From NCBI RefSeq assembly GCF_021513215.1, contig NZ_CP090975.1, positions 1,757,001-1,821,000 of the forward strand: 64,000 nucleotides of DNA. Direction: 5' to 3'. This document shows, in pieces, positions 1 through 64,000 of the stretch. This DNA comes from Suttonella sp. R2A3. GTDB lineage: Bacteria > Pseudomonadota > Gammaproteobacteria > Cardiobacteriales > Cardiobacteriaceae. Within the stretch, counting starts at the first letter, position 1. The number at the start of each line of letters is the position of its first letter. The position numbers were made by a program, and so were the translations under genes. The notes beneath the pieces were generated by a model that searched no databases, was not told where the DNA came from, and worked only from the letters and a program-made list of their open reading frames with translations.

Positions 1-1
1 C

Positions 2-919
2 TGGACAGAGCGTCCTACAGAGCTAAGCGCGTTACAAACTGCCGCTGCGGTAGGGCAAATGCGCTTGAGCCATGCCTGGCAAGAAGCCTTCGCCGCCCAC
101 GGGATTACCGTTGCCCAAGTGTTGCTCACCCATGATGACGCCGCTGACCGTAAACGCTACCTCAATATTCGCTCGAGTTTGCAGGCGATGTGCCGTTTAG
201 GGATTGTGCCGGTGGTCAATGAAAACGACACGGTGTCTTATGAAGAAATTCGCTTTGGCGATAACGATAACCTTGGCGCAATGGTGGCGAATATCACTGG
301 CGCAGGTGCGTATCTGATGCTAACCGATCAACAAGGTATGTATGATAAACACCCGGGTGAGCATGCCGATGCCAAATTGATAGAGCAAGCAGCGGCCAAT
401 GATCCCGCGTTGCTGTCGATGGCAGGTAAACGTGGTGGTGCGTTGGGTTCCGGGGGGATGTATACAAAAGTGCTCGCTGCACAAAAAGCCGCACATTCTG
501 GCACCCATTCGTTACTCGCCCATGGTCGTGAGCCTCGGGTGATTGAGCGCCTTGCTCACGGCGAATCAATCGGTACCTGTTTTGTCGCGCCCGCTAATCC
601 GCAGCAGGCGCGTAAGCAGTGGTTGGGTAGTCAATTGCAGGTGCAAGGAACGCTCTGTTTGGATGATGGCGCAGTTAGCGCACTGCGTCGAGGCGGGAAG
701 AGTTTACTCGCGGTTGGCGTGCGCTCAGTGCGTGGTGATTTTGCCCGTGGCGCGTTGGTTGAATGCGTGGATCAAGAAGGTCATGCGGTCGCTAGAGGAT
801 TGATTAATTATAACGCTGAAGACGCTTCTGCTTTGCTTGGCAAACACAGCCATGAGCTCAGCGATAAGCTTGTTCATGGTCAGGCGCTGATTCATCGTGA
901 TAATTTGGTGGTGTTATGA
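2..919 (+). CDS. proB: Glutamate 5-kinase, C-terminal part (5' end outside window)
   Basis: ProB phosphorylates glutamate at the gamma carboxyl, the first step of proline synthesis in the cytosol. The reading frame is open from base 2, so the start lies upstream; about 305 residues are visible against roughly 367 in E. coli, so about 60 N-terminal residues are missing. The visible part has the substrate loop VNENDTV, the block GDNDNL and the LTDQQGMY segment of the amino acid kinase fold. The last 80 residues or so look like the PUA domain found in long ProB proteins. No proA follows; the stop overlaps the start of a YeiH-type gene (ATGA). Family assignment is secure. Confidence 0.95.
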   Translation, partial: WTERPTELSALQTAAAVGQMRLSHAWQEAFAAHGITVAQVLLTHDDAADRKRYLNIRSSLQAMCRLGIVPVVNENDTVSYEEIRFGDNDNLGAMVANITGAGAYLMLTDQQGMYDKHPGEHADAKLIEQAAANDPALLSMAGKRGGALGSGGMYTKVLAAQKAAHSGTHSLLAHGREPRVIERLAHGESIGTCFVAPANPQQARKQWLGSQLQVQGTLCLDDGAVSALRRGGKSLLAVGVRSVRGDFARGALVECVDQEGHAVARGLINYNAEDASALLGKHSHELSDKLVHGQALIHRDNLVVL

Positions 920-1905
920 AGCAATATGCAGAAGGATTGATTTTAGTTAGCGTCTTAGCGATTGGTTCGATGATTGCTGCGCCGATTATTGGTCATTCAC
1001 TCAGTCCACTATTGCTGGCGATTGTTGTGGGTATGGTGTTAGGTAATACCTTCTATCCACGTTATGCCACGCGCTGTGAGGCTGGGGTGACGCTGGCCAA
1101 ATCGCGTATTTTGCGCTTGGCAATCATCCTCTATGGGTTTCGCCTGACCTTTGCTGAGGTGGCGCATTTAGGCGCGGCGGTCTTATTGCTTGATGTAATC
1201 ATGGTCTTTTCAACGTTTATGTTAGCGCTGTGGTTGGGACGTCGGCTGTTTGGTTTGGACCGCGATAGTGCGATGTTGATCGGTGCTGGGGCGTCGATTT
1301 GTGGCGCTGCAGCGGTACTTGCGGTTGAACCACTGCTTAAATCGCCCGCATATAAGGTATCTGTCGCGGTGGCGACTGTGGTGCTGTTTGGCACGATTGC
1401 GATGTTGGTGTATCCGCTGATGTATTCGCTGGGTTGGTTGCCGTTTTCAGCCGATGTGTTTGGTGTGTATATCGGGGCGTCGGTGCATGAGGTGGCGCAA
1501 GTCGTCGCTGCAGGCGGTGTGGTTTCACCGGAAGTTGCTGATACGGCAGTGTTAACCAAAATGACGCGCGTGATGTTGCTGGCGCCATTTTTACTGTTTT
1601 TATCGTGGATGCTAGCACGCGCTGATGGACATGACGCCAAAAAGCGCCATATTGCGGTGCCGTGGTTTGCGCTGTGGTTTTTAGTAATGATAGGGGTGCA
1701 TTCACTAGGCATTCTACCGCAGTGGTTGGTCGATGCTCTGGTGTGGATAGACACGCTCTTACTGACTATGGCTATGGCCGCACTCGGTTTGACCACGCGC
1801 TTTAAAGAAATGGCTGGTGTGGGCGCTGCACCCTTTGCCTTAGCGCTGAGTTTGTTTGCGTGGCTGGTCATTGGTGGGGGATTACTGACTTGGCTACTGG
1901 TCTAG
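916..1905 (+). CDS. YeiH/UPF0324 family membrane protein, putative sulfate-type exporter
   Basis: A 329-residue inner-membrane protein with about ten hydrophobic segments. The order and spacing of conserved pieces (a LxxAIVVGMVLGN block near residue 40, a GAxASICGAAAV block near residue 125, and a SVHEVAQVVAAG block near residue 190) match the YeiH/UPF0324 (Cons_hypoth698) family. Members are proposed anion exporters, but the substrate is not firmly known. It overlaps proB by ATGA and its 3' end overlaps or abuts the AEC carrier gene, so the three genes are probably co-transcribed. The role here is inference from family. Confidence 0.85.
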   Translation: MKQYAEGLILVSVLAIGSMIAAPIIGHSLSPLLLAIVVGMVLGNTFYPRYATRCEAGVTLAKSRILRLAIILYGFRLTFAEVAHLGAAVLLLDVIMVFSTFMLALWLGRRLFGLDRDSAMLIGAGASICGAAAVLAVEPLLKSPAYKVSVAVATVVLFGTIAMLVYPLMYSLGWLPFSADVFGVYIGASVHEVAQVVAAGGVVSPEVADTAVLTKMTRVMLLAPFLLFLSWMLARADGHDAKKRHIAVPWFALWFLVMIGVHSLGILPQWLVDALVWIDTLLLTMAMAALGLTTRFKEMAGVGAAPFALALSLFAWLVIGGGLLTWLLV

Positions 1906-2852
1906 AAGCATTCTGGCTGGCGTTAGGGGTATCAGCGAATATCCTGACGCCCATTCTCGGGCTGATCGCTTTTGGCTGGTGGTTAAAACGACGCGGTGAG
2001 CTGGAACACAACCTAGTCATGGGGCTTAACCAGCTGGTCTATCGTTACGCCTTACCGGGGCTGCTCTTTTTTAGTATTACCGGTTCTGAGGTTAGTATTG
2101 CCTCACAATGGCGGGTGATCGCCAGTGGTTATCTGGGGGTTTTAGGGCTTTATTTTCTCGCTTCTTGGTGGGCAAAAGGGCGTTACGCAAGCGCAGCCGA
2201 TCGTGGGGTGTTTGTACAAGGGGTGTTTCGCGGTAATTTGGCGATTATCGGCCTGGCGTTATGCGGTGCGGTCTATGGAGACTATGGGCAAACGGTTGGT
2301 GCGATTGCTGCCGGCAGTATTGCTTTGCTGCTCAATATTTTAGCGGTCTTTACCTTGACTCAGGTTGACGGGCAAAAACTGCATTGGACGGTATGGCTGG
2401 CGCGGATATTGCGTAATCCATTGGTGATTGCCATATTGGCGGCGGCTGTGGTGAAAATGTTCTCGATACCCATTCCAGAGATGGTACAACGCTTCGGAGA
2501 TTATGCCATTCGGGTGACGCTACCGCTGGCGCTCTTGTGTATCGGTGCGACGTTCAATCCACGTGGCGTGTTGGGGGCTGATCGCATGGCGTATTCGGCA
2601 AGCGCCGGGCGGATGTTCTTATCGCCGCTGTTGTTTGTCGTGCTCGGGGCGCTATTTGGCTTGCGTGGGCAGGATCTGGGTATTTTGTTTATTCTTGGCG
2701 CTGCACCTGCTGCAACCGCCGGTTATGTGATGGCCAAAGCAATGGGGGGTAATGATGTCGCAGCCGCGAATATTATCGCGATTACCACCGCTGGATCACT
2801 GGTGCTGATGGCGCCGGTGATTGCTTTATTTCAAGTCTTAGGGTGGATATAG
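1890..2852 (+). CDS. AEC (auxin efflux carrier) family transporter
   Basis: A membrane protein of about 320 residues with the two five-helix halves of the AEC/Mem_trans family. Members export or import small organic acids or amino-acid-like anions; the substrate cannot be read from sequence. I place the start at a TTG at 1890 because a GGGGGA ribosome-binding site lies at 1876-1881, eight bases upstream. A GTG at 1860 is also open and would overlap the upstream gene by 46 bases. The stop TAG at 2850-2852 directly abuts the stop of the convergent phosphoesterase gene with no base between them. Confidence 0.82.
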   Translation: MATGLEAFWLALGVSANILTPILGLIAFGWWLKRRGELEHNLVMGLNQLVYRYALPGLLFFSITGSEVSIASQWRVIASGYLGVLGLYFLASWWAKGRYASAADRGVFVQGVFRGNLAIIGLALCGAVYGDYGQTVGAIAAGSIALLLNILAVFTLTQVDGQKLHWTVWLARILRNPLVIAILAAAVVKMFSIPIPEMVQRFGDYAIRVTLPLALLCIGATFNPRGVLGADRMAYSASAGRMFLSPLLFVVLGALFGLRGQDLGILFILGAAPAATAGYVMAKAMGGNDVAAANIIAITTAGSLVLMAPVIALFQVLGWI

Positions 2853-3395
2853 CTAGCGCGCTTTTCTTGGGTAAGGAAGCGCACGGACATCACAAAGCCG
2901 CGCTTTGATCTCTGACCATGACCACAAGCTAAATTGTGGGTGTGCGTCAATGCCTACATCCATTGCAGCGCCTGAGATATTGACATTACCATGGGTGTGG
3001 CCATGCAATTGCCAACTGCCACGCTGTGCACCGCGCCATTGTGCGATTGGGTAATGAAACATCACCACATCATGGCCTTCAATTCTTTCTTCATGATAGG
3101 GCTTGATCCAGTGAAAGCGCTCACGCAAGTAGGGATCAGCAATCAATTCATCATCATGATTGCCGGCGACCAGACACAACTCACCATTAAGTTCGGCCAG
3201 TAAACGAAAGGTTTCGGCAAGCCCGCCAAAAGACACATCGCCCAAATGATACACACGGTCTTCTTTGCCGACCAAAGCATTCCATTGTGCGATCATCGCT
3301 TGATTCATGCTGTGAACATCGCGGAAGGGACGTTCGCTGTATTGAATGATATTGCGGTGAAAAAAATGGGTGTCCGCAGTAAAAAAATAACGCAC
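2853..3395 (-). CDS. Calcineurin-like metallophosphoesterase
   Basis: A 180-residue soluble enzyme carrying the full metallophosphoesterase signature: Asp8-x-His10 near the N-terminus, GDVSFGG with Asp53, GNHD with Asn79 and His80, His114 in MFHYP, and HGHTH at 131-135. These residues bind two metal ions and cut phosphoester bonds. The short single-domain form with a SxxDTHFFH opening is common in bacteria and usually annotated only as a hydrolase or phosphatase; the physiological substrate is unknown. It stands alone, convergent to the AEC gene, with a 95-base gap to the next minus-strand gene. Confidence 0.85.
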   Translation of the reverse strand: MRYFFTADTHFFHRNIIQYSERPFRDVHSMNQAMIAQWNALVGKEDRVYHLGDVSFGGLAETFRLLAELNGELCLVAGNHDDELIADPYLRERFHWIKPYHEERIEGHDVVMFHYPIAQWRGAQRGSWQLHGHTHGNVNISGAAMDVGIDAHPQFSLWSWSEIKARLCDVRALPYPRKAR

Positions 3396-3490
3396 GTCTA
3401 AGCCTTGTTGTTCAGTAATGCACCCATCATAACACGCTTGTTTTGACTAACCGTTGCCAGAGTGGCGTAAATCCTGTGCTAGTGAGTAGA

Positions 3491-4252
3491 TTATTTACGC
3501 AGGCGTCCGGGGGAATCCATCAGATGTAGCGCCCAGATGGTAAGTCCGATACACAGCGTAATAAGAAAACCGATGGTTTGCCAGAGTGGTACATCGCTGA
3601 TGCCCAAAAAACCATAGCGAAACCCGTTGACCATATACAAAATAGGATTGAGCTGTGAAACGCCTTGCCAGAACTCTGGCAACACGGTGATCGAGTAAAA
3701 GACGCCACCAAGATAGGTCAGCGGCGTTAGTACAAAGGTTGGGACAATCGCTGCATCATCAAAGCCGCGCGCAAAAATCGCATTAACAAACCCGCCTAGG
3801 GAAAAAGCAATCGCAGTGAGCAGGAGTACGCAGAGGGTGACCCACCAATGGGTGATATAAATATCGGTGAAAAACATCGCCACCAGCGTCACTAAGGCGC
3901 CAACAATGATCCCGCGTAAGACGCCGGCGCTAACATAGCCTGCTAAAATCATCGCGTTAGGCATTGGTGAAATCAGTAATTCTTCTACCGAATTGCTAAA
4001 GCGTGCGCTATAAAATGAGGAGACGACATTGCCATAGGTGTTGTTAATCACCGTCATCATAATCAGCCCCGGCGCGATAAAGCTTGCATAAGGAAAGCCT
4101 TCAAAACTGCCAATGCGCTGACCGATCAGCTCCCCGAAAATCAAAAAATACAGGGTAGAGGTTACCGCCGAAGGCAGCAAAGTTTGCGTCCATAGGCGGG
4201 TAAAACGGCGGATTTCTTTGCGCAGTAGGGTGGTAAAAGCGTGCGTTTGCAT
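3491..4252 (-). CDS. ABC-2 type transport permease, YadH-like, without an adjacent ATPase
   Basis: A 253-residue inner-membrane protein with six predicted transmembrane segments and the ABC-2 permease pattern (FIAPGLIMMTVINNTYGN near residue 60, VEELLISPMP near residue 90, and a C-terminal NPILYMVNGFRYGFLG block), closest in feel to YadH/NodJ-type exporters. YadH normally works with the ATPase YadG, but no such gene lies beside it here. The start codon is three bases after the ffh stop, so it is probably read through from ffh. The substrate is unknown. Confidence 0.85.
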   Translation of the reverse strand: MQTHAFTTLLRKEIRRFTRLWTQTLLPSAVTSTLYFLIFGELIGQRIGSFEGFPYASFIAPGLIMMTVINNTYGNVVSSFYSARFSNSVEELLISPMPNAMILAGYVSAGVLRGIIVGALVTLVAMFFTDIYITHWWVTLCVLLLTAIAFSLGGFVNAIFARGFDDAAIVPTFVLTPLTYLGGVFYSITVLPEFWQGVSQLNPILYMVNGFRYGFLGISDVPLWQTIGFLITLCIGLTIWALHLMDSPGRLRK

Positions 4253-4255
4253 GGT

Positions 4256-5614
4256 TTATTTAAACGGCATCCCACCGCCACCCATTGGTGGCATACCACG
4301 CATCATATTTTTCATTTTGCCGCCTTTCATCTTCTTCATCTGGCGCTGCATTTCTTTAAACTGCTTGAGTAGACGGTTGACCGCTGGCACGTCGAGACCG
4401 CAACCCGCAGCAATTCGGCGTTTGCGTGAACCCTTGATCAAATCAGGGAAGCGTCGCTCTTGTGGGGTCATCGAAAGAATAATCGCTTCCTGTTGGGCGA
4501 TTTTTTTCGGCGATAAATGCTGGTTTTTTAGCTCTGCAGGAATATTTTTCATTCCTGGGATTTTTTCGAGCATCTTATCTAAATCAACATTGCGCATTTG
4601 TTGTAATTGTTCGCGAAAATCTTCTAAATCAAACGCTTTGCCACGAACAAATTTTTTGGCTAAACGTTGCGCTTTTTTCGCATCGACTTGCTGCTCGATG
4701 TCTTCAATCAGACCGAGCATATCGCCCATGCCTAAAATGCGCGAGGCAATACGCTCAGGATGAAACGCTTCTAAAGCGTCGGTTTTTTCACCAACCCCTA
4801 AGAATTTAATCGGTTTACCAGTAATATGGCGAATAGATAGCGCTGCACCGCCACGTGCATCCCCATCGATTTTGGTCAACACAATACCCGTCAGCGGCAG
4901 CGCTTCATGGAAGGCTTTCGCGGTATTAGCCGCGTCTTGACCGGTCATTGCATCAACGACAAATAAAGTCTCAATTGGGTTGACTGCCTGATGGATGGTC
5001 TGGATTTCGCCCATCAGCTTTTGATCGATATGCAGGCGACCCGCGGTATCGACAATCAACACATCAAAAAATTGTTTTTTTGCGATATCGAGTGCGCGTG
5101 CAGCAATCGATTCAGGTGCTTCGTCGGTACTTGATGGAATAAAGGTTGCGTTGACCTGTCCTGCTAGGGTTTCGAGCTGCTGAATCGCCGCTGGACGATA
5201 CACATCAGCGCTGACCACGGCAACTTTCTTTTTCTCATGAATGAGTTTTTTTGCGAGTTTGGCGGCAGAGGTGGTTTTACCAGAACCCTGCAAACCAGCC
5301 ATCAGGATAACCGCTGGTGGTTGACTGGCGAGATTAAGCGCACTGTTTTCCTCACCCATCGCGCGAGTCAGTTCATTTTTAACGATTTTCAGAAACGCTT
5401 GATCTGGCGAGAGCTTTTGTCCAACTTCTTGGCCAATGGCGTGTTCTTTAATCGCGGTAATAATGTCTTTAACCACACTGATCGCGACATCGGCTTCAAT
5501 TAATGCCATACGCACTTCGCGTAAAGCGTCGCTAATGTTATCCTCAGTGATGCGGCTTTGCCCTTTGAGCTTTTTGATCGTCCCTTGTAGGCGATCACTT
5601 AATTGTTCAAACAT
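4256..5614 (-). CDS. ffh: Signal recognition particle protein Ffh
   Basis: Ffh is the GTPase subunit of the signal recognition particle that binds signal sequences of nascent membrane proteins with 4.5S RNA. The 452 residues show the N domain (about 1-90), the G domain with GLQGSGKTT near residue 110, DTAGRLHID near 190 and TKIDGDARGG near 248, and a methionine-rich M domain (about 300-452) ending in a glycine/methionine tail. Length is normal for the family. It is divergent from ypjD with 144 bases between starts; the ffh-ypjD-corB neighbourhood matches that of E. coli. Confidence 0.97.
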   Translation of the reverse strand: MFEQLSDRLQGTIKKLKGQSRITEDNISDALREVRMALIEADVAISVVKDIITAIKEHAIGQEVGQKLSPDQAFLKIVKNELTRAMGEENSALNLASQPPAVILMAGLQGSGKTTSAAKLAKKLIHEKKKVAVVSADVYRPAAIQQLETLAGQVNATFIPSSTDEAPESIAARALDIAKKQFFDVLIVDTAGRLHIDQKLMGEIQTIHQAVNPIETLFVVDAMTGQDAANTAKAFHEALPLTGIVLTKIDGDARGGAALSIRHITGKPIKFLGVGEKTDALEAFHPERIASRILGMGDMLGLIEDIEQQVDAKKAQRLAKKFVRGKAFDLEDFREQLQQMRNVDLDKMLEKIPGMKNIPAELKNQHLSPKKIAQQEAIILSMTPQERRFPDLIKGSRKRRIAAGCGLDVPAVNRLLKQFKEMQRQMKKMKGGKMKNMMRGMPPMGGGGMPFK

Positions 5615-5758
5615 AATGATGTCCTTCTACGGATTGTTGCGCGTTGCAAAATATTTAGCGCCCAGAGCGCGACTTAAGTTTGTATGTTTTGCAAACGTTC
5701 GCATTGGTTTTTGGTGTATTATAACGGCTTAACTTTGACTTTAATACAGGATAACTTC

Positions 5759-6541
5759 ATGCAGCTTTGGCTGCCGATCGCCATTTCAATTGTGTACTTG
5801 CTTGCCGCACACGCTTTTTGGCGAACCTCGCGTGCGCGCTTTAATCCATTATGGGCGTTGGGTTTGATGGTGCTCGCCTGCCAAGGCCATGCGTTGGTGC
5901 TGATTGGTCAGGTTGGCGAAGGTGAAGCGATCAACCTGTCGATTGTTAATGTGCTGTCAATTTATGGTTGGGCAGTGGCGTGTTTATCGGTGATCTGGCT
6001 GTGGCGCGCGAATGTCGCGCTGGCCGGGGTGATGATCTGTTTACTCAATGCCTTGCTGATTGTTCTGCCGCTGCTCTTTCCCACGCAAAAAGCGTTTATG
6101 GCCAATCTTGACCAAGGCATGCTCTGGCATATCTTGAGCTCAATTGCCGCCTGGACGGTACTTTCGGTGGCGCTCATTAATGCGCTGCTTTATGGTTGGA
6201 TGTTCCATCGCTTAAAACAGCGCCAGCTTAGTCGGCATAATCCGATGGCGTTGATTGGTTTTGAGCGAATGATGGTTTGGTTTTCAGTCATCGGCTTTTT
6301 ACTGCTGTCGCTGTCGCTGTTTTCCGGCTGGCTATTTGTCGAAGACCTGTTCGCCCAGCACTTATGGCATAAAACGCTGTTTACCATCCTCGCCTGGGTC
6401 GTTTATGGCTGGTTGTGTTTTGTCTATTTCATCATGCATCAGCGCGGCATGCGTGTGGTGTATATCAATTTTCTCGGCTACGGGCTACTGCTGACAGGTT
6501 ATGTGATCAGCAATATCATTTTGCAATTTATTGTGCGTTAA
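5759..6541 (+). CDS. ypjD: YpjD/CcsA-like inner membrane protein
   Basis: A 260-residue polytopic protein with about eight hydrophobic segments of the CcsA/CcmC-like cytochrome c assembly family. The E. coli homologue YpjD lies beside ffh in the same divergent order, which supports the name. Its exact role is not established; family members handle heme on the outer face of the membrane. I chose ATG 5759 (MQLWLPIAIS) rather than an upstream in-frame ATG because it begins directly with the first membrane helix and gives the usual length. It is followed nine bases later by corB. Confidence 0.85.
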   Translation: MQLWLPIAISIVYLLAAHAFWRTSRARFNPLWALGLMVLACQGHALVLIGQVGEGEAINLSIVNVLSIYGWAVACLSVIWLWRANVALAGVMICLLNALLIVLPLLFPTQKAFMANLDQGMLWHILSSIAAWTVLSVALINALLYGWMFHRLKQRQLSRHNPMALIGFERMMVWFSVIGFLLLSLSLFSGWLFVEDLFAQHLWHKTLFTILAWVVYGWLCFVYFIMHQRGMRVVYINFLGYGLLLTGYVISNIILQFIVR

Positions 6542-6550
6542 GGAGTTTTC

Positions 6551-7831
6551 GTGGATCACGTTCCCATAGGGATACTGGTATTCTTTCTGATTATTTGTTT
6601 ATTAATTTCAGCATTCTTTTCCTCTTCTGAAACAGCGATGATGTCGCTTAACCGTTATAAAACAAAGCACCTTGCAGAAGAAGGTCATCGTGGGGCGCAA
6701 CGTGCGCTGCATTTGTTAAAGCGTCCGGATCGCTTGCTCGGCACGATCCTCTTGGGCAATAATTTTGTCAATATCGTCGCCACATCTTTAGCAACGATTA
6801 TTGGCATTCGTTTGTTAGGTGATGTGGGCGTTTTGCTGGCAACGATTATCTTAACGATCGTCGTGCTCATTTTCTCCGAAGTCGCGCCGAAAACCTTAGC
6901 GGCTATTTCTCCGCAGCGCATTGCTTTCCCAGCGTCTTGGGTGTTGCGTTTTTTGGTGAAGCTGCTTTATCCGCTGGTGGCGATGATCAATATTTTAGTG
7001 TTGTTGATTTTGCGTCCGTTTGGAGTGCGCTCGGTGACCGGTGGCGATGAATTGATTACCAACGAAGAGCTAAAAACGATCGTCTTATCGTCATCCACAC
7101 AATCAATCTCACCAGAACGTCAGGATATGCTGATGGGCGTGCTGGAGCTGGAAGATATTTCGGTTGATGAGGCGATGGTGCCGCGTAACGAGCTTGAAGG
7201 CGTCGATTTGAACGACCCTTGGGATGAAATTATCAAACAGATCACCAACAGCCGCCACGGGCGCTTGGTTGCTTATCGGGATAATTTAGACCGTATGGAA
7301 GGCATGCTGCATTTGCGCGACATTATCTGGCTGTTTCATGAAAAACGCCTTGATAAGCCATCGCTGATGCAGGCGTTGCGGCCGTGTTTGTATGTACCGG
7401 AAGGGACACCGTTGCGCGCACAATTGTTTCATTTTCAACAGCATCGCGCGCGTAGTGCGCTGGTGGTTGATGAATATGGCGATATTCAAGGCCTGATTAC
7501 CTTAGAAGATATTTTGACCCATATTGTCGGCGATCTGGTGTCGGATCATGACGATGAGAGTCCGGAAATCGTCCATCACCGCGATCAGATTTACCATGTT
7601 GAAGGCAGCATGAGTTTACGGCAAATTAATCGTGAATTAGGGCTGAAGTTACCGCTAGATGGTCCGAATACGCTTTCCGGGCTGATCATTGAAACGCTCG
7701 GTAACTTCCCAGAAGCTGGCACAGAGGTGCAATTCAATGGCTGTACGGTGCAAGTGATTGATTTTATTGATGGGGTTGTCGGGCAGGCTGAAGTGCATGT
7801 CGTCGATGATTTAGGTGATCGCGAGGTTTGA
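6551..7831 (+). CDS. corB: CorB/HlyC-CorC family transporter with CBS domains (YfjD-like)
   Basis: A 426-residue protein starting with GTG after an AAGGAG site. It has a DUF21/CNNM membrane domain (about 1-185, with SSSETAMMSLN near residue 25), two CBS domains (about 195-315) that bind nucleotides in this family, and a CorC_HlyC C-terminal domain (about 335-415). Relatives in the CNNM/CorC group take part in magnesium or cobalt efflux. Length and position after ypjD match E. coli YfjD (428 residues). The magnesium role is from the family, not from anything specific here. Confidence 0.9.
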   Translation: MDHVPIGILVFFLIICLLISAFFSSSETAMMSLNRYKTKHLAEEGHRGAQRALHLLKRPDRLLGTILLGNNFVNIVATSLATIIGIRLLGDVGVLLATIILTIVVLIFSEVAPKTLAAISPQRIAFPASWVLRFLVKLLYPLVAMINILVLLILRPFGVRSVTGGDELITNEELKTIVLSSSTQSISPERQDMLMGVLELEDISVDEAMVPRNELEGVDLNDPWDEIIKQITNSRHGRLVAYRDNLDRMEGMLHLRDIIWLFHEKRLDKPSLMQALRPCLYVPEGTPLRAQLFHFQQHRARSALVVDEYGDIQGLITLEDILTHIVGDLVSDHDDESPEIVHHRDQIYHVEGSMSLRQINRELGLKLPLDGPNTLSGLIIETLGNFPEAGTEVQFNGCTVQVIDFIDGVVGQAEVHVVDDLGDREV

Positions 7832-7903
7832 GCAAACGCGCCTGACTTGCAAAGTGCTACGTTCATCCGCACAATAAACGCATACTTAAAAACCGCGAGA
7901 CTC

Positions 7904-8341
7904 ATGCAACACCCTCGTTTTATGCACGACAACGCTTCATTACAAGCACTCTACGAACAGAACTATACCCTGTTTCGTTTGCTTTTGCCGCGCACCCCAA
8001 AAACTGAGTGTTGGCATGTGCTTGAAGCGCCTGAGCGGCGTGAGGTTTATGTGCGCTGTACGGCACAACATGCCTATACCAGCGAATGGCTCTTGGCGCA
8101 CCATTTTCCAGAGCGTGGTGAACACAGCCTGGCGCCCGATCATTGTATTCGTGTCTATCACGATGCGCGTTTGGTTGAAGCGAGAATTGAAACGCTGCTT
8201 GCAGTCAATGCGTGTAAAGCGGTGAAACTACGCCATAACCGTGCGCTGGCTGAATGGCTGGATTATTGCCGTCGTCACGGCTACAAGCTTAATGAGTCAC
8301 GCGCTTTTTACGATCTACCCAACCACAAGGTCCATCAATGA
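7904..8341 (+). CDS. yqiB: DUF1249 protein, YqiB-like
   Basis: A 145-residue soluble protein matching the DUF1249 family: an N-terminal YEQNYTLFRLLLP block, a central RVYHDARLVEA block and a C-terminal NRALAEWLDYCRRHGY block. Function is unknown. I prefer ATG 7904 because it gives the family length; a TTG at 7847 is in frame upstream. In E. coli yqiB sits next to nudF and cpdA, which are not present here. It overlaps the next gene by ATGA. Confidence 0.8.
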   Translation: MQHPRFMHDNASLQALYEQNYTLFRLLLPRTPKTECWHVLEAPERREVYVRCTAQHAYTSEWLLAHHFPERGEHSLAPDHCIRVYHDARLVEARIETLLAVNACKAVKLRHNRALAEWLDYCRRHGYKLNESRAFYDLPNHKVHQ

Positions 8342-8817
8342 GCCGTTGGCGGATCATCATGCTGGTGATGATTGCAGTAGGGGTGATCACGCTGATCTTA
8401 GGGCTGGTGATGCCGATGATGACGGTGTCAAAAATGGTGGTAGTGAGTAATGAGTTCAGTATCTTATCGGGTATTGGCGCACTGCTCGCTGATAAAACTT
8501 TCGGTTTAGGGCTGATTTTACTCACGTTTAGTGTGATCTTTCCACTGGTGAAATTCATCGGTATGGCCGCTTATCTCTATTATTACCCAGCGATTCCTAA
8601 CGCACTCGTGCATTGGCAGAAAACCTTGAGCCGCTTGGCGAAATTCTCGATGCTCGATGTGTTTGTGGTGGCGTTGATGCTGATGATTGTGAAGCTCGGT
8701 TACTTGGTCGAAGTCACCATTCACCACGGTATTTATTGGTTTTCAGCCGCGGTGATTATCTCGATGATTAGCGGGATCTTAATCGAACGTGATATCGCGC
8801 AGCGTATTCACGGCTAG
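8338..8817 (+). CDS. Paraquat-inducible protein A family, single-domain membrane protein
   Basis: A 159-residue protein with four transmembrane segments and the core PqiA pattern (hydrophobic stretch ending in MPMMTV, then GLGLILLTFSVIFPLVK and SRLAKFSMLDVFVVALMLMIVKLG). Canonical PqiA has two such domains and works with MCE-domain lipid transporters; this one has a single domain and no MCE partner beside it. The ATGA overlap with the yqiB-like gene suggests translational coupling. Function is unknown. The next 233 bases (8818-9050) contain no gene and presumably the aceA promoter. Confidence 0.8.
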   Translation: MSRWRIIMLVMIAVGVITLILGLVMPMMTVSKMVVVSNEFSILSGIGALLADKTFGLGLILLTFSVIFPLVKFIGMAAYLYYYPAIPNALVHWQKTLSRLAKFSMLDVFVVALMLMIVKLGYLVEVTIHHGIYWFSAAVIISMISGILIERDIAQRIHG

Positions 8818-9050
8818 AACAATCCAGCACCTGCTGAAAGAGGGCGTTCGCTTAATCAATACAAAGTATCGCTCATTGTTTAGTTATAAATTCAGTTTAT
8901 ACATCGCATAATAATAAGCATTGCTTTTGATATTGCACTTGACAAACACCCGTTTTATGATGAAACCCAACAGCAAAGCGCTTGATGTCAGCAATACAGC
9001 ATCAGCCATTTACTGTCTTGATTATTATCCTTAACTTCGGGAGTGCCATT

Positions 9051-10367
9051 ATGAGCAAAAGTTTCCAACAGCAAGTCGATGAATTGAAGAAAGATTGGGC
9101 AGAAAACCCACGCTGGAAAGGGGTAGAACGCCCTTATAGCGCGGAAGACGTGGTACGTTTGCGCGGCTCAGTTCAGCCAGAACATACGATTGCGCGCCGT
9201 GGCGCGGAAAAGCTGTGGGCTTTGGTTAATGGCGAGTCGAAGAAAGGCTATGTAAATTGCATGGGCGCGCTCACTGGTGGTCAGGCGATGCAACAGGCCA
9301 AAGCCGGTATTGAAGCGATTTATTTATCGGGTTGGCAGGTGGCGGCAGATGCTAATACGGGCGAAACCATGTATCCGGACCAATCGCTCTATCCTTATGA
9401 TTCAGTACCAACCGTGGTGCGCCGGATTAACAATACCTTTAAGCGCGCTGATGAGATCCAATGGAAAGCGCAGGTCGACGGCAAGATTAAAGGTGAAGAT
9501 GCCACAGATTATTTCTTACCGATTGTTGCTGATGCGGAAGCGGGCTTTGGCGGGGTGTTAAATGCCTTTGAATTGATGAAAAACATGATTAACGCCGGTG
9601 CGGCTGGCGCGCACTTTGAAGACCAGCTCGCTGCGGTGAAAAAATGTGGTCATATGGGTGGTAAAGTATTGGTGCCAACCCAGGAGGCAGTGCAAAAACT
9701 GATTGCTGCGCGTTTGGCTGCGGATGTGATGGGTGTGCCAACCATCGTTTTAGCGCGAACCGATGCTAATGCAGCGGATTTGTTAACTTCAGATGCTGAC
9801 CCTTATGATGCTGACTTTATTACCGGCGAGCGCTCAAGCGAAGGGTTTTTCCGCACACGCGCCGGCATCGATCAGGCGATTTCACGCGGACTGGCGTATG
9901 CGCCTTACGCCGATATGGTGTGGTGTGAAACCGCGACCCCTGACTTGGAAGAAGCGAAAAAGTTTGCTGACGCGATCCATGCAAAATACCCAGATCAAAT
10001 CTTGGCGTATAACTGCTCACCATCGTTTAACTGGAAGAAAAACTTAGATGATGCGACGATCGCTAAGTTCCAGGAAGAACTGTCAAAAATGGGCTATAAA
10101 TACCAGTTTATTACCCTCGCTGGTATCCATAATATGTGGTACAACATGTTCGACTTGGCTTATCACTACGCACGTGGTGAAGGGATGAAGCACTATGTGG
10201 AAAAAGTGCAGCAGCCAGAATTTGCCGCCGCTGAACGTGGCTATACCTTTGCTTCGCATCAGCAAGAAGTTGGCGCAGGCTACTTTGATGACGTCACCAC
10301 GGTGATCCAAGGTGGTCAATCATCGGTCACCGCGTTAACGGGTTCAACCGAAGAAGCGCAGTTCTAA
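9051..10367 (+). CDS. aceA: Isocitrate lyase
   Basis: Cleaves isocitrate to glyoxylate and succinate, the first step of the glyoxylate shunt. The protein is 438 residues from ATG 9051, close to the 434 of E. coli; an upstream in-frame ATG at 8982 would add an unlikely hydrophobic extension. The catalytic signature KKCGHMGGK is present with Cys199, and the Mg/substrate blocks SGWQVAAD and DAEAGFGG are intact. A CGGGAGTG ribosome site precedes the start. Malate synthase (aceB) is not in the window; aceK follows after a terminator-like hairpin. Confidence 0.97.
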
Positions 10368-10503
10368 GGATGAGGCTTAGCATGCAATGCGTGGGGCATA
10401 GGCAGTATCAAGCCAGCATCGATCAGTCGATGGCTGTGAGAGATCATCATTTGCCGGACTGTTCCTTCCCTCTGCATGAGTTCATCGATAAATAGCAACA
10501 GAG

Positions 10504-10530
10504 CAAAGCCCGCCGCGTGTGGGCTTTTGC
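10504..10530 (+). terminator. Probable terminator/attenuator between aceA and aceK
   Basis: A 7-bp stem, AAAGCCC (10505-10511) with GGGCTTT (10521-10527) around a 9-base loop, runs straight into a TTTT tract. It lies 137 bases after the aceA stop and 23 bases before the aceK start. A second hairpin with a CATCGA/TCGATG core lies at 10411-10435. The arrangement would lower aceK transcript relative to aceA. Confidence 0.6.
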
Positions 10531-10552
10531 CTTAGTAAAACCGGGTCATTTT

Positions 10553-12292
10553 ATGCCAATACAACAATGTGCCGAACATATTGCTCATGTGCTGTTAAGT
10601 GGCTTTGATCGCCACCACCGTATCTTTACTGAGTACAACCGTCGCGCTGCACAACATTTTCACGACCAAAGTTGGTTGGCGGCCAAGCAAGATGCCCGTG
10701 AGCAGGTCGATTTATACGACGAGCGCGTTAGAGAATGTGTGAATATTCTTAGAGAAGAAGAGGATATCAACGAGCTTGATGAAACCTTATGGCCGAAGGT
10801 GAAGCGCCATTACATCAACCTCCTTTACAACCATTTACAGCCAGAGCTGGCAGAAAGTTTTTTTAATTCGGTGTTTTGTAAACTCTTTAACCGCCGCTAC
10901 TACAACAACCAATATATCTTTTTTCATCAAGCAATTAACACCCAGCATATCGAATGCGAGCAGCCCGATTATCGTGCGTATTACCCCGAACAAACCGGGA
11001 TGAACGAAGAAATTCGTCGCCTGCTTGAGGAATTGCCGCTCGATTTGCCTTTTGCCGATATTGAACGCGATATCGCCAATATTGCCTCGGTGGTTGACTT
11101 AACCTTAGAACAAAAACACCACAGCAGTCATTTGCAGCTACAAATTTTAACCCCGATTTTTTATCGCAATAAAGGTGCGTATGTGGTCGGGCGGATTCTC
11201 AATAATGCACGTAAAACGCCGCTGGTAATCGCGGTGTTACAAAATGCGCAGGGCGAGTGTTATGTGGATGCGGTGCTGACCAATCCTGACGATGTGTCAC
11301 ATATTTTTAGCTTTACCCGCGCCTATTTTAAGGTCGATTTTCCAGTGCCGTCGGTGTTGGTGCAGTTCATGCAAAGCATTTTACCCACGAAAAACTTAGC
11401 CGATTTGTATACCGCGATTGGTTTTCATAAGCAGGGTAAAAACGAATTCTATCGCGCTTTTTTATACCATCTGCGCCATTCCAGCGATTCCTTTATTATC
11501 GCACCTGGTGAAGAAGGGATGGTGATGATGGTGTTTACGCTGCCATCCTACCCTTATGTGTTTAAGATCATTAAAGACAAATTCCACCCCAATAAAAAAG
11601 TCACTCATGCCTTGGTCAAACAGCGCTATCACCTGATTAAACAACTCGATCGCGTTGGGCGTATGGCCGATACCTGGCAATTTTCCTACGTGGCATTTCC
11701 TCGAGACCGATTTAATGATGAATTACTTGAGAAGATTGAAGCGACGTGTGCGGAGAATATTATTCACGAAGACGATAAGATCGTCATCAACCACCTTTAT
11801 ATCGAGCGACGCATGACGCCACTCAACCTCTATCTACGCGATTTAGACACCGAACACAGCGCGAAAATCCTCAAAGATTATGGCAAAGCGATTGAAGAAA
11901 TTGCCGCCGCGGGGATTTTCCCCGGTGATTTATTGCTGAAAAATTTTGGTGTGACGCGCCATGAGCGGATTGTGTTTTATGATTACGACGAGATCGTGCC
12001 GATTGAAGAATGCCGTTTTCGCCGCATCCCGCCGCCGCGCACACCCGAGCAAGAGATGGCCAGTGAGCCTTGGTATTCGATTGGTGAGAATGACGTTTTT
12101 CCCGAAGAATTTCGCAGCTTCTTGCTCAACACAGAAACCTTACGCCACACGTTCAGCAAAGATTTCCCGCATTTGATGCGTGCGGACTATTGGCAAGACG
12201 TGCAAAACCGCATCAACGATGGCGAATTATTGGATGTTTATCCCTACGATGACCGCCGTCGCTTTTCTATCCCGACAGGAGAATCCTTATGA
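10553..12292 (+). CDS. aceK: Isocitrate dehydrogenase kinase/phosphatase
   Basis: AceK phosphorylates and dephosphorylates isocitrate dehydrogenase to divert carbon into the glyoxylate shunt. The 579 residues from ATG 10553 match the family length (578 in E. coli). Seen motifs include the kinase lysine region VFKIIKDKF, HLYIERRM, the catalytic FPGDLLLKNFGVTRH loop and the metal motif VFYDYDE, followed by a C-terminal PEEFR block. An earlier GTG at 10517 lies inside the terminator hairpin and is unlikely. The gene overlaps rraA by ATGA. Confidence 0.96.
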   Translation: MPIQQCAEHIAHVLLSGFDRHHRIFTEYNRRAAQHFHDQSWLAAKQDAREQVDLYDERVRECVNILREEEDINELDETLWPKVKRHYINLLYNHLQPELAESFFNSVFCKLFNRRYYNNQYIFFHQAINTQHIECEQPDYRAYYPEQTGMNEEIRRLLEELPLDLPFADIERDIANIASVVDLTLEQKHHSSHLQLQILTPIFYRNKGAYVVGRILNNARKTPLVIAVLQNAQGECYVDAVLTNPDDVSHIFSFTRAYFKVDFPVPSVLVQFMQSILPTKNLADLYTAIGFHKQGKNEFYRAFLYHLRHSSDSFIIAPGEEGMVMMVFTLPSYPYVFKIIKDKFHPNKKVTHALVKQRYHLIKQLDRVGRMADTWQFSYVAFPRDRFNDELLEKIEATCAENIIHEDDKIVINHLYIERRMTPLNLYLRDLDTEHSAKILKDYGKAIEEIAAAGIFPGDLLLKNFGVTRHERIVFYDYDEIVPIEECRFRRIPPPRTPEQEMASEPWYSIGENDVFPEEFRSFLLNTETLRHTFSKDFPHLMRADYWQDVQNRINDGELLDVYPYDDRRRFSIPTGESL

Positions 12293-12783
12293 GTACTATC
12301 ATTGCCACCGCTGATTTGTGTGATGATTTTGAGCGGGAAGTGCAAATTTGTGAGCCGATTTGGCACAGCTTTGGCCAAAATATTGCCTTTCATGGTGTGA
12401 TTGAAACGGTGAAATGTTACGAAGACAATTCAGTCGTGAAATCGATTTTAGCCGAGAAAAACGGCGATGGACGGGTGTTGGTGGTTGATGCTGGTGCGTC
12501 AATGCGTCGCGCGCATTTAGGCGATAATTTAGCACAGCAAGCAGTTGATGGCGGCTGGGTTGGTGTGATTGTCTATGGGCTGATTCGTGATAGTGCGATT
12601 ATTAATACGTTACCGATTGGCGTGAAAGCACTGGGCACGCATCCACTAAAAACTGAAAAGCGTAATGAAGGGCAGCGTGGTGTCGCGCTGCATTTTGCTG
12701 GGGTGCAGGTTAAATCAGGCGATTACTGCTACGCCGATAGCGATGGGATTATTTTCGCTGAGCGTGCGTTGCACAGCGATTGA
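12289..12783 (+). CDS. rraA: Regulator of ribonuclease E activity A (RraA)
   Basis: RraA binds RNase E and inhibits mRNA decay. The 164-residue protein has the RraA/methyltransferase-like fold signature with VLVVDAGASMRRAHLGD near residue 63 and GWVGVIVYGLIRD near residue 86, and ends with the conserved YADSDGI block. Length matches E. coli RraA (161). It is translationally coupled to aceK through an ATGA overlap, an unusual partner; in E. coli it follows menA. Confidence 0.92.
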   Translation: MSTIIATADLCDDFEREVQICEPIWHSFGQNIAFHGVIETVKCYEDNSVVKSILAEKNGDGRVLVVDAGASMRRAHLGDNLAQQAVDGGWVGVIVYGLIRDSAIINTLPIGVKALGTHPLKTEKRNEGQRGVALHFAGVQVKSGDYCYADSDGIIFAERALHSD

Positions 12784-12798
12784 TTGGCTAGCGTCATC

Positions 12799-13877
12799 TT
12801 ACCAACTCAATAGGGCGATTTGCGCTTGCTTAATCGCCTGACCGAGTTCATTACCGCTAAATCCTTGCTGCTGTAGGCTCTGGATGTCTAGGGCGTGGCA
12901 AGCCTGCATGGCACGAATAACCGTCGTGTACTGCGGATCTTCAATACCGAGGACGCTTAGGAGTTCGGCTAAATCACCATCCTGACGCAGGCTACCGCTG
13001 TGTTTTAACACCGCCCATTTATCACTCGCTGTCGCTTCAGACCAGTTGCGCACGGTATGTGCGTGGCTAGCGAGCAGTTTAATCCAATATTTCACTGGAT
13101 TCGGTAGTGGTAACACGTGTGATATCGCCGCAGCACAATCAGAACATGGCAGTAGCCACGCTGCTAAACGTGGTGCGATCCGCGCGCTGTGTTTGCTTGC
13201 GGTTTGCAGGCTGTGCTGCATCTGTTGTTGTGTGGCAGCGTTTGGTGTGGTCTCAGCGAGTAAGACGTTTAGTGCATCAATCTCTGCTAGAGTTGTGAAA
13301 AAATGCCATGGCTCATCGGTGTTAAGCGCTTTTTCGCATTCCCCCATACCCGTTCAGCGGTTAACTCGCTCAATTCACCGCGCGCGACCATCTCTTTAGC
13401 TAGGGTGAGTGTTTCAGGAGCAATACTAAAGCCGAGTGGGGCAAAGCGTGCGTAAAAACGCAATAGACGCAATACCCGTAGCGGGTCTTCAGAGAATGCC
13501 GGGCTCACGTGGCGCAAGATGCGGTGCTCGATATCATTAATCCCGCCATAAGGGTCGGTTAGTGCGCCATTTTCATCTTCAGCAATCGCATTGATGGTGA
13601 GATCACGGCGCTGTAAATCTTCTTCAAGGCTGACCTCAGAGCTATAAGCAAAGGCAAACCCTTGATGACCACGCGCTGTTTTACGCTCCATACGCGCAAG
13701 GGCATACTCTTCACCAGTTTTAGGGTGTAAGAAGACGGGGAAATCGTGTCCTACTGAGCGAAACCCTTGGGCGAGAAGTTGTGCTGGTGTAGCACCGACC
13801 ACCACAAAGTCGCGATCTTTCACCGCCAAACCGAGTAATCGATCGCGTACCGCACCGCCGACTAAATAAATCTGCAT
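12799..13877 (-). pseudogene. cca: CCA tRNA nucleotidyltransferase, broken by a one-base frameshift
   Basis: Cca adds or repairs the 3' CCA of tRNAs. The N-terminal frame (from ATG 13877) shows [12 protein letters not shown], the DRDFVV motif, [10 protein letters not shown] and [15 protein letters not shown]. Around ERVWG the frame is lost at a run of five C on the plus strand (13341-13345); the matching continuation ECEKAL followed by the helical C-terminal half is in another frame from 13347 down to 12799. One extra C would restore ERVW-G-ECEKAL, which aligns with the family without gaps, giving about 359 residues. The C-terminal half lacks an HD phosphohydrolase motif. It may be a sequencing error, a true mutation or a ribosomal frameshift. 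Confidence 0.85.
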
Positions 13878-13929
13878 GGTTGTGTTTGCGTCTGATACTT
13901 AAGCGCACCATAATATCAATTTAGCGTCT

Positions 13930-14625
13930 ATGAAGGGAAATATGCTGCGTTTTGCGAGGCTCACATTGATATTAACCGCTGTGTTGGTTGGTCGTATAGG
14001 ACTGACACAGGTGGTGATTGATGCAGGTCATGGTGGGAATGATGCTGGCGCAACCGGCTTCTGGCAAGAAGATATGGTATTTGAAAAAGATCTGACCTTC
14101 GCGGCGAGTGTTGCTTTAGCTGAAGCACTGGAGCTGCGCGGTATTTATGCCTACCAAGCCCGACAAGGGGATCAAACCCTGCCGTTATCTGAGCGTGTGG
14201 CGCGTGCCACGAGGCATTGCCCGGGTGGGTTGTTTATTAGTTTGCATGTCGACACGTTTACCGATTCACAAACCACCTCCGGGGGTATGCGATTCTTTAG
14301 TCTCAATGATCGTGGGATCAAACAAACGTTGCCTGAAGATGTGAACCCTAAGCGCCTAACACGCTATCGTGAACACGCCGAGCGCGTGAGTGCACAGATG
14401 ATGAATTATTTACATGACGCACAATGGCGCTATTTTGCAAAAATTGAACGGCGTAATTTCCAAGTGTTACACAACACCGCATGTCCAGCGATACTGGTTG
14501 AATTAGGGATGATGAATAACAAGCACGATATGGCGTGGTTAAATGATCCTGATAGATTAGCTCAACGCATGGACGGATTAGCCCAAGCCGTGCAATACTA
14601 TCTGCAATCAGAGAAGGAGTTATGA
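13930..14625 (+). CDS. N-acetylmuramoyl-L-alanine amidase, Amidase_3 family
   Basis: A secreted zinc amidase that cleaves the peptide from muramic acid in peptidoglycan. The 231 residues have a short hydrophobic N-terminal segment (signal peptide or anchor, about 5-26), then the catalytic domain: His34 in DAGHGG, Glu52 in FEKD, a SLHVD block with the third zinc ligand, and the glutamate of VELGMMNN near the C-terminus. There is no AMIN or LysM domain, unlike AmiB/AmiC. ATG 13942 is an alternative start. The stop overlaps crcB by ATGA. Confidence 0.88.
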   Translation: MKGNMLRFARLTLILTAVLVGRIGLTQVVIDAGHGGNDAGATGFWQEDMVFEKDLTFAASVALAEALELRGIYAYQARQGDQTLPLSERVARATRHCPGGLFISLHVDTFTDSQTTSGGMRFFSLNDRGIKQTLPEDVNPKRLTRYREHAERVSAQMMNYLHDAQWRYFAKIERRNFQVLHNTACPAILVELGMMNNKHDMAWLNDPDRLAQRMDGLAQAVQYYLQSEKEL

Positions 14626-15029
14626 TGAGTGTTCCACTCGTACTCAGCGCGGTGGCTTTTGGTGGGGCTTTAGGTGCATTGGCACGTTATGGGCTGACGC
14701 TGTGGCTGGTAGCTAACCTCTACCGGGAAACCTTTTGGGCGACACTGAGTATTAATCTGATTGGTTGCTTTGCCATCGGCATGATTAGCGCGCTATTACT
14801 GCAATATAAGCCACATCCTGCATGGACGCTGCTGTTACTCACCGGGTTTTTGGGCAGCTTCACTACCTACTCAACCTTTACCCTAGATGCACTGATGCTT
14901 TGGCAAAAAGGTGCGTTCGCTTTGGCCTTCACCCATTTAGCAACGCAACTCATTGGTGGCTTTATCCTGTGCTTTGCAGGGCTGGCGAGCGGTCAATGGC
15001 TGATCAGTACGTTTTCTGGGCTTAAATAA
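14622..15029 (+). CDS. crcB: Fluoride channel CrcB (Fluc)
   Basis: A small four-helix membrane protein that exports fluoride as a dual-topology dimer. The 135 residues carry the family marks GGALGALARY, the NLIGCFAIG helix and GFLGSFTTYSTF, which lines the pore. Length is normal. It starts within the amidase stop codon; a second ATG three bases later is equally possible. No fluoride riboswitch is visible upstream, because the coding sequence of the amidase continues to the start. Confidence 0.93.
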   Translation: MMSVPLVLSAVAFGGALGALARYGLTLWLVANLYRETFWATLSINLIGCFAIGMISALLLQYKPHPAWTLLLLTGFLGSFTTYSTFTLDALMLWQKGAFALAFTHLATQLIGGFILCFAGLASGQWLISTFSGLK

Positions 15030-15052
15030 TCTGCCTGTTCGCATGAGGCCGC

Positions 15053-15724
15053 TTAGTCTTGGTCGACCAATTGACCACGCACTAAATGATGACAACGATC
15101 CATTTTTGCCGCGAGTTCTAGATCGTGGGTGACAATAATCAGCGCCCCTTGTTGCTCAGCAATGATTTCCTGCATTAAGGCAAATGCAGCGGTTGCGCTG
15201 TCCTGATCAAGGTTACCGGTTGGTTCATCAGCGAGTAAGCAGCTCGGTTGATTGACCAAGGCGCGCGCAATCGCCGTACGCTGACGCTCACCACCAGAAA
15301 GTTCACTCGGCAGGTGCGTCATTCGCTCACACAATCCAACGCGATCAAGCAGCTTCTCAGCAGCTTTTAATGCGTCTTTACGGCGTGTGCCACGAATGAG
15401 TAATGGCATGGCGACGTTTTCATGGGCGCTAAACTCTGGCAGCAGGTGATGGAATTGATACACAAAGCCCATCAGTCGATTACGCAGCTGGGTGCGTTTA
15501 CGGTCGCTGGCGCCATTGATCCGTTCACCACACACCGAAACCTCACCACTTTGTGGTATATCTAGTCCAGCAAGAATATGCAGCAGGGTGCTTTTTCCTG
15601 AGCCAGACGCGCCAACAATCGCGAGACTTTCGCCAGCACGAACCTGCAGCGAAAGATCGTTTAGGATCGGCAGTTGCTCATAGGCAAAATTTAATCCCTC
15701 AGCCTGAAGAATGTACTCGCTCAT
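15053..15724 (-). CDS. lolD: Lipoprotein-releasing ABC transporter ATP-binding protein LolD
   Basis: LolD powers extraction of outer-membrane lipoproteins from the inner membrane. The 223 residues show Walker A GASGSGKST near residue 38, signature LSGGERQR near 143, and Walker B with LLADEPTGNLD near 165. It begins two bases after the lolC/E stop, so the two are one operon. Length is normal for LolD (about 230). Confidence 0.94.
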   Translation of the reverse strand: MSEYILQAEGLNFAYEQLPILNDLSLQVRAGESLAIVGASGSGKSTLLHILAGLDIPQSGEVSVCGERINGASDRKRTQLRNRLMGFVYQFHHLLPEFSAHENVAMPLLIRGTRRKDALKAAEKLLDRVGLCERMTHLPSELSGGERQRTAIARALVNQPSCLLADEPTGNLDQDSATAAFALMQEIIAEQQGALIIVTHDLELAAKMDRCHHLVRGQLVDQD

Positions 15725-15726
15725 GC

Positions 15727-16971
15727 TTACTCCTGGCTCAAGGCGCGTGCTGGTTCGGTTTTAGCGGCAAGGTGCGCCGGTATCACCGAGAATAACAGGG
15801 TGAGGATCAGGGCAACCGCGCTGACGCCAATAATCACATTAGGATCAATTTTCGCACTGAGCTCCTCAATGAGATACATCGTTTTTGGCAAGGCGTAGCC
15901 GGTTTGGCGCTGTAAGAAATCCATAATCGCTGGGATATTGAGCGAAATGATTACCCCAAGCGAGACACCAAGCAGCGTACCAATCCCGCCAAAAATCATC
16001 CCTTGGGTGAGAAACAGCCGGCGGATGTTGTTGCGCGTCATGCCCATAGTGCGCAAAATCGCAATATCGCGGCGTTTTTCATTCACCACCATATACATCG
16101 ATGACAGCAGACCAAACGCAGCGACCAGGATGATCAGGCATAAAATGATGAACATCGCGTTTTTCTCAGTTTGTACGGTGCTGAAATATACCGACTGATC
16201 CAAACTCCAGTCGCTGGCATACACATTGCCAGGCAGCTTGCTTTGTAAGCGTCCGCGCACCAGTGGTGCTTTTAAAGGATCATCGAGCATGATCACATAG
16301 CTGCTCGGTTGCGGCGGCAGGCGCAATAGTTTGCCCGCGTCTTGTATATTGGTTAGCGCAAGACTGCTATCAAACTGGATGTGGCCGCTGTGAAAAGTCC
16401 CGATTAAGGTAAAGCGTTTCAACCGCGGCATCAAGCCGGCCGCTGAGGCGGTGACCTCTGGTACGATAATCGTGATCTTATCACCAACTTCAGCGCCAAT
16501 TTTGGTGACCAGTTCTGAGCCTAGGATCAAATTAAAACTTCCTGGGGTGAGCTGTTCACGCACTTCTTGCGGTACTTCAGCAAAGGTTTCGGAAACGCCG
16601 CTTTGTTGCTCAGGGTCCACGCCTTGTAACAATACGCCTTGGAACGATCGACCATCGCCAATCAACCCTTGACCTTGAACGATCGGTGCAAAAGAAACAA
16701 TATGCTGCTCATCGCTCAAGTAAGGCGTTGGATCAAAGCCAGCAGGCATGGTTGTAGCAAAGCTTGGCCGGATAGAGGCATGGGCCGTCATTGAGAGCAT
16801 TTTATCGCGTACTTGTGAGACTACGCCGTTCATCACTGATAACACAACGATGAGTGCAGCAATACCGATGGTGATGCCAATAATGGCTAAGATGGCGTTT
16901 AAACCAATAAATGAGCTGCCACGCCGCGCATAAGCGTAGCGTAAGCCAATCTTTGCCGGGAGTGCATTCAT
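15727..16971 (-). CDS. Lipoprotein-releasing system permease LolC/LolE
   Basis: A 414-residue FtsX/MacB-type permease with one N-terminal helix, a large periplasmic MacB_PCD domain (about 45-240) and three C-terminal helices. The N-terminal IGLRYAYARRGSSFIGLNAILAIIG stretch type and the NEKRRDIAILRTMGMTRNNIRRLFL segment are typical of LolC/LolE. Only one such gene is present next to lolD, so it may act as a homodimer in the LolF fashion; a second copy elsewhere in the genome cannot be excluded. The next gene upstream, grxC, ends three bases before it. Confidence 0.92.
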   Translation of the reverse strand: MNALPAKIGLRYAYARRGSSFIGLNAILAIIGITIGIAALIVVLSVMNGVVSQVRDKMLSMTAHASIRPSFATTMPAGFDPTPYLSDEQHIVSFAPIVQGQGLIGDGRSFQGVLLQGVDPEQQSGVSETFAEVPQEVREQLTPGSFNLILGSELVTKIGAEVGDKITIIVPEVTASAAGLMPRLKRFTLIGTFHSGHIQFDSSLALTNIQDAGKLLRLPPQPSSYVIMLDDPLKAPLVRGRLQSKLPGNVYASDWSLDQSVYFSTVQTEKNAMFIILCLIILVAAFGLLSSMYMVVNEKRRDIAILRTMGMTRNNIRRLFLTQGMIFGGIGTLLGVSLGVIISLNIPAIMDFLQRQTGYALPKTMYLIEELSAKIDPNVIIGVSAVALILTLLFSVIPAHLAAKTEPARALSQE

Positions 16972-16974
16972 GGT

Positions 16975-17232
16975 TTATTCAGCCAGCAGTTGATCGAGCT
17001 CACCAGAATCGTTCAAGGCTTCTAATTCGTCAAAACCGCCGACATGAGTGTCACCAATAAATACCTGTGGCACGGTGGTGCGGCCATTGCTGCGCTCAAT
17101 CATTTCATCACGGCGTTCTGGCTGCTGTAGGAGATTAATTGCGGTGTAATGGACGCCTTTGTCTTCAAGAAGAAAATGGGCGTTCTGGCAATACGGACAG
17201 GTAGGCTTGATGTACATAGTGACTGGTTTCAT
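16975..17232 (-). CDS. grxC: Glutaredoxin 3
   Basis: A cytosolic thiol-disulfide reductant using glutathione. The 85 residues have the active site CPYC (Cys12, Cys15), the TVPQVFIG cis-proline loop and the GGFDELEAL glutathione-binding segment. Length matches E. coli Grx3 (83). It is eleven bases after the rhodanese gene, as in the E. coli yibN-grxC pair, though secB does not follow here and lolC/E does. Confidence 0.94.
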   Translation of the reverse strand: MKPVTMYIKPTCPYCQNAHFLLEDKGVHYTAINLLQQPERRDEMIERSNGRTTVPQVFIGDTHVGGFDELEALNDSGELDQLLAE

Positions 17233-17243
17233 AACGACCTCGC

Positions 17244-17651
17244 TTACTTAACTGTCGGTAAATTTTCTTGGATCCAGGCATCCATACCGCCAGATAAGAT
17301 GCTGACGTCGCTGTAGCCGTTTTGATGCAACCACTTTGCTTGATTGCGCACAGCAATCCCCGTTTTGCACACTAAAATGATCGCTTTGTCTTTTTTGAGT
17401 TTCATTTTTTCCGCAAATTGCTCGGCGGGGATGTTTTTAGCCCCAGCAATATGGCCATTTTTAAACTCTGCTGCTGGGCGAGTATCGATGAGGCTTGCGC
17501 CTTGGTTGGCTTGTTGGGCAGTTTGTAGAGGCGAGAGCGACTTGCCGGAGGCGCTTTTGTTGCGCAGCTCATAAACAATAATCGCGATAATCGCTGCAGC
17601 GAGAATTAAAAATAAAATCAGGTTTTCCTGAGCAAATTGGCTAAATGACAT
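17244..17651 (-). CDS. yibN: Membrane-anchored rhodanese-like protein (YibN-like)
   Basis: A 135-residue protein with one N-terminal membrane helix (about 11-28) and a rhodanese domain (about 40-135). The active loop has Cys95 in CKTGIA, and the LIDTRPAAEFKNGHIAGAKN-type entry sequence is conserved. Single rhodanese domains carry sulfur or act in redox repair; the specific role of YibN is not settled. The order yibN-grxC is conserved in gammaproteobacteria. Confidence 0.88.
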   Translation of the reverse strand: MSFSQFAQENLILFLILAAAIIAIIVYELRNKSASGKSLSPLQTAQQANQGASLIDTRPAAEFKNGHIAGAKNIPAEQFAEKMKLKKDKAIILVCKTGIAVRNQAKWLHQNGYSDVSILSGGMDAWIQENLPTVK

Positions 17652-17738
17652 GATTGTCGGGTCCGTGAATAAACTACAAAGCGCGGATTATAGCGAAAAC
17701 CTGCCTAAAATTATATAAGCGGTTAGATGAACAAGGCT

Positions 17739-18065
17739 TTAAGATATTTTTTGCGCGAGGGATTTTAGCAGGGTGAGGTAGTTTTGATGAATCTCGCTGA
17801 TCGTGTTCCAAATCGTGTCTTCACCAAGAATCGAGTAAGTGTTCGGAGCAACGGCTTCGTCAAGCGCATGTTGTTGTGCCTCGCTTAAACAGTCGGATTC
17901 AACTAGCGCTAACCAGTGATCTTGATAAAACGTGCTTAACGCCTGGTAGCGCTGATCAATGCGCTCTAAGGTTTCAACAAAAGCACGGAGTTCCACAGCA
18001 TCCTGAGTGAGCTCGGTGTATAGGCGCTGCATTTCTAATAAAGTGTTAAAGGCTTGATCGTTCAT
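17739..18065 (-). CDS. Small helical protein, probably DUF4298
   Basis: A 108-residue, fully helical, acidic protein. The spacing of helices, the FYQDHWLALVESD block near residue 50 and the YSILGEDTIWNTI block near residue 80 resemble DUF4298 (which typically ends with a VLSED-type helix). No function is known for that family. It lies 48 bases downstream of the 467-residue unknown gene on the same strand and may form an operon with it. The family call is from memory of the pattern and is moderate. Confidence 0.6.
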   Translation of the reverse strand: MNDQAFNTLLEMQRLYTELTQDAVELRAFVETLERIDQRYQALSTFYQDHWLALVESDCLSEAQQHALDEAVAPNTYSILGEDTIWNTISEIHQNYLTLLKSLAQKIS

Positions 18066-18112
18066 AAGACCCCCATAATGCGTTAATGCGCTGTATTATC
18101 GTTGATTACTCG

Positions 18113-19516
18113 CTAAAGTGATAGCTGATTTAGATGCTCAGCGTAGCCTTCTGCGCGGAGTGCTTTGCGAAAATAAGCCGGTTGGGCATTAATCAGCTTG
18201 ACCAGTGTATTGCTAATTTCACGCACTTTAGCTTTACTGAGTTGTTCGCAGGCAAACGCTCGATACCACATGAGGAAAATCGCCCGTTGACGATTATCGC
18301 CACAGCGTTTTAATTTTTCTAGGGTATTGGTGTAGAAGCGCTCATTGCTCGGGTCCATACCTACCAGAGAAATTTTGTTTTGTAATTCATTGCGTTGATC
18401 TTTGCTGAGTGAGAAATAGAATTCGGTAAAGTAGATATGATCCCAAACAGAATGATCGCCACAATGGAATTTATCTTCAAAATTAATCAGCAGTTGGTAG
18501 CAGGAAAACACATCTTGTTCGTTGGTTAAACCCAGCGGCAATAATTCTTGTAAATGCAGCGCCATATTGGCGATGAAATCCATCAGCCGATCGCTGTTGT
18601 TAATGCGAATAGCGCTAAAAATAGCCTCTTCAAAATGATATAGCGCCTGCTCATGACACCAGGCATATTGTTCAGGGTCTGATAATATTTTGCGACGCAG
18701 CAGAAGGGCTTGTAAGTTGTGCCAGTACATTATTGATACATTATCAGGATGATCGAAGCTTTGCGGTTTGGGCATCGTTTCAAGCAAGGCGGCATAATTG
18801 AGTGCCGGTGCACGGCCGTATTGTGTGTTCGCTAACCAATAATACGCTAAATTCGTTACGCTCTGATCGTAGGTTTGTGCGGCATAGTCGAGTATTTTAT
18901 GGATGGTGGCTTGGGTTTCATCGCTGCGGCCTAAATAATGCAGGAGACGAATACGGCGAAAATCAATGATCGCGTCAAGCATCGGACGGGTAGGGAAGGT
19001 TTCACAAGCTGAGAGATGTTCAAGCGCTTCATTGAGGTGACCATCGCGCAAAAACACATCTGCGCTTAAAAAATGTGAGAGAAACTGACACAGTACGGAG
19101 GGTTGATAGGCTGCCTGTTGCTCCGGGTAATAAAAATAGTGGCTTTTTTCGGCTGAGGAATGCGTGCTTGTATGGCGGTCGTTTTTCTGTAGGGTCACCG
19201 GAGACGATAATGTCCAAGGGCCTGTTGAACGGCGCTGTTTGCGTGGCAGGATGGCAACGTTTAATTGTAATGCGCTAAAAGCCTGATCAAGGTCTTGCGC
19301 AAGGCGCAACATTTGGTTGCGGTGTAGGCGAAAGGTGGGTTGGTGTTGCTGGATGGCGGTGGTTAATGCTTCTGCGCTGACTGAACCATTGTGTTGGCTG
19401 CACTCGGCTAATAATGTGAGTAATAGTCCGGAGTGGTGGCAGCTCAAAGTCGCTTGCAGCCCAGTTTTAAGACACCGTAATATGTTATTGCTGTGTTCTA
19501 CCCTAATCAAATCCAT
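18113..19516 (-). CDS. Uncharacterised 467-residue helical protein
   Basis: I do not recognise this protein. Residues 1-100 or so form a compact, mixed domain with a possible helix-turn-helix (an SVSAEALTTAI turn followed by FRLHRNQMLRLAQDL). A polar linker rich in Ser, Thr and His spans about 105-127. Residues 135-460 are almost all helical, with TPR-like pairs such as SADVFLRDGHLNEALEHL and FYFSLSKDQRNELQ. There is no signal peptide or membrane segment. The layout, small N-terminal domain plus helical repeats, is like some transcription regulators, but that is inference. It is followed by the DUF4298-like gene. Confidence 0.7.
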   Translation of the reverse strand: MDLIRVEHSNNILRCLKTGLQATLSCHHSGLLLTLLAECSQHNGSVSAEALTTAIQQHQPTFRLHRNQMLRLAQDLDQAFSALQLNVAILPRKQRRSTGPWTLSSPVTLQKNDRHTSTHSSAEKSHYFYYPEQQAAYQPSVLCQFLSHFLSADVFLRDGHLNEALEHLSACETFPTRPMLDAIIDFRRIRLLHYLGRSDETQATIHKILDYAAQTYDQSVTNLAYYWLANTQYGRAPALNYAALLETMPKPQSFDHPDNVSIMYWHNLQALLLRRKILSDPEQYAWCHEQALYHFEEAIFSAIRINNSDRLMDFIANMALHLQELLPLGLTNEQDVFSCYQLLINFEDKFHCGDHSVWDHIYFTEFYFSLSKDQRNELQNKISLVGMDPSNERFYTNTLEKLKRCGDNRQRAIFLMWYRAFACEQLSKAKVREISNTLVKLINAQPAYFRKALRAEGYAEHLNQLSL

Positions 19517-19537
19517 TTGTTTTATGCCAAAGTTGTC

Positions 19538-19588
19538 AAAAAAGCGTGGTACTGATCAGCGTGCGGATTAAAACAGACCACACGCTGA
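19538..19588 (-). terminator. Possible terminator after deoD
   Basis: A perfect 8-base inverted repeat, TCAGCGTG (19556-19563) and CACGCTGA (19581-19588), lies 20 bases past the deoD stop. An alternative pairing brings the right arm next to a run of six U in the minus-strand RNA (A run at 19538-19543). It also sits directly upstream of the 467-residue gene. The exact fold is uncertain. Confidence 0.4.
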
Positions 19589-19607
19589 CAGGAAGGGTGT
19601 ATCGAGG

Positions 19608-20321
19608 TTAATCCGTTACCTGATACGCCGCATCAAGCGCTACAATCATCATATCATTAAAGCTGGTTTGCCGCTCTTCGGCGCTGGTCGCTTCCCCTTT
19701 GGTGATATGATCAGAAACAGTACAAATGGTGGCGGCACGCGCGCCAAATTCAGCAGCCACCCCATAAATACCGGCCGCTTCCATCTCAACCCCTAAAATC
19801 CGGTACGCTTTCATCACCTCAATCATCTCAGGATCGGGGCTATAAAATAAATCGGCAGAAAACAGGTTGCCCACTTTAGCGTTGAGGTTTCGCGCTTTAG
19901 CAGCATCAACCAACGCTCGGGTGAGATCAAAATCGGCAATCGCTGCGAAATCATGATCGCGAAAACGCATACGGTTGACCTTAGAATCGGTACACGCACC
20001 CATACCAATCACAATATCGCGCACATTAACCTCATCAAGTACCGCCCCACACGAACCGACACGGAAAATATTTTTAACCCCATAATCTTTAATCAGTTCA
20101 GTGGCGTAAATTGAGCATGAAGGAATCCCCATGCCGTGTCCCATCACAGAGATTTTTTTGCCTTGATAGAGGCCGGTGAACCCGAGCATATTGCGTACAT
20201 CGGTGACTTGCTCAACCTGCTCTAAATAGGTTTCGGCGATAAATTTTGCGCGCAATGGGTCGCCAGGCATAAGGACGGTTTGTGCAAAAGCGTCATTGGC
20301 TGCGTTGATGTGTGGGGTCAT
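19608..20321 (-). CDS. deoD: Purine nucleoside phosphorylase DeoD-type
   Basis: Cleaves purine (deoxy)ribonucleosides with phosphate, giving free base and sugar-1-phosphate. The 237 residues from ATG 20321 align along their length with E. coli DeoD (239): TPHINA start, [11 protein letters not shown] phosphate loop, [29 protein letters not shown] and the TVSDH block with the catalytic aspartate. A CGGAG site precedes this ATG; an earlier in-frame ATG adds eleven unlikely residues. It is separate from the deoC-deoA genes 33 kb away. Confidence 0.95.
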
Positions 20322-20404
20322 GGTGATACTCCGAATGAAACAATTAATCATCAACGGGCAGGATTAGCTGCCCTAAAAGCGCAGTATACAAGCAAAAAAG
20401 CGCG

Positions 20405-21613
20405 TTATAAATTGCTACCTAAGCGTTCAATTGCATAATCTAAATCTTTATCGCCGCGCCCGGACAAATTAATCAATAAGCGTTTGTCGCTATCGAGCTC
20501 GGCAGCGCGTTTGATCGCATATGCTATGGCGTGTGCGCTTTCCAGCGCCGGAATAATGCCTTCGCTGCGTGCTAAGGTGAGAAACGCGGCCAGTGTTTCT
20601 TTATCCGTGGCTGTTTCATAGCGTGCGCGTCCGATGTCTTTCAAATGGCAATGCTGTGGGCCGACACCCGGGTAATCGAGCCCTGAGGCGATTGAGTGTA
20701 CGGGCGCCGGATTGCCGTCAGCATCTTGTAAAAAGTAGCAGTGGAATCCTTGGATAATTCCGGGTTTTCCGAGGGTGAGGGTGGCGGCATGGCGATCGGT
20801 GTCTAATCCTTCACCGGCCGGCTCAACACCCACCAAAGCCACATGCGCATCATCCATGAAGGCATTAAATAAACCAATCGCGTTGGATCCGCCGCCCACA
20901 CAAGCGATCACTTCATCGGGTTGCCCACCATAGGCTTGGTCGAATTGTTCGCGCGCTTCATGTCCGACAATCGACTGAAAATAAGCGACCATTTCCGGAT
21001 AAGGGCTCGGACCAACGACTGAGCCAATGGCGAACAAGCTATCCTCAAACTGTTCCATATAGGCGCCAAATGCGCTGTCAACCGCTTCTTTAAGTGTTCC
21101 TGCCCCCATCGATACCGGAACAATTTTAGCCCCTAAAATCTTCATTCGCGAGACATTAGGATGCTCTTTTTCGATATCAACCACGCCCATGTGGATTTCG
21201 CATTCTAAACCGAGCAAAGCGGCAGCAGTTGCTAAGGCTACCCCATGTTGTCCGGCGCCGGTTTCTGCGATCACTTTACGTTTGCCGAGTTTTTTCGCAA
21301 GCAGCACTTCACCGAGGCAGTGATTGATTTTATGCGCGCCAGTGTGGTTGAGGTCTTCGCGCTTGAGATAAATCTGTGCACCATTCTGTGAGAGGGTGCG
21401 TGCATGATAAATCGGGCTCGGGCGACCGACGTAGGTTTTTTGCAGCAGTTTGAGCTCGTCAATAAACGTGGGATCAGCAATCATCGCTTGAAAACCAGCG
21501 CTGACTTCATCCATCGCTTTGGCTAAATCAGGGTGTTCGATTTTGCCGCCATGCGCGCCAAAAAAGCCTTGGCTATCGGGGATGATTTGTGCTGAGAGGC
21601 CTTCTTTAATCAT
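20405..21613 (-). CDS. trpB: Tryptophan synthase beta subunit, orphan
   Basis: TrpB joins indole and serine to make tryptophan using pyridoxal phosphate. The 402-residue protein has Lys95 in HTGAHKIN, the [10 protein letters not shown] catalytic block, the GGGSNAIG phosphate cup and the LSGRGDKD end. The length fits the normal TrpB1 class, but the middle (a [14 protein letters not shown] segment in place of the usual AEDVERQALNV type) is diverged. No trpA follows; livF lies upstream on the same strand and deoD downstream. trpD and trpC lie 17 kb away. An AAGGAA ribosome site precedes the ATG. Confidence 0.93.
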
Positions 21614-21696
21614 AAATTTGTTCCTTGTTATGTGCGCGATGAAACGTTGTGTGTTTAACGGTAAGATGTATTTATCGTGTGCATCTTAAAACGATA

Positions 21697-22398
21697 TTAC
21701 CCACCGAGGTAAGCGGCTTTGACACGCTCTGAAGTCAGTAAGTTGGCGCCGCTGTCGGATAAAATAATGTTACCAATTTCCAATACATAGCCACGATCGG
21801 CGATTTGCAGGGCGCGGTGGGCGTTTTGCTCGACCAAAAAGATGGTGATGCCGGCAGCGCGAATGTCTTCGATAATCGTGAAAATTTGTTTGATAATCAG
21901 TGGGGCGAGACCAAGCGAGGGTTCATCAAGCAGCAATAAGCGTGGACGCATCATCAAGCCACGACCAATCGCCAGCATCTGCTGTTCGCCACCAGACAGC
22001 GTTCCAGCGCGCTGTTTGCGGCGTTCGTTTAAGCGAGGAAACAGGTCGTAGACATGGCGCATCTGCTGGCGGTTGTCGCTAGCGCTTTGATGAAAGCCAC
22101 CCAGCTCAAGGTTCTCCTCAACCGTTAGTCCAGAAAAAACCCGCCGTCCTTCGGGCACTAAAGCAATACCCGATTGACTGATCAAATGGGTCGGTTGGGT
22201 AGTGATGTCTTGTTCTTCATAGGTAATTGTGCCGCTGCTCGCCTGAGGTGAGCCACAAATGGTGTTGAGCAGGGTGGATTTTCCAGCACCGTTTGCGCCA
22301 ATCAAGGTAACAATCTCGCCTTGTTCAACGTGGAGTGAGATGCCTTTGAGCGCTTCAATTTGTCCGTAGTGGGTGTGAAGGTTGTCGATGCGTAACAT
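21697..22398 (-). CDS. livF: Branched-chain amino acid ABC transporter ATPase LivF
   Basis: One of two ATPases that energise high-affinity uptake of leucine, isoleucine and valine. The 233 residues show Walker A GANGAGKST near 34, the HLISQSGIALVPEGRRVF segment specific for LivF, signature LSGGEQQM near 135 and Walker B LLLLDEPSLGLAP. The length equals that of E. coli LivF (237). Its start shares one base with the livG stop (TAATG). Confidence 0.95.
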   Translation of the reverse strand: MLRIDNLHTHYGQIEALKGISLHVEQGEIVTLIGANGAGKSTLLNTICGSPQASSGTITYEEQDITTQPTHLISQSGIALVPEGRRVFSGLTVEENLELGGFHQSASDNRQQMRHVYDLFPRLNERRKQRAGTLSGGEQQMLAIGRGLMMRPRLLLLDEPSLGLAPLIIKQIFTIIEDIRAAGITIFLVEQNAHRALQIADRGYVLEIGNIILSDSGANLLTSERVKAAYLGG

Positions 22399-23165
22399 TA
22401 GGCTTCTTCTCCCAAATAAGCTCTGATGACATCAGGGTTGTTGCGGATATCTTCAGGGCTGCCGATGGCAATCGGGCGACCGTATTCCATCACCATAATC
22501 TGCTCTGAAAGTGGCATAACCAGCGACATATCGTGCTCAATGAGTAATACACTGATGCGGAATTCATCACGCAGGCGGCGAATCAAGTTAACCAGCTCGA
22601 CGGTTTCATTCGGGTTAAGTCCGGCAGCGGGCTCGTCCAAAATCAGTACCTTAGGCTCGGTCATCATGCAGCGTGCGATTTCCAGGCGACGTTGCTGTCC
22701 ATAAGCGAGATTGCCGGCCTCATGATTGGCGTATTGTCTAAGGCTAAAAAATTCTAACCATTGTGCAGCAAGTTGCTTGGCCTTATTTTCGCTACGTCGG
22801 TAATTACCACTACCAAAAATGCCCGCAAAATACCCTTTATTGAGGTTGTGATGACGAGCGATTAACAGGTTTTCCAACACCGTCATATCCTTAAATAAGC
22901 GGATATTTTGAAACGTTCGCGTGAGGCCTTTTTGCGCAATCACATGACTCGGTTTACCGGTGATGTCTTCGCTATCTAAGGTGACTGTACCACCGCTGGG
23001 TTTATAAAAGCCGCTGATGCAGTTAAATACGGTGGTTTTACCTGCGCCATTAGGGCCGATAATTGAAGAGATTTCATCTTGATAGAGGTGGAAGGTTACG
23101 GCATCGACCGCTACCAAGCCACCAAAGACCATACGCAGGTCGTTTACAGAGAGTAGTGATTTCAT
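22398..23165 (-). CDS. livG: Branched-chain amino acid ABC transporter ATPase LivG
   Basis: Second ATPase of the Liv importer. From ATG 23165 the protein is 255 residues, the same as E. coli LivG; a longer reading would run into livM. Walker [10 protein letters not shown] is near residue 37, the [17 protein letters not shown] block follows near 80, then [13 protein letters not shown] (signature replaced by LAYGQQRR, usual in LivG) and [12 protein letters not shown]. Start overlaps the livM stop by ATGA. Confidence 0.95.
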
Positions 23166-24385
23166 TCTGGCAGCTCCATTTTCGGCCGCTGTGCGGGGAT
23201 CAAACCTTGTGGTCGCCAAACCATCATCAGCACCATCACCGCACCAAAAATCAGCATGCGGTATTCTGAAAATTCACGCGCCAATTCCGGAATGATCGTT
23301 AGTGCAATAGCGGCTAAGATCACGCCGATTTGCGAACCCATGCCACCAAGCACCACAATTGCCAGCACAATCGCTGATTCGATAAAGGTAAATGATTCAG
23401 GGTTGATAAAGCCTTGTTTTGCGGCAAAAAACGCCCCGGCGACCCCGGCAAAGAGTGCACCAATAGCAAAAGCGGAAAGTTTTACCGTGGTGGGGTTAAG
23501 TCCTAAGGAACGGCAGGCGATCTCATCCTCGCGCAGCGCTTCCCAGGCGCGTCCAACCGGCATCCGCACCAAGCGGTTAATCACCCATAGGGCAATCAGA
23601 CACAGCGCAAAAATAATCACATACAAAAAAATCAACCGATATTCAGAGCTGTAGCTGATCCCGAGCCATTCATGAAACGGTGTTTGCCCTTCCTCAGCAC
23701 GCCGGGTAAAGACGATATTGAATAGATTAGGCGCGGGAATCGAGCTGATGCCCAGCGGGCCGTTGGTGTATTGGTCGAGGTTATTGAGCATAATACGAAT
23801 AATCTCACCAAAGCCCAGGGTCACAATCGCGAGATAATCCCCACGTAAGCGCAACACCGGGAAGCCGAGCAAAATACCGACAATCCCGGATAAAACCGCA
23901 GCAATCGGCAGGACCCACCAGAAGCTGATGCCATAATGGCTCGCAATCAACGCGTAGGTATAGGCGCCGACCGCATAAAAGCCGACATAGCCAAGATCGA
24001 GTAAGCCAGCAAAACCAACCACGACATTTAATCCTAAGCCAAGCAGGACATAAATCAGCGCCAGGGTGGCAATATCGATGGTGGCGCGAGAGCCCAAAAA
24101 AGGCACTAAACAACCAATAACAATCAGCACAGCAAGCACCCAGCCGCGGTGGCTCTCTAAATAGCGTGAGGGTTGAAAGCGCGGGTTAACGCGCTTGGAT
24201 AAGCGCAGTACCGGTAAGCAAAGGTTGACGATAAATACCGCCAGTGCGGCATACACACTATGCATCCATGAACCGGTTAGGCTCAATCCATTAGCGCTTT
24301 GCTCAATTTTGACCCCAAGAATCGGTAAGGTGATAAAAAATGTGACGACAGCCATGATGATGGCTTGTTTAAGCACTGGACGCAT
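23162..24385 (-). CDS. livM: Branched-chain amino acid ABC transporter permease LivM
   Basis: Inner-membrane permease subunit of the Liv importer. The 407 residues have an N-terminal extension of two or three helices (about 1-105) before the conserved core, as in E. coli LivM (425). Core marks are [31 protein letters not shown]-type sequence near 130 and the EAA-like loop [17 protein letters not shown] near 285 that contacts the ATPase. Coupled to livH by TGATG and to livG by ATGA. Confidence 0.94.
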
Positions 24386-25299
24386 CAGACTTTCTCCACT
24401 TCAGGTTTGCCAAGAATACCGGTAGGGCGAAAGAGCAAGACTAAAATCAGCAAGGAAAATGCGACCACATCTTTGTATTCAGTGGAAAAATAGGCGGAGG
24501 TGAAGCTTTCGGTTAAGCCCAGTAGTAGTCCTCCGAGCATCGCGCCGGGAATAGAGCCAATCCCACCAAGAACGGCTGCAGTAAAGGCTTTCAGTCCGGC
24601 GATAAAGCCGATGTACGGGGTGACAACGCCATAATAGAGCGCAACTAAAACGCCGGCAATCGCGGCGAGCGCTGCACCAATGACAAAGGTTAAGGCGATA
24701 ATTTTATTGGCGTCAATGCCGAGTAAACGCGCCATGCCGAGGTCTTGCGCGCAGGCACGACAGGCACGCCCCATCTTTGAATTCTGGATAAAAATATTTA
24801 GCGCAATCATCGCAAGGATTGTGACTACGATAATAATGATTTGCAGCGCGGAAATAGAAAAGCTCATATGTTCGCTGCTAAAGAGCTCCCAGCGTTGGCT
24901 GACAATCGGTTGCAGGGCGATGTTTTTATTGCTTTGCCCGTTAGCGACATAGTTCTGCAAGAAAATAGACATACCAATGGCAGAAATCAGCGGTACCAGG
25001 CGTGGGCTGTTACGTAACGGCTTATACGCCACCGCCTCAACCATATAGCCATAACCACTGGTCACCACCATGGCAATAATAAAGGCAAGAATAAGAATAA
25101 TCGGCAGACCAGTGATGCCAAGCATTGGCAGGCCGACGATGGCGACAATGCCGGTGTAGGCGCCAATCATATAGACTTCGCCGTGGGCAAAGTTAATCAG
25201 GCCGATGATGCCGTAGACCATGGTATAGCCAATGGCAATCAACGCATAAATGCTGCCTAGCGTAACGCCATTAATGATTTGTTGAGGAAGATCGTACAT
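24385..25299 (-). CDS. livH: Branched-chain amino acid ABC transporter permease LivH
   Basis: Inner-membrane permease subunit of the Liv importer, 304 residues from ATG 25299 (308 in E. coli). It begins with the conserved [21 protein letters not shown]-type helix and has the [13 protein letters not shown] motif, and the EAA-like loop with [20 protein letters not shown] near residue 195. An in-frame ATG 36 bases upstream lies close to the terminator hairpin and is less likely. It is separated from livK by 137 bases holding two terminators. Confidence 0.94.
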
Positions 25300-25313
25300 A
25301 ACAATTGCTGGGT

Positions 25314-25339
25314 TAAAAACGGCGTGGGGTGCCACGCCG
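25314..25339 (-). terminator. Second terminator between livK and livH
   Basis: An 8-bp GC-rich stem (C25320 to G25327 with C25332 to G25339, loop of four) is followed in the minus-strand RNA by five U (25319-25315). It ends 15 bases before the chosen livH start, so readthrough is needed for livHMGF expression. Confidence 0.75.
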
Positions 25340-25367
25340 CCAGTTAAAAAATGAGTGTTTCTATCTT

Positions 25368-25403
25368 AAAAAATCCTTAACCCTCAATCAGAGGGCTAAG
25401 GAT
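25368..25403 (-). terminator. First terminator after livK
   Basis: In the minus-strand RNA the arms 25403-25391 and 25385-25373 form 13 continuous pairs, including one G-U wobble, around a five-base loop, followed by five U (25372-25368). It lies 34 bases past the livK stop. This is a strong intrinsic terminator. Confidence 0.85.
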
Positions 25404-25436
25404 AGGTTTAGCGAGTGATTATCGACACGCCCGTGC

Positions 25437-26546
25437 TTATTCGGTCACTAATTTACGGCTGCCATCAGCTTGCAGTTCGTAAATAACCGACTGGAAGTCT
25501 TTCAAATCCCCGTTTTCCTGGTAGCTGATGGTACCAATTGGGGTGTTGAATTCATTGCTGCGAATCGCATCAGCAATCGCGTCTAAATCGTCGTTATTAC
25601 CGACGCTATTAGCAGCATCGACCATCACTTGGACTGCGGTGTAGCCTGGTAAGACAAACGGACCACTCACGTCATCGCCTTTTTCTTCGAAGGCCGCAAC
25701 GAGATCAGCGTTTGCTGGGTCTTCGGCAAAGTTCTTCGGTACAGTTGCGAGAATACCGTTAGCCGCATCGCCAGCAATAGCGAACAGATCCGGGTTGTCG
25801 ATACCATCTGCACCCATATAGGTTGGGGTGAAGCCTTGATCAGCGCCTTGACGGATAATCAGGCCTAACTCAGGGTGATAACCGCCCCAATAGACGAAAT
25901 CAACGTTGGCACTTTTTAGCTTGGTAATGAGTGCTGCAAAGTCGGTCTGACCTTGGTTAACGCCTTCGAGGATCACTGGTTCGATACCACGCTCACGCAG
26001 TACTTTATCAACGCCTTCAGCGAGGCCTTGGCCGTATTGCTGTTTGTCGTGCAACAACGCAATATTTTCAGGCTTGATGACATCAGCGATGTAATTGGCA
26101 CTGGTTGGTGCGCTTTGTGCATCGGTACCGATGGTGCGGAAGATCGTGGTGTAGCCTTTTTCGGTTAATTCTGGGGCTGTTGAGGCCGGAGTCACCATGA
26201 TGATGCCTTCTTCATCGTAAATTTCTGCCGCTGGCAGGGTTGATGATGAGCATAAGTGACCGACTACGAATTGTACACCGTCATTGATGATCTGGTTAGC
26301 TACCGAAACCGCTTGTTTTGGCTCACAGGCGTCATCGTAAATCTCAAATTTGATTTCTGCGCCATTCATGCCGCCTTTCGCATTGAGCTGCTCAATTGCC
26401 ATTTTAGCACCGGTGTTTTGCATGGTGCCGTATTGGGTCACCGGTCCAGTCGTCGGGCCAGCTAACGCAATCGTGACAGTATCTGCGGCCATAGCTGCGG
26501 GCATGATGGCGGCCATAGCGAGGCTCAGCAAGGTTTTCTTCATCAT
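25437..26546 (-). CDS. livK: Branched-chain amino acid periplasmic binding protein
   Basis: Periplasmic receptor that hands leucine, isoleucine or valine to LivHM. The 369 residues start with a signal peptide (KKTLLSLAMAAIMPAAMA, cleavage likely before ADTV), then the type I binding-protein fold: VTIALAGPTTG near 25, KFEIYDDACEP and GHLCSSST with two cysteines that form the family disulfide, and GGYHPELG near 220. A second ATG at 26543 has better spacing to the AGGAGT site at 26552-26557 and may be the true start. Terminators downstream favour high livK over livHMGF. Confidence 0.95.
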   Translation of the reverse strand: MMKKTLLSLAMAAIMPAAMAADTVTIALAGPTTGPVTQYGTMQNTGAKMAIEQLNAKGGMNGAEIKFEIYDDACEPKQAVSVANQIINDGVQFVVGHLCSSSTLPAAEIYDEEGIIMVTPASTAPELTEKGYTTIFRTIGTDAQSAPTSANYIADVIKPENIALLHDKQQYGQGLAEGVDKVLRERGIEPVILEGVNQGQTDFAALITKLKSANVDFVYWGGYHPELGLIIRQGADQGFTPTYMGADGIDNPDLFAIAGDAANGILATVPKNFAEDPANADLVAAFEEKGDDVSGPFVLPGYTAVQVMVDAANSVGNNDDLDAIADAIRSNEFNTPIGTISYQENGDLKDFQSVIYELQADGSRKLVTE

Positions 26547-26729
26547 AGATGACTCCTGTTTGTTGGGGAAAATGAAAACATGTCTAATAGTTAATAACCA
26601 TGACTTAATTTCTATAAGCTGTCAAGAAGAATTTGTATCGTATAAGAAAATTCTGTGCGTACTTTTAGCCAACAGGGTATTTGTGGATCTCACTTAGTGT
26701 GCGGATACGCAAAATTGTATAAATACTCG
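26547..26729. other. Intergenic region upstream of livK
   Basis: 183 bases between the permease stop and livK, both on the minus strand. It is AT-rich and must hold the livK promoter. A TTGACA is present on the minus strand (RC of 26617-26622 region) but I see no good -10 at the right distance, and no clear terminator for the upstream operon. Confidence 0.4.
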
Positions 26730-27935
26730 CTATGTATCACGCAAAATCTCGGCAGGCGCACGACGATAGTGGTATAGGGAAGGAATGAGTAAGGCAATAG
26801 CACCGATAATAAAAAGGATGGCGAGAAAACGCATGTCTTCGGTATTAAATTGAACCGGTAAGATGAATCCGTTTTGTGCGCTAATGGCATTTGAGGCAAA
26901 AGCAGCAAGCGCATAACCACCAATAGCGCCGAGAATAATGGCGATACTAATGAGCATCAGCAATGCGCCCCATATCAGCAAAAAGATTCGGTTGCGTGGT
27001 GCGCCAAATGCGCGTAATGCGGCAATTTGGCGTTGCTGTTGCTGTAAGTAAATCGCAATAATGACCGACACAGCGAGGGCAACCAGTAGCTGTGTGATAA
27101 TGGCGATACCACTGAGTAATTTTTTTGCATCGCCTAATGTACTATAGAGCCGCACCAGAACCTCACCCGGAAATACCGCTTGTGTACCGTTACCGCGATA
27201 TTGGCTGCGCAGTTGATACGCACCAGCTACGCTTTGCGGCTTGACGATGACTGCTGGTGCGCCTTGTGGTTCTATGCCACCGATGGGCTCCTGCCACCGT
27301 AGATGGCTGTGCGGGTTATCATCCATCGCGTGCATCAGCCATACGCTCTCTATCGGCACAAGTATCGCTTGATCCCATACGCTGCCATCCACTGGTAATA
27401 CGCCGACCACAGTGTAACTAGAGACCTCGTGGGTGAGATGATCCGCATCACCAAGGTTACCGTGTATCGGGGTGATGGTATCACCGATCTTTAGGCCGCT
27501 ACGTGCGCCGACTACAGCTTCATTATGATGTGTAAAAAAGCGTCCGGATTCAGCGCGTCGTTTACCATCAAGACTGAGCAAATCGTGATTAACGCCAACA
27601 ATAGGGCGCTCTTGATAATAATCGCCAAAAACGATGGGTGAACTCCATGATGCCAATGGATTTTTTGCAATGTTGTCAATTTGTGTTGGGGTGAGCAAAC
27701 TCAAATCACTGGCTTGTAAGAAAACACTAGACAGGACTAGTTGAATCTCGCTACCTGGTGCACCAATAACTAAATCGAATTGATCAGCGGCGCGTGCGCT
27801 GCCTTCGCGTAAGGCACGTTCTTGGAGACTAACGGCCATCGATAGCGCTGTCGTTGCGGCGATGAGTAAGACAATAAACGCACTGCCCCACGGGTGTTGG
27901 CGTAAGCTGGCGGTAAATAAGCGTAACGCGGTCAC
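26730..27935 (-). CDS. FtsX/MacB-type ABC transporter permease
   Basis: A 401-residue permease with one N-terminal helix, a periplasmic domain (about 45-255) and three C-terminal helices ending in LIPSLYHYRRAPAEILRDT. The ADQFDLVIGAPGSEIQLVLS-type stretch near residue 48 is the mark of a subgroup found in Pseudomonas PA4065-like operons that are controlled by zinc; that comparison is from memory. Fourth gene of the phosphatase operon, overlapping the ATPase by ATGA. The transported substrate is unknown; many relatives act on lipoproteins or act as mechanotransmitters. Confidence 0.82.
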   Translation of the reverse strand: MTALRLFTASLRQHPWGSAFIVLLIAATTALSMAVSLQERALREGSARAADQFDLVIGAPGSEIQLVLSSVFLQASDLSLLTPTQIDNIAKNPLASWSSPIVFGDYYQERPIVGVNHDLLSLDGKRRAESGRFFTHHNEAVVGARSGLKIGDTITPIHGNLGDADHLTHEVSSYTVVGVLPVDGSVWDQAILVPIESVWLMHAMDDNPHSHLRWQEPIGGIEPQGAPAVIVKPQSVAGAYQLRSQYRGNGTQAVFPGEVLVRLYSTLGDAKKLLSGIAIITQLLVALAVSVIIAIYLQQQQRQIAALRAFGAPRNRIFLLIWGALLMLISIAIILGAIGGYALAAFASNAISAQNGFILPVQFNTEDMRFLAILFIIGAIALLIPSLYHYRRAPAEILRDT

Positions 27936-28621
27936 GTGTGATCCTCATGATTGAGCGTTGTTTCAATCATACGACCATGTGCCAGTGTAATATGGTGACT
28001 AAAATGTTGTTGTAAAACGGTATCATGGGTCACGCAGAGGAATGTCGCGCCACAGGATGTGCTGAATTCATGCAGTAAAGCCGCCACTTGTGCGCCGTTT
28101 TCTGCGTCTAAGCTGGCAGTGGGTTCATCCGCAATCAATACACGTGGCTTGCCGAGCAGGGCTCGAGCAATGGCGATACGCTGCATTTCGCCGCGAGAAT
28201 GGTCGGCGGTACGCTGTCTGGGATTTTTAATGCCGAGTTGTTCTAGTAAGCTCAGTGCGTATTGGCGTACTGTGGATTCGAGACGGAAATGGCGTAATGC
28301 GCTGGGTAATAACACATTGTCCAGTGCAGAGAGTGAATCGATGAGGTAGAAATTTTGCATGATGAGTCCGAGATGCTCGCCACGCCAGCGGTCGCAGGCT
28401 GTGGGGCTGAGACGATGAATATCATCATTATCCCACCATACACTCCCAGCCTGACCGCGCGCTAAACCACAGAGATGGTGAATTAGCGTTGTTTTACCGC
28501 TGCCGGATGCGCCGCTAATCGCTAAGTGCTCGCCTTGAGCTAAAGACAGGTGCTCAATATCCAGAATAGGCTGGGTTTGTCTAGCGACCTGCACACGTAG
28601 TTGGTTTACCTTAAGCTTCAT
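27932..28621 (-). CDS. ABC transporter ATP-binding protein, LolD/MacB type
   Basis: The 229-residue ATPase partner of the adjacent FtsX-type permease. Walker A GASGSGKTT lies near residue 38, the Q-loop in LGLIMQNFYLIDSL near 88, and Walker B in VLIADEPTASLD near 163. The signature is degenerate: DHSRGEMQRIAIARAL in place of LSGGE, with Ser-Arg-Gly-Glu. That change is seen in some MacB-like exporters but is worth noting. It starts immediately after the stop of the CPFC protein with no spacing. Confidence 0.85.
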   Translation of the reverse strand: MKLKVNQLRVQVARQTQPILDIEHLSLAQGEHLAISGASGSGKTTLIHHLCGLARGQAGSVWWDNDDIHRLSPTACDRWRGEHLGLIMQNFYLIDSLSALDNVLLPSALRHFRLESTVRQYALSLLEQLGIKNPRQRTADHSRGEMQRIAIARALLGKPRVLIADEPTASLDAENGAQVAALLHEFSTSCGATFLCVTHDTVLQQHFSHHITLAHGRMIETTLNHEDHT

Positions 28622-29074
28622 TTATAGCGCAGTGAATGTAGCGTCGCGCAATCGCAACTGGCTGACGAAACCTGTGTCGGGATCAGTCCAAGAACCGGTT
28701 TCTAACCGACCCTCTACTTCAATTTGTTGATTGTATTGGGTAAACGTTTGTTTCTTTTTTAAATAGATCACTACAATGTCTGTTGGCCAGTCTGCATCGG
28801 TGGAACAAAACGGGCAAATGCTCATGGGCATTTTGGTAAGCACAAAGAACTGCGCCTCGGCTTTAAGTGGTGGCGCCATAAAGCCTTTAATAACCACTTC
28901 TTTACCGACGTTCTCTTTTACTCTGTCAGAGAATTCCAGTCCTAGCGGTGAAAAGCTACCGTATAACTGATTAAAATCAATGATGGTTTTTGCAGTGGCT
29001 ATGGGTATCAAAAACATAAAAAATAAGAACGCGCCGAAGCGCGTTCTGAGATGTTGTGCATGATACCACGCCAT
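28622..29074 (-). CDS. Small exported OB-fold-like protein with CPFC motif
   Basis: A 150-residue protein with a membrane-targeting N-terminus (hydrophobic about 13-28, possible cleavage after ATA) and a beta-rich body: VGKEVVIKGFMAPPL near 56, FFVLTKMPMSICPFC with Cys87 and Cys90, and QQIEVEGRLETG near 117. The pattern resembles DUF3299-type proteins found beside zinc-regulated ABC operons; the match is weak. CxxC could bind metal or form a disulfide in the periplasm. It shares one base with the alkaline phosphatase stop (TAATG), so it is translationally coupled to it. Confidence 0.65.
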   Translation of the reverse strand: MAWYHAQHLRTRFGAFLFFMFLIPIATAKTIIDFNQLYGSFSPLGLEFSDRVKENVGKEVVIKGFMAPPLKAEAQFFVLTKMPMSICPFCSTDADWPTDIVVIYLKKKQTFTQYNQQIEVEGRLETGSWTDPDTGFVSQLRLRDATFTAL

Positions 29075-30879
29075 TATTGGGCGGCCTTGCTGGATGGTGG
29101 TGTGAAATCTACGCTATCTTCAGGAATCTGACTAGATTCGTCTTGTAAGCGGTTCGATAGCGCCAAAGCATCGGTGATGACTTTGAACGAATCGGTGTTT
29201 TCCATATAGCCATGATAGTTCTCGGCACCTGGTCCCTGCGCGGTGAGGATGACATCATCAACGGCATGCACACCACTATCGGCATCTTTGGGCAGGTTGC
29301 CAATGCGCAGTTGTGCGCCGGGCGCATCTTTGTATTGTTCATTAGCAGCATATTGACCGTTCTCGTTTTTCACTGCCGGTACGAATACGCCATCAAGTTT
29401 TGGACGATAGGTTTCGTAATGATCCGGGAAGTTGTTGTAAAACACGGCGAGGCGTTTGCTGACATTCAGATCATCAGGATAACCGTCGCCATCGGCGTCC
29501 GTATAGTTTGGATAACCAGCTTCGTCGTATGTCCCGACTTTATCGCGCATTTCGCCTTCTTTCTCGTCATCAACTGTGCCAATAATGCCAATACCGTGGG
29601 TGTGGTCAGCAGTCACGACAATCATCGTATCAGGATTTTTTTCAGCGAATTCCTGGGCAATCGCTATAGATTGATCAAGCATGATGGTATTCATGAATGA
29701 GCGTTCCCAATCCAAAGGATGAGAGTCTTTATCAATACGTGCCGATTCTACGACTAAAACGAACCCTTGCTCGTTATCTTTCGATAAAACGTCCAGCGCG
29801 GTTTGTGTCATGGTGGTCAAATCGGGCTGGTCGGGGAATTTAGCGGTGACTTCATTTTTGGCAAAACGGCGATCATAAACGCCATCCATATTGCCGGTGT
29901 TGAATAGACCGAGTAATTTTGTGGTATCTGCGCCAATGCTGGTTAATTCGCTATTATTGGTGACAACCTGATAACCGGCATCGGTGAATTTCTGGATGAA
30001 GTCGGTATCATCTTTACGTTTGGATCCCGGTGTGGTTTGTGGCAAGAAATATGCTGAGCCACCACCAAGCAATACATCCGGCTGCGCGTTATAGAACATG
30101 CCAACAATTTTATCTTTATCGCCTCGACGACGCGTTTGTGCGACCATGGCGCCCGGTGTAGCGTCTTCTACTTCTGCATCACTAACCACGCCGAACTTCA
30201 TTCCCGGGACACGACGTACCAGCAACCCTAGTGGTTCCTGGCGTGGGTGATCAAGGTTATCTTCTGAACGACTTAGATAGACACCCATGGCATTGACCGC
30301 CGATTTATGACCAGTTAAGTATGCACTCATGGTGTTGGCTGAATCAGAGGCGATAGTGTCTTGAGAAGAGGTACCAATCATCGCCATATACGGCATTTGA
30401 TCCATCGCTAATCTGCCATTGGCTTTACCTTCATAAACGCCTTTTGACAAAATTCGTGCGCCAGTACGGTTGGCAACGCTCATGCCATCACCAACAAAGA
30501 AAATGATATTTTTCGCTTTTTGTTCTTGTGGGCTGGCAAATACGCTCCAGCTGACTTTGCTTTCTTTATCGCCTTCACTCACGCTTAAGGTGTAATCACC
30601 AGCCTCTTTAATTGCTACATTGCGCAGCCATACAGTCGATGCTGGTGTGCCGTTTTCTTGGGCGATAAACTGATAATCGCCTTTAAGGGTATCTTGCAGT
30701 GGTTGACCATTGACGCTGATGTTAACGTCTTCTGGCTTGATTTCCTGGTCGAATTCCACCTTAACATCAAAATAGGAACCAGCAAGGATGGTTGCGCGGT
30801 CAAGGGGGAAAATAGTCGCGGCTTGTGCTTGTGCAGCTAATGCTGCGCTGATGATGACAGCAAGAGAAGATAAACGCAT
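29074..30879 (-). CDS. phoA: Alkaline phosphatase, secreted
   Basis: A 601-residue periplasmic phosphomonoesterase. It has a signal peptide (about 1-21, cleavage near AQA), an N-terminal Ig-like beta domain (about 22-115) and the phosphatase core: Asp131 in FFVGDGMS, the nucleophile Ser180 in DSA, VVESARIDKDSH, and TADHTHG. Near the C-terminal third there is a DxDxDG calcium-like loop (DADGDGYPDD). It is larger than E. coli PhoA (471). I chose ATG 30879 because a GGAG site precedes it; TTG 30891 would place that site inside the gene. First gene of a four-gene operon. Confidence 0.88.
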   Translation of the reverse strand: MRLSSLAVIISAALAAQAQAATIFPLDRATILAGSYFDVKVEFDQEIKPEDVNISVNGQPLQDTLKGDYQFIAQENGTPASTVWLRNVAIKEAGDYTLSVSEGDKESKVSWSVFASPQEQKAKNIIFFVGDGMSVANRTGARILSKGVYEGKANGRLAMDQMPYMAMIGTSSQDTIASDSANTMSAYLTGHKSAVNAMGVYLSRSEDNLDHPRQEPLGLLVRRVPGMKFGVVSDAEVEDATPGAMVAQTRRRGDKDKIVGMFYNAQPDVLLGGGSAYFLPQTTPGSKRKDDTDFIQKFTDAGYQVVTNNSELTSIGADTTKLLGLFNTGNMDGVYDRRFAKNEVTAKFPDQPDLTTMTQTALDVLSKDNEQGFVLVVESARIDKDSHPLDWERSFMNTIMLDQSIAIAQEFAEKNPDTMIVVTADHTHGIGIIGTVDDEKEGEMRDKVGTYDEAGYPNYTDADGDGYPDDLNVSKRLAVFYNNFPDHYETYRPKLDGVFVPAVKNENGQYAANEQYKDAPGAQLRIGNLPKDADSGVHAVDDVILTAQGPGAENYHGYMENTDSFKVITDALALSNRLQDESSQIPEDSVDFTPPSSKAAQ

Positions 30880-31099
30880 TGGGGTCTCCAAGTGATGATA
30901 ATGCGAGAGCTATTGTCGCGGGGCAGTGTTGCCAAAATATGTCAAAATTTTTAATTAATACTTTTATTTAACATACGGATTTTAAACATAAAATAAGTAT
31001 AATCAGCTTATCTTTATAAACAAGATGGCGTGCTGCTTATGCTTTTCGATATACCGTTATATTTGTTATGATAAAGAACGTTATAAATGGGAGAAAATA

Positions 31100-31849
31100 A
31101 TGAGTTATAAGCTAATCTTATTACGTCACGGGCAAAGCGAATGGAACCTGCAGAACCGGTTTACCGGTTGGCATGATGTCGATCTCACCGATAAAGGGCG
31201 TGAAGAAGCGCGGCGGGCGGGTGCGCAACTCAAAGCAGCCAATTTGAATATTGATACCGTGTTTACCTCGGTGCTCACGCGTGCGATTCGCACGATGTGG
31301 ATTGCGCTCGATGAAATGGGTTTGATGTATCTGCCAGTTGAGCGCAGTTTCCGTCTTAATGAACGCCACTACGGCGCACTGCAAGGGCTTAATAAAGCTG
31401 AAACGGCTGAAAAACACGGTGAAGAGCAAGTCAAAATCTGGCGACGCAGTTTTGACACACCGCCACCAGCACTCGAAGAAGGCGATGAGCGCCTGCCAGA
31501 AAACGATCCACGCTATGCCAAGCTTGATCGAGCGTTATTGCCGCGTGCGGAAAGCTTAAAGCTGACCATCGAGCGGGTATTACCGTATTGGCAAGACCGT
31601 ATTGTGCCGGCGTTACGAGAAGGAAAAACGCCTTTAGTGGTTGCGCACGGTAATAGCTTGCGCGCGTTGGTGAAATACTTGGATGACATGAGCGATGCCG
31701 ATATTCTCGAATTCAATATCCCAACCGGTGTGCCGATTGTTTATGAACTCGATGACAACCTTCGTCCAATTAAACGGGAATTTTTAGGCAGCCCAGAAGA
31801 AGTGGCGAAACTCATGGAAGCGGTGGCCAACCAAGGTAAGAAAGACTAA
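31100..31849 (+). CDS. gpmA: 2,3-bisphosphoglycerate-dependent phosphoglycerate mutase
   Basis: Interconverts 3- and 2-phosphoglycerate in glycolysis. The 249 residues from ATG 31100 match E. coli GpmA (250). The phosphohistidine motif LRHGQSEWN is at residues 8-16, [13 protein letters not shown] near 88 and [13 protein letters not shown] near 183. A GGGAGA site at 31089-31094 supports this start; 75 upstream bases in frame are not part of the protein. A strong terminator follows. Confidence 0.96.
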
Positions 31850-31875
31850 ATCTTAGTTTACATACGCTAGATAAT

Positions 31876-31906
31876 AAAAAACCCGCTGATCAATCAGCGG
31901 GTTTTT
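31876..31906 (+). terminator. Terminator after gpmA
   Basis: A near-perfect inverted repeat, ACCCGCTGAT (31881-31890) with ATCAGCGGGT (31893-31902), flanked by A and T tracts, so it can act in both directions. It ends seven bases before the 3' end of the convergent tRNA-Arg. Confidence 0.9.
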
Positions 31907-31912
31907 CTAATT

Positions 31913-31989
31913 TGGCGCGCCCGGAAGGATTCGAACCTCCGACCGCCTGGTTCGTAGCCAGGTACTCTATCCAGCTGAGCTACGGGCGC
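31913..31989 (-). tRNA. tRNA-Arg (anticodon ACG)
   Basis: A 77-base minus-strand gene with acceptor GCGCCCG pairing with CGGGCGC, a G discriminator and encoded CCA (31915-31913). The anticodon arm is CCTGG-CTACGAA-CCAGG, giving anticodon ACG, whose A is normally edited to inosine. The T loop GGTTCGAATCC is standard. Confidence 0.97.
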
Positions 31990-32056
31990 GTTGCTCAAGA
32001 GGTGCGCATTATGCGTATTTCATGCGGTGTCGTCAAGTGTTCGTGAACATTATTTG

Positions 32057-32935
32057 CTAATTATTTGTTTGAGGGTGAAAAATAAGGGGTTGTTCTTGTG
32101 ACTTTGTCGGGGTGTTTACCGGCTCACGAGGCTCACTAACCAGCCATGAAACATCTGTTCCATCACTACCCAAATTGGCAAAATCATAAAGCGTGCGATC
32201 AAGCAGGTGTGATGGGCGCACGTTACACAGCGCAGCAAACAGGCTGTTGAGTCGTTGAGGGTGTGATTGTTCCCAGCTAAGCAGCATCTCTTTCACCACT
32301 TGGCGCTGCAAGCCATCTTGTGAACCACACAAGTTACAAGGGATGATCGGAAATTGCTTCCATTCAGCGTATTTGGCGATATCGCGCTCATCGCAATAGG
32401 CAAGCGGGCGGATGACAATATGTTCGCCATCGTCGCTTTGTAGTTTCGGTGGCATTGCTTTGAGTTGCCCGCCATGAAATAGGTTGAGAAAAAACGTTTC
32501 CATAATGTCAAAGCGGTGGTGGCCGAGGGCGATTTTGGTCATACCATGCGCTTTAGCATACGAATATAGGTGGCCACGGCGCAGACGCGAGCATAATGAA
32601 CACATGGTGTTTCCTGGCTCGATTTTATCGGTGACCACAGAATAGGTGTCGCTTTCGATGATGTGATAATCCACACCGATTGATTCTAAATACTCGGGCA
32701 GGATATGCTCGGGGAAGCCGGGTTGTTTTTGATCGAGGTTGACTGCGGTGAGCGAAAAATCAACCGGTGCGCTGCGCTGTAAGGACAATAACAAATCGAG
32801 CATCGCGTAAGAGTCTTTACCACCAGATAAGCAAACCATCACCCGATCGCCGTCTTCGATCATGCGGTAATCTTCGATCGCTTGGCCAGTATATTTGCGT
32901 AAACGTTTTTGTAATTTGCGTAGGGTAACGCTCAT
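32057..32935 (-). CDS. ttcA: tRNA 2-thiocytidine(32) synthetase TtcA
   Basis: TtcA thiolates cytidine 32 of certain tRNAs using ATP and an iron-sulfur cluster. The 292 residues have the PP-loop SGGKDS at 37-42 and the cysteine pairs CSLC (112, 115) and CNLC (200, 203). The conserved histidine block reads HHRFD (139-143), where E. coli has HHRDD, so one aspartate is replaced by phenylalanine. I chose ATG 32935, preceded by a GAGG site; a longer start at 32968 adds eleven non-conserved residues. Upstream lie two divergent tRNA genes. Confidence 0.94.
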
Positions 32936-33065
32936 GGTATGCCTCAATAAAAATGCTGTGGCGCGCATCTTATCAAGATTGACTGTGGCGCAAAGAAAAA
33001 ATTACGCGCATTGCTTGACAGCGACGTGAATTTGGCTAGAATAGCCGCTCTTGTTTCAAGACAAA

Positions 33066-33141
<76 letters not shown>

Positions 33142-33148
33142 TTTTTTA

Positions 33149-33235
33149 GCCCAGATGGCGGAATTGGTAGACGCGCTAGCTTCAGGTGCTAGTAACCTCA
33201 CGGTTGTGGAAGTTCGAGTCTTCTTCTGGGCACCA
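33149..33235 (+). tRNA. tRNA-Leu (anticodon CAG)
   Basis: An 87-base class II tRNA with a long variable arm. The acceptor GCCCAGA pairs with TCTGGGC, followed by A and encoded CCA. The anticodon arm CTAGC-TTCAGGT-GCTAG gives CAG. Confidence 0.97.
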
Positions 33236-33463
33236 TAAAAACAATATAACTAACTGTATTATATATAAATTCCAAAACAAGATAAGCAGTAAGGGACACC
33301 TGAGGCGTAGATCTTGTTTCTTAGACGTCATTCTGGCGATCATCAGTTAAACAACACCCCAAATTTATTTATCCCCTACTGGATATCATATTGCGTGATG
33401 TCTCAATACGACGCTTCTGTTGGCCAAACAAAGTTGGCGCTTGTCATATTTTTCGCTAGGCAT
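33236..33463. other. Non-coding spacer after tRNA-Leu
   Basis: An AT-rich spacer between tRNA-Leu and the tig terminator. Short open frames here have no family features and no ribosome site. I see no clear terminator for the two tRNA genes and no other feature. Confidence 0.5.
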
Positions 33464-33492
33464 AAAAAAAGCCCCCAGTTCATACTGAGGGC
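33464..33492 (-). terminator. Terminator after tig
   Basis: In the minus-strand RNA, 33492-33484 pairs with 33479-33471 (nine pairs including one U-G) around a four-base loop, followed by seven U (33470-33464). It begins 18 bases past the tig stop. Confidence 0.88.
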
Positions 33493-33510
33493 TCTGTGGA
33501 TGGTGATTAA

Positions 33511-34830
33511 TCAGTGTTGTAACTGTTGGTTAATTGCCATCACTTCTTGGAAGGTTTTATCTTCATAGCTGACTTTAGCTTGTTCATAAAGCTCGTCAAC
33601 GAGTTGTTCTTCCAAAACAGCAGATTCTAAGCTGACTTTCGCCTGCTGGTTGTTCGCATAATAATCACGAACTTCCTGTGGATCTTCATAGGTGCTCGCG
33701 ATCGCGTCTAAACGCTCATCGACACGTGCTTGGTCAAGCTCAACCTTGCGCTCTTCAAACAGTTTACCGAGCAATAGACCTAAGCGAACGCGACGACGCG
33801 CAGGCGCATCAAAGACTTGTTGTGCGAGTTTGTTGCGCTGTTCAGCGTCTGGAATTTGCTGCTCAAGGTTCATGTTGCGCGCCATTTGTTCGATTTCTTG
33901 CTGCACTTGGCCTTCAGCAACTTCTTGCTCACCGTTTTGCTCTAAGATAGCATCGAACATACGCTCGCGCTTAATACGACGTAGGGCATTTTCCAACTCA
34001 CGCGCCATATTTTTGCGTACTTCTTTGGTGAAGGTTTCTTGATCTTTCGCATCAATGCCAAAGTTCTTGATAAAGGCTTCATCGACTTCAGGGAGAACCA
34101 TTTGTTCGACGTTTTTAACATTCGCGGTGAACTGTGTGGTTTTACCTGCTAAATCTTCGCTTTGGTAGTCTTCAGGGAAGTTCACATCAAAAGAAACTTC
34201 TTCGCCTGCTTTCGCGCCTTTTAAGCCTTCCTCAAAATCCGGGAGCATTTGTCCGCTGCCGATAGTGACTTTGACGTCCTCGCCGCTGCCGCCATCAAAG
34301 GCTTCACCGTCAAGCTTGCCAACAAAATCAATGGTCACACGGTCGCTATCTTCAGCGCCTGCGGTTTTTTCGTTGAAGGTTGCTTGCTGACGACGCAAGG
34401 TCAGCAACATTTCATCAATATCGCTGTCTTGGACTTCGCTTTGTGGCAAAGTGATATCGAGTGCATCAAGGCCGTTGACGCTGACTTCTGGCATAACCTC
34501 AAACAACGCTTCAAATTTCACAGGCTCGTTGGCGGCAAATCCAGAAACGACGTTGATTTCTGGTGGGGCAACAGGCGCATGCTCACTGTCTTTCATCGCA
34601 TCGCGGTAAGCCGATTCAATGACTTCGCTGAGCACTTCCTGACGAACGCTAGCGCCATATTTTTGCTTAATAACCTGGGGTGGGACTTTACCCGGACGGA
34701 AGCCGTCAAGTCGTACACGCGGACGCAGCTCTTTCAAACGCTTATCAACCGCTTCGTTTACTCGTTCTGCTGGGACTTCAACCGTCAGCTTGTGCTTTAG
34801 TCCTTCTGTATGTTCTACCGATGATTGCAT
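33511..34830 (-). CDS. tig: Trigger factor, ribosome-bound chaperone
   Basis: Trigger factor binds ribosomal protein L23 and nascent chains, and has peptidyl-prolyl isomerase activity. The 439 residues show the N-terminal ribosome-binding domain with GFRPGKVPPQVI near residue 44, the FKBP-like domain (about 155-240, with DRVTIDFVGKLDGEAF) and the helical C-terminal chaperone domain. Length matches E. coli (432). clpP, clpX and lon, its usual neighbours, are not in this window. A tRNA-Leu gene lies upstream on the same strand. Confidence 0.97.
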   Translation of the reverse strand: MQSSVEHTEGLKHKLTVEVPAERVNEAVDKRLKELRPRVRLDGFRPGKVPPQVIKQKYGASVRQEVLSEVIESAYRDAMKDSEHAPVAPPEINVVSGFAANEPVKFEALFEVMPEVSVNGLDALDITLPQSEVQDSDIDEMLLTLRRQQATFNEKTAGAEDSDRVTIDFVGKLDGEAFDGGSGEDVKVTIGSGQMLPDFEEGLKGAKAGEEVSFDVNFPEDYQSEDLAGKTTQFTANVKNVEQMVLPEVDEAFIKNFGIDAKDQETFTKEVRKNMARELENALRRIKRERMFDAILEQNGEQEVAEGQVQQEIEQMARNMNLEQQIPDAEQRNKLAQQVFDAPARRRVRLGLLLGKLFEERKVELDQARVDERLDAIASTYEDPQEVRDYYANNQQAKVSLESAVLEEQLVDELYEQAKVSYEDKTFQEVMAINQQLQH

Positions 34831-34868
34831 AATTTCCTCAGTATAATTTCAGGTTTCGCCTGTCTGTC

Positions 34869-34891
34869 AAAAAAAAAGCGCCCTGAGGCGC
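34869..34891 (-). terminator. Terminator after tRNA-Leu(TAG)
   Basis: GCGCC (34878-34882) and GGCGC (34887-34891) form a five-pair stem with a CTGA loop, followed in the minus-strand RNA by nine U (34877-34869). It lies just past the tRNA 3' end and upstream of tig. Confidence 0.85.
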
Positions 34892-34896
34892 ATATA

Positions 34897-34981
<85 letters not shown>

Positions 34982-35112
34982 AAATTCAGGGCGCGTATTA
35001 AAGCACAAAGCTTGGCCGCTGGCAAGTTATAGCGTGTTTTAAAAAATCAACCCCATTTTTGCCCACCGCAGACATCAATTATACTAAGTCTTTTTAACCC
35101 CGAAGTTGGCCT

Positions 35113-35886
35113 ATGTCGCATCCTGCCCATTTTGACCGTATTGGCTCGCATTTTTTAAAGAACATCTATACCCGTGCTAAGGGGCAGATCCGCCTGGCCG
35201 TGTTGCAACGCGACCTTGCGGCTTTGCGTGATGGCGATCGGCGTTTACGGGTGCTCGATATTGGTGGCGGCGCGGGGCATATGGCGTTGTGGTTTTTAAG
35301 CGCAGGCCATGAAGTCACCCTGATTGACAGCTCTGAAGAATTATTAAGCGAAGCAAGAACGATGGCAGAAGCAGCCGGGGTTAGTGAGCAGCTCACTGTG
35401 CGCCGTGGCGATGCGCTCAATGCTGATACTTACCCAGAGCAGCTTGATTTTGATGTGGTGTGTTGTCATGCGGTGCTCGAATGGGTGAGCGATGGTGCGG
35501 GATTACTTGCGCAATGCTATCGCGCATTAGCCGACGATGGTGTGTTGTCCTTAATGTATTACAACTATGATGCGCTGAATTTTATCCAGCACGTCTTTGC
35601 GAATTTTGAGTATCTCGCTGATGGTTTGCACTCAGCTAACGCCGCTAAACTGACGCCAAAGTATCCACGCAAACAGACGGAAGTGGTGCATTGGCTCGAG
35701 TCTTTAGGGTTTGCTGATGCGCAATGCATTTCTGGGGTGCGATGTTTTTATGATTATATGAAACCGCGTGATCGTGAGCGTCAACCGTTAGATGACATCA
35801 TTGCGCATGAATTAACGATGTCACAGCAGGCTTGCTACTTACCGGTCGCGCGTTATATCCATGAATGCCACGCTAAGCACTCTTGA
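35113..35886 (+). CDS. cmoM: tRNA 5-carboxymethoxyuridine methyltransferase CmoM
   Basis: CmoM (formerly SmtA) methylates the wobble cmo5U of tRNAs with S-adenosylmethionine. The 257 residues have the SAM motif VLDIGGGAGHMA near residue 54, an acidic LIDSS block near 75, CHAVLEWVSD near 120 and the C-terminal family blocks LSLMYYNYDALN and RCFYDYM. It aligns along its length with E. coli CmoM (261). A TATACT at 35080-35085 may be the -10 of its promoter, with no good -35. Confidence 0.9.
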   Translation: MSHPAHFDRIGSHFLKNIYTRAKGQIRLAVLQRDLAALRDGDRRLRVLDIGGGAGHMALWFLSAGHEVTLIDSSEELLSEARTMAEAAGVSEQLTVRRGDALNADTYPEQLDFDVVCCHAVLEWVSDGAGLLAQCYRALADDGVLSLMYYNYDALNFIQHVFANFEYLADGLHSANAAKLTPKYPRKQTEVVHWLESLGFADAQCISGVRCFYDYMKPRDRERQPLDDIIAHELTMSQQACYLPVARYIHECHAKHS

Positions 35887-35946
35887 CCTTGGTTATGGCC
35901 TGCTTATACTGTGCGCCTTGCGCTCGCCGAACCTGATGATTCACCT

Positions 35947-36699
35947 ATGACTCTAATTGATAGCCACTGCCACCTTGATTTTGCGATCTTCGATGAAGAT
36001 CGTGACGTGGTGTTTGCGCGTGCGAATGCCGCTGGTGTAACGCAGATGGTGGTGCCTGCTGTGGCGCAGCATAATTGGTCAGCTGTGGCGAGGATGCAGG
36101 AAGATTATGGCGTGTGGCCGGCGTATGGCTTACATCCGGTTTTTACTGATCAGCATCAGCGTAGCGATATTGACGCGCTCGCTGCCTGGCTGGAGTCACA
36201 TTCAGCAGTCGCAATTGGGGAAGTCGGTTTGGATGGGCGATTTGATAATCTGTCGCAGCAGGAAGATTATTTTCGTGCGCAAATTACGCTTGCACAGGGT
36301 TTAGCATTGTCGTTGATTATTCACGCACACGCAGCGCTTGAACAAGTTATTCAAATTTTGGCGGGTTATCAAGGCGTGCGTTTTGTTATCCATGCCTTTA
36401 GCGGCTCGGATCAGCAGCTGGCGCGCATTTTTGATCTAGGTGGGATGATTGGCGTTGGCGGCACACTCACGTATTCACGTGCACGACGTTTGCGCCGTCA
36501 AATCTCTCAAGCGCCACTGGATCGTTTACTACTCGAAACCGATGCGCCAGATCAACCACTCTGTGGCAAACAGGGTGAACGCAATGAACCAGCCAATGTG
36601 GTGAGCGTTTGCGCAACGCTCGCTGAACTGCGCGGTGTTGACCCACAAACAATTGCTCAAGCAACAACAGACAATGCGCAACATTTTTTTAACTCATAA
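35947..36699 (+). CDS. TatD family metal-dependent hydrolase, YjjV-like
   Basis: A 250-residue TIM-barrel hydrolase with the TatD metal ligands: DSHCHLD at 4-10, GEVGLD near 86, an IHAHAA block near 121, HAFSGS near 147 and LLLETDAPDQPL near 193. TatD proteins have DNase activity; YjjV-type members are poorly characterised. The GVGGTLTYSRARRLR segment is of the YjjV type. I chose ATG 35947 because it begins at the conserved barrel; an upstream GTG at 35911 adds unconserved residues. Confidence 0.9.
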   Translation: MTLIDSHCHLDFAIFDEDRDVVFARANAAGVTQMVVPAVAQHNWSAVARMQEDYGVWPAYGLHPVFTDQHQRSDIDALAAWLESHSAVAIGEVGLDGRFDNLSQQEDYFRAQITLAQGLALSLIIHAHAALEQVIQILAGYQGVRFVIHAFSGSDQQLARIFDLGGMIGVGGTLTYSRARRLRRQISQAPLDRLLLETDAPDQPLCGKQGERNEPANVVSVCATLAELRGVDPQTIAQATTDNAQHFFNS

Positions 36700-36714
36700 T
36701 AAAAAGGAAGCACT

Positions 36715-37464
36715 ATGCCAACCGCACAAGCACGTACTGAAATAGTTTTAGGCACCGAAGCGCTCGAGCGGCTGCGTGAGTCAACGGTGATGGTCGCAGG
36801 GCTTGGTGGCGTTGGTGGTTACTGTGCTGAAGCGTTAGCAAGAGGTGGTATCGGTAAAATGATCCTGCTTGATCATGATGTGATCTCCCCGTCGAACCTG
36901 AACCGTCAATTGTTAGCGCTCAATAGCACCCTCGGGATGCGCAAAACCGAAGTGATGACAGCGCGGCTGCGCGATATTAACCCGGAGATTAAGCTGGTTG
37001 TTTTACAGGAATTTTTGCGCGCTGATGGCTCTGACCGGTTACTCGAGCCTTTAGGGCAGATAGATTTTCTCGCGGATTGTATTGATTCAATCGCGTGTAA
37101 AGCGGCATTGGTTGATGCGGCGCAACGCCGAGAGATTTCGGTGATATCTGCAATGGGTGCAGGCAATCGTGTCGATGTGCGGCAAGCGAAAATCAAAACG
37201 CTCAATCAAACCAGCGGATGTCCGCTCGCGCGTGAGTTGCGTAAATCATTAAAATTATTAGGTGCGAATTTGCGCTATCCTGTAGTGTTTTCTGACGAGC
37301 CCCGTCGCCAACCGTTACCACACCAACCGATTGCTGGTGCAGAACCGGGGCGTGCGCGTGCGGTCAACGGCACGGTCTCTTACATGCCCGGCCTGTTTGG
37401 CTTGATGATGGCTGGGCATATTTTGCATGCACTTGCGGAACCAGATAATCATGAGCAAAGTTAA
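36715..37464 (+). CDS. tcdA: tRNA threonylcarbamoyladenosine dehydratase TcdA (ThiF/E1-like)
   Basis: TcdA activates the t6A carboxyl with ATP to form cyclic t6A in tRNA. The 249 residues begin with the Rossmann motif [21 protein letters not shown] near residue 24, then the [16 protein letters not shown]-binding block near 54 and [12 protein letters not shown] near 120. Length and order fit TcdA rather than ThiF or MoeB, which carry CxxC zinc sites absent here. The 3' end overlaps rluE by 14 bases. Confidence 0.87.
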
Positions 37465-38026
37465 GCTGCTCAGGCCTAAGTCTGGTAAAAAGCTGTTGGT
37501 GGTCAACAAACCTTATGGGGTGCTCTGTCAGTTTTCTGATGGGCAAGGACGTGCGACATTAAAGGATTATGTCGATGTGCCAGGTGTCTATCCGGCTGGG
37601 CGGCTTGATCGCGATAGTGAAGGCCTGGTTGTTCTCACCGATGATGGTGGGCTGCAGGCGCGTATCGCCGATCCACAATTTAAATTGGCAAAAACGTATT
37701 GGGTGCAGGTTGAGCGTGAACCCGATGAGGCAGCGCTCGATCAGTTGAGAAAAGGCGTATTGCTCAAAGATGGCATGACCTTGCCGGCGCAAGTACGTTT
37801 GATTGCCGAACCGACATTATGGCCGCGTGATCCGCCGGTACGCTTTCGTAAAGATATCCCGACGGCGTGGTTGGCGATTACCATTCGTGAGGGGCGCAAC
37901 CGACAAGTGCGACGGATGACGGCCGCAGTAGGCTATCCAACTTTACGATTAGTGCGCATTCAAGTTGGCAGTACCCACTTGGGTGCATTATCATTAGGGA
38001 CGTATAAATATATCGATGGGGTTTAG
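37451..38026 (+). CDS. rluE: 23S rRNA pseudouridine synthase, RluE type
   Basis: Converts a uridine of 23S rRNA to pseudouridine (U2457 for E. coli RluE). The 191 residues from ATG 37451 have [12 protein letters not shown] near 18, the catalytic [17 protein letters not shown] block with the conserved Asp near 54, and the [10 protein letters not shown] block near 145. There is no S4 domain, as in RluE. It overlaps the tcdA end by 14 bases and ends two bases before the trpD start. Confidence 0.92.
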
Positions 38027-38027
38027 C

Positions 38028-39053
38028 ATGAAAGATGCGCTGGCTTTGCTTGTTGAACGAAAAGATGTGCCGCCAGAGATGATGCAGGCAGCAGTCTCAC
38101 AGATGATGACGGGTGAAGCTGATCCGGCAGCGGTAGGCGCATTTCTGATTGCATTGACGGCAAAAGGCGAAACCGTTGCTGAAGTGAGTGCTGCTGCTAA
38201 AGTCATGCGCGAATTGGCGAAAACCATCGATATAGATGGTTCGGAAATACTGGTTGATCCGGTTGGTACGGGTGGTGATGGTGCCAATCTATTTAATGTC
38301 TCAACGGCGAGTGCGATTATTGCTGCAGCTGGTGGAGTGAAAATTGCCAAGCATGGCAATATCGCTGCGAGTAGCGCTTCAGGAAGTGCAGATGTGTTGC
38401 GCGAAGCCGGCGTTGTTTTGGATATTGCCCCTGAAGATGTGGCGGCGTGCGTGCGCGAAACCGGTTTTGGTTTTATGTTTGCTCAAGCTTATCATCAGGC
38501 GATGCGCCATGTTGTGCCGGTGCGGCGTGCGCTTGGTGTACGGACAGTGTTTAATGTTTTAGGGCCGCTGTCTAATCCGGCCGGGGTGAAACACCAGGTA
38601 TTGGGCGTTTTTTCGAAAGCGTGGCTGCGTCCGATGGCAGAAGTCAGCCGTGCACTAGGGGCAAAACGCGTGTTGGTGGTGCATTCACATAATGGCCTCG
38701 ATGAATTCAGCGTGACCCACCGTAACGATGTTGCCGAATTATGCGCCGATGGTTCGATTAAAGAATATGAAGTTTCACCACTCGCGCTCAATATGGCGCA
38801 CGACCATCACCGTGAGATTGAGGTGGGGAGTGCTCAAGAATCTTTAGCACTGATTAATGCGATTTTTGCTGGTGGTGGACCCAAAGTGGGGCGTGATATG
38901 CTCGCACTCAATGCTGCGGCGATTTTTTATGTGGCGGGTAAAGTTGTCGATTTGGCAGAAGGTGTGGCATTGGCCTATAGCGTTCTTGACCAAGGGCTGG
39001 CGGCACAAAAATTAGCGGAGATTGTTTCGTTTACTGCACACAAAGGAGTGTGA
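38028..39053 (+). CDS. trpD: Anthranilate phosphoribosyltransferase
   Basis: Joins anthranilate to PRPP, the second committed step of tryptophan synthesis. The 341 residues from ATG 38028 have the PRPP motif DPVGTGGDG near 78, the KHGN(I)AASS block near 107 and NVLGPLSNPAG near 180. GGGG at 38018-38021 is a suitable ribosome site; ATG 38016 is in frame but overlaps rluE. It is a stand-alone enzyme with no trpG domain. Confidence 0.95.
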   Translation: MKDALALLVERKDVPPEMMQAAVSQMMTGEADPAAVGAFLIALTAKGETVAEVSAAAKVMRELAKTIDIDGSEILVDPVGTGGDGANLFNVSTASAIIAAAGGVKIAKHGNIAASSASGSADVLREAGVVLDIAPEDVAACVRETGFGFMFAQAYHQAMRHVVPVRRALGVRTVFNVLGPLSNPAGVKHQVLGVFSKAWLRPMAEVSRALGAKRVLVVHSHNGLDEFSVTHRNDVAELCADGSIKEYEVSPLALNMAHDHHREIEVGSAQESLALINAIFAGGGPKVGRDMLALNAAAIFYVAGKVVDLAEGVALAYSVLDQGLAAQKLAEIVSFTAHKGV

Positions 39054-39056
39054 GCT

Positions 39057-39860
39057 ATGACGAGTATTTTACAGGAAATTGTTGCGGTAAAACGCGAAGA
39101 AGTGGCGGCACGTAAAAGCGTGCGTAGTCAGTCGTATTTGTGTGAGATGATCGGTGCGTTTAAAGAATTGCCACGTGGCTTTATGAACGTCCTACGCCAG
39201 CAAATAACACAAACCGAATGTGCGGTGATTGCTGAAGTCAAAAAAGCCTCGCCGAGTCGCGGGGTGATCGCTAAATATTTCGAACCACTTGAAATCGCCA
39301 CAGGCTATGTTCAAAATGGCGCCTGTTGTTTGTCAGTGCTCACTGATGAGCGGTTTTTCCAAGGCAATGATGACTACTTACGGCGCATCCATGAAGCGGT
39401 GCAGGTGCCTATTTTGCGCAAAGATTTTATGATTGATGAATACCAGATCATCGAGTCACGCGCGCTTGAGGCAGATTGTGTGTTGTTAATCGCAAGTATT
39501 TTAGACGACGCGCAGCTCCATGATTACACCCGGATTGCGCATGATTTAGGGATGGATGTGCTGGTAGAGGTTCATAATCGGGAAGAATTTGATCGTGCGC
39601 TTGCTCTGCCCATTGATTGTATTGGCGTAAATAACCGTAATTTGCACGATTTTAGCGTTGATTTAAACACCTCGATTGAGCTGGCTGCGCACTTGCCTGA
39701 GCATCTATTTATGATTAGCGAGAGCGGTATTAGCACCAATCAAGATATTATTCGCCTGAAAAACGCCGGGATTTATGCCTACCTTGTTGGTAGTGCATTG
39801 ATGGAGCACGACCATCCTGGCACAGAATTAAACCATTTATTAACCGGAGCGGCCCCATGA
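39057..39860 (+). CDS. trpC: Indole-3-glycerol phosphate synthase
   Basis: Closes the indole ring of tryptophan. The 267-residue monofunctional enzyme has the catalytic blocks IAEVKKASPSRG near residue 59, LRKDFMIDEYQI near 121, GVNNRNL near 191 and ISESGI near 222. It is three bases after trpD. There is no fused TrpF domain, and no trpE, trpG, trpF or trpA is visible in the window. Confidence 0.96.
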   Translation: MTSILQEIVAVKREEVAARKSVRSQSYLCEMIGAFKELPRGFMNVLRQQITQTECAVIAEVKKASPSRGVIAKYFEPLEIATGYVQNGACCLSVLTDERFFQGNDDYLRRIHEAVQVPILRKDFMIDEYQIIESRALEADCVLLIASILDDAQLHDYTRIAHDLGMDVLVEVHNREEFDRALALPIDCIGVNNRNLHDFSVDLNTSIELAAHLPEHLFMISESGISTNQDIIRLKNAGIYAYLVGSALMEHDHPGTELNHLLTGAAP

Positions 39861-40489
39861 ATTCATCGGTACACATTATCGATCACCCATTAGTACAACA
39901 CAAACTGACTACCTTACGTCGTAAAGAGACCACCACCATGGAATTTCGTGCGGTAGCGAGTGAAATCGGCTTATTGCTTGGCTATGAAGCCTCGCGCGAT
40001 TTTCCGCTCAAAGATTGCACAATTGATACGCCATTAGAGAAAATGACCAGTAAAGATTTACATGGGCGCAAAACCTGTATTATCAGTATTTTGCGCGCAG
40101 GTAATGGTTTGCTCGATGGGGTGCTTAAATTATTGCCAGCCGCGAAAGTGGGCTATGTGGGGATGGAACGCGATGAAGAAACCCATCGTCCCCGCGCTTA
40201 TTATTGCAAGCTGCCCAAAGCGATGGGTGAGCGTATTACCTTAGTGGTTGATCCCATGTTAGCCACGGGATTTTCGGCGATTGAGAGTATTTCGCAAGTT
40301 AAATCCTTAGGTGCAAAAGACATTCGCTTTATTTGTCTGTTGGCCGCGCCAGAAGGGATTGATGCGCTGGTAAAAGCGCATCCGGATGTGCCGATTTATA
40401 CTGCGGCTGTCGACCGGGAACTGGATAATCATGCGTATATTCGCCCAGGATTGGGGGATGCGGGAGATCGATTGTATGGGACGCTATAA
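39857..40489 (+). CDS. upp: Uracil phosphoribosyltransferase
   Basis: Salvages uracil to UMP with PRPP. The 210 residues (208 in E. coli) include ILRAGNGLLDG near 75, YYCKLP near 114, the PRPP loop VVDPMLATGFSA near 130 and the uracil-binding YIRPGLGDAGDRLYGT end. The loop has Phe where E. coli has the second Gly of ATGGS; other Upp proteins vary there too. Its start overlaps trpC by ATGA, so pyrimidine salvage is tied to tryptophan genes here. It overlaps the next gene by 14 bases. Confidence 0.96.
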   Translation: MNSSVHIIDHPLVQHKLTTLRRKETTTMEFRAVASEIGLLLGYEASRDFPLKDCTIDTPLEKMTSKDLHGRKTCIISILRAGNGLLDGVLKLLPAAKVGYVGMERDEETHRPRAYYCKLPKAMGERITLVVDPMLATGFSAIESISQVKSLGAKDIRFICLLAAPEGIDALVKAHPDVPIYTAAVDRELDNHAYIRPGLGDAGDRLYGTL

Positions 40490-41171
40490 ACTACTAACAG
40501 CTTTGTTGTGTTGTTTGAGTAGTGCCGGGTTTGCGCTCGGGAACTACAGTGCAATGTATGATGTGTCGGTGCGCGGCGTTGGTGCGGGCCAAATGCGCCA
40601 CGACGTCATCTTGACCGATAATACCTACCGTATTGATACGGTGGCTAAGCCCTCATTGGCGGCTAAAATGCTGGGTTTTGGGGTGATTAGGGAATCGGTT
40701 AAAGGGTTGCTAAATAATGGGAAAATACAGCCCCAGCGCTACCAACGCAGTATGGAAGGTGATGCCGAATACCGGTTGGTGTATGATTTTCGTCCCAACC
40801 GCCATGAAATCGCTGCGCAAATTGGTAACGAAGAAACCATTTTGAAATACGACGAGGGCAGTCATCCGCTAGATACCCTCTCACTGGTCATTCAAAGCCT
40901 GCTTGATGATGAAAACAATCAGTTGGCTGCAAAGTATGTTTTGGTTAGCGAAGATAAAGTTCGTAGCTATAGTGTTGAAGAAATGCCACATGAGAAATGG
41001 GAAGATCCTTCTGGTGCGGTGATTGATGTGCGGGTGTTTCGCCAAGTCAGCGGTAACCGACAAACCCAGATTTATTTTGCGGATAACCCATTGCGTTTGG
41101 TTAAACTCACGCAAATCAAGGACGATAAACCGCGTTTTCATCTTAAATTGATTGATTATCGCGCACTCTAA
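40476..41171 (+). CDS. Exported DUF3108 protein
   Basis: A 231-residue protein with a signal peptide (GRYKLLTALLCCLSSAGFA, about 2-21) and a beta-rich body of the DUF3108 family: NYSAMYDVSVRGVGAG near 23, YRIDTVAKPSLAAKMLG near 50 and a C-terminal LRLVKLTQIK strand. Function is unknown; members are periplasmic and form a lipoprotein-like barrel. ATG 40476 is preceded by GGGAGA at 40462-40467 and lies inside the upp end. It shares one base with the next start (TAATG). Confidence 0.8.
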   Translation: MGRYKLLTALLCCLSSAGFALGNYSAMYDVSVRGVGAGQMRHDVILTDNTYRIDTVAKPSLAAKMLGFGVIRESVKGLLNNGKIQPQRYQRSMEGDAEYRLVYDFRPNRHEIAAQIGNEETILKYDEGSHPLDTLSLVIQSLLDDENNQLAAKYVLVSEDKVRSYSVEEMPHEKWEDPSGAVIDVRVFRQVSGNRQTQIYFADNPLRLVKLTQIKDDKPRFHLKLIDYRAL

Positions 41172-42085
41172 TGAAAGTTTTATTGGTGAGTGTTGACCTG
41201 GTTCCGCGCTACTTCGGCGTTTTCTTAGCATCATTTCGAAGCTTAGTCGGAACGTGTGATCATATCGAGCTTAATAGCGATGCGGTGAAGGATGAGCAAC
41301 GCCGCATCAGGATTTTGCGTCGCGAACCCACCTACGACCATGTGATCTTTTTTAGCTCAAGTCACGAACAAGCGCATATTTGGCTCGAACAATTTAGCGA
41401 TATTGAGCATTTTGTCCTGTTGAGTATGCAGTATGAACCTGAGGTGGTGCTTGAAGAAACTCAGCGCTTTTTTCAGCAATATCCTTGGGCGCGCTGGATT
41501 GGTTGCGATAAAGACTCTTTTCGTTATTACACCTCGCTAGGTATTGATGCCTATCGCGTGCGTCCGGTGGTGTTCCAAGAACGCCAACCGATAAAAACCA
41601 ACACGCAAGGTGCGGTGTGCCACGCGCTAGGGCGTATGCCGGGTAAGCATAAAGCACGTTTGTTTGCGCAAAGTAACCACTTTGTTTATCAATCCTGCCA
41701 TGAAGAAGCTCAGCTACGTCGTTATATCCGTAATGAAGTCAACTACGGCGATATTCTATTGATTTACGCTGAAGCCATGCTGCGCGAACACCTGCTTATT
41801 GAAGCGTTGGTGAAGGGTAGTGTGGTGGTTGTGCCGAAAAGTTTTATTCACACATCGAATGAGCGTTGGATATTTCGCTCAGGCTGTTTGGTGGCTGATA
41901 ATCTTGAGGAGGTGCAAACCTTGATGCGTGAAGGCAGTGATCCTGATGTGATGGCGCTACTGGTCGAGAAATCCATGCGTTATGTGGAAAAAAACTACGC
42001 ACCGAATGTCCTTGCCGAAGAGCTCGCAAGACTCTTGCATTTTAAGGGGCGGGTTAAAGATGATTTTATGGTGCGGCGTAAGTGA
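41171..42085 (+). CDS. Putative glycosyltransferase-like protein, GT-B fold fragment
   Basis: A 304-residue soluble protein I cannot assign to a family. The opening KVLLVSVDLVPRYFG and a C-terminal half with GDILLIYAEAMLREHLLIEALVKGSVVVVP followed by a glutamate-rich helix look like the nucleotide-sugar domain of GT-B glycosyltransferases. The N-terminal half has HVIFFSSSHEQAHIW. There are no membrane segments. It sits between a DUF3108 protein and a membrane GT-C-like protein with overlapping codons, which suggests a shared surface-glycan role. That is inference. Confidence 0.6.
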   Translation: MKVLLVSVDLVPRYFGVFLASFRSLVGTCDHIELNSDAVKDEQRRIRILRREPTYDHVIFFSSSHEQAHIWLEQFSDIEHFVLLSMQYEPEVVLEETQRFFQQYPWARWIGCDKDSFRYYTSLGIDAYRVRPVVFQERQPIKTNTQGAVCHALGRMPGKHKARLFAQSNHFVYQSCHEEAQLRRYIRNEVNYGDILLIYAEAMLREHLLIEALVKGSVVVVPKSFIHTSNERWIFRSGCLVADNLEEVQTLMREGSDPDVMALLVEKSMRYVEKNYAPNVLAEELARLLHFKGRVKDDFMVRRK

Positions 42086-43521
42086 GCCAGTTTTTGCATC
42101 AGTGGGGTCAGCAAATCCTTGCTTGGCGACCCTTAGAGAATTCGAAATCCCTGCAAATCATTGTTGCGTCGCTGGCATTTATCACCGGCTTGCTAGTGTG
42201 GTTCAGTCATGGGCAGACCTTTGAATTACCGGCCTTGCAACAACTCTACCGTGCATTACCACAAAGCTGGTCGCCGAATGTCAAAACGTGGTTGGGGTTT
42301 TTATTTGCCAATAGCTTATCAACCCTCTCATTATGGCTATTTACTCGGGTTGCGCTACAAATTGGCTTAGGGATTACAACCACATTTTTTCTCTTTTTGC
42401 TGCTCAATTTTAACCCGGAATTTAAGAGCGTCCGCTTAGATATCAGCATGATGCAGATCGTGATTGTGCTGTGGACGCTAAGCATTTATTGGTTCTTACG
42501 CTACTATCAGCACCACCTTTATCGCGCCTTTTTATTGTGGGCGGCGTGTTTATGGATCGCGGCATTGATTGAGCCTTGGACCTGGCTTTGGGTCTTGGGT
42601 TTACCACTGTGTTTTCTGTTTTGGCCAGGTACGGGTCGTTGGTGGCAACGTGGGATTGAGCGCGGTAAATTTTTGATTGTGTATTATCTGCTCGCAGCGC
42701 TATTGATTATGCTCGTCCCGCTGATTCATCAGCAAGTGTTCCTGCAATTTCAAGAAATGACACAACGTATTGAGCGCGCGATGTCGGATATATCGCTGTT
42801 TATCAGCGGCGATCGTGGCTTTGATTTGGCTGGCTATGACGCATTTGTGATTGCTTTAGTGTTGGTGGTGATTAATGCGCTAAAAAACGCCGGTTTTTTG
42901 ATTTTGTTGGTGGTGTGGTTTGCGATGCGCCACCGCTATAGTGCAGTGCTTCCTGGTCGCGTCTGGCTATTTTTTGCTTATAACCTTGGGTTTGCTGCAC
43001 TGGTTGGCGCGTTGTCACTGCTTTATCTTGGGCATTTACACAACGATTTGCTCTACACACCGATTACCATGCTCATCTTGTGGATGAGCGCGTCAGCAGT
43101 TTTTCATCTCTACCAACGCTGGCGCGCACAACGTATCGCGCCACAACACCGACTACTCACTGTGTGGTTGTTGGTTGCTTATGCGATCGCGAGTATTATC
43201 CAGTTTGGTCCCTCGCAGGATTATTTACGTGATGCTGGGTTATGGGCAGCGGATAATGCTCCAGGGAAGATTTGGAGCAATCATTATGCGTCGCTGTTTT
43301 ATGTCGGTGAGTCGCCAATTGCCGGGCAAAGTGCGCAGTATGTGCGAATCAATCAAGACCGTTTACCAGCAGATTTTGCCCATGGTGATGTATTGCTCTA
43401 TCAAGTTGGCCGTAAACAACAACCAGCAGCGATTATTGACCGCCTTAGCACCCAAACGGTTTTTCGTAACCAACGTGGTGATACCGTCTACGTACTAACG
43501 CTCTCTGATCGCGCACCGTAA
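42082..43521 (+). CDS. Polytopic membrane protein, GT-C glycosyltransferase-like
   Basis: A 479-residue protein with about ten to twelve hydrophobic segments and a short C-terminal soluble domain (about 400-479). The overall shape, with a first loop containing a NFNPEFKSVRLDISMMQ block near residue 112, is like ArnT/PMT-type enzymes that transfer sugars from polyprenyl carriers, but I do not see a clear catalytic acidic pair. The start is GTG 42082, overlapping the previous stop (GTGA). Function is unknown. Confidence 0.6.
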   Translation: MSQFLHQWGQQILAWRPLENSKSLQIIVASLAFITGLLVWFSHGQTFELPALQQLYRALPQSWSPNVKTWLGFLFANSLSTLSLWLFTRVALQIGLGITTTFFLFLLLNFNPEFKSVRLDISMMQIVIVLWTLSIYWFLRYYQHHLYRAFLLWAACLWIAALIEPWTWLWVLGLPLCFLFWPGTGRWWQRGIERGKFLIVYYLLAALLIMLVPLIHQQVFLQFQEMTQRIERAMSDISLFISGDRGFDLAGYDAFVIALVLVVINALKNAGFLILLVVWFAMRHRYSAVLPGRVWLFFAYNLGFAALVGALSLLYLGHLHNDLLYTPITMLILWMSASAVFHLYQRWRAQRIAPQHRLLTVWLLVAYAIASIIQFGPSQDYLRDAGLWAADNAPGKIWSNHYASLFYVGESPIAGQSAQYVRINQDRLPADFAHGDVLLYQVGRKQQPAAIIDRLSTQTVFRNQRGDTVYVLTLSDRAP

Positions 43522-43523
43522 GC

Positions 43524-44483
43524 ATGAGTGATAAGCAGGCAAAACTTAATGCGGTACTCGCGCAGTATCAAAGTGCAGTCACATCAACGATGCGCACACA
43601 AATGCACAACGCTGATCCAACGCAAGACCCACTAGCGGCGCAGTTTATGCCGGATGTTCGCGAACTCAATGTATGTGAAACTGAATTGAGCGACCCAATT
43701 GGTGATGAAGCGCATTCACCACTGAATGGATTGGTGCATCGTTATCCAAACCGGGTGTTATGGACGATGGCGCCAACTTGTGCGGTCTATTGTCGCTTTT
43801 GTTTTCGCAAAGAACATATCGGCCGCAAAGGCCATGCATTAACGCGGGAAGAGCGTGAAGCCACGCTTGCCTATATTGCTGCCGATACGGGGATTGAAGA
43901 AGTCATTTTAAGCGGTGGTGATCCGCTTCACCTGCCGCTTGCGCAATTGCGTAAATTCTTAGAACCGCTCAATACCATCGGCCATATTCGCCGGGTTCGC
44001 ATCCATACACGTATTCCTGTGGTTGATCCGCAGCGTGTGAATACTGATTTACTCGAATTATTGGGATGGTTAACGCCGCGTGTGGTTGTGGTGTTGCATA
44101 TTAATCACATCAATGAATTGAGCGAAGAAGCGGTGCGGGTAATCAACGCTTTACGTGCGGCGGATGTGATGCTGTGCTCACAGACTGTGTTGCTACGTGG
44201 GGTTAATGTCGATCTCGAGAGTTTGGCGGCGTTGTTTAATGGTTTACTCGATGTTGGGGTGATGCCGTATTACTTACACCATCTCGATTTGGCGCGTGGC
44301 ACACAGCATTTTCGTCTGAGCCTTGATGAGGGGTTGACGCTTTATCGTGCGTTACGTGCAACCCTGTCAGGGATTGCGGTGCCGCGTTATATTGTAGAAA
44401 TCCCGGGCGGTGGCGGTAAAGTTCCGGTCACTGATCTCACCGCTAGTCAACGCGCACAACTGAAACTGGCCGGTATTTTCTAA
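43524..44483 (+). CDS. KamA family radical SAM protein (EpmB or lysine 2,3-aminomutase-like)
   Basis: A 319-residue radical SAM enzyme with the cluster motif Cys86-x3-Cys90-x2-Cys93 (CAVYCRFC), then ILSGGDPLHLP near 131, IHTRIPVVDPQRV near 160 and the C-terminal VEIPGGGGKVP block that holds the PLP region in this family. It lacks the C-terminal zinc domain of clostridial aminomutase, like EpmB, which beta-lysylates elongation factor P. Neither efp nor epmA is in the window, so the target is uncertain. It is two bases after the GT-C-like gene. Confidence 0.85.
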   Translation: MSDKQAKLNAVLAQYQSAVTSTMRTQMHNADPTQDPLAAQFMPDVRELNVCETELSDPIGDEAHSPLNGLVHRYPNRVLWTMAPTCAVYCRFCFRKEHIGRKGHALTREEREATLAYIAADTGIEEVILSGGDPLHLPLAQLRKFLEPLNTIGHIRRVRIHTRIPVVDPQRVNTDLLELLGWLTPRVVVVLHINHINELSEEAVRVINALRAADVMLCSQTVLLRGVNVDLESLAALFNGLLDVGVMPYYLHHLDLARGTQHFRLSLDEGLTLYRALRATLSGIAVPRYIVEIPGGGGKVPVTDLTASQRAQLKLAGIF

Positions 44484-44563
44484 CCACCTTATGGCTCAAC
44501 GTAACACCAAATGCTGTCATACCGCTGACACAATCGGTTGTGACAATAAGGTTTTTCTTAAGT

Positions 44564-45559
44564 ATGTTTACGATGGGCAAAACACCTGGCATAAAAAACC
44601 GCAAACCGTCTAAATACGCACCCTTTATGCAGGCGCTAAAGGTGCGCACGCCAAAATATAAATTTGCCGTGGAAATCGGCGGCGATCCTGATGCGCCGTG
44701 TGTGTTGCTGATCATGGGCTTAGGCGCACAAATGCTCGTTTGGCCGAACGATTTTTGTCAGGCGTTGATTGATGCAGGGTTTCAGGTATTGCGTTTTGAT
44801 CATCGCGATAGCGGCAAATCGAGTAAATACAAACACAAAAAAACACTCACCGAGCGTAATCAGCGCCTATCTCGACAGTTGCGCTTAGCCGCAGGATTTA
44901 AACTGGGCTTATCACAACAAGATGTGCCTTACGATTTATACGATATGGCTGAAGATGTGCATCAACTGCTTGCCGTACTCAACATTACGCGTTGCCATGT
45001 GATTGGTATGTCGATGGGCGGTATGATTGGGCAAATTTTAGCGGCTAACTATCCGCAGCAAGTATTGAGTTTGGGGTTACTTTCTAGCAGCAACAATCAA
45101 GCCTGGTCACGCCTGCCTCATTACAAACAGATGCTCTCGATGTTAGCGCGCGCACCGGATAAAAAAGATCATGATGCCGCGATGGCGCATACTTTGGCAA
45201 CGATCGAACGTTTAGCAGGAGCGCATTATGATGCCGAAGAAGCCCAAAGGCGTGTGCAATTATTGCATCAGCGTAAATACTACCCACAAGGCAGCACGCG
45301 ACATATGATGGCGGTGCTCGCAACCGGTTCACTGCGTAAATTGAATACGCATATAAAACAACCCACGCTGGTCGTGCATGGTCGTGAAGACCGTCTAATC
45401 CCACCTTCTCATGGTAAAAACCTTGAGCGCGCGATCCCTCAAGCACGCTTGGTGTTAATCGAAGGGATGGGGCATGATATCCCGCAAGCGCTGGTTGATC
45501 AGCTCGCAGCGTTGTTTACTCAGCATCTACAAGAGGCGCAAGAACTCGATAAGCGTTGA
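44564..45559 (+). CDS. Alpha/beta hydrolase
   Basis: A cytosolic serine hydrolase of about 331 residues. The oxyanion strand LLIMGLGAQ, the FDHRDSGKSS block near 78, the nucleophile elbow GMSMGG with Ser near 148, Asp in VVHGREDRLIPP near 284 and the histidine of EGMGHDIP near 308 complete the triad. The substrate is unknown; the order of blocks resembles esterases such as carboxylesterase or haloperoxidase types. The start is uncertain among GTG 44540, ATG 44564 and ATG 44573. Confidence 0.85.
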   Translation: MFTMGKTPGIKNRKPSKYAPFMQALKVRTPKYKFAVEIGGDPDAPCVLLIMGLGAQMLVWPNDFCQALIDAGFQVLRFDHRDSGKSSKYKHKKTLTERNQRLSRQLRLAAGFKLGLSQQDVPYDLYDMAEDVHQLLAVLNITRCHVIGMSMGGMIGQILAANYPQQVLSLGLLSSSNNQAWSRLPHYKQMLSMLARAPDKKDHDAAMAHTLATIERLAGAHYDAEEAQRRVQLLHQRKYYPQGSTRHMMAVLATGSLRKLNTHIKQPTLVVHGREDRLIPPSHGKNLERAIPQARLVLIEGMGHDIPQALVDQLAALFTQHLQEAQELDKR

Positions 45560-45577
45560 ATCGCTTAATGATGACGC

Positions 45578-46267
45578 TCAATGTGCTATTGCTGCGGTGT
45601 GTTCAAGGTGGTGTTTACGTCCAAGGTAATCATTCATACTGAACGTCTGTTCGCTTTGGCAATGCGGGCATTGTGCGGCATTTGGTCGCGCCTCTTCTTC
45701 GCTGTATTTTTCCGCAGTCGGTGGTGCGTATCGATTCAGGCATTCCACACACAGGCGTTTAGTGAAAAAATCTTCAGGTAAGTCGGTGTGTAGCAGGGTG
45801 ATAAATTGTCGGCATATGTCGCGAATATACGCATCGCTATTTTCTGAAGTGAGGCCGGTATTGACGTAGATTTGATCCTCAGTATGGGGCGACCAAATAT
45901 CAATACACAAAAATGACCATACTGAAAACAGTGGATAGCGATCGCGCAAGGAAACAAAATCTTCAAGCAACGATATGCCGGCTTTCGGCATCAGCTTATT
46001 ATCGAGTATTTGCGTGCACAGATATTCAGCATAATCGAATAACACTTGGCGTTCGCCGGGTTCAGACTTGGCTAAATCATTGAGTGCCTGTTGGAAAAAA
46101 TCCTCAATCTCATCAGCACTTAATTGCTGTATGGTCCATTCATCAGCAAGGCGCTGTAAGGCGAGGCTGTTGTGCTCATATTTTAATTGTTCTTCAGCCC
46201 AGGCGTAATAATCGTGGGCGAATGCGACAGATAAAGCTTTTTTACCCAATAGCTCTATGGTGTTCAT
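45578..46267 (-). CDS. Uncharacterised protein with C-terminal zinc-ribbon-like cysteines
   Basis: I do not recognise this 229-residue protein. Residues 1-165 are mostly helical and acidic. The C-terminal part has two cysteine pairs, CVEC (173, 176) and CPHC (200, 203), spaced like a zinc ribbon, and then a histidine-rich tail (KHHLEH). There is no signal peptide or membrane helix. It is on the minus strand upstream of which lies cueR, 55 bases away, so it could be read from the cueR transcript. Whether it has a metal-related role is inference. Confidence 0.65.
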   Translation of the reverse strand: MNTIELLGKKALSVAFAHDYYAWAEEQLKYEHNSLALQRLADEWTIQQLSADEIEDFFQQALNDLAKSEPGERQVLFDYAEYLCTQILDNKLMPKAGISLLEDFVSLRDRYPLFSVWSFLCIDIWSPHTEDQIYVNTGLTSENSDAYIRDICRQFITLLHTDLPEDFFTKRLCVECLNRYAPPTAEKYSEEEARPNAAQCPHCQSEQTFSMNDYLGRKHHLEHTAAIAH

Positions 46268-46322
46268 TGACTGATCCTAACAAGGCAATACGTTGCGCCT
46301 ATTGTACGAGGTTGGTTTAACT

Positions 46323-46721
46323 TTACAATCCATTATCGCTTTGCAGCGCTTCCAAAATAGGGCAGTCGGGTTTGTTATCACCAGGGCATTGTGTGCTGAG
46401 TGCGTTCAATGTGTGGCGCATCGCATTAAGTTCAGCAATTTGCGCGTCAATTTCAGCAATTTTTAGCTCAGTTTTTGCTTTTACTGCTGCGCTACACCGC
46501 TTGGGATCAGAGGAAAGCACTAATAACTCACTCGCTTCAGCCAAGCTAAAACCAACCATTTTCGCGCGCTTGATGATAATCAGCTCATTAATATGGTTTT
46601 CTGCGTATTCACGGTAGTTATTTGCACTGCGAGCAGGTGGTGTGATGATACCTTGTGCTTCATAATAGCGGATGGTCTTAGCGCTTAAACCACTGTGCTG
46701 ACTGACTTCTTTAATATTCAT
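46323..46721 (-). CDS. cueR: Copper-responsive MerR-type regulator CueR
   Basis: CueR senses Cu(I) and activates copper export promoters. The 132 residues show the MerR helix-turn-helix (about 1-40), the dimerisation helix (about 80-105) and the metal loop with Cys112 and Cys120 in CPGDNKPDC, the same positions as in E. coli CueR. It is divergent from copA, with the regulated promoter between them. Confidence 0.93.
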   Translation of the reverse strand: MNIKEVSQHSGLSAKTIRYYEAQGIITPPARSANNYREYAENHINELIIIKRAKMVGFSLAEASELLVLSSDPKRCSAAVKAKTELKIAEIDAQIAELNAMRHTLNALSTQCPGDNKPDCPILEALQSDNGL

Positions 46722-46728
46722 TGTTCGC

Positions 46729-46759
46729 TTGACCTTGACATAACAGGAAGGTTTATCCT
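46729..46759 (+). promoter_or_regulatory. copA promoter with CueR operator
   Basis: The -35 TTGACC (46729-46734) and -10 TATCCT (46754-46759) are 19 bases apart, the long spacer of MerR-controlled promoters. Inside lies the inverted repeat ACCTT (46732-46736) and AAGGT (46748-46752), the same arms as the E. coli copA operator. Confidence 0.85.
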
Positions 46760-46825
46760 ACAACACTCAAGCAAACCAGTGAGTGATATTTGCTTAACCG
46801 ATTTTATCGACTGTCGAGGAAACCG

Positions 46826-49534
46826 ATGACTCAACCGACCATAACATTAGCTGTCAGTGGGCTTAGCTGCGGTAAATGCGTGCGCAAATTACGTGAAGGC
46901 TTAGAAGCTTTATCAGATGCCCATGATGTGCAAGTGAGTAAAATACGCGTGAGTGTGAGCGGTTCGGTGACGCGCGAGGCCGTGGTCGCGGTGATCGAAG
47001 GTTTAGGGTATTGGGTTGCTGAGTCTAAACAGTATCACTTTAACCTTGAGGGATTGTCGTGTGGACGCTGTGTGGCTAAGGTTGAGGAAGCGCTTTCTGC
47101 GCGTGATGATGTTATTACTTATACAGCTGATACCACGCATTTAAGCGTAGAAACATCGTCAGAACCTGCAGTGATGATTACACTTATTGAATCGTTGGGC
47201 TATGAAGCAACGATCGCCCAAGACGGGCAAATGGAGGGATCGGAAAGTGATTTCCAGAGTGTTGCTGCCTCAGCGTCATCGGATGTGCCGTTGCTTAAAG
47301 ATGATCGCTATCAATATTTTCTTTTAGACGGTATGACGTGTGCGAGCTGTGTGTCATCAGTTGAAAAGGCGATTGCAGGTGTATCAGGGGTTAGTGATGT
47401 GCGGGTGAATTTAGCCGAGCGCAGCGCAGCCGTTAGTGGTGATTTTTCGACTCAAGCAGTCGAGGAAGCCGTAAAAGAAGCAGGTTATGGTGCTGAGCAT
47501 AGTGATGATGCGCAAACCCGTCGCCAGCGTTTACAAGAGAAACAAACGATTCAGTACGCTCGTGATAAACGCGGTGCGTGGCTCGCCTTATCACTGGGTG
47601 CTCCATTGATGCTTTGGGGTATATTTGGAGGCTCTATGGTTGTTAATAGCCCTACTCAACAATGGGTGTGGGGTATGATTGGTGGCCTAACCCTATTATT
47701 GTTAATGACCGTAGGACGGCATTATTTTATTGGTGCCTGGCAAGCGCTCAAGCATAGTCGGGCCACGATGGATAGCTTGATTGCTTTGGGTACAGGCGCG
47801 GCCTGGTTGTATTCGATGGCAGTCGTGATTGCTCCAGATGGGTTTCCTGAAGGTGCGCGGCATGTGTATTTTGAAGCGACAGCGATGATTCTAGGATTGG
47901 TGACGCTCGGGCATGCGATTGAAAGCCGTGCCCGCTCACATACGTCAAGAGCGCTTGATCGTTTGATGGATTTGCAACCACAAACCGCGCTGGTGATTGA
48001 CCATGGTGGTGAAAAAGAAGTGCCATTATCTTCTGTTACAGCAGGCATGATGCTGCGTTTAAAACCCGGAATGAAAGTGGCCGTTGATGGTGAGGTTTGC
48101 GAAGGGCAGAGCTATCTTGATGAGTCGATGTTAACCGGTGAGCCGATAGCCGTTGCTAAAGAGATCGGTGATGATGTTTACGCTGGCACAATCAATCAAA
48201 GTGGGACGCTGGTCTTTCGCGCGACACATATTGGTAGCGAAACCACTTTGGCGCGCATTATTAGCTTGGTGCGTCAAGCGCAAACCTCTAAACCGGCACT
48301 GGCGCATTTAGCCGATAGAATCTCGGCAGTGTTTGTGCCGTTGGTGATGGTTATTGCTTTGCTGACTGCTGTTGCGTGGTGGCTGTGGGGACCAGAGCCG
48401 AAGATGATGTACGCCTTGATTAGTGCGGTGAGCGTGTTGATTATTGCCTGTCCTTGTGCACTGGGTTTAGCAACCCCACTGTCGGTGACGATTGGCGTTG
48501 GGCGCGCGGCTGATCTTGGGGTGTTGGTTCGTGATGCAGCAGCACTACAACTCGGCGCCTCTATCGATACCGTAGTGCTCGATAAAACCGGCACGCTTAC
48601 TGTGGGTAGCCCGCAAGTGGTTACACAAACTGCAACAAATGGTGACACACAAGCCTTACTTGCGCTCGCTGCCAGTTTAGAACAAGCTTCAGAACATCCT
48701 TTTGCACAAGCGATTATCAACGCTGCCGAAGATGAAGGCTTGGCGTTAGCGAGCATTGAGGCATTTCAAGCTGAGTCTGGCAAAGGCATTCAAGCGATGC
48801 TTGATGGTGAGGTGGTTGCCTTAGGCAATGCGGCGATGATGATGCAGGTCGGAGTGGATGTTGAAAAACTGCAAGAGCGCGTCAAGGAGATGTCCTCCCT
48901 TGGACAAACGCCGGTGTATGTGGCGCGAGGTGGCGCGTTATTGGGTGTGATCGGGATTAATGATCCGTTACGTGAGGATTCTACACGTGCTGTTCACGTG
49001 CTGCATGATATGGGTCTGCGGGTGGTGATGCTTAGTGGTGATATCGAAGCTACTGCGCAAGCGATTGCCAAGCAGCTGGGGATTGATGAAGTGATCGCTG
49101 GTGTTTTGCCTGAGGGTAAAGCGCAGGTGATTAAACGCCTGCAAGCAGAAGGGCACTCGGTGGCGATGGTTGGTGATGGGATTAATGATGGACCAGCGCT
49201 TGCCCAAGCAGAAGTCGGGATGGCAATGGGTGGTGGCAATGATGTGGCAATTGAAAGCGCACAATTTACCTTAATGCGCCACAGCGTGGTGGGCGTGGTC
49301 GATGCGCTCGCGCTCTCACGTGCAACCCTGCGTAATATGAAGGGCAACCTATTTGGTGCATTCATTTATAACAGCTTAGGGATTCCGATTGCCGCTGGGG
49401 TGCTTTATCCATTGCTTGGGGTGTTATTAAGCCCGGTCATCGCTGGAGGCGCGATGGCGTTATCGTCGATTACGGTGGTGAGCAACGCTAACCGTTTGCG
49501 CCTATTTCGCTCGCCAATGGCGGATAAACAATAA
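46826..49534 (+). CDS. copA: Copper-exporting P-type ATPase CopA with three HMA domains
   Basis: A 902-residue P1B ATPase that pumps Cu(I) out of the cytosol. Three N-terminal metal-binding domains are visible: CGKC (Cys15, Cys18), CGRC (79, 82) and CASC (172, 175). The membrane metal site CPC is at 542-544, the phosphorylation motif DKTGT starts at Asp586, followed by SEHPFAQAI and GDGINDGPA. Most bacterial CopA proteins have one or two HMA domains, so three is unusual. ATG 46826 is chosen because GAGGAA precedes it by a few bases. Confidence 0.95.
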   Translation: MTQPTITLAVSGLSCGKCVRKLREGLEALSDAHDVQVSKIRVSVSGSVTREAVVAVIEGLGYWVAESKQYHFNLEGLSCGRCVAKVEEALSARDDVITYTADTTHLSVETSSEPAVMITLIESLGYEATIAQDGQMEGSESDFQSVAASASSDVPLLKDDRYQYFLLDGMTCASCVSSVEKAIAGVSGVSDVRVNLAERSAAVSGDFSTQAVEEAVKEAGYGAEHSDDAQTRRQRLQEKQTIQYARDKRGAWLALSLGAPLMLWGIFGGSMVVNSPTQQWVWGMIGGLTLLLLMTVGRHYFIGAWQALKHSRATMDSLIALGTGAAWLYSMAVVIAPDGFPEGARHVYFEATAMILGLVTLGHAIESRARSHTSRALDRLMDLQPQTALVIDHGGEKEVPLSSVTAGMMLRLKPGMKVAVDGEVCEGQSYLDESMLTGEPIAVAKEIGDDVYAGTINQSGTLVFRATHIGSETTLARIISLVRQAQTSKPALAHLADRISAVFVPLVMVIALLTAVAWWLWGPEPKMMYALISAVSVLIIACPCALGLATPLSVTIGVGRAADLGVLVRDAAALQLGASIDTVVLDKTGTLTVGSPQVVTQTATNGDTQALLALAASLEQASEHPFAQAIINAAEDEGLALASIEAFQAESGKGIQAMLDGEVVALGNAAMMMQVGVDVEKLQERVKEMSSLGQTPVYVARGGALLGVIGINDPLREDSTRAVHVLHDMGLRVVMLSGDIEATAQAIAKQLGIDEVIAGVLPEGKAQVIKRLQAEGHSVAMVGDGINDGPALAQAEVGMAMGGGNDVAIESAQFTLMRHSVVGVVDALALSRATLRNMKGNLFGAFIYNSLGIPIAAGVLYPLLGVLLSPVIAGGAMALSSITVVSNANRLRLFRSPMADKQ

Positions 49535-49555
49535 GACTGATTCACGTAAACTGCG

Positions 49556-50377
49556 TTATGAGCGCCGCTTGAGACGATTATTCTGGATGATGTTTGCCGC
49601 GAGCTCTTCAACCGATTTATGGGTGGTGTTGGTGTGGGCGATGCGGTGTTGGCGCATTAAACGCTCGGCATCGCGTACTTCCCGCTGACAATTACTGAGA
49701 CTGGCATAGTCAGAATCCGGAAGCCGTTCAGAGCGAATGTGGTGTAAGCGCTCTGGATCGATCGTCAGCCCATAGAGTTTGTTCTTAAAAGGTTTGAGCA
49801 TGCGCGGCAGGCCGAATTGCTCTAAATCCTCTGGGGTGAGCGGATAGTTGGCAGCGCGAATCCCGTATTGCAGTGCGAGGTACAAACAAGTGGGGGTTTT
49901 GCCGCTGCGCGATACGCCCATCAAAATTACATCAGCGTCTTTTAAGTTTTTATCGCTGATCCCATCGTCGTGGTTGAGTGAGAAGTTAACCGCTTCCATG
50001 CGCGCATCATAGCGTTCGGTATCGTTAATACCATGGATATGGCCCGGGCTGCGCTTGGCCACGGTGCCTAATTCTTTTTCTAAATCATTAATAAACGCGG
50101 CAAAAAAGCTTAAATGCAGTCCTGCGCTGTCGGTGATAATTGCATGGATTGAATCGTTAGCGATACTGGAAAATACCAACGGCCGTAACAGGCTGTGTTC
50201 TGCCGCTTCGTTGATATAACCGACCATTTCATGTGCTTTTTCCGGCGAATCAATAAACGGATGCACACTGCGGATAAACGATTGACTGTCGAACTGGCTG
50301 AGCAACGCCTCCCCCATACTCTCTGCGGTGATCCCAGTACGATCAGATAAGAAAAAAGCGTGGCGGGTTTGTGGCAT
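49556..50377 (-). CDS. ppsR: PEP synthase regulatory kinase/pyrophosphorylase PpsR
   Basis: This bifunctional protein phosphorylates and reactivates phosphoenolpyruvate synthase. The 273 residues match DUF299: FLSDRTGITAESMGEAL near the N-terminus, the P-loop-like GVSRSGKTPTCLYLA near 155 and ANYPL near 178. The length equals that of E. coli PpsR (277). ppsA is not in this window; the gene is convergent with copA and follows a small membrane protein on the same strand. Confidence 0.92.
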   Translation of the reverse strand: MPQTRHAFFLSDRTGITAESMGEALLSQFDSQSFIRSVHPFIDSPEKAHEMVGYINEAAEHSLLRPLVFSSIANDSIHAIITDSAGLHLSFFAAFINDLEKELGTVAKRSPGHIHGINDTERYDARMEAVNFSLNHDDGISDKNLKDADVILMGVSRSGKTPTCLYLALQYGIRAANYPLTPEDLEQFGLPRMLKPFKNKLYGLTIDPERLHHIRSERLPDSDYASLSNCQREVRDAERLMRQHRIAHTNTTHKSVEELAANIIQNNRLKRRS

Positions 50378-50385
50378 TTTGATTC

Positions 50386-50649
50386 CTATGGATGTGCGGT
50401 TTGTTTGAGGAAATCGTTGAGGGTAACTTCAAGATGGGTCTTTTTATCTTGGTAGGTGTTCTCATTTATTTCGCCTTTTAGGTAGGCTAGCTCGAGGTGA
50501 TAGAGCGAATCTTCAAATTCAAGTACCGCGTTGGTGCGTGCGAGGCGCCATTGCTGCAAGCGTACCTGCCGTTTTTTCCAATATTGGCTAAACCATAAGA
50601 TAGCGCCGCAGAAAAGGGTTAATGCCAGGAAGATAAGAAAAGTATTCAT
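50386..50649 (-). CDS. Small membrane protein, function unknown
   Basis: An 87-residue protein with one N-terminal membrane helix (about 2-20) and a charged helical tail. The ELAYLKGEINENTYQDKK end resembles the short motif of SHOCT-type proteins, but weakly. The start ATG 50649 overlaps the cdd stop (ATGA), and it ends nine bases before ppsR starts, so the three genes form an operon. Confidence 0.65.
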   Translation of the reverse strand: MNTFLIFLALTLFCGAILWFSQYWKKRQVRLQQWRLARTNAVLEFEDSLYHLELAYLKGEINENTYQDKKTHLEVTLNDFLKQTAHP

Positions 50650-51473
50650 GATGGGTCTGTTACATCCAGAATGTGTAAAGGAGCCTTGCTGATCGCCTGC
50701 CACAGTGCTTTACTGTGTGCGGCATGTCCGTGGTTTGGGATATGTGCTAATACGCCTTCAGCGACCTCATCGATGCCAAGTCCACGTAAATGCAATAAGT
50801 TCAGCGCGGCTTGTAGCGGCGGTAGGCTTGGGTTATACGCGGCGTTTTCGGCGTATCGCCCACTGATGATTTCGCCAGATTTAAGCGCTAACGCGACCCC
50901 TGCATAGGCGCCACTATACGGTGCGTAACTGTGTTCGGCAGCGTCGATGGCCGCTTGACTGAGTGGGGGAAGCGAATTGACATTCCCTGTTAGGGGTATG
51001 CGTTGTTGATCGAGTAAGCGGGTTTTCATCCCTAAATCAGCGGGTGAGAAATCTTGTGGGAGTAATTCAGGGAATGGGGTGTTCTGTCGGCTGGGTAGGT
51101 GAACGTGTAGGCGATCAGCATCGCGTAATTCGTTCATAAATTGTCGACAATGACCACAGGGTGGGTAGTTAACCACCACATGCGCGATACGCGTCGCCCC
51201 ACGCATCCAAGCGTGGCTGATCGCGCTTTGTTCGGCGTGAACGGTTTGTGCCATCGCAGCACCGGCGTATTCTTGATTGACGCCAACATAAAAATGGCCC
51301 GCGTCATCGATGGCAATGGCGGCCACTTGAAATTGTGAGACAGGCACAACAGCGTAAGCTTTCAACTGATCGAGTAACGAGAGTGCGTAGGTTATCGGGT
51401 TAATGTCGCGATCTTGACAAATGGTTTCGATGATGTGATTGGGGATAAATGTGTCGTACTGCGCTGAGGGCAT
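50646..51473 (-). CDS. cdd: Cytidine deaminase, homodimeric type
   Basis: Deaminates cytidine and deoxycytidine to uridine forms in pyrimidine salvage. The 275-residue protein has the zinc site His79-Ala-Glu81 (TVHAEQSAISHAW) and Cys106-Gly-His-Cys109 (PPCGHC), plus a second, catalytically silent domain in the C-terminal half, as in the E. coli dimeric enzyme (294). It is divergent from nupC, and with deoC and deoA forms a nucleoside-use block. Confidence 0.95.
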   Translation of the reverse strand: MPSAQYDTFIPNHIIETICQDRDINPITYALSLLDQLKAYAVVPVSQFQVAAIAIDDAGHFYVGVNQEYAGAAMAQTVHAEQSAISHAWMRGATRIAHVVVNYPPCGHCRQFMNELRDADRLHVHLPSRQNTPFPELLPQDFSPADLGMKTRLLDQQRIPLTGNVNSLPPLSQAAIDAAEHSYAPYSGAYAGVALALKSGEIISGRYAENAAYNPSLPPLQAALNLLHLRGLGIDEVAEGVLAHIPNHGHAAHSKALWQAISKAPLHILDVTDPS

Positions 51474-51555
51474 AGGGTAATCCGTAAGATAATTGCCTTA
51501 ATTCGCTATTATGTCATAAACTGCCCATGTTCTTAAATGTTGGAAAGGTTATCTT

Positions 51556-52887
51556 ATGGGTATTGTGGTGAGCTTTTTGGGCATGGCTGTCTTGATTCTT
51601 GTGGCCGTGGTGTTGTCAAAAAACCGTGGCGCCATTCGCTTGCGTACGGTGGGTTTGGCGTTTGCCCTGCAATTCTTAATCGGCGGACTGATTTTATACG
51701 TACCCTGGGGGCAACAAGCATTACTCACGGCCTCTGATGCGATTGGTAATGTGATTAACTACGGTCGTGAAGGGATGAACTTTCTGTTTGGGAATTTATT
51801 GGGTTCGTTTAATGTCGGGACCTTTGTTGACGGCAAATTTGTTGCTGACCCTGATGGCTCGATCGCCAGCACCGGCTTTATTTTTGCGCTCAATGTATTA
51901 CCGCTGATTATCTTTTTCTCGTCGCTCATTGCTGTGCTCTATTATTTGGGCATCATGCAGAGGTTTATTCGTATGCTTGGTGGTGCCTTGCAAAAATTAC
52001 TCGGCACCTCACGTGCTGAATCGATGTCAGCAGCGGCAAACATCTTTGTTGGGCAAACCGAAGCGCCATTGGTGGTGAAGCCTTTTATTAAAAATATGAC
52101 CCAATCAGAGTTGTTCGCGGTGATGTGTGGCGGTTTAGCGTCAGTGGCTGGTTCAGTGCTCGCGGGCTATGCCGGTATGGGGGTGCCGCTGCCTTATTTG
52201 ATCGCTGCGTCGTTTATGGCCGCGCCTGGTGGTTTATTATTTGCGAAATTATTAATCCCAGAAACCGAGACACCAGAAAGTAACGAACACATGGTGAAGA
52301 CTTTTGCTGCTGATGATGAAGACGCGCCAGCGAATGTGATTGATGCGGCCGCTAATGGCGCAACTACCGGGATGTATATCGCGATGAATGTTGGTGCGAT
52401 GCTGCTGGCCTTTATTGGGCTGATTGCGTTAATCAACGGCATGATCGGCGGGGTCGGCAATTGGTTTGGTGTGGAAGGCTTGTCGCTTGATCAACTCTTT
52501 GGCTGGATCTTTGCCCCGGTGGCGTGGATCATTGGTACCCCGTGGGCGGATGCACAAGTTGCCGGAACCTTCCTCGGGCAAAAACTCGCGATCAATGAGT
52601 TCTTTGCTTATGCGCAATTACAGCCGTATTTGAGTGGTGAGTTGGCAGGGACCTTAAGCGCAAAAACCACCGCTATTTTATCGTTCGCCCTGTGCGGGTT
52701 TGCCAACTTGAGCTCGATTGCGATTTTGGTCGGCGGTTTGTCGATTATGGCGCCTTCGCGTCGTAGCGATGTGGCGCGCCTCGGCGTGTATGCGTTAATT
52801 GCTGGTACGCTATCGAATTTAATGAGCGCGACAATTGCCGGTTTGTTTATCGGCCTTGGTGGCGCTGCTGCACTTGGCGTGGGTTAA
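51556..52887 (+). CDS. nupC: Concentrative nucleoside transporter (NupC family)
   Basis: A 443-residue inner-membrane transporter that imports nucleosides with protons or sodium. It has the CNT pattern: an N-terminal [15 protein letters not shown]-type helix, [23 protein letters not shown] near 115, the [11 protein letters not shown] hairpin near 170, and the C-terminal NEFFAYAQL and [12 protein letters not shown] segments. Length fits the family (about 400-440). A GGAAAGG site at 51542-51548 precedes ATG 51556. It is followed by deoC and deoA. Confidence 0.93.
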
Positions 52888-52925
52888 TAATGTTAAAATG
52901 GTATTTAATACATTTTTGGATATAA

Positions 52926-53669
52926 ATGATGAACACAGTAGCAGCAAAAGACATTATTCCCTTACTCGATTTAACCTCGCTGAATGACAGTGACAATGAA
53001 AGCAGCACTCGTGCTTTATGCAAAAAAGCGGTGACGGCACACGGTCATGTGGCTGCGGTGTGTGTGTATCCGCAGTGGGTGAGCTGTGCGCGTGAAGCAC
53101 TCGCAGAATTTGGCGCTACAGATATTGAGCTGGCGACAGTAGTTAATTTCCCGCAGGGTAATGACGATCAGGCCACGGTGCTTGCTCAAACCAAGCGCGC
53201 GCTTGATGATGGTGCGACTGAGATTGATGTGGTGATCCCTTATCAAGCGTTAATCGATGGCGATGAAGAGAGCCCAGCTGCGCTGCTTAAAGCAGTGTGT
53301 GAATTAACCCATCAACGCGGTGCGCTGGTGAAGGTCATCCTGGAAACCGGCGCGTTAGAAAGTGAAAAATTTATTTTACTTGCCGCAGGGATTGCTGTTG
53401 ACGCTGGGGCGGACTTTCTGAAAACCTCAACCGGTAAAATTGCCACCGGTGCGACTGTCGAAGCAGTCGATTTATTGGTTGAGACGATCAGTGCTAAAGG
53501 CGTTGCCGATCACGTTGGGATTAAAGTTTCTGGTGGCGTGCGTTCTAAAGCTGATGCTGATGCCTATCTTGATTTAATCATCGATCACTTAGGCAAAGAC
53601 TGGCTGAGTGCAGCGCATTTTCGTTTTGGTGCGTCGTCGTTACTCGACGATTTATTGGACCAGGTTTAA
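52926..53669 (+). CDS. deoC: Deoxyribose-phosphate aldolase
   Basis: Splits deoxyribose 5-phosphate to acetaldehyde and glyceraldehyde 3-phosphate. The 247 residues match the class I aldolase of E. coli: a DLTSL opening, VVNFPQGN near 72, Asp101 in EIDVVIPY, KVILETG near 136 and the Schiff-base Lys166 in DFLKTSTGK. Either of two adjacent ATGs (52926, 52929) may start it. deoA follows nine bases later. Confidence 0.95.
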   Translation: MMNTVAAKDIIPLLDLTSLNDSDNESSTRALCKKAVTAHGHVAAVCVYPQWVSCAREALAEFGATDIELATVVNFPQGNDDQATVLAQTKRALDDGATEIDVVIPYQALIDGDEESPAALLKAVCELTHQRGALVKVILETGALESEKFILLAAGIAVDAGADFLKTSTGKIATGATVEAVDLLVETISAKGVADHVGIKVSGGVRSKADADAYLDLIIDHLGKDWLSAAHFRFGASSLLDDLLDQV

Positions 53670-53678
53670 GGAGGGTTT

Positions 53679-55028
53679 ATGGCTCGCTTTCTTGCTCAAG
53701 AAATTATTCGCTCTAAGCGTGATGGCGCCACGTTAAGCGACGAAGAAATCGCTTTTTTCGTGCAAGGCATAACCGATGAATCGGTCAGCGAAGGGCAGAT
53801 TGCTGCGCTGGCGATGGCGGTATTTTTCAACGATCTAAACCTCGATGAGCGCACAGCGTTAACGCTGGCGATGCGCGATAGTGGCGATACGCTGAATTGG
53901 TCTGCTGCGAAGTTAAACGGACCCGTGGTTGATAAACATTCCACCGGTGGGGTTGGCGATGTGGTGTCATTGATGATGGCGCCGATGATTGCGGCTTGTG
54001 GTGGTTATGTGCCGATGATTTCCGGGCGTGGTTTAGGCCATACCGGTGGGACGCTCGATAAGCTTGAATCGATTCCCGGGTTTAATATGTATCCATCGCC
54101 TGATCAGTTACGTCATATCGTGAAGAATGTCGGCTGTGCGATTATCGGACAGACCGGTAATTTAGCACCCGCCGATCGCCGTTTTTATGCCACCCGCGAT
54201 ATTACCGCGACTGTCGAATCGGTTGCCTTGATTACTGCCTCCATTTTGTCGAAAAAACTCGCGGAAGGCTTAGACAGCCTGGTGATGGATGTGAAAGTAG
54301 GTAATGGCGCTTTTATGCCAACTTACGAGCAATCACAAGCCTTAGCGCAGTCGATTGTTGATGTGGCGAATAAAGCCGGCTGTCGTACCACAGCATTACT
54401 GACGGATATGAACGAAGTGCTTGCCTCGAGCGCTGGTAATGCGGTTGAAGTTGCTGAAGCGGTGCGCTTTTTGCGTAACGAACAGGTTAATCCACGCTTG
54501 AAAGCGATCACCATGGCGTTGAGTGCTGAGTTGTTGGTCAGTAGCGGCTTGGCGAGCACGCGCGAAGAAGCCGAGCACTCGCTACAAACGGTGCTCGATA
54601 ACGGTAAGGCAGCAGAACGCTTTGATCATATGGTGATAGCCCAGGGTGGGCCGGATGATTTTTGTAACACTTATAAAAATCATTTAGTGCGTGCGGCAAT
54701 TATCAAACCATTGATTGCGCCACAAACCGGGGTGATTAACCACGTTGATACGCGCGCCGTTGGCGTGGCGGTAATCAATCTCGGTGGTGGGCGTCGTTTA
54801 GCAGCCGATAAAATCAATCACCGCGTAGGGTTTGATGAGATTTTGCCGTTAGGTAGTCGCGTGGACAGTCAGACACCACTCGTCACAATCCATGCAGAGA
54901 GTGAAGAATCGTGGGATCGCGCGGCCGAAGATTATCTGGCAGCCATTCAGATCAGCGAAGATATTCCGCAAGAGCGCGAAACGGTTTATGAAACCGTGAG
55001 CTATGATGATTCACCTTCTTACACCTAA
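53679..55028 (+). CDS. deoA: Thymidine phosphorylase
   Basis: Phosphorolyses thymidine and deoxyuridine to base and deoxyribose 1-phosphate, which DeoC then uses after conversion. The 449 residues (440 in E. coli) have the phosphate loop KHSTGGVGD near 87, the [16 protein letters not shown] signature near 111 and the pyrimidine site in ATRDIT near 168. A GGAGGG site precedes the ATG. deoB is not present beside it. Confidence 0.96.
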
Positions 55029-55051
55029 CCACGACTAAGGAAACTGCGCCC

Positions 55052-56344
55052 ATGACCCATCATCCGTTTTTATCGTTTTTCCGTCATGCGGCGCCGTATA
55101 TCCATAGTCACCGTAATAAGACGTTCGTCATCGCTTTTGATGGGGATATTCATCATCCGCATTTAAAGAAATTACTCCACGATAGTGCGCTGCTGCACAA
55201 CCTCAACATCAATCTGGTGTTGGTGCACGGTGCGCGTCAGCAAATTGATGCGCATCTGGCGCGAGCGAATATTGATTCACAAATCATCGATGATAAACGC
55301 ATCACCACCAAAGCGATGATTCCGGAAATTCTTGATGCAGTCGGGGGCTTACGTTTACGTATTGAAGCGGCGCTGTCGATGGGGATGGTTAATTCGCCGA
55401 TGCAAGACGCACAAGTGCGGATTGTAAGTGGGAACTTTATTACCGCAAAGCCCGTAGGGGTTATCGATGGGCATGATTTTGCCTTTGCTGGCGAAATTCG
55501 CCGCATTGATGAGGCCGGTATTCGTCGTCATCTTGAACTAGGTGATGTGGTATTGATTTCGCCGCTCGGCTATTCACCAACCGGTGAAGTGTATAACCTC
55601 AATTCTGAAGAAGTTGCGGCTTCGGTGGCGCAGGCGTTGCGCGCAGATAAGCTGATTTTTGTCAGTGATGGAGTTGTGCCGTATATCGATGAAGGACGTT
55701 CGCGACAGCTCACGCCTGAACAGGCGCGCGCCTATGATGGCGAAGGGCAATGGCTGCGTCAGCGTCTTAAAGCGGCGGCTATTGCCTGTGAATCCGGGAT
55801 TCGCCGCGTGCATTTAGTTGAGCGCGATAACGAAGATGCCTTGCTCTTAGAGCTCTTTACCCGTGATGGTAATGGGGTGATGGTCACAGGTGATCATTAT
55901 GACAACCTGCGCCAGGCAACGATTGATGACATCGGTGGATTACTCAATTTAATACGTCCGCTTGAGCAGCAAGGTGTTTTGGTCAAGCGTTCGCGCGAAC
56001 ATCTAGAGATAGAAATTGAGCATTTTTATGTACTTGAGCGCGACCACAGCATTATCGGTTGTGCCGCGCTTTATCCTTATCCGCAGGAATCAGCCGCTGA
56101 GCTGGCCTGTGTGGTAGTGCATCCGGATTATCGGCAAAACCAGCGTGCTGATAAGTTACTTGATGCCCTGGAAGCACAAGCGCGTGAAGCAGGGATTAGT
56201 AAACTGTTTATTCTCACCACGCAAACTGCACAGTGGTTTGAAGAACGCGGTTTTGCTGCCATTGGTATCGACGATCTGCCGATTGCGAAGCGTCAGGCGT
56301 ATAACTACCAGCGCAACTCTCGGCCTTATTTAAAATACCTATAA
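55052..56344 (+). CDS. argA: N-acetylglutamate synthase
   Basis: Acetylates glutamate to start arginine synthesis. The 430 residues (443 in E. coli) have an N-terminal amino acid kinase domain (about 15-280, with VLVHGARQQID near 50 and GNFITAKPVGVIDG near 130) and a C-terminal GNAT domain (about 290-430, with ELACVVVHPDYRQNQRADKLL). Feedback inhibition by arginine is known for this class. It is a single gene, not linked to other arg genes here. Confidence 0.95.
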   Translation: MTHHPFLSFFRHAAPYIHSHRNKTFVIAFDGDIHHPHLKKLLHDSALLHNLNINLVLVHGARQQIDAHLARANIDSQIIDDKRITTKAMIPEILDAVGGLRLRIEAALSMGMVNSPMQDAQVRIVSGNFITAKPVGVIDGHDFAFAGEIRRIDEAGIRRHLELGDVVLISPLGYSPTGEVYNLNSEEVAASVAQALRADKLIFVSDGVVPYIDEGRSRQLTPEQARAYDGEGQWLRQRLKAAAIACESGIRRVHLVERDNEDALLLELFTRDGNGVMVTGDHYDNLRQATIDDIGGLLNLIRPLEQQGVLVKRSREHLEIEIEHFYVLERDHSIIGCAALYPYPQESAAELACVVVHPDYRQNQRADKLLDALEAQAREAGISKLFILTTQTAQWFEERGFAAIGIDDLPIAKRQAYNYQRNSRPYLKYL

Positions 56345-56506
56345 AAAAGTGATTGATTAAATCAACTATCGTTGCCGATCTTTATTTGGTGATTAATCAG
56401 GGTTGTGTTAGGGTGCGCGTTGGTTATAACGATAGTCACAATTGCCTACGGGTAATCAATAATATGTTGATGCGGCTATCTATCATTCAAGGAAACAAGG
56501 ATATTT
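56345..56506. promoter_or_regulatory. Region upstream of the slyD-like gene with two palindromes
   Basis: The 162-base gap between argA and the FKBP gene has a near-palindrome TTGATTAAATCAA at 56353-56365 and a perfect TGATTAATCA at 56390-56399. A possible -10 TATAAC lies at 56425-56430 with a weak -35 TTGTGT at 56403-56408. These could be operator and promoter sites; the regulator is unknown. Confidence 0.35.
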
Positions 56507-56968
56507 ATGCAAATTGAAAAAGGTCGTAAAGTTAGTATTCATTACACCCTTACTAACCCACAAGGCGAAGTGCTCGATAGCTCAGAAGGCCGTGAAGCTT
56601 TAGCGTTTACCTCTGGTGCGGGTGAAATCATCCCGGGTTTAGACGATGCGCTGATGGGTAAAACTGCAGGTGAGCATGTTGATGTGGTGATTGAGCCAGC
56701 ACAAGCTTACGGTGAGCGTTTAGAAGAAGCGATGCAACAAGTGCCTCGCGAGCAACTCAAAGACATTCCTGATTTGCAAGAAGGCATGCCGTTACAAGCG
56801 GAAACCCCACAAGGTCCTGTGACCGTTTTTGTCGCCGAAGTCAAAGAAGACGTGGTGGTGATTGATGGTAACCACCCACTGGCTGGTGAAACCCTGCACT
56901 TCAGCGTTGATATTGAAAACGTTGAAGATGGTGAAGATAAAGGCCCACAGATTGTGATGCCTAACTAA
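56507..56968 (+). CDS. SlyD-type FKBP peptidyl-prolyl isomerase, without metal tail
   Basis: A 153-residue cytosolic chaperone/isomerase. The FKBP core is split as in SlyD: KVSIHYTL near residue 8, a GLDDALMGKTAGE block near 45, an insert-in-flap chaperone domain (about 65-125) and the DGNHPLAGETLHF return near 125. It lacks the His/Cys-rich nickel-binding C-terminal tail of E. coli SlyD and ends in a short acidic segment, so it may not act in nickel delivery. Confidence 0.88.
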   Translation: MQIEKGRKVSIHYTLTNPQGEVLDSSEGREALAFTSGAGEIIPGLDDALMGKTAGEHVDVVIEPAQAYGERLEEAMQQVPREQLKDIPDLQEGMPLQAETPQGPVTVFVAEVKEDVVVIDGNHPLAGETLHFSVDIENVEDGEDKGPQIVMPN

Positions 56969-56988
56969 TCACGCCAGCTTCATGCTAT

Positions 56989-57018
56989 AAAAGCCTCACC
57001 ATATGTGGGGCTTTTTTT
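56989..57018 (+). terminator. Terminator between the slyD-like gene and acpS
   Basis: The arms 56990-56999 and 57005-57014 form a ten-pair stem, including a U-G pair, with a CATAT loop and a long T run on the plus strand. A runs on the other side allow it to work for the convergent thiBPQ-acpS operon as well. Confidence 0.88.
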
Positions 57019-57036
57019 ATAGGCTTCTATATGGCT

Positions 57037-57405
57037 TTATTTTTCGCATAAGACAAAAGCGACAATATAGTGACGTTCATCGCTGAGGCTTAGGTGCATC
57101 TTAGAATAGCCGCGTGCTTGAATCAGCGCCTCGATCGCTTCAGAGACCGCAAAGCCGGGCGCGCCCAGTTCGTTATGAGTGATACAGATTGCCGGCATCA
57201 ATACGGGTGAGCGCAGGCCGGTGCCGAGCGCTTTACTCAACGCTTCTTTAGCCGCCCAACGCATCGCTAAATAGCGGGTTGGATCTTTACTGGTCAGCCA
57301 ACCGTCCCATTCCTTTGGGTGGAGCACTTTGTTGGCAAAGCGTTCGCCGTGTACTTCAAGGCTATGGGCAATACGGCGTTTATCGATAATGTCGGTGCCA
57401 ATCAT
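57037..57405 (-). CDS. acpS: Holo-[acyl-carrier-protein] synthase
   Basis: Transfers 4'-phosphopantetheine from CoA to acyl carrier protein, an essential step for lipid synthesis. The 122 residues begin MIGTDIIDKRRI, with the metal-binding Asp5 and Asp8-type residues, and contain RWAAKEALSKALGTG near 68. Length matches E. coli (126). Instead of the usual pdxJ neighbour, its start overlaps the thiQ stop (ATGA), so it is the last gene of the riboswitch-controlled thiamine import operon. Confidence 0.93.
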   Translation of the reverse strand: MIGTDIIDKRRIAHSLEVHGERFANKVLHPKEWDGWLTSKDPTRYLAMRWAAKEALSKALGTGLRSPVLMPAICITHNELGAPGFAVSEAIEALIQARGYSKMHLSLSDERHYIVAFVLCEK

Positions 57406-58031
57406 GTCAGGTCAGAATTAAAAATCACGTGCTGATTGTCGATGGTTAGCGCCTGAGCGTCAAGGGCTGTGATGTCGTCTGCCTCATGCGAAACTGCGAG
57501 CAATAGCCAGCCGTGTTCGCGTTGTAAGCGGTAGGTGAGGTCGCTGACGTGCTTTCGGGTGCACTCATCGAGTGCTGAAAAAGGTTCATCTAATAGAACA
57601 ATCGGACGATTAAGTAATAACGTTCGCGCAAGCGCTACCCGCTGTTGTTCGCCGCCAGAAAGCTCATGCGGGCGTTTTTTTAAATAGCTTGCAGGCAGAG
57701 AAACGCTATCGAGTAGTGCAGCAAAATCGCCATCTTTCGCAGCAAGCTTTAGATTTTGCGCCACGGTTAAATGATCAAAGAGGTTGTGTTGTTGAAAAAG
57801 GTAACTCACCGGTCGTTGTTCAACCTTTTTGTTCTGCCAAGACGTACCGCCGTAACGTATCTCACCGCTGCTCGGGGTAATAAAACCAGCGATTAAATCT
57901 AAGAAGGTGCTTTTGCCGCTGCCGCTGGGCGCGCGTAATACATAGCGCTCACCTTGCTCAAGCTTCAATTGCGCGGTTAACTGGAAATCACCTAATTGAT
58001 AGTGTAGGTCGCGGCATTCTAATAGGGTCAT
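57402..58031 (-). CDS. thiQ: Thiamine ABC transporter ATPase ThiQ
   Basis: ATPase of the thiamine/TPP importer, 209 residues from ATG 58031. Walker A APSGSGKST is near residue 36, signature LSGGEQQRVALART near 126 and Walker B IVLLDEPFSALDE near 147. The ATG is within the thiP stop (ATGA), giving a length close to E. coli ThiQ (232). A longer in-frame start would lie inside thiP. Confidence 0.93.
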   Translation of the reverse strand: MTLLECRDLHYQLGDFQLTAQLKLEQGERYVLRAPSGSGKSTFLDLIAGFITPSSGEIRYGGTSWQNKKVEQRPVSYLFQQHNLFDHLTVAQNLKLAAKDGDFAALLDSVSLPASYLKKRPHELSGGEQQRVALARTLLLNRPIVLLDEPFSALDECTRKHVSDLTYRLQREHGWLLLAVSHEADDITALDAQALTIDNQHVIFNSDLT

Positions 58032-59530
58032 CGTTTTCTCCGCTGCCATAGCCAAACGATGAGCTGGGGCAGAATAAATAACAGGGCAGCGCTGAGGATA
58101 AACACCGTGGTTGTTTGCCAGGCCTGGGCCTGTCGGTAGTGTCCGAGTTCAGCGACTAAATACGAGGCTAGCGTTTGCACGTTATGGCCGCCGAAAAAAC
58201 TGATAATCGCGACTTCTCCGGCAACAATAATCCCCGCAAAACCACACACTTTGGCAAGCAGTGGGGTAAGCGCAGGAAGGTCGACCTGAAAAAGGCTACG
58301 CCATGGCGAAAGGTGTAGGTTGCGGGTGAGGCGTTGATAACGCGCCCCATGGCTGATCCAGCGTGGATAGGAAAGTTTATAAAGATACGGTTGGCAAATC
58401 AAAATTAATAACAGCGTATTGAGGATCAATGGATGGCGAAATGCATTGGTCCAAGGTTTGAGTAATAAAAACAGACCCAAACATAAGATCAGCACTGGCG
58501 CTAAATAAATTGCGTGGATCAGCTGACGGTTGAACTTGCTGAGTATTGGCCGGCCGATGGTCGTTTTGGCGAGCAAAATATGTAAGGCGGTCGCACATGG
58601 GGCAACAATCGCTGCTAATAAGAACGTATTGCCGGTGGCACGCCATAGTGCTATAGGTGGCTGTGGGTTAAAATGCGCCACCGCATTGATGGCGATGACC
58701 AATAGCGGCAAGAGCATGATGCAAATGGCGATGCTCTCAGCACAAGTGGCCGCTAGGGTGGGTGTGCGCATTGCCGGGCTCTGATGGCGTAACGTTGGCG
58801 CTTTGCTGGGTAATAAGGCGAGTAAAACCAATAACATCAAGGTTTGCACAAGTGCCAGTTGTGCAGCCAAAGGAAGATTGAATTCATATTTAACCGCCTG
58901 ATAAATGGCTAATTCGAGGTTGGCATTACGCGGATTACCACCCAGCACTAAAAGTACGGTAAAGCTGGTAAAACACAGCATAAATACCAAGCCAGCTGCA
59001 TGCGTTAGAGCGGGACGTAGTAGCGGTAAAACTACCTGAAATAGGTAGGTCAGGCGTGGTAAGCGCAGCAGCAAACGCTGGCGTCGGTAGTGCTCAGGAA
59101 CTGCTTCAGCGCTTGGTAGTAGCAGTAGTGCAATGAGTGGCGCGTTGAGTGCGACATGGGCGATGATGATGCCGTGAAAACCACGTAATCGCCAGCCGCT
59201 ATCGAGCCAGCTGGTGACACTCTGGCTGATTTGGATCAGCGCGAGGATAAAGATCAGCGTTGGGATGATGGTGGTGAGCGGCAGTAAGTGGCGCAACCAT
59301 TGCCAACGACCAAAAAGCGCCGCCCATAGTAGCGGTAGCGCACAAGCCACGCTGATTAGGGTGGAAAGAACCGCTTGTTTTAAGCTGAAGCTAATGGTGT
59401 GGGCAATCCATGGATCCTGCCATAGCTGAAATAAGTTCGCCTCGCTCGGCGCGTAACGCCACACCACCCACAAGGTGGCAAGCAATAAGCCTGCGATAAA
59501 CGTGCGGGCGATATGGGCGCTAATGTGCAT
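58028..59530 (-). CDS. thiP: Thiamine ABC transporter permease ThiP
   Basis: A 500-residue inner-membrane permease made of two fused six-helix halves, as in ThiP/FbpB. EAA-like loops are seen as PEHYRRQRLLLRLPRLTYLFQVVLPLLRPAL-type sequence near 145 and SHGARYQRLTRNLHLSPWRSLFQVDLPAL near 385. It is slightly shorter than E. coli ThiP (536). It follows thiB by 57 bases and overlaps thiQ by ATGA. Confidence 0.92.
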   Translation of the reverse strand: MHISAHIARTFIAGLLLATLWVVWRYAPSEANLFQLWQDPWIAHTISFSLKQAVLSTLISVACALPLLWAALFGRWQWLRHLLPLTTIIPTLIFILALIQISQSVTSWLDSGWRLRGFHGIIIAHVALNAPLIALLLLPSAEAVPEHYRRQRLLLRLPRLTYLFQVVLPLLRPALTHAAGLVFMLCFTSFTVLLVLGGNPRNANLELAIYQAVKYEFNLPLAAQLALVQTLMLLVLLALLPSKAPTLRHQSPAMRTPTLAATCAESIAICIMLLPLLVIAINAVAHFNPQPPIALWRATGNTFLLAAIVAPCATALHILLAKTTIGRPILSKFNRQLIHAIYLAPVLILCLGLFLLLKPWTNAFRHPLILNTLLLILICQPYLYKLSYPRWISHGARYQRLTRNLHLSPWRSLFQVDLPALTPLLAKVCGFAGIIVAGEVAIISFFGGHNVQTLASYLVAELGHYRQAQAWQTTTVFILSAALLFILPQLIVWLWQRRKR

Positions 59531-59587
59531 GGATGATTGCTGCGACGAGTGTTTTGCGAATCTATGAACAGAAAGTTTGAGCTGTTA

Positions 59588-60556
59588 TCAAGGTGCGAGC
59601 AGTACGCTTTTCCAGGTCGCTAACCAACTCGGCATCTTCTGCGCTACGTCTTTTGGCGCGAGATTAATCCCTTGTGGGCGTGGTGCGTTGTTGAAGGTAT
59701 CTGGAAGGGGTACGTTGTCGACAACCGGATACATCCAATTGCTCAAAGCAATTTCCTTTTGCACTGCAGGGGCAGTCAGATAGCGTAAAAACGCTTCACC
59801 TAGCGCGGCCTCATCGGCTTGCTTTAAGGCCACCGCGTATTCGATTTGTTCATAATGTGGGTGGTCGAAAATCAGCGCAGTATATTGGTCGTCGTTTTCA
59901 ACGATCTGATGATAGATAGGTGAGGTGGTGTAGCTCAGCACCATATCCACTTCACCATTGGTAAATAAGCTATAGGCTTCCGACCAGCCGCCGGTGACGG
60001 CAGAAAGCTTTGGTTTGATGTTTGTCCAGAATGTTTTAGCATCTGTTGTTTCGCTTTCTGCCCAAGCAAGCATGGAAGCGCCAACACTGCTGCTGCGCGG
60101 ATCTTCTACGGCAATCGTAAAGGTGTTGTCAGCGCTTGCGAGTGCGTTCAAGCTGTCAAAACTTGGTAAGGTAGCATCCTTGCGGGTAACAAACGCTAAA
60201 TAGCCAAAATCAAAAGGCACCGCTTGTTTAGTTTCACCAAAACGGGTGGAAATTGGGGTGTTGAGTGTCGCGATAAGGCCCGTATCAAGGGCTTCTGCAA
60301 TACTCTGATTATCCAAGCCAATAATCAAATCCGCATCCAACGCTTCGCCCTCAAGCTGCAAGCGTCGCAGCATCATGACGCTGTCTTCGGCGCTGATCCA
60401 ATTGATTGTACAGTCGCAAGCTTCTTCAAATGCAGCGGTAATTTTTGGCGCAGGCCCCCAGTCGGAGTTAAACGAACTGTAGGTTAGGATGTCGAGTTGG
60501 GTGGCGTTGGCTTGAATCGACAAGGCCGCAATCGTTGCTGTGATGATGCGTTTCAT
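59588..60556 (-). CDS. thiB: Thiamine-binding periplasmic protein ThiB
   Basis: The periplasmic receptor for thiamine and its phosphates. The 322 residues have a signal peptide (about 1-18, cleavage near ANA), then LDILTYSSFNSDWGPAP near 24, ADLIIGLDNQSIAEA near 79 and a SVGASMLAWAES block near 160 that lines the phosphate pocket in this family. E. coli ThiB is 327 residues. It is the first gene after the TPP riboswitch, whose end provides its ribosome site. Confidence 0.95.
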   Translation of the reverse strand: MKRIITATIAALSIQANATQLDILTYSSFNSDWGPAPKITAAFEEACDCTINWISAEDSVMMLRRLQLEGEALDADLIIGLDNQSIAEALDTGLIATLNTPISTRFGETKQAVPFDFGYLAFVTRKDATLPSFDSLNALASADNTFTIAVEDPRSSSVGASMLAWAESETTDAKTFWTNIKPKLSAVTGGWSEAYSLFTNGEVDMVLSYTTSPIYHQIVENDDQYTALIFDHPHYEQIEYAVALKQADEAALGEAFLRYLTAPAVQKEIALSNWMYPVVDNVPLPDTFNNAPRPQGINLAPKDVAQKMPSWLATWKSVLLAP

Positions 60557-60630
60557 GTTCCCTCCGGTAGGATTATCTACATCAGGTTAATGGGTGTGTT
60601 CTCAGCCGCTCAGAATAAGCAGCACCCCTT
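60557..60630 (-). promoter_or_regulatory. TPP riboswitch (THI element)
   Basis: On the minus strand the order GGGGTGCT, CTGAGA (60605-60600), ACCC, ACCTGAT, GATAAT and the final AGGGAA (60563-60558) matches the thiamine pyrophosphate aptamer. The last segment, GGAGGGAA, is also the ribosome-binding site of thiB, and the ATG begins one base later. So thiamine binding probably hides the ribosome site directly, with no separate expression platform. Confidence 0.93.
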
Positions 60631-60662
60631 TAATTATCATGCCTGAAAAAAACAGCGTCGTA

Positions 60663-60705
60663 AACGCAACGGGCAATAAATCTTTGCATCCTTGCCTGCT
60701 GCGTT
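60663..60705. repeat. Long imperfect hairpin between thiB and metK
   Basis: AACGCAACGGGCAA (60663-60676) and TTGCCTGCTGCGTT (60692-60705) can pair over 14 positions with one A-C mismatch and one G-U pair, loop of 15. It overlaps the probable metK promoter and lies upstream of the thiB riboswitch. No known RNA family is recognised. Confidence 0.45.
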
Positions 60706-60712
60706 CTACTAT
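60684..60712 (+). promoter_or_regulatory. Possible metK promoter
   Basis: TTGCAT (60684-60689) and TACTAT (60707-60712) are 17 bases apart and end 26 bases before the metK start. Both hexamers are imperfect, so this is a weak call. Confidence 0.35.
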
Positions 60713-60738
60713 AGCGCTATTTGCATGAGGGTCTGAGT

Positions 60739-61881
60739 ATGAGTAGTTACCTTTTTACTTCTGAGTCGGTATCTGAAGGGCATCCTGATAAAATTGCCGA
60801 TCAGATTTCTGATGTCGTCCTGGACGCGATTTTAGAGCAGGATAAACACGCACGCGTGGCGTGTGAAACGCTGATTAAAACCGGTATGGTGGTGGTCGCT
60901 GGCGAAGTGAGCACCAGTGCCTGGGTTGATCTAGAAGATTTGGTGCGCAAAACCATTCAAGATATCGGCTATACCAGCTCGGATGTAGGTTTTGATGGTG
61001 CGACGTGTGCGGTGCTGAATGCGATTGGTAAACAGTCGCCGGATATTGCCCAAGGCGTGGATCGCGATGAGGCACGCGCGCAAGGTGCAGGCGATCAAGG
61101 GTTGATGTTTGGCTATGCGTGTCGGGAAACCGAAACGCTGATGCCAGCACCAATTACCTACGCCCACCGTTTAGTCGAGCGGCAGGCACAACTGCGACGC
61201 GAAAAGGTCCTGCCGTGGTTACGGCCAGATGCGAAAAGTCAGGTCACGTTTCGCTATCAAGACGGCAATATCGTTGGTATTGATACCGTCGTACTCTCCA
61301 CCCAACACGATCCAGATATTAAACAAGATGATTTGTGCGAAGCAGTACGCGAGCTGATTATTGATCAGGTGCTGCCGAGCGAATGGTTGGATGATAAAAC
61401 GCGCTACCACATTAATCCGACGGGGCAATTTATCATCGGCGGGCCGGTGGGCGATTGTGGCTTAACCGGACGCAAAATTATTGTTGATACCTATGGTGGC
61501 GCAGCGCACCATGGTGGTGGTGCATTTTCTGGTAAAGACCCATCGAAAGTGGATCGTAGTGCGGCCTATGCGGCACGCTATGTGGCGAAAAATGTGGTTG
61601 CCGCTGGTTTGGCTGATCGCTGTGAGGTGCAAATTTCTTATGCGATTGGGGTTGCCGAGCCAACCTCAATTTGGGTCAATACCTTTGGCACTGGCCATAT
61701 CGCGGATGAAGAAATCATCAAACGGGTGCGTGCGAATTTTGATCTCACCCCGTACGGGATCATCGACATGCTCGATCTGGTACGACCGATTTATCAACCT
61801 ACCGCAGCTTATGGCCATTTTGGTCGCGAATTGCCTGAATTTAGCTGGGAGAAAACCGACCGCGCGGAGGCGTTAACATAA
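60739..61881 (+). CDS. metK: S-adenosylmethionine synthetase
   Basis: Makes S-adenosylmethionine from methionine and ATP. The 380 residues from ATG 60739 (384 in E. coli) show [16 protein letters not shown] near residue 10, the signature [12 protein letters not shown] near 112 and [19 protein letters not shown] near 252. A GAGG site at 60727-60730 supports this start; a TTG at 60721 is in frame but would cover that site. No MET regulatory element is seen. Confidence 0.97.
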
Positions 61882-61898
61882 CCGCGTTTCACAAAAGA

Positions 61899-61926
61899 TT
61901 GAAAGATCGCATTTTTACGGCATAAT
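61899..61926 (+). promoter_or_regulatory. Probable cstA promoter
   Basis: TTGAAA (61899-61904) and CATAAT (61921-61926) are 16 bases apart, each matching the sigma-70 consensus at five of six positions. They lie 50 bases before the likely cstA start. Confidence 0.6.
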
Positions 61927-61975
61927 AAGCTGAGTTTATATTCAATACATATTACTTTAAGATAGGGAGATGATG

Positions 61976-63652
61976 ATGAATAGTGTAGTGCTCTTGTTAG
62001 TCGGCCTTGCAGGTATGGCGGGAGGGTTTTTCTTTTACTCACGTTTTATTGCCAATAAAATCTTTAAATTAGATCCGACTTTTGAAACGCCGGCGCATGC
62101 CATGCAAGATGGTGTGGACTATGTGCCGACCAATAAATACGTATTGTGGGGACACCACTTTACTTCTGTAGCGGGTGCTGCACCGATTATCGGTCCGGCG
62201 ATTGCGGTCATCTGGGGTTGGTTGCCGGCCTTTTTGTGGGTCATTTTAGGCACCATCTTTATGGCTGGTGTTCATGATATGGCGGCGATTTGGGCGAGTG
62301 TGCGTAATCGTGGGCAATCGATGGGCGCGGTTGTTGGTAACGTGGTTGGTGGGCGCGCGCGTGCCTTGCTGATGATTGTTATCTTCCTGTTGTTGCTGAT
62401 GGTAAACACCGCTTTTGGTACGGTTATCGCACGGATGATGGTGAGCACGCCATCAGCGGTTGTGCCTGTTTGGGGTGCGCTCATTGTTGCCTTTATGATT
62501 GGCCAGGCGATTTATCGTTATAAGCTTTCACTACCGCTAGTGTCAATTGTTGGCGTGGTCGCGCTGTATTTCTTAATCTGGTTAGGGCCAAAAGTGCCGA
62601 TTACTTTACCTAGCGAAATGCTTGGCATGAGTGATATTGGCTGGTGGATCATTATTCTATTCACCTACGCAGCGATTGCCTCACTGTTACCGGTTTGGAT
62701 GCTCCTTCAGCCGCGTGATTATATTAACGGTCTGCAGTTATTTGTCGGTCTGGGTGTGTTGTATGTCTCTATTCTTCTCTTTGCACCAGATGTGGTTGCT
62801 CCTGCGGTCAATCAGAACCTGCCAGATGGGACGCCTTCGATTGTGCCGCTGTTGTTTGTGACGATTGCTTGTGGGGCTATTTCCGGCTTCCACGGCTTAG
62901 TATCGGCAGGTACCACAGCCAAACAAATTAACAAAGAAACCGATATTCGCTTTGTCGGGTATTTTGGTGCCGTAGGCGAAGGGATGTTGGCATTAAGTGC
63001 GATCATTGCTGCTACTGCTGGTTTTGCTGCGCTCGCTGATTGGGAAGCTGTCTATAGCGCCTTTGGTAAAGGTAGCGTGGGTGCGTTTATCCAAGGTGGC
63101 GCGGAAATCATGAACCAAGGTGTGGGCTTAGATAAAGAATTATCTGTCACTATGCTCACGGTTATGGCGGCGCTCTTTGCAGGTACTACTATGGATACTG
63201 GGGTGCGTTTACAACGCTATATCGTTCAAGAATTTGGTGAGATTTATCGCTTGCCTGTGCTCAATAACGGTGTGATTGCTACCTTAGCTGCAGTCATTAT
63301 CTGTGTCTTGTTAGTCTTTGGTACTGGCGGTAGCGATGGCGCTGGTGGTTTAACCATCTGGCCATTGTTTGGCACAACCAACCAGTTGATGGCAGGTTTG
63401 ACTTTGTTGATCGTATCAGTGATGTTGCTGCGTCGTGGTATTAAGAGTTGGTACACCTTGTTGCCAATGGTCTTCTTGTTATTGATGACCATGTTGGCTT
63501 TAGTCACCCAGCTCGGAAGCTTCTACGCTAAAGAGCAGTGGCTACTGTTGGTGCTCGATGTGATTATTCTCGTAGCCGCGATACTGGTTTCACTAGAATG
63601 TGCTTCAGTGCTGCGCAAAGAGTGGCCAAAAAAAGCCAATAACGCCGCTTGA
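61976..63652 (+). CDS. cstA: Carbon starvation protein CstA family, short form
   Basis: A 558-residue inner-membrane protein of about fourteen helices, of the CstA family that imports peptides or pyruvate. Markers are DGVDYVPTNKYVLWGHHFTS near 47, GPAIAVIWGWLPA near 77 and ISGFHGLVSAGTTAKQI near 302. It is shorter than E. coli CstA (701) but normal for the short subgroup. Three ATGs in a row are possible (61970, 61973, 61976); the GGGAG site at 61965-61969 best fits 61976. A small CC-star-like gene follows after a hairpin. Confidence 0.9.
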   Translation: MNSVVLLLVGLAGMAGGFFFYSRFIANKIFKLDPTFETPAHAMQDGVDYVPTNKYVLWGHHFTSVAGAAPIIGPAIAVIWGWLPAFLWVILGTIFMAGVHDMAAIWASVRNRGQSMGAVVGNVVGGRARALLMIVIFLLLLMVNTAFGTVIARMMVSTPSAVVPVWGALIVAFMIGQAIYRYKLSLPLVSIVGVVALYFLIWLGPKVPITLPSEMLGMSDIGWWIIILFTYAAIASLLPVWMLLQPRDYINGLQLFVGLGVLYVSILLFAPDVVAPAVNQNLPDGTPSIVPLLFVTIACGAISGFHGLVSAGTTAKQINKETDIRFVGYFGAVGEGMLALSAIIAATAGFAALADWEAVYSAFGKGSVGAFIQGGAEIMNQGVGLDKELSVTMLTVMAALFAGTTMDTGVRLQRYIVQEFGEIYRLPVLNNGVIATLAAVIICVLLVFGTGGSDGAGGLTIWPLFGTTNQLMAGLTLLIVSVMLLRRGIKSWYTLLPMVFLLLMTMLALVTQLGSFYAKEQWLLLVLDVIILVAAILVSLECASVLRKEWPKKANNAA

Positions 63653-63657
63653 TGTTT

Positions 63658-63702
63658 GATCGCCTTCCTGCACCTTTCTGATGAATGGTGCAGGGAGGGA
63701 TC
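63658..63702 (+). repeat. Long hairpin after cstA
   Basis: The arms 63658-63674 and 63687-63702 pair almost fully (GGTGCAGG block, one G-U, one bulged base, then GATC) around a 12-base loop. It lies six bases past the cstA stop and 37 bases before the next start. There is no U run after it, so it may stabilise or attenuate the message rather than end it. Confidence 0.6.
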
Positions 63703-63739
63703 AATTTAGGTCAGTTTTGGAAATGGTAAGGCTGATTAT

Positions 63740-64000
63740 ATGAGTAAACCTAGTTTTGAAGCGTGGCGAGAGAAATGGCAAGCGTTTTCTGATGGGTTGC
63801 ATGAGTTCTATTATGCCCCTTACCGTCAAACGCTTGCTCGAGCCGCGCGAGATGAAGAAGATTTATTCATGATGATGCTGTTTGCTGAAAGTTTAGGGGT
63901 ACCTAATCCTGTGGCTTTTTATGCTTTGGAATTACAACCGATCTTTCTTGAGCAGTTCCACGACTGGCATACCCGTATGGGGATTGAAAAATCCCCATTT
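63740..64000 (+). CDS. Small cory-CC-star-like protein, 3' end outside window
   Basis: The first 87 residues of a small soluble protein, cut by the window end. The blocks FEAWREKW, FYYAPYRQTLARA, DEEDLFMMMLFAESLGVPNP and a HDWHTRMGIEKSP end match the family of short proteins named cory-CC-star, which typically finish in two cysteines within about fifteen more residues. That name is from memory. Its position directly after cstA matches that of the E. coli YbdD (DUF466) gene, which also ends in two cysteines, though the sequence family differs. Confidence 0.7.
   Translation, partial: MSKPSFEAWREKWQAFSDGLHEFYYAPYRQTLARAARDEEDLFMMMLFAESLGVPNPVAFYALELQPIFLEQFHDWHTRMGIEKSPF

Follow-up and report, generated by a model that had tools for sequence, protein, structure and literature searches.

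A four-gene operon of Suttonella sp. R2A3 combines an alkaline phosphatase (ALP) with a protein carrying a Cys-Pro-Phe-Cys motif (the CPFC protein), an ABC ATPase and an FtsX-type permease, and the order ALP-CPFC-ATPase-permease recurs in Alpha- and Gammaproteobacteria and in Deinococcus/Thermus. We read the operon, at slightly less than an even chance, as a conserved phosphate-scavenging module in which an ATP-driven zinc-handling helper would serve a phosphate-starvation phosphatase. Alkaline phosphatase is a textbook periplasmic zinc enzyme, and many PhoA enzymes function without any such helper system; little is generally known about how enzymes of this kind acquire their zinc once exported. 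A module that couples ALP to a Zrg-type ABC machine, and does so in two phyla, makes periplasmic zinc supply testable by deletion in laboratory strains.

The operon lies on the minus strand of the window, the 64,000-nt stretch of DNA analysed here, and runs from 30879 to 26730 through the genes for ALP (30879-29074, 601 aa), the CPFC protein (29074-28622, 150 aa), the ATPase (28621-27932, 229 aa) and the permease (27935-26730, 401 aa). All four open reading frames were found where the initial annotation had placed its operon, as were two of the three junctions: the ALP and CPFC genes have one base in common (TAATG) and the CPFC and ATPase genes are separated by zero bases. The four-base overlap of the ATPase and permease genes reads GTGA, not ATGA as claimed, and the permease start codon is GTG. 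Overlapping and abutting genes fit the proposal that all four are translated together, but a terminator-like hairpin (29026..29047, minus strand; 9 bp, TTCG loop, T-run) starts 26 nt past the ALP stop, within the first, signal-peptide codons of the CPFC gene, and may reduce the output of the downstream genes. The 101-nt stretch containing it has a z of -3.4, and such a hairpin occurs in fixed 120-nt regions after the ALP stop in 40/99 loci, the window among them.

ALP matches PF00245 in a Pfam search (E 1.1e-64) and is the only match to this family in the whole genome. By sequence it is assigned to the PhoA-type, secreted, zinc/magnesium-dependent family, with a Sec-type signal peptide (judged by eye), a complete set of catalytic and metal residues and a predicted zinc-dependent activity. 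The key residues, which we take to be D51, S102, T155, R166, E322, D327, H331, D369, H370 and H412 (E. coli numbers), are kept in all 97 aligned sequences that have letters at those positions. Cysteine is absent from ALP in 82/99 loci, the window included; the CPFC protein is therefore unlikely to be the disulfide partner of ALP, and we discarded this role. The Pfam match begins at residue 122, behind an N-terminal extension (30529..30816, minus strand; about residues 22-117) that precedes the catalytic domain and, at ~95 residues, is common to long-type ALPs in our alignment, those of Deinococcus/Thermus included. Two distinct ALP subfamilies, short and long, fill the module slot: five short module ALPs share 38-51% identity with four free-standing ALPs and 26-33% with six long module ALPs. 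Free-standing short-type ALPs exist in a sample of 240 genomes, and long-type ALPs (>700 bits) adjoin ABC genes in 3/3 genomes of this sample that have them.

The ATPase belongs to PF00005, and its top NCBIfam score is to LolD, under the LolD cut-off. The permease belongs to PF02687 and is of the FtsX/MacB/LolC type with a large periplasmic domain; a sequence search of the permease against solved structures returned nothing useful, and its structure model best matches LolE/LolC and MacB. A separate ATPase and a MacB/FtsX-type permease are likewise encoded in ZrgABCDE and PA4063-PA4066. The periplasmic segment at 27330..27464 (minus strand) carries invariant His158, His169, Asp188 and His202, which together with the upstream Asp105 form a candidate metal site. 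This His/Asp signature, defined in the present analysis, is invariant in 98/98 aligned permeases of the module clade and present in 14/14 permeases of DUF3299 operons, a set that does not include the Vibrio proteins; the three His occur together in 0/8 generic FtsX permeases, which align poorly. A loop with at least six His is found in 83/98 permeases. This loop has three His in the window and one each in D. radiodurans and Thermus, so a His-rich loop is not essential.

The CPFC protein, predicted to be periplasmic, reached the cut-off of no Pfam or NCBIfam family, and a sequence search against solved structures gave nothing useful; the Pfam cut-off for DUF3299 (PF11736) was reached by 0/20 members. 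Profile comparison and predicted fold nonetheless point to a distant relative of DUF3299/ZrgE. The CPFC alignment matches a DUF3299-like set with hhalign (98.4%, E 9e-15), and the structure model is an OB fold whose top solved match is PA4066 (4HSP, a DUF3299 protein). The matches below 4HSP are other OB folds only ~1 Z unit lower, so the fold alone is insufficient to settle the family. The motif Cys87-Pro-Phe-Cys90 (28805..28816, minus strand) is CP[FY]C in 99/99 members. Among those found, 8 DUF3299-like and 4 classic DUF3299 proteins were aligned; at the second Cys of the motif, four of the 8 DUF3299-like relatives have His, two have Cys, and two have Gln or Tyr. A weak similarity to DUF1980_C/TIGR03943, below cut-off throughout, was also seen (18/40 members at E<=0.1, the best at 0.0043). 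Both the ABC pair and the CPFC protein are distantly related to the zinc-responsive system ZrgABCDE / PA4063-PA4066, and the likeness to Zur-controlled Pseudomonas operons that had been noted for the ABC pair holds as homology, through the CPFC fold match to PA4066 and the common permease His/Asp set.

A survey of gene neighbourhoods, suggested with the initial annotation, found the four-gene order in two phyla. Genome contigs were searched with the CPFC alignment, and the best 80 of at least 556 CPFC loci, the closest relatives, were kept; the order is present in 80/80, of which 78 passed the ALP filter and two have ALP just past its limit. Among plasmid loci it is found in 17/19 examined (of 55 records), including D. 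radiodurans, Thermus and Allomeiothermus. Recurrence in two phyla places the order far beyond chance, the 80 genome loci rule out a local curiosity, and the CPFC family, nameless in Pfam and NCBIfam, gains a genomic context. A contig scan with the permease as query gave no matches, and the literature listings searched held no paper describing the module.

Frequent retention of the ABC pair without the phosphatase, which would have spoken against a dedicated system, is not the pattern in the close ABC clade: ALP is adjacent in all 80 kept loci (closest relatives) and, in an even sample of 240 genomes, in 5/8 of those that have the permease clade. The remaining three have contigs that end at the module, and no ALP match was found in their fragmentary assemblies. 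In G480 the ATPase gene directly adjoins the CPFC gene, and in G416 CPFC is reduced to a 64-aa remnant. In the wider Zrg-type clade no ALP lies alongside in the loci read. D. aetherius has ALP and CPFC and lacks the ABC pair, and CPFC-like proteins occur in Bosea and in two of the 240 sampled genomes at loci where ALP and ABC genes are both missing alongside; these arrangements, like the rarity of Zur-like sites, count against a zinc helper. Across 43 representatives (94 loci, thinned after removal of four short-fragment loci), distances correlate between ALP and CPFC (r 0.90) and between ALP and permease (0.86). The permease tree groups the window and its sister genome G001 with Pasteurellaceae (support 0.998), and a direct gift from rhizobia was rejected on this ground; the ALP tree places the two with poor support (0.44).

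The region upstream of the operon (30880..31099, minus strand; divergent from gpmA, whose start is read at 31100) had been proposed for a search for Zur or Pho boxes, and neither kind is convincing there: the best Pho box match has p 0.23, and the best Zur-like match (p 0.04) falls inside gpmA codons. Among relatives, Pho boxes occur at p<=0.05 in 65/95 promoters versus 6/95 with Zur-like sites at p<=0.01. Zinc control, the initial expectation, is thus not general; we rejected it as a rule because Zur-like sites are sporadic (G001, P. versutus, three Rhizobium loci and Pseudochelatococcus). Of 58 plus-strand Pho sites, 55 lie at -55 to -90, i.e. at a fixed distance, and one common Pho score is passed by 68/93 promoters versus 14/276 random windows. 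Five of 98 loci, whose ALP start could not be placed, were omitted from the promoter scan. A rank test against random windows is confounded by base composition because these contain coding DNA. The genome encodes a PhoB-like regulator scoring just under cut-off. In G001 the Pho box has p 0.03, and a Zur-like near-palindrome lies between the ALP gene and the divergent DUF1007 and His-rich NicO genes, presumably a ZevAB-like pair. The module provides a gene-level link between phosphate stress and zinc stress.

The same gene set in two phyla suggests a dedicated helper that supplies ALP with metal. A more specific version, possible though we lean against it, is that the ABC machine loads zinc into one secreted enzyme, ALP, under phosphate-starvation control, having been derived from a Zrg system by replacement of the zinc-binding protein with an enzyme. 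In our main reading, the machine would consist of the Zrg-type ABC pair (MacB/LolC fold) and its ZrgE/DUF3299-like OB-fold partner, the CPFC protein. The permease His/Asp site, with the His-rich loop of many relatives, and the CPFC Cys site would most likely hold zinc; ATP hydrolysis would move the periplasmic domains, and zinc would be handed to newly exported apo-phosphatase, or kept within its reach, once phosphate is exhausted. The Zrg/PA4063-PA4066 family, which is poorly understood, might then have the role of serving a periplasmic metal client.

A precedent for a zinc-linked ABC system is Vibrio ZrgABCDE (ZrgA, the ZrgBC ABC pair and the DUF3299 protein ZrgE), as far as the available parts of the sources describe it (PMC9820375, PMC9817125). 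Both systems have a MacB-fold permease with a separate ATPase and a ZrgE/DUF3299-like periplasmic protein, but ALP precedes the machinery here whereas ZrgA precedes the ATPase gene there, the CPFC gene stands before rather than after the ABC genes, the CPFC score is below the DUF3299 cut-off, and Pho boxes in most module relatives contrast with Zur control. No ZrgA (PF10986) is present among the four operon proteins; a ZrgA search of the genome gave no match, as did the controls of that search. P. aeruginosa PA4063-PA4066 likewise has a split MacB-type transporter (PMC11481552), and among solved structures its PA4066 is the one whose fold the CPFC model matches best, but the metal binder PA4063 stands where the module has an enzyme, and the system is Zur-regulated. 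Its PA4064-PA4065 pair was proposed to export pyochelin-cobalt rather than to move zinc (PMC11481552), which speaks against a zinc helper. The module ALP resembles PhoA-type enzymes (PF00245) in its full catalytic and metal-ligand set and in the Pho-box promoters of most relatives; it differs in its long-type extension, in mostly lacking cysteine and in its ABC machine partner in the loci read. A dedicated zinc supply for an alkaline phosphatase under phosphate stress has been suggested for the cyanobacterial metallothionein BmtA, an unrelated protein with no ABC machine that the available text does not describe as forming an operon with ALP (PMC9337993).

The structural matches also allow the ABC pair to be an envelope machine, Lol- or Mac-like, whose cargo is ALP itself, released from the inner membrane or delivered to the surface with CPFC as adaptor; we consider this unlikely. 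The permease model, the LolD score of the ATPase (below cut-off), the split ATPase/permease layout shared with MacB/LolCDE (type VII ABC) and the correlated ALP and machine distances agree with it, and, given the hairpin, it is plausible that the machine is made in sub-stoichiometric amounts. Tripartite-efflux-like genes also lie near the module: a MacA-MacB-TolC-like set ~1 kb downstream in G001 (L021 1320-5769, by eye), TolC, ABC and HlyD genes immediately upstream in Azospirillum, and an outer-membrane efflux subunit upstream in Roseomonas; the first two fit a transport role equally well. These sets, however, carry their own ABC genes, and in the window no MacA- or TolC-like gene was seen by eye in the operon or directly adjoining it, nor does the operon hold lipoprotein-chaperone genes. 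The ALP signal looks like an ordinary Sec-type one, and an ALP without cysteine has no lipobox. Protein export would also leave the invariant His/Asp set, a candidate metal site that distinguishes the module permease from MacB/LolCDE, and the His-rich loops unexplained.

The position of ALP, which is that of ZrgA, raises the possibility of a zinc uptake or recovery system, with ALP as the zinc-binding protein and zinc returned to the cell after phosphate stress or under zinc scarcity. ZrgA is proposed, in the part of the source available, to be the periplasmic zinc-binding protein of ZrgBC (PMC9820375), and the few Zur-like sites are in keeping with such recovery. We think it distinctly unlikely: most relatives show the Pho, not the Zur, signature, the full conservation of the catalytic residues would be superfluous in a protein that only binds zinc, and a MacB-fold pair of this type has been argued not to be a metal importer (PMC11481552). 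Export of a metallophore or small metal complex, with ALP co-located since cells would encounter phosphate stress and zinc stress at the same time, would follow from homology to PA4063-PA4066 and its pyochelin-cobalt model, but is improbable given that two ALP subfamilies in the slot point to a need for ALP itself and that no metallophore-synthesis product name appears in 16 annotated plasmid neighbourhoods (of 19; ~6 kb each side). Mere co-regulation by phosphate starvation, with the ABC pair and CPFC doing a separate envelope job that involves no ALP contact, agrees with the Pho boxes, the ABC-less D. aetherius locus and free-standing short-type ALPs, yet is very improbable against an order maintained across two phyla and two ALP subfamilies and long-type ALPs beside ABC genes in every sampled genome that has them.

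Papers on DRB0014 and DRB0016 of D. radiodurans were set aside, as they assign these genes to hemin/iron transport and the annotated tags place the module elsewhere on MP1. In the window, the neighbours of the operon, judged by eye, are gpmA and genes for branched-chain amino-acid transport.

The ALP gene, encoding a PhoA-type alkaline phosphatase, opens a gap-free run of four genes on the minus strand of the window (30879 to 26730) that continues with CPFC, a predicted periplasmic protein of 150 residues with a Cys-Pro-Phe-Cys motif, an ABC ATPase and an FtsX-type permease. The initial annotation described these genes as overlapping or abutting, and its junctions are correct apart from the last overlap, which reads GTGA. 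Genes for branched-chain amino-acid transport and a divergent gene for phosphoglycerate mutase, with names assigned by reading, flank the operon. The genome, a single contig of 1.99 Mb, contains one match to PF00245, the ALP of the operon. The module stands as a variant of the type formed by the zinc-responsive Zrg system of Vibrio and PA4063-PA4066 of Pseudomonas aeruginosa; the position that the zinc-binding protein ZrgA takes in those systems is held here by ALP.

None of 20 CPFC members matches a Pfam family above cut-off. The CPFC profile matches DUF3299-like proteins whose genes adjoin related ABC pairs (98.4%, E 9.2e-15) and, more weakly, classic DUF3299 (90%, E 1.7e-6). A structural model of CPFC (pLDDT 81.5) resembles OB folds; PA4066, which belongs to DUF3299, is the sole solved structure at Foldseek E <0.001 and also leads the VIA-align ranking (Z 9.5, against 8.5 for the runner-up). 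Passages of PMC9817125 give V. parahaemolyticus ZrgE the same DUF3299 annotation. The CP[FY]C motif is present in 99/99 members. At the position of its second Cys, eight aligned DUF3299-like relatives carry His (four), Cys (two) and Gln or Tyr (two), an exchange that would be more in keeping with metal ligands than with a redox CxxC motif. A loose twin-arginine pattern lies near the start of 67 of 97 CPFC proteins; none was seen by eye in that of the window.

The permease model (pLDDT 85.6) matches LolE, LolC and MacB; the main rival explanation is a Lol/Mac-like machine acting in protein transport. Asp105, His158, His169, Asp188 and His202 are invariant in 98/98 permeases, and all five are kept in 14/14 permeases from DUF3299 operons; the three His residues occur together in 0/8 generic FtsX-type proteins, a contrast softened by the poor alignment of the generic ones. 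The best-supported reading of the module is that a machine of Zrg type serves a new client. The permease loop past Trp199 contains at least six His in 83 of 98 proteins, with a maximum of 26; the window permease has three, and those of D. radiodurans and Thermus one each. Permeases 26-28% identical occur in three genomes of the window's taxonomic order (G024, G025 and G031), and in G024 the neighbors are a ZinT-ZrgA fusion, DUF3299 proteins and, by eye, a Fur-family-like regulator. At this locus (L024), ZinT and ZrgA domains are fused in a single protein of a Zrg-type operon (8729-9850), and a DUF3299-like protein is, by eye, seemingly fused to a polytopic membrane domain (5555-6847). In G442, a genome that also has the ALP module, a carbonic-anhydrase-like gene (by eye; a zinc enzyme) just precedes a DUF3299-type ABC operon (L164 3921-4586).

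We do not count the module as a member of Zrg/PA4063-PA4066 itself because ZrgA is not among the four operon proteins and CPFC does not reach the DUF3299 cut-off. By title or abstract start, none of the matches listed from the open full-text literature (subscription papers and preprints aside) describes such a module. Within the literature covered, the closest printed idea, in passages of PMC9337993, is that of a metallothionein supplying zinc to alkaline phosphatase in marine Synechococcus.

The module is absent from most near relatives. The sister genome, G001, carries the whole four-gene set in the order of the window, with a permease 71% identical, which is absent from 10/10 other same-family genomes searched. 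Among 12 same-family genomes, the window-type ALP was found in G000 and G001, plus a weak match in G005; a sample of 369 genomes from the class gave three with a CPFC match, G000, G001 and G390, the last weak and DUF3299-like. Beyond near relatives, the module is widespread and patchy. CPFC relatives are encoded on 55 of 72,556 plasmid records, many of them from D. radiodurans strains, and 17 of the 19 plasmid regions that we opened, picked for diversity, contain ALP-CPFC-ATPase-permease in one order and strand, with the permease split or truncated in two (L046 and L055). The D. aetherius locus (L050) has only ALP and CPFC, and the Bosea locus (L051) lacks both ALP and ABC genes.

A scan of genome contigs gave at least 599 pattern matches, of which at least 556 were confirmed. 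In the gene-neighborhood survey that the initial annotation envisaged, the four-gene order is found in 80/80 best loci of these at least 556; the 80 kept are the closest relatives, so this is not an unbiased rate, and the script filter itself scored 78, ALP of L080 and L094 lying just past the filter. These loci include Rhizobiaceae, Brucella, Paracoccus and allies, Pectobacterium, Brenneria, Serratia, Pragia and four Pasteurellaceae. Of 240 genomes sampled evenly from the class of a Rhizobium record (G397), eight have a permease of the clade (>350 bits), and ALP adjoins it in five, including G442, where the ATPase is divergent, and G416, where the CPFC gene has shrunk to a 64-aa remnant. In G438, G480 and G501 the contig stops at the module and an ALP match is absent from the assembly searched; in G480 the ATPase directly adjoins CPFC. 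Within this sample, G458 and G580 (loci L160 and L161) have a CPFC-like protein with neither ALP nor ABC genes beside it, and long-type ALPs (>700 bits) adjoin ABC genes in 3/3 cases. A contig titled Bacillus subtilis SK6B4 (L136) bears a module of proteobacterial type whose Pho box is clear; the assembly is probably mislabelled or mixed.

Two ALP subfamilies fill the slot. Long-type ALPs (window, most loci, Deinococcota) are extended at the N-terminus by ~95 residues in the alignment; the short-type ALPs compared (Qingshengfaniella, P. liaowanqingii, Cereibacter, Microvirga and G624) share 26-33% identity with six long-type ALPs and 38-51% with four ALPs that stand free in other genomes. One ALP subfamily has thus been exchanged for another in a module that otherwise stayed, which argues that what matters is an ALP's activity or metal chemistry. 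In E. coli PhoA numbering, with correspondence read from the alignment, D51, S102, T155, R166, E322, D327, H331, D369, H370 and H412 are present in 97/97 sequences with letters there, and D153 and K328 are conserved in 92 and replaced by His in five. Among 43 representatives, pairwise distances correlate between the four proteins (ALP-CPFC 0.90, ALP-permease 0.86), which would fit joint inheritance and does not show contact. Residues ~461-470 of the window ALP form an EF-hand-like Asp-rich loop, DADGDGYPDD, a possible calcium site that many long-type proteobacterial ALPs share in the alignment. ALP matches in G398 and G400 (Cricetibacter and Actinobacillus) are reported with one TGA and one TAA inside, despite long open frames.

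For regulation, we scanned the 300 bp 5' of the ALP start in 93 of 98 relatives, the window and G001, with 100 dinucleotide shuffles each. With a Pho-box matrix, 65 of 95 promoters contain a match at p<=0.05 (~5 expected); 58 of the 65 sites are on the plus strand, 55 of them at -55 to -90. The Pho score is passed by 68/93 promoters versus 14/276 random windows of the same loci, many of the promoter loci being related to each other. The signal extends to Pasteurellaceae, Pragia, Martelella alba, Phyllobacterium, Aurantimonas, Agrobacterium and Paracoccus yeei; Bosea, Martelella limonii, two Brucella, Cereibacter and Deinococcota either lack the box or have it out of place, and the top match in Pectobacterium and Brenneria is on the other strand, overlapping the start codon. 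In the window promoter a Pho box is not significant (p 0.23). The genome encodes a PhoB-like regulator whose score, 275.7 bits, falls short of the 296.2-bit cut-off. An alphaproteobacterial Zur matrix, with sites from passages of PMC5387054, finds Zur-like matches at p<=0.01 in 6/95 promoters (1 expected), those of G001, P. versutus, three Rhizobium loci and Pseudochelatococcus. A stricter score is passed by 5/93 promoters versus 3/276 random windows, and the best window match with this alphaproteobacterial matrix (p 0.04) lies inside gpmA codons. The Zur-like near-palindrome of G001 lies between the ALP gene and divergent DUF1007 and His-rich NicO genes (L021 11234-12885), and may serve either side; the DUF1007/NicO pair resembles the zinc uptake pair ZevAB. 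On the opposite side of the G001 module is, by eye, a MacA-MacB-TolC-like set (L021 1320-5769). A second tripartite-efflux-like set, of annotated TolC, ABC and HlyD genes, lies close to the Azospirillum module (L052 1-3870).

With ALP in the ZrgA position and, in most relatives, under the control of phosphate, a machine that provides metal to ALP is suggested. Zrg-type systems answer zinc shortage, and ZrgA is needed for normal growth of znuA-deleted V. cholerae under zinc deficiency, according to passages of PMC9820375; in those of PMC11481552, PA4064-PA4065 is proposed as a pyochelin-cobalt exporter. We infer zinc as the metal, transfer towards ALP and a role for ATP.

A terminator-like hairpin (window 29026-29047, minus strand; perfect 9-bp stem, TTCG loop, T-run) starts 26 nt past the ALP stop, within the signal-peptide codons of CPFC. 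The z score, for a 101-nt stretch, is -3.4, with 1 of 200 shuffles as good; the hairpin of G001 differs in sequence and lies 19 nt past the ALP stop. Within 120 nt, such hairpins come after the stop of ALP at 40/99 loci, of CPFC at 1/99, of the ATPase at 6/98 and of the permease at 5/98; random windows give 12/495. Because a generic scanner finds six terminator-like sites in the whole region, close to the shuffle mean of 4.6, it is the position across loci that counts, not the single hit. The hairpin would fit ALP being made in excess over its machine, and translation through it could possibly act as a switch.
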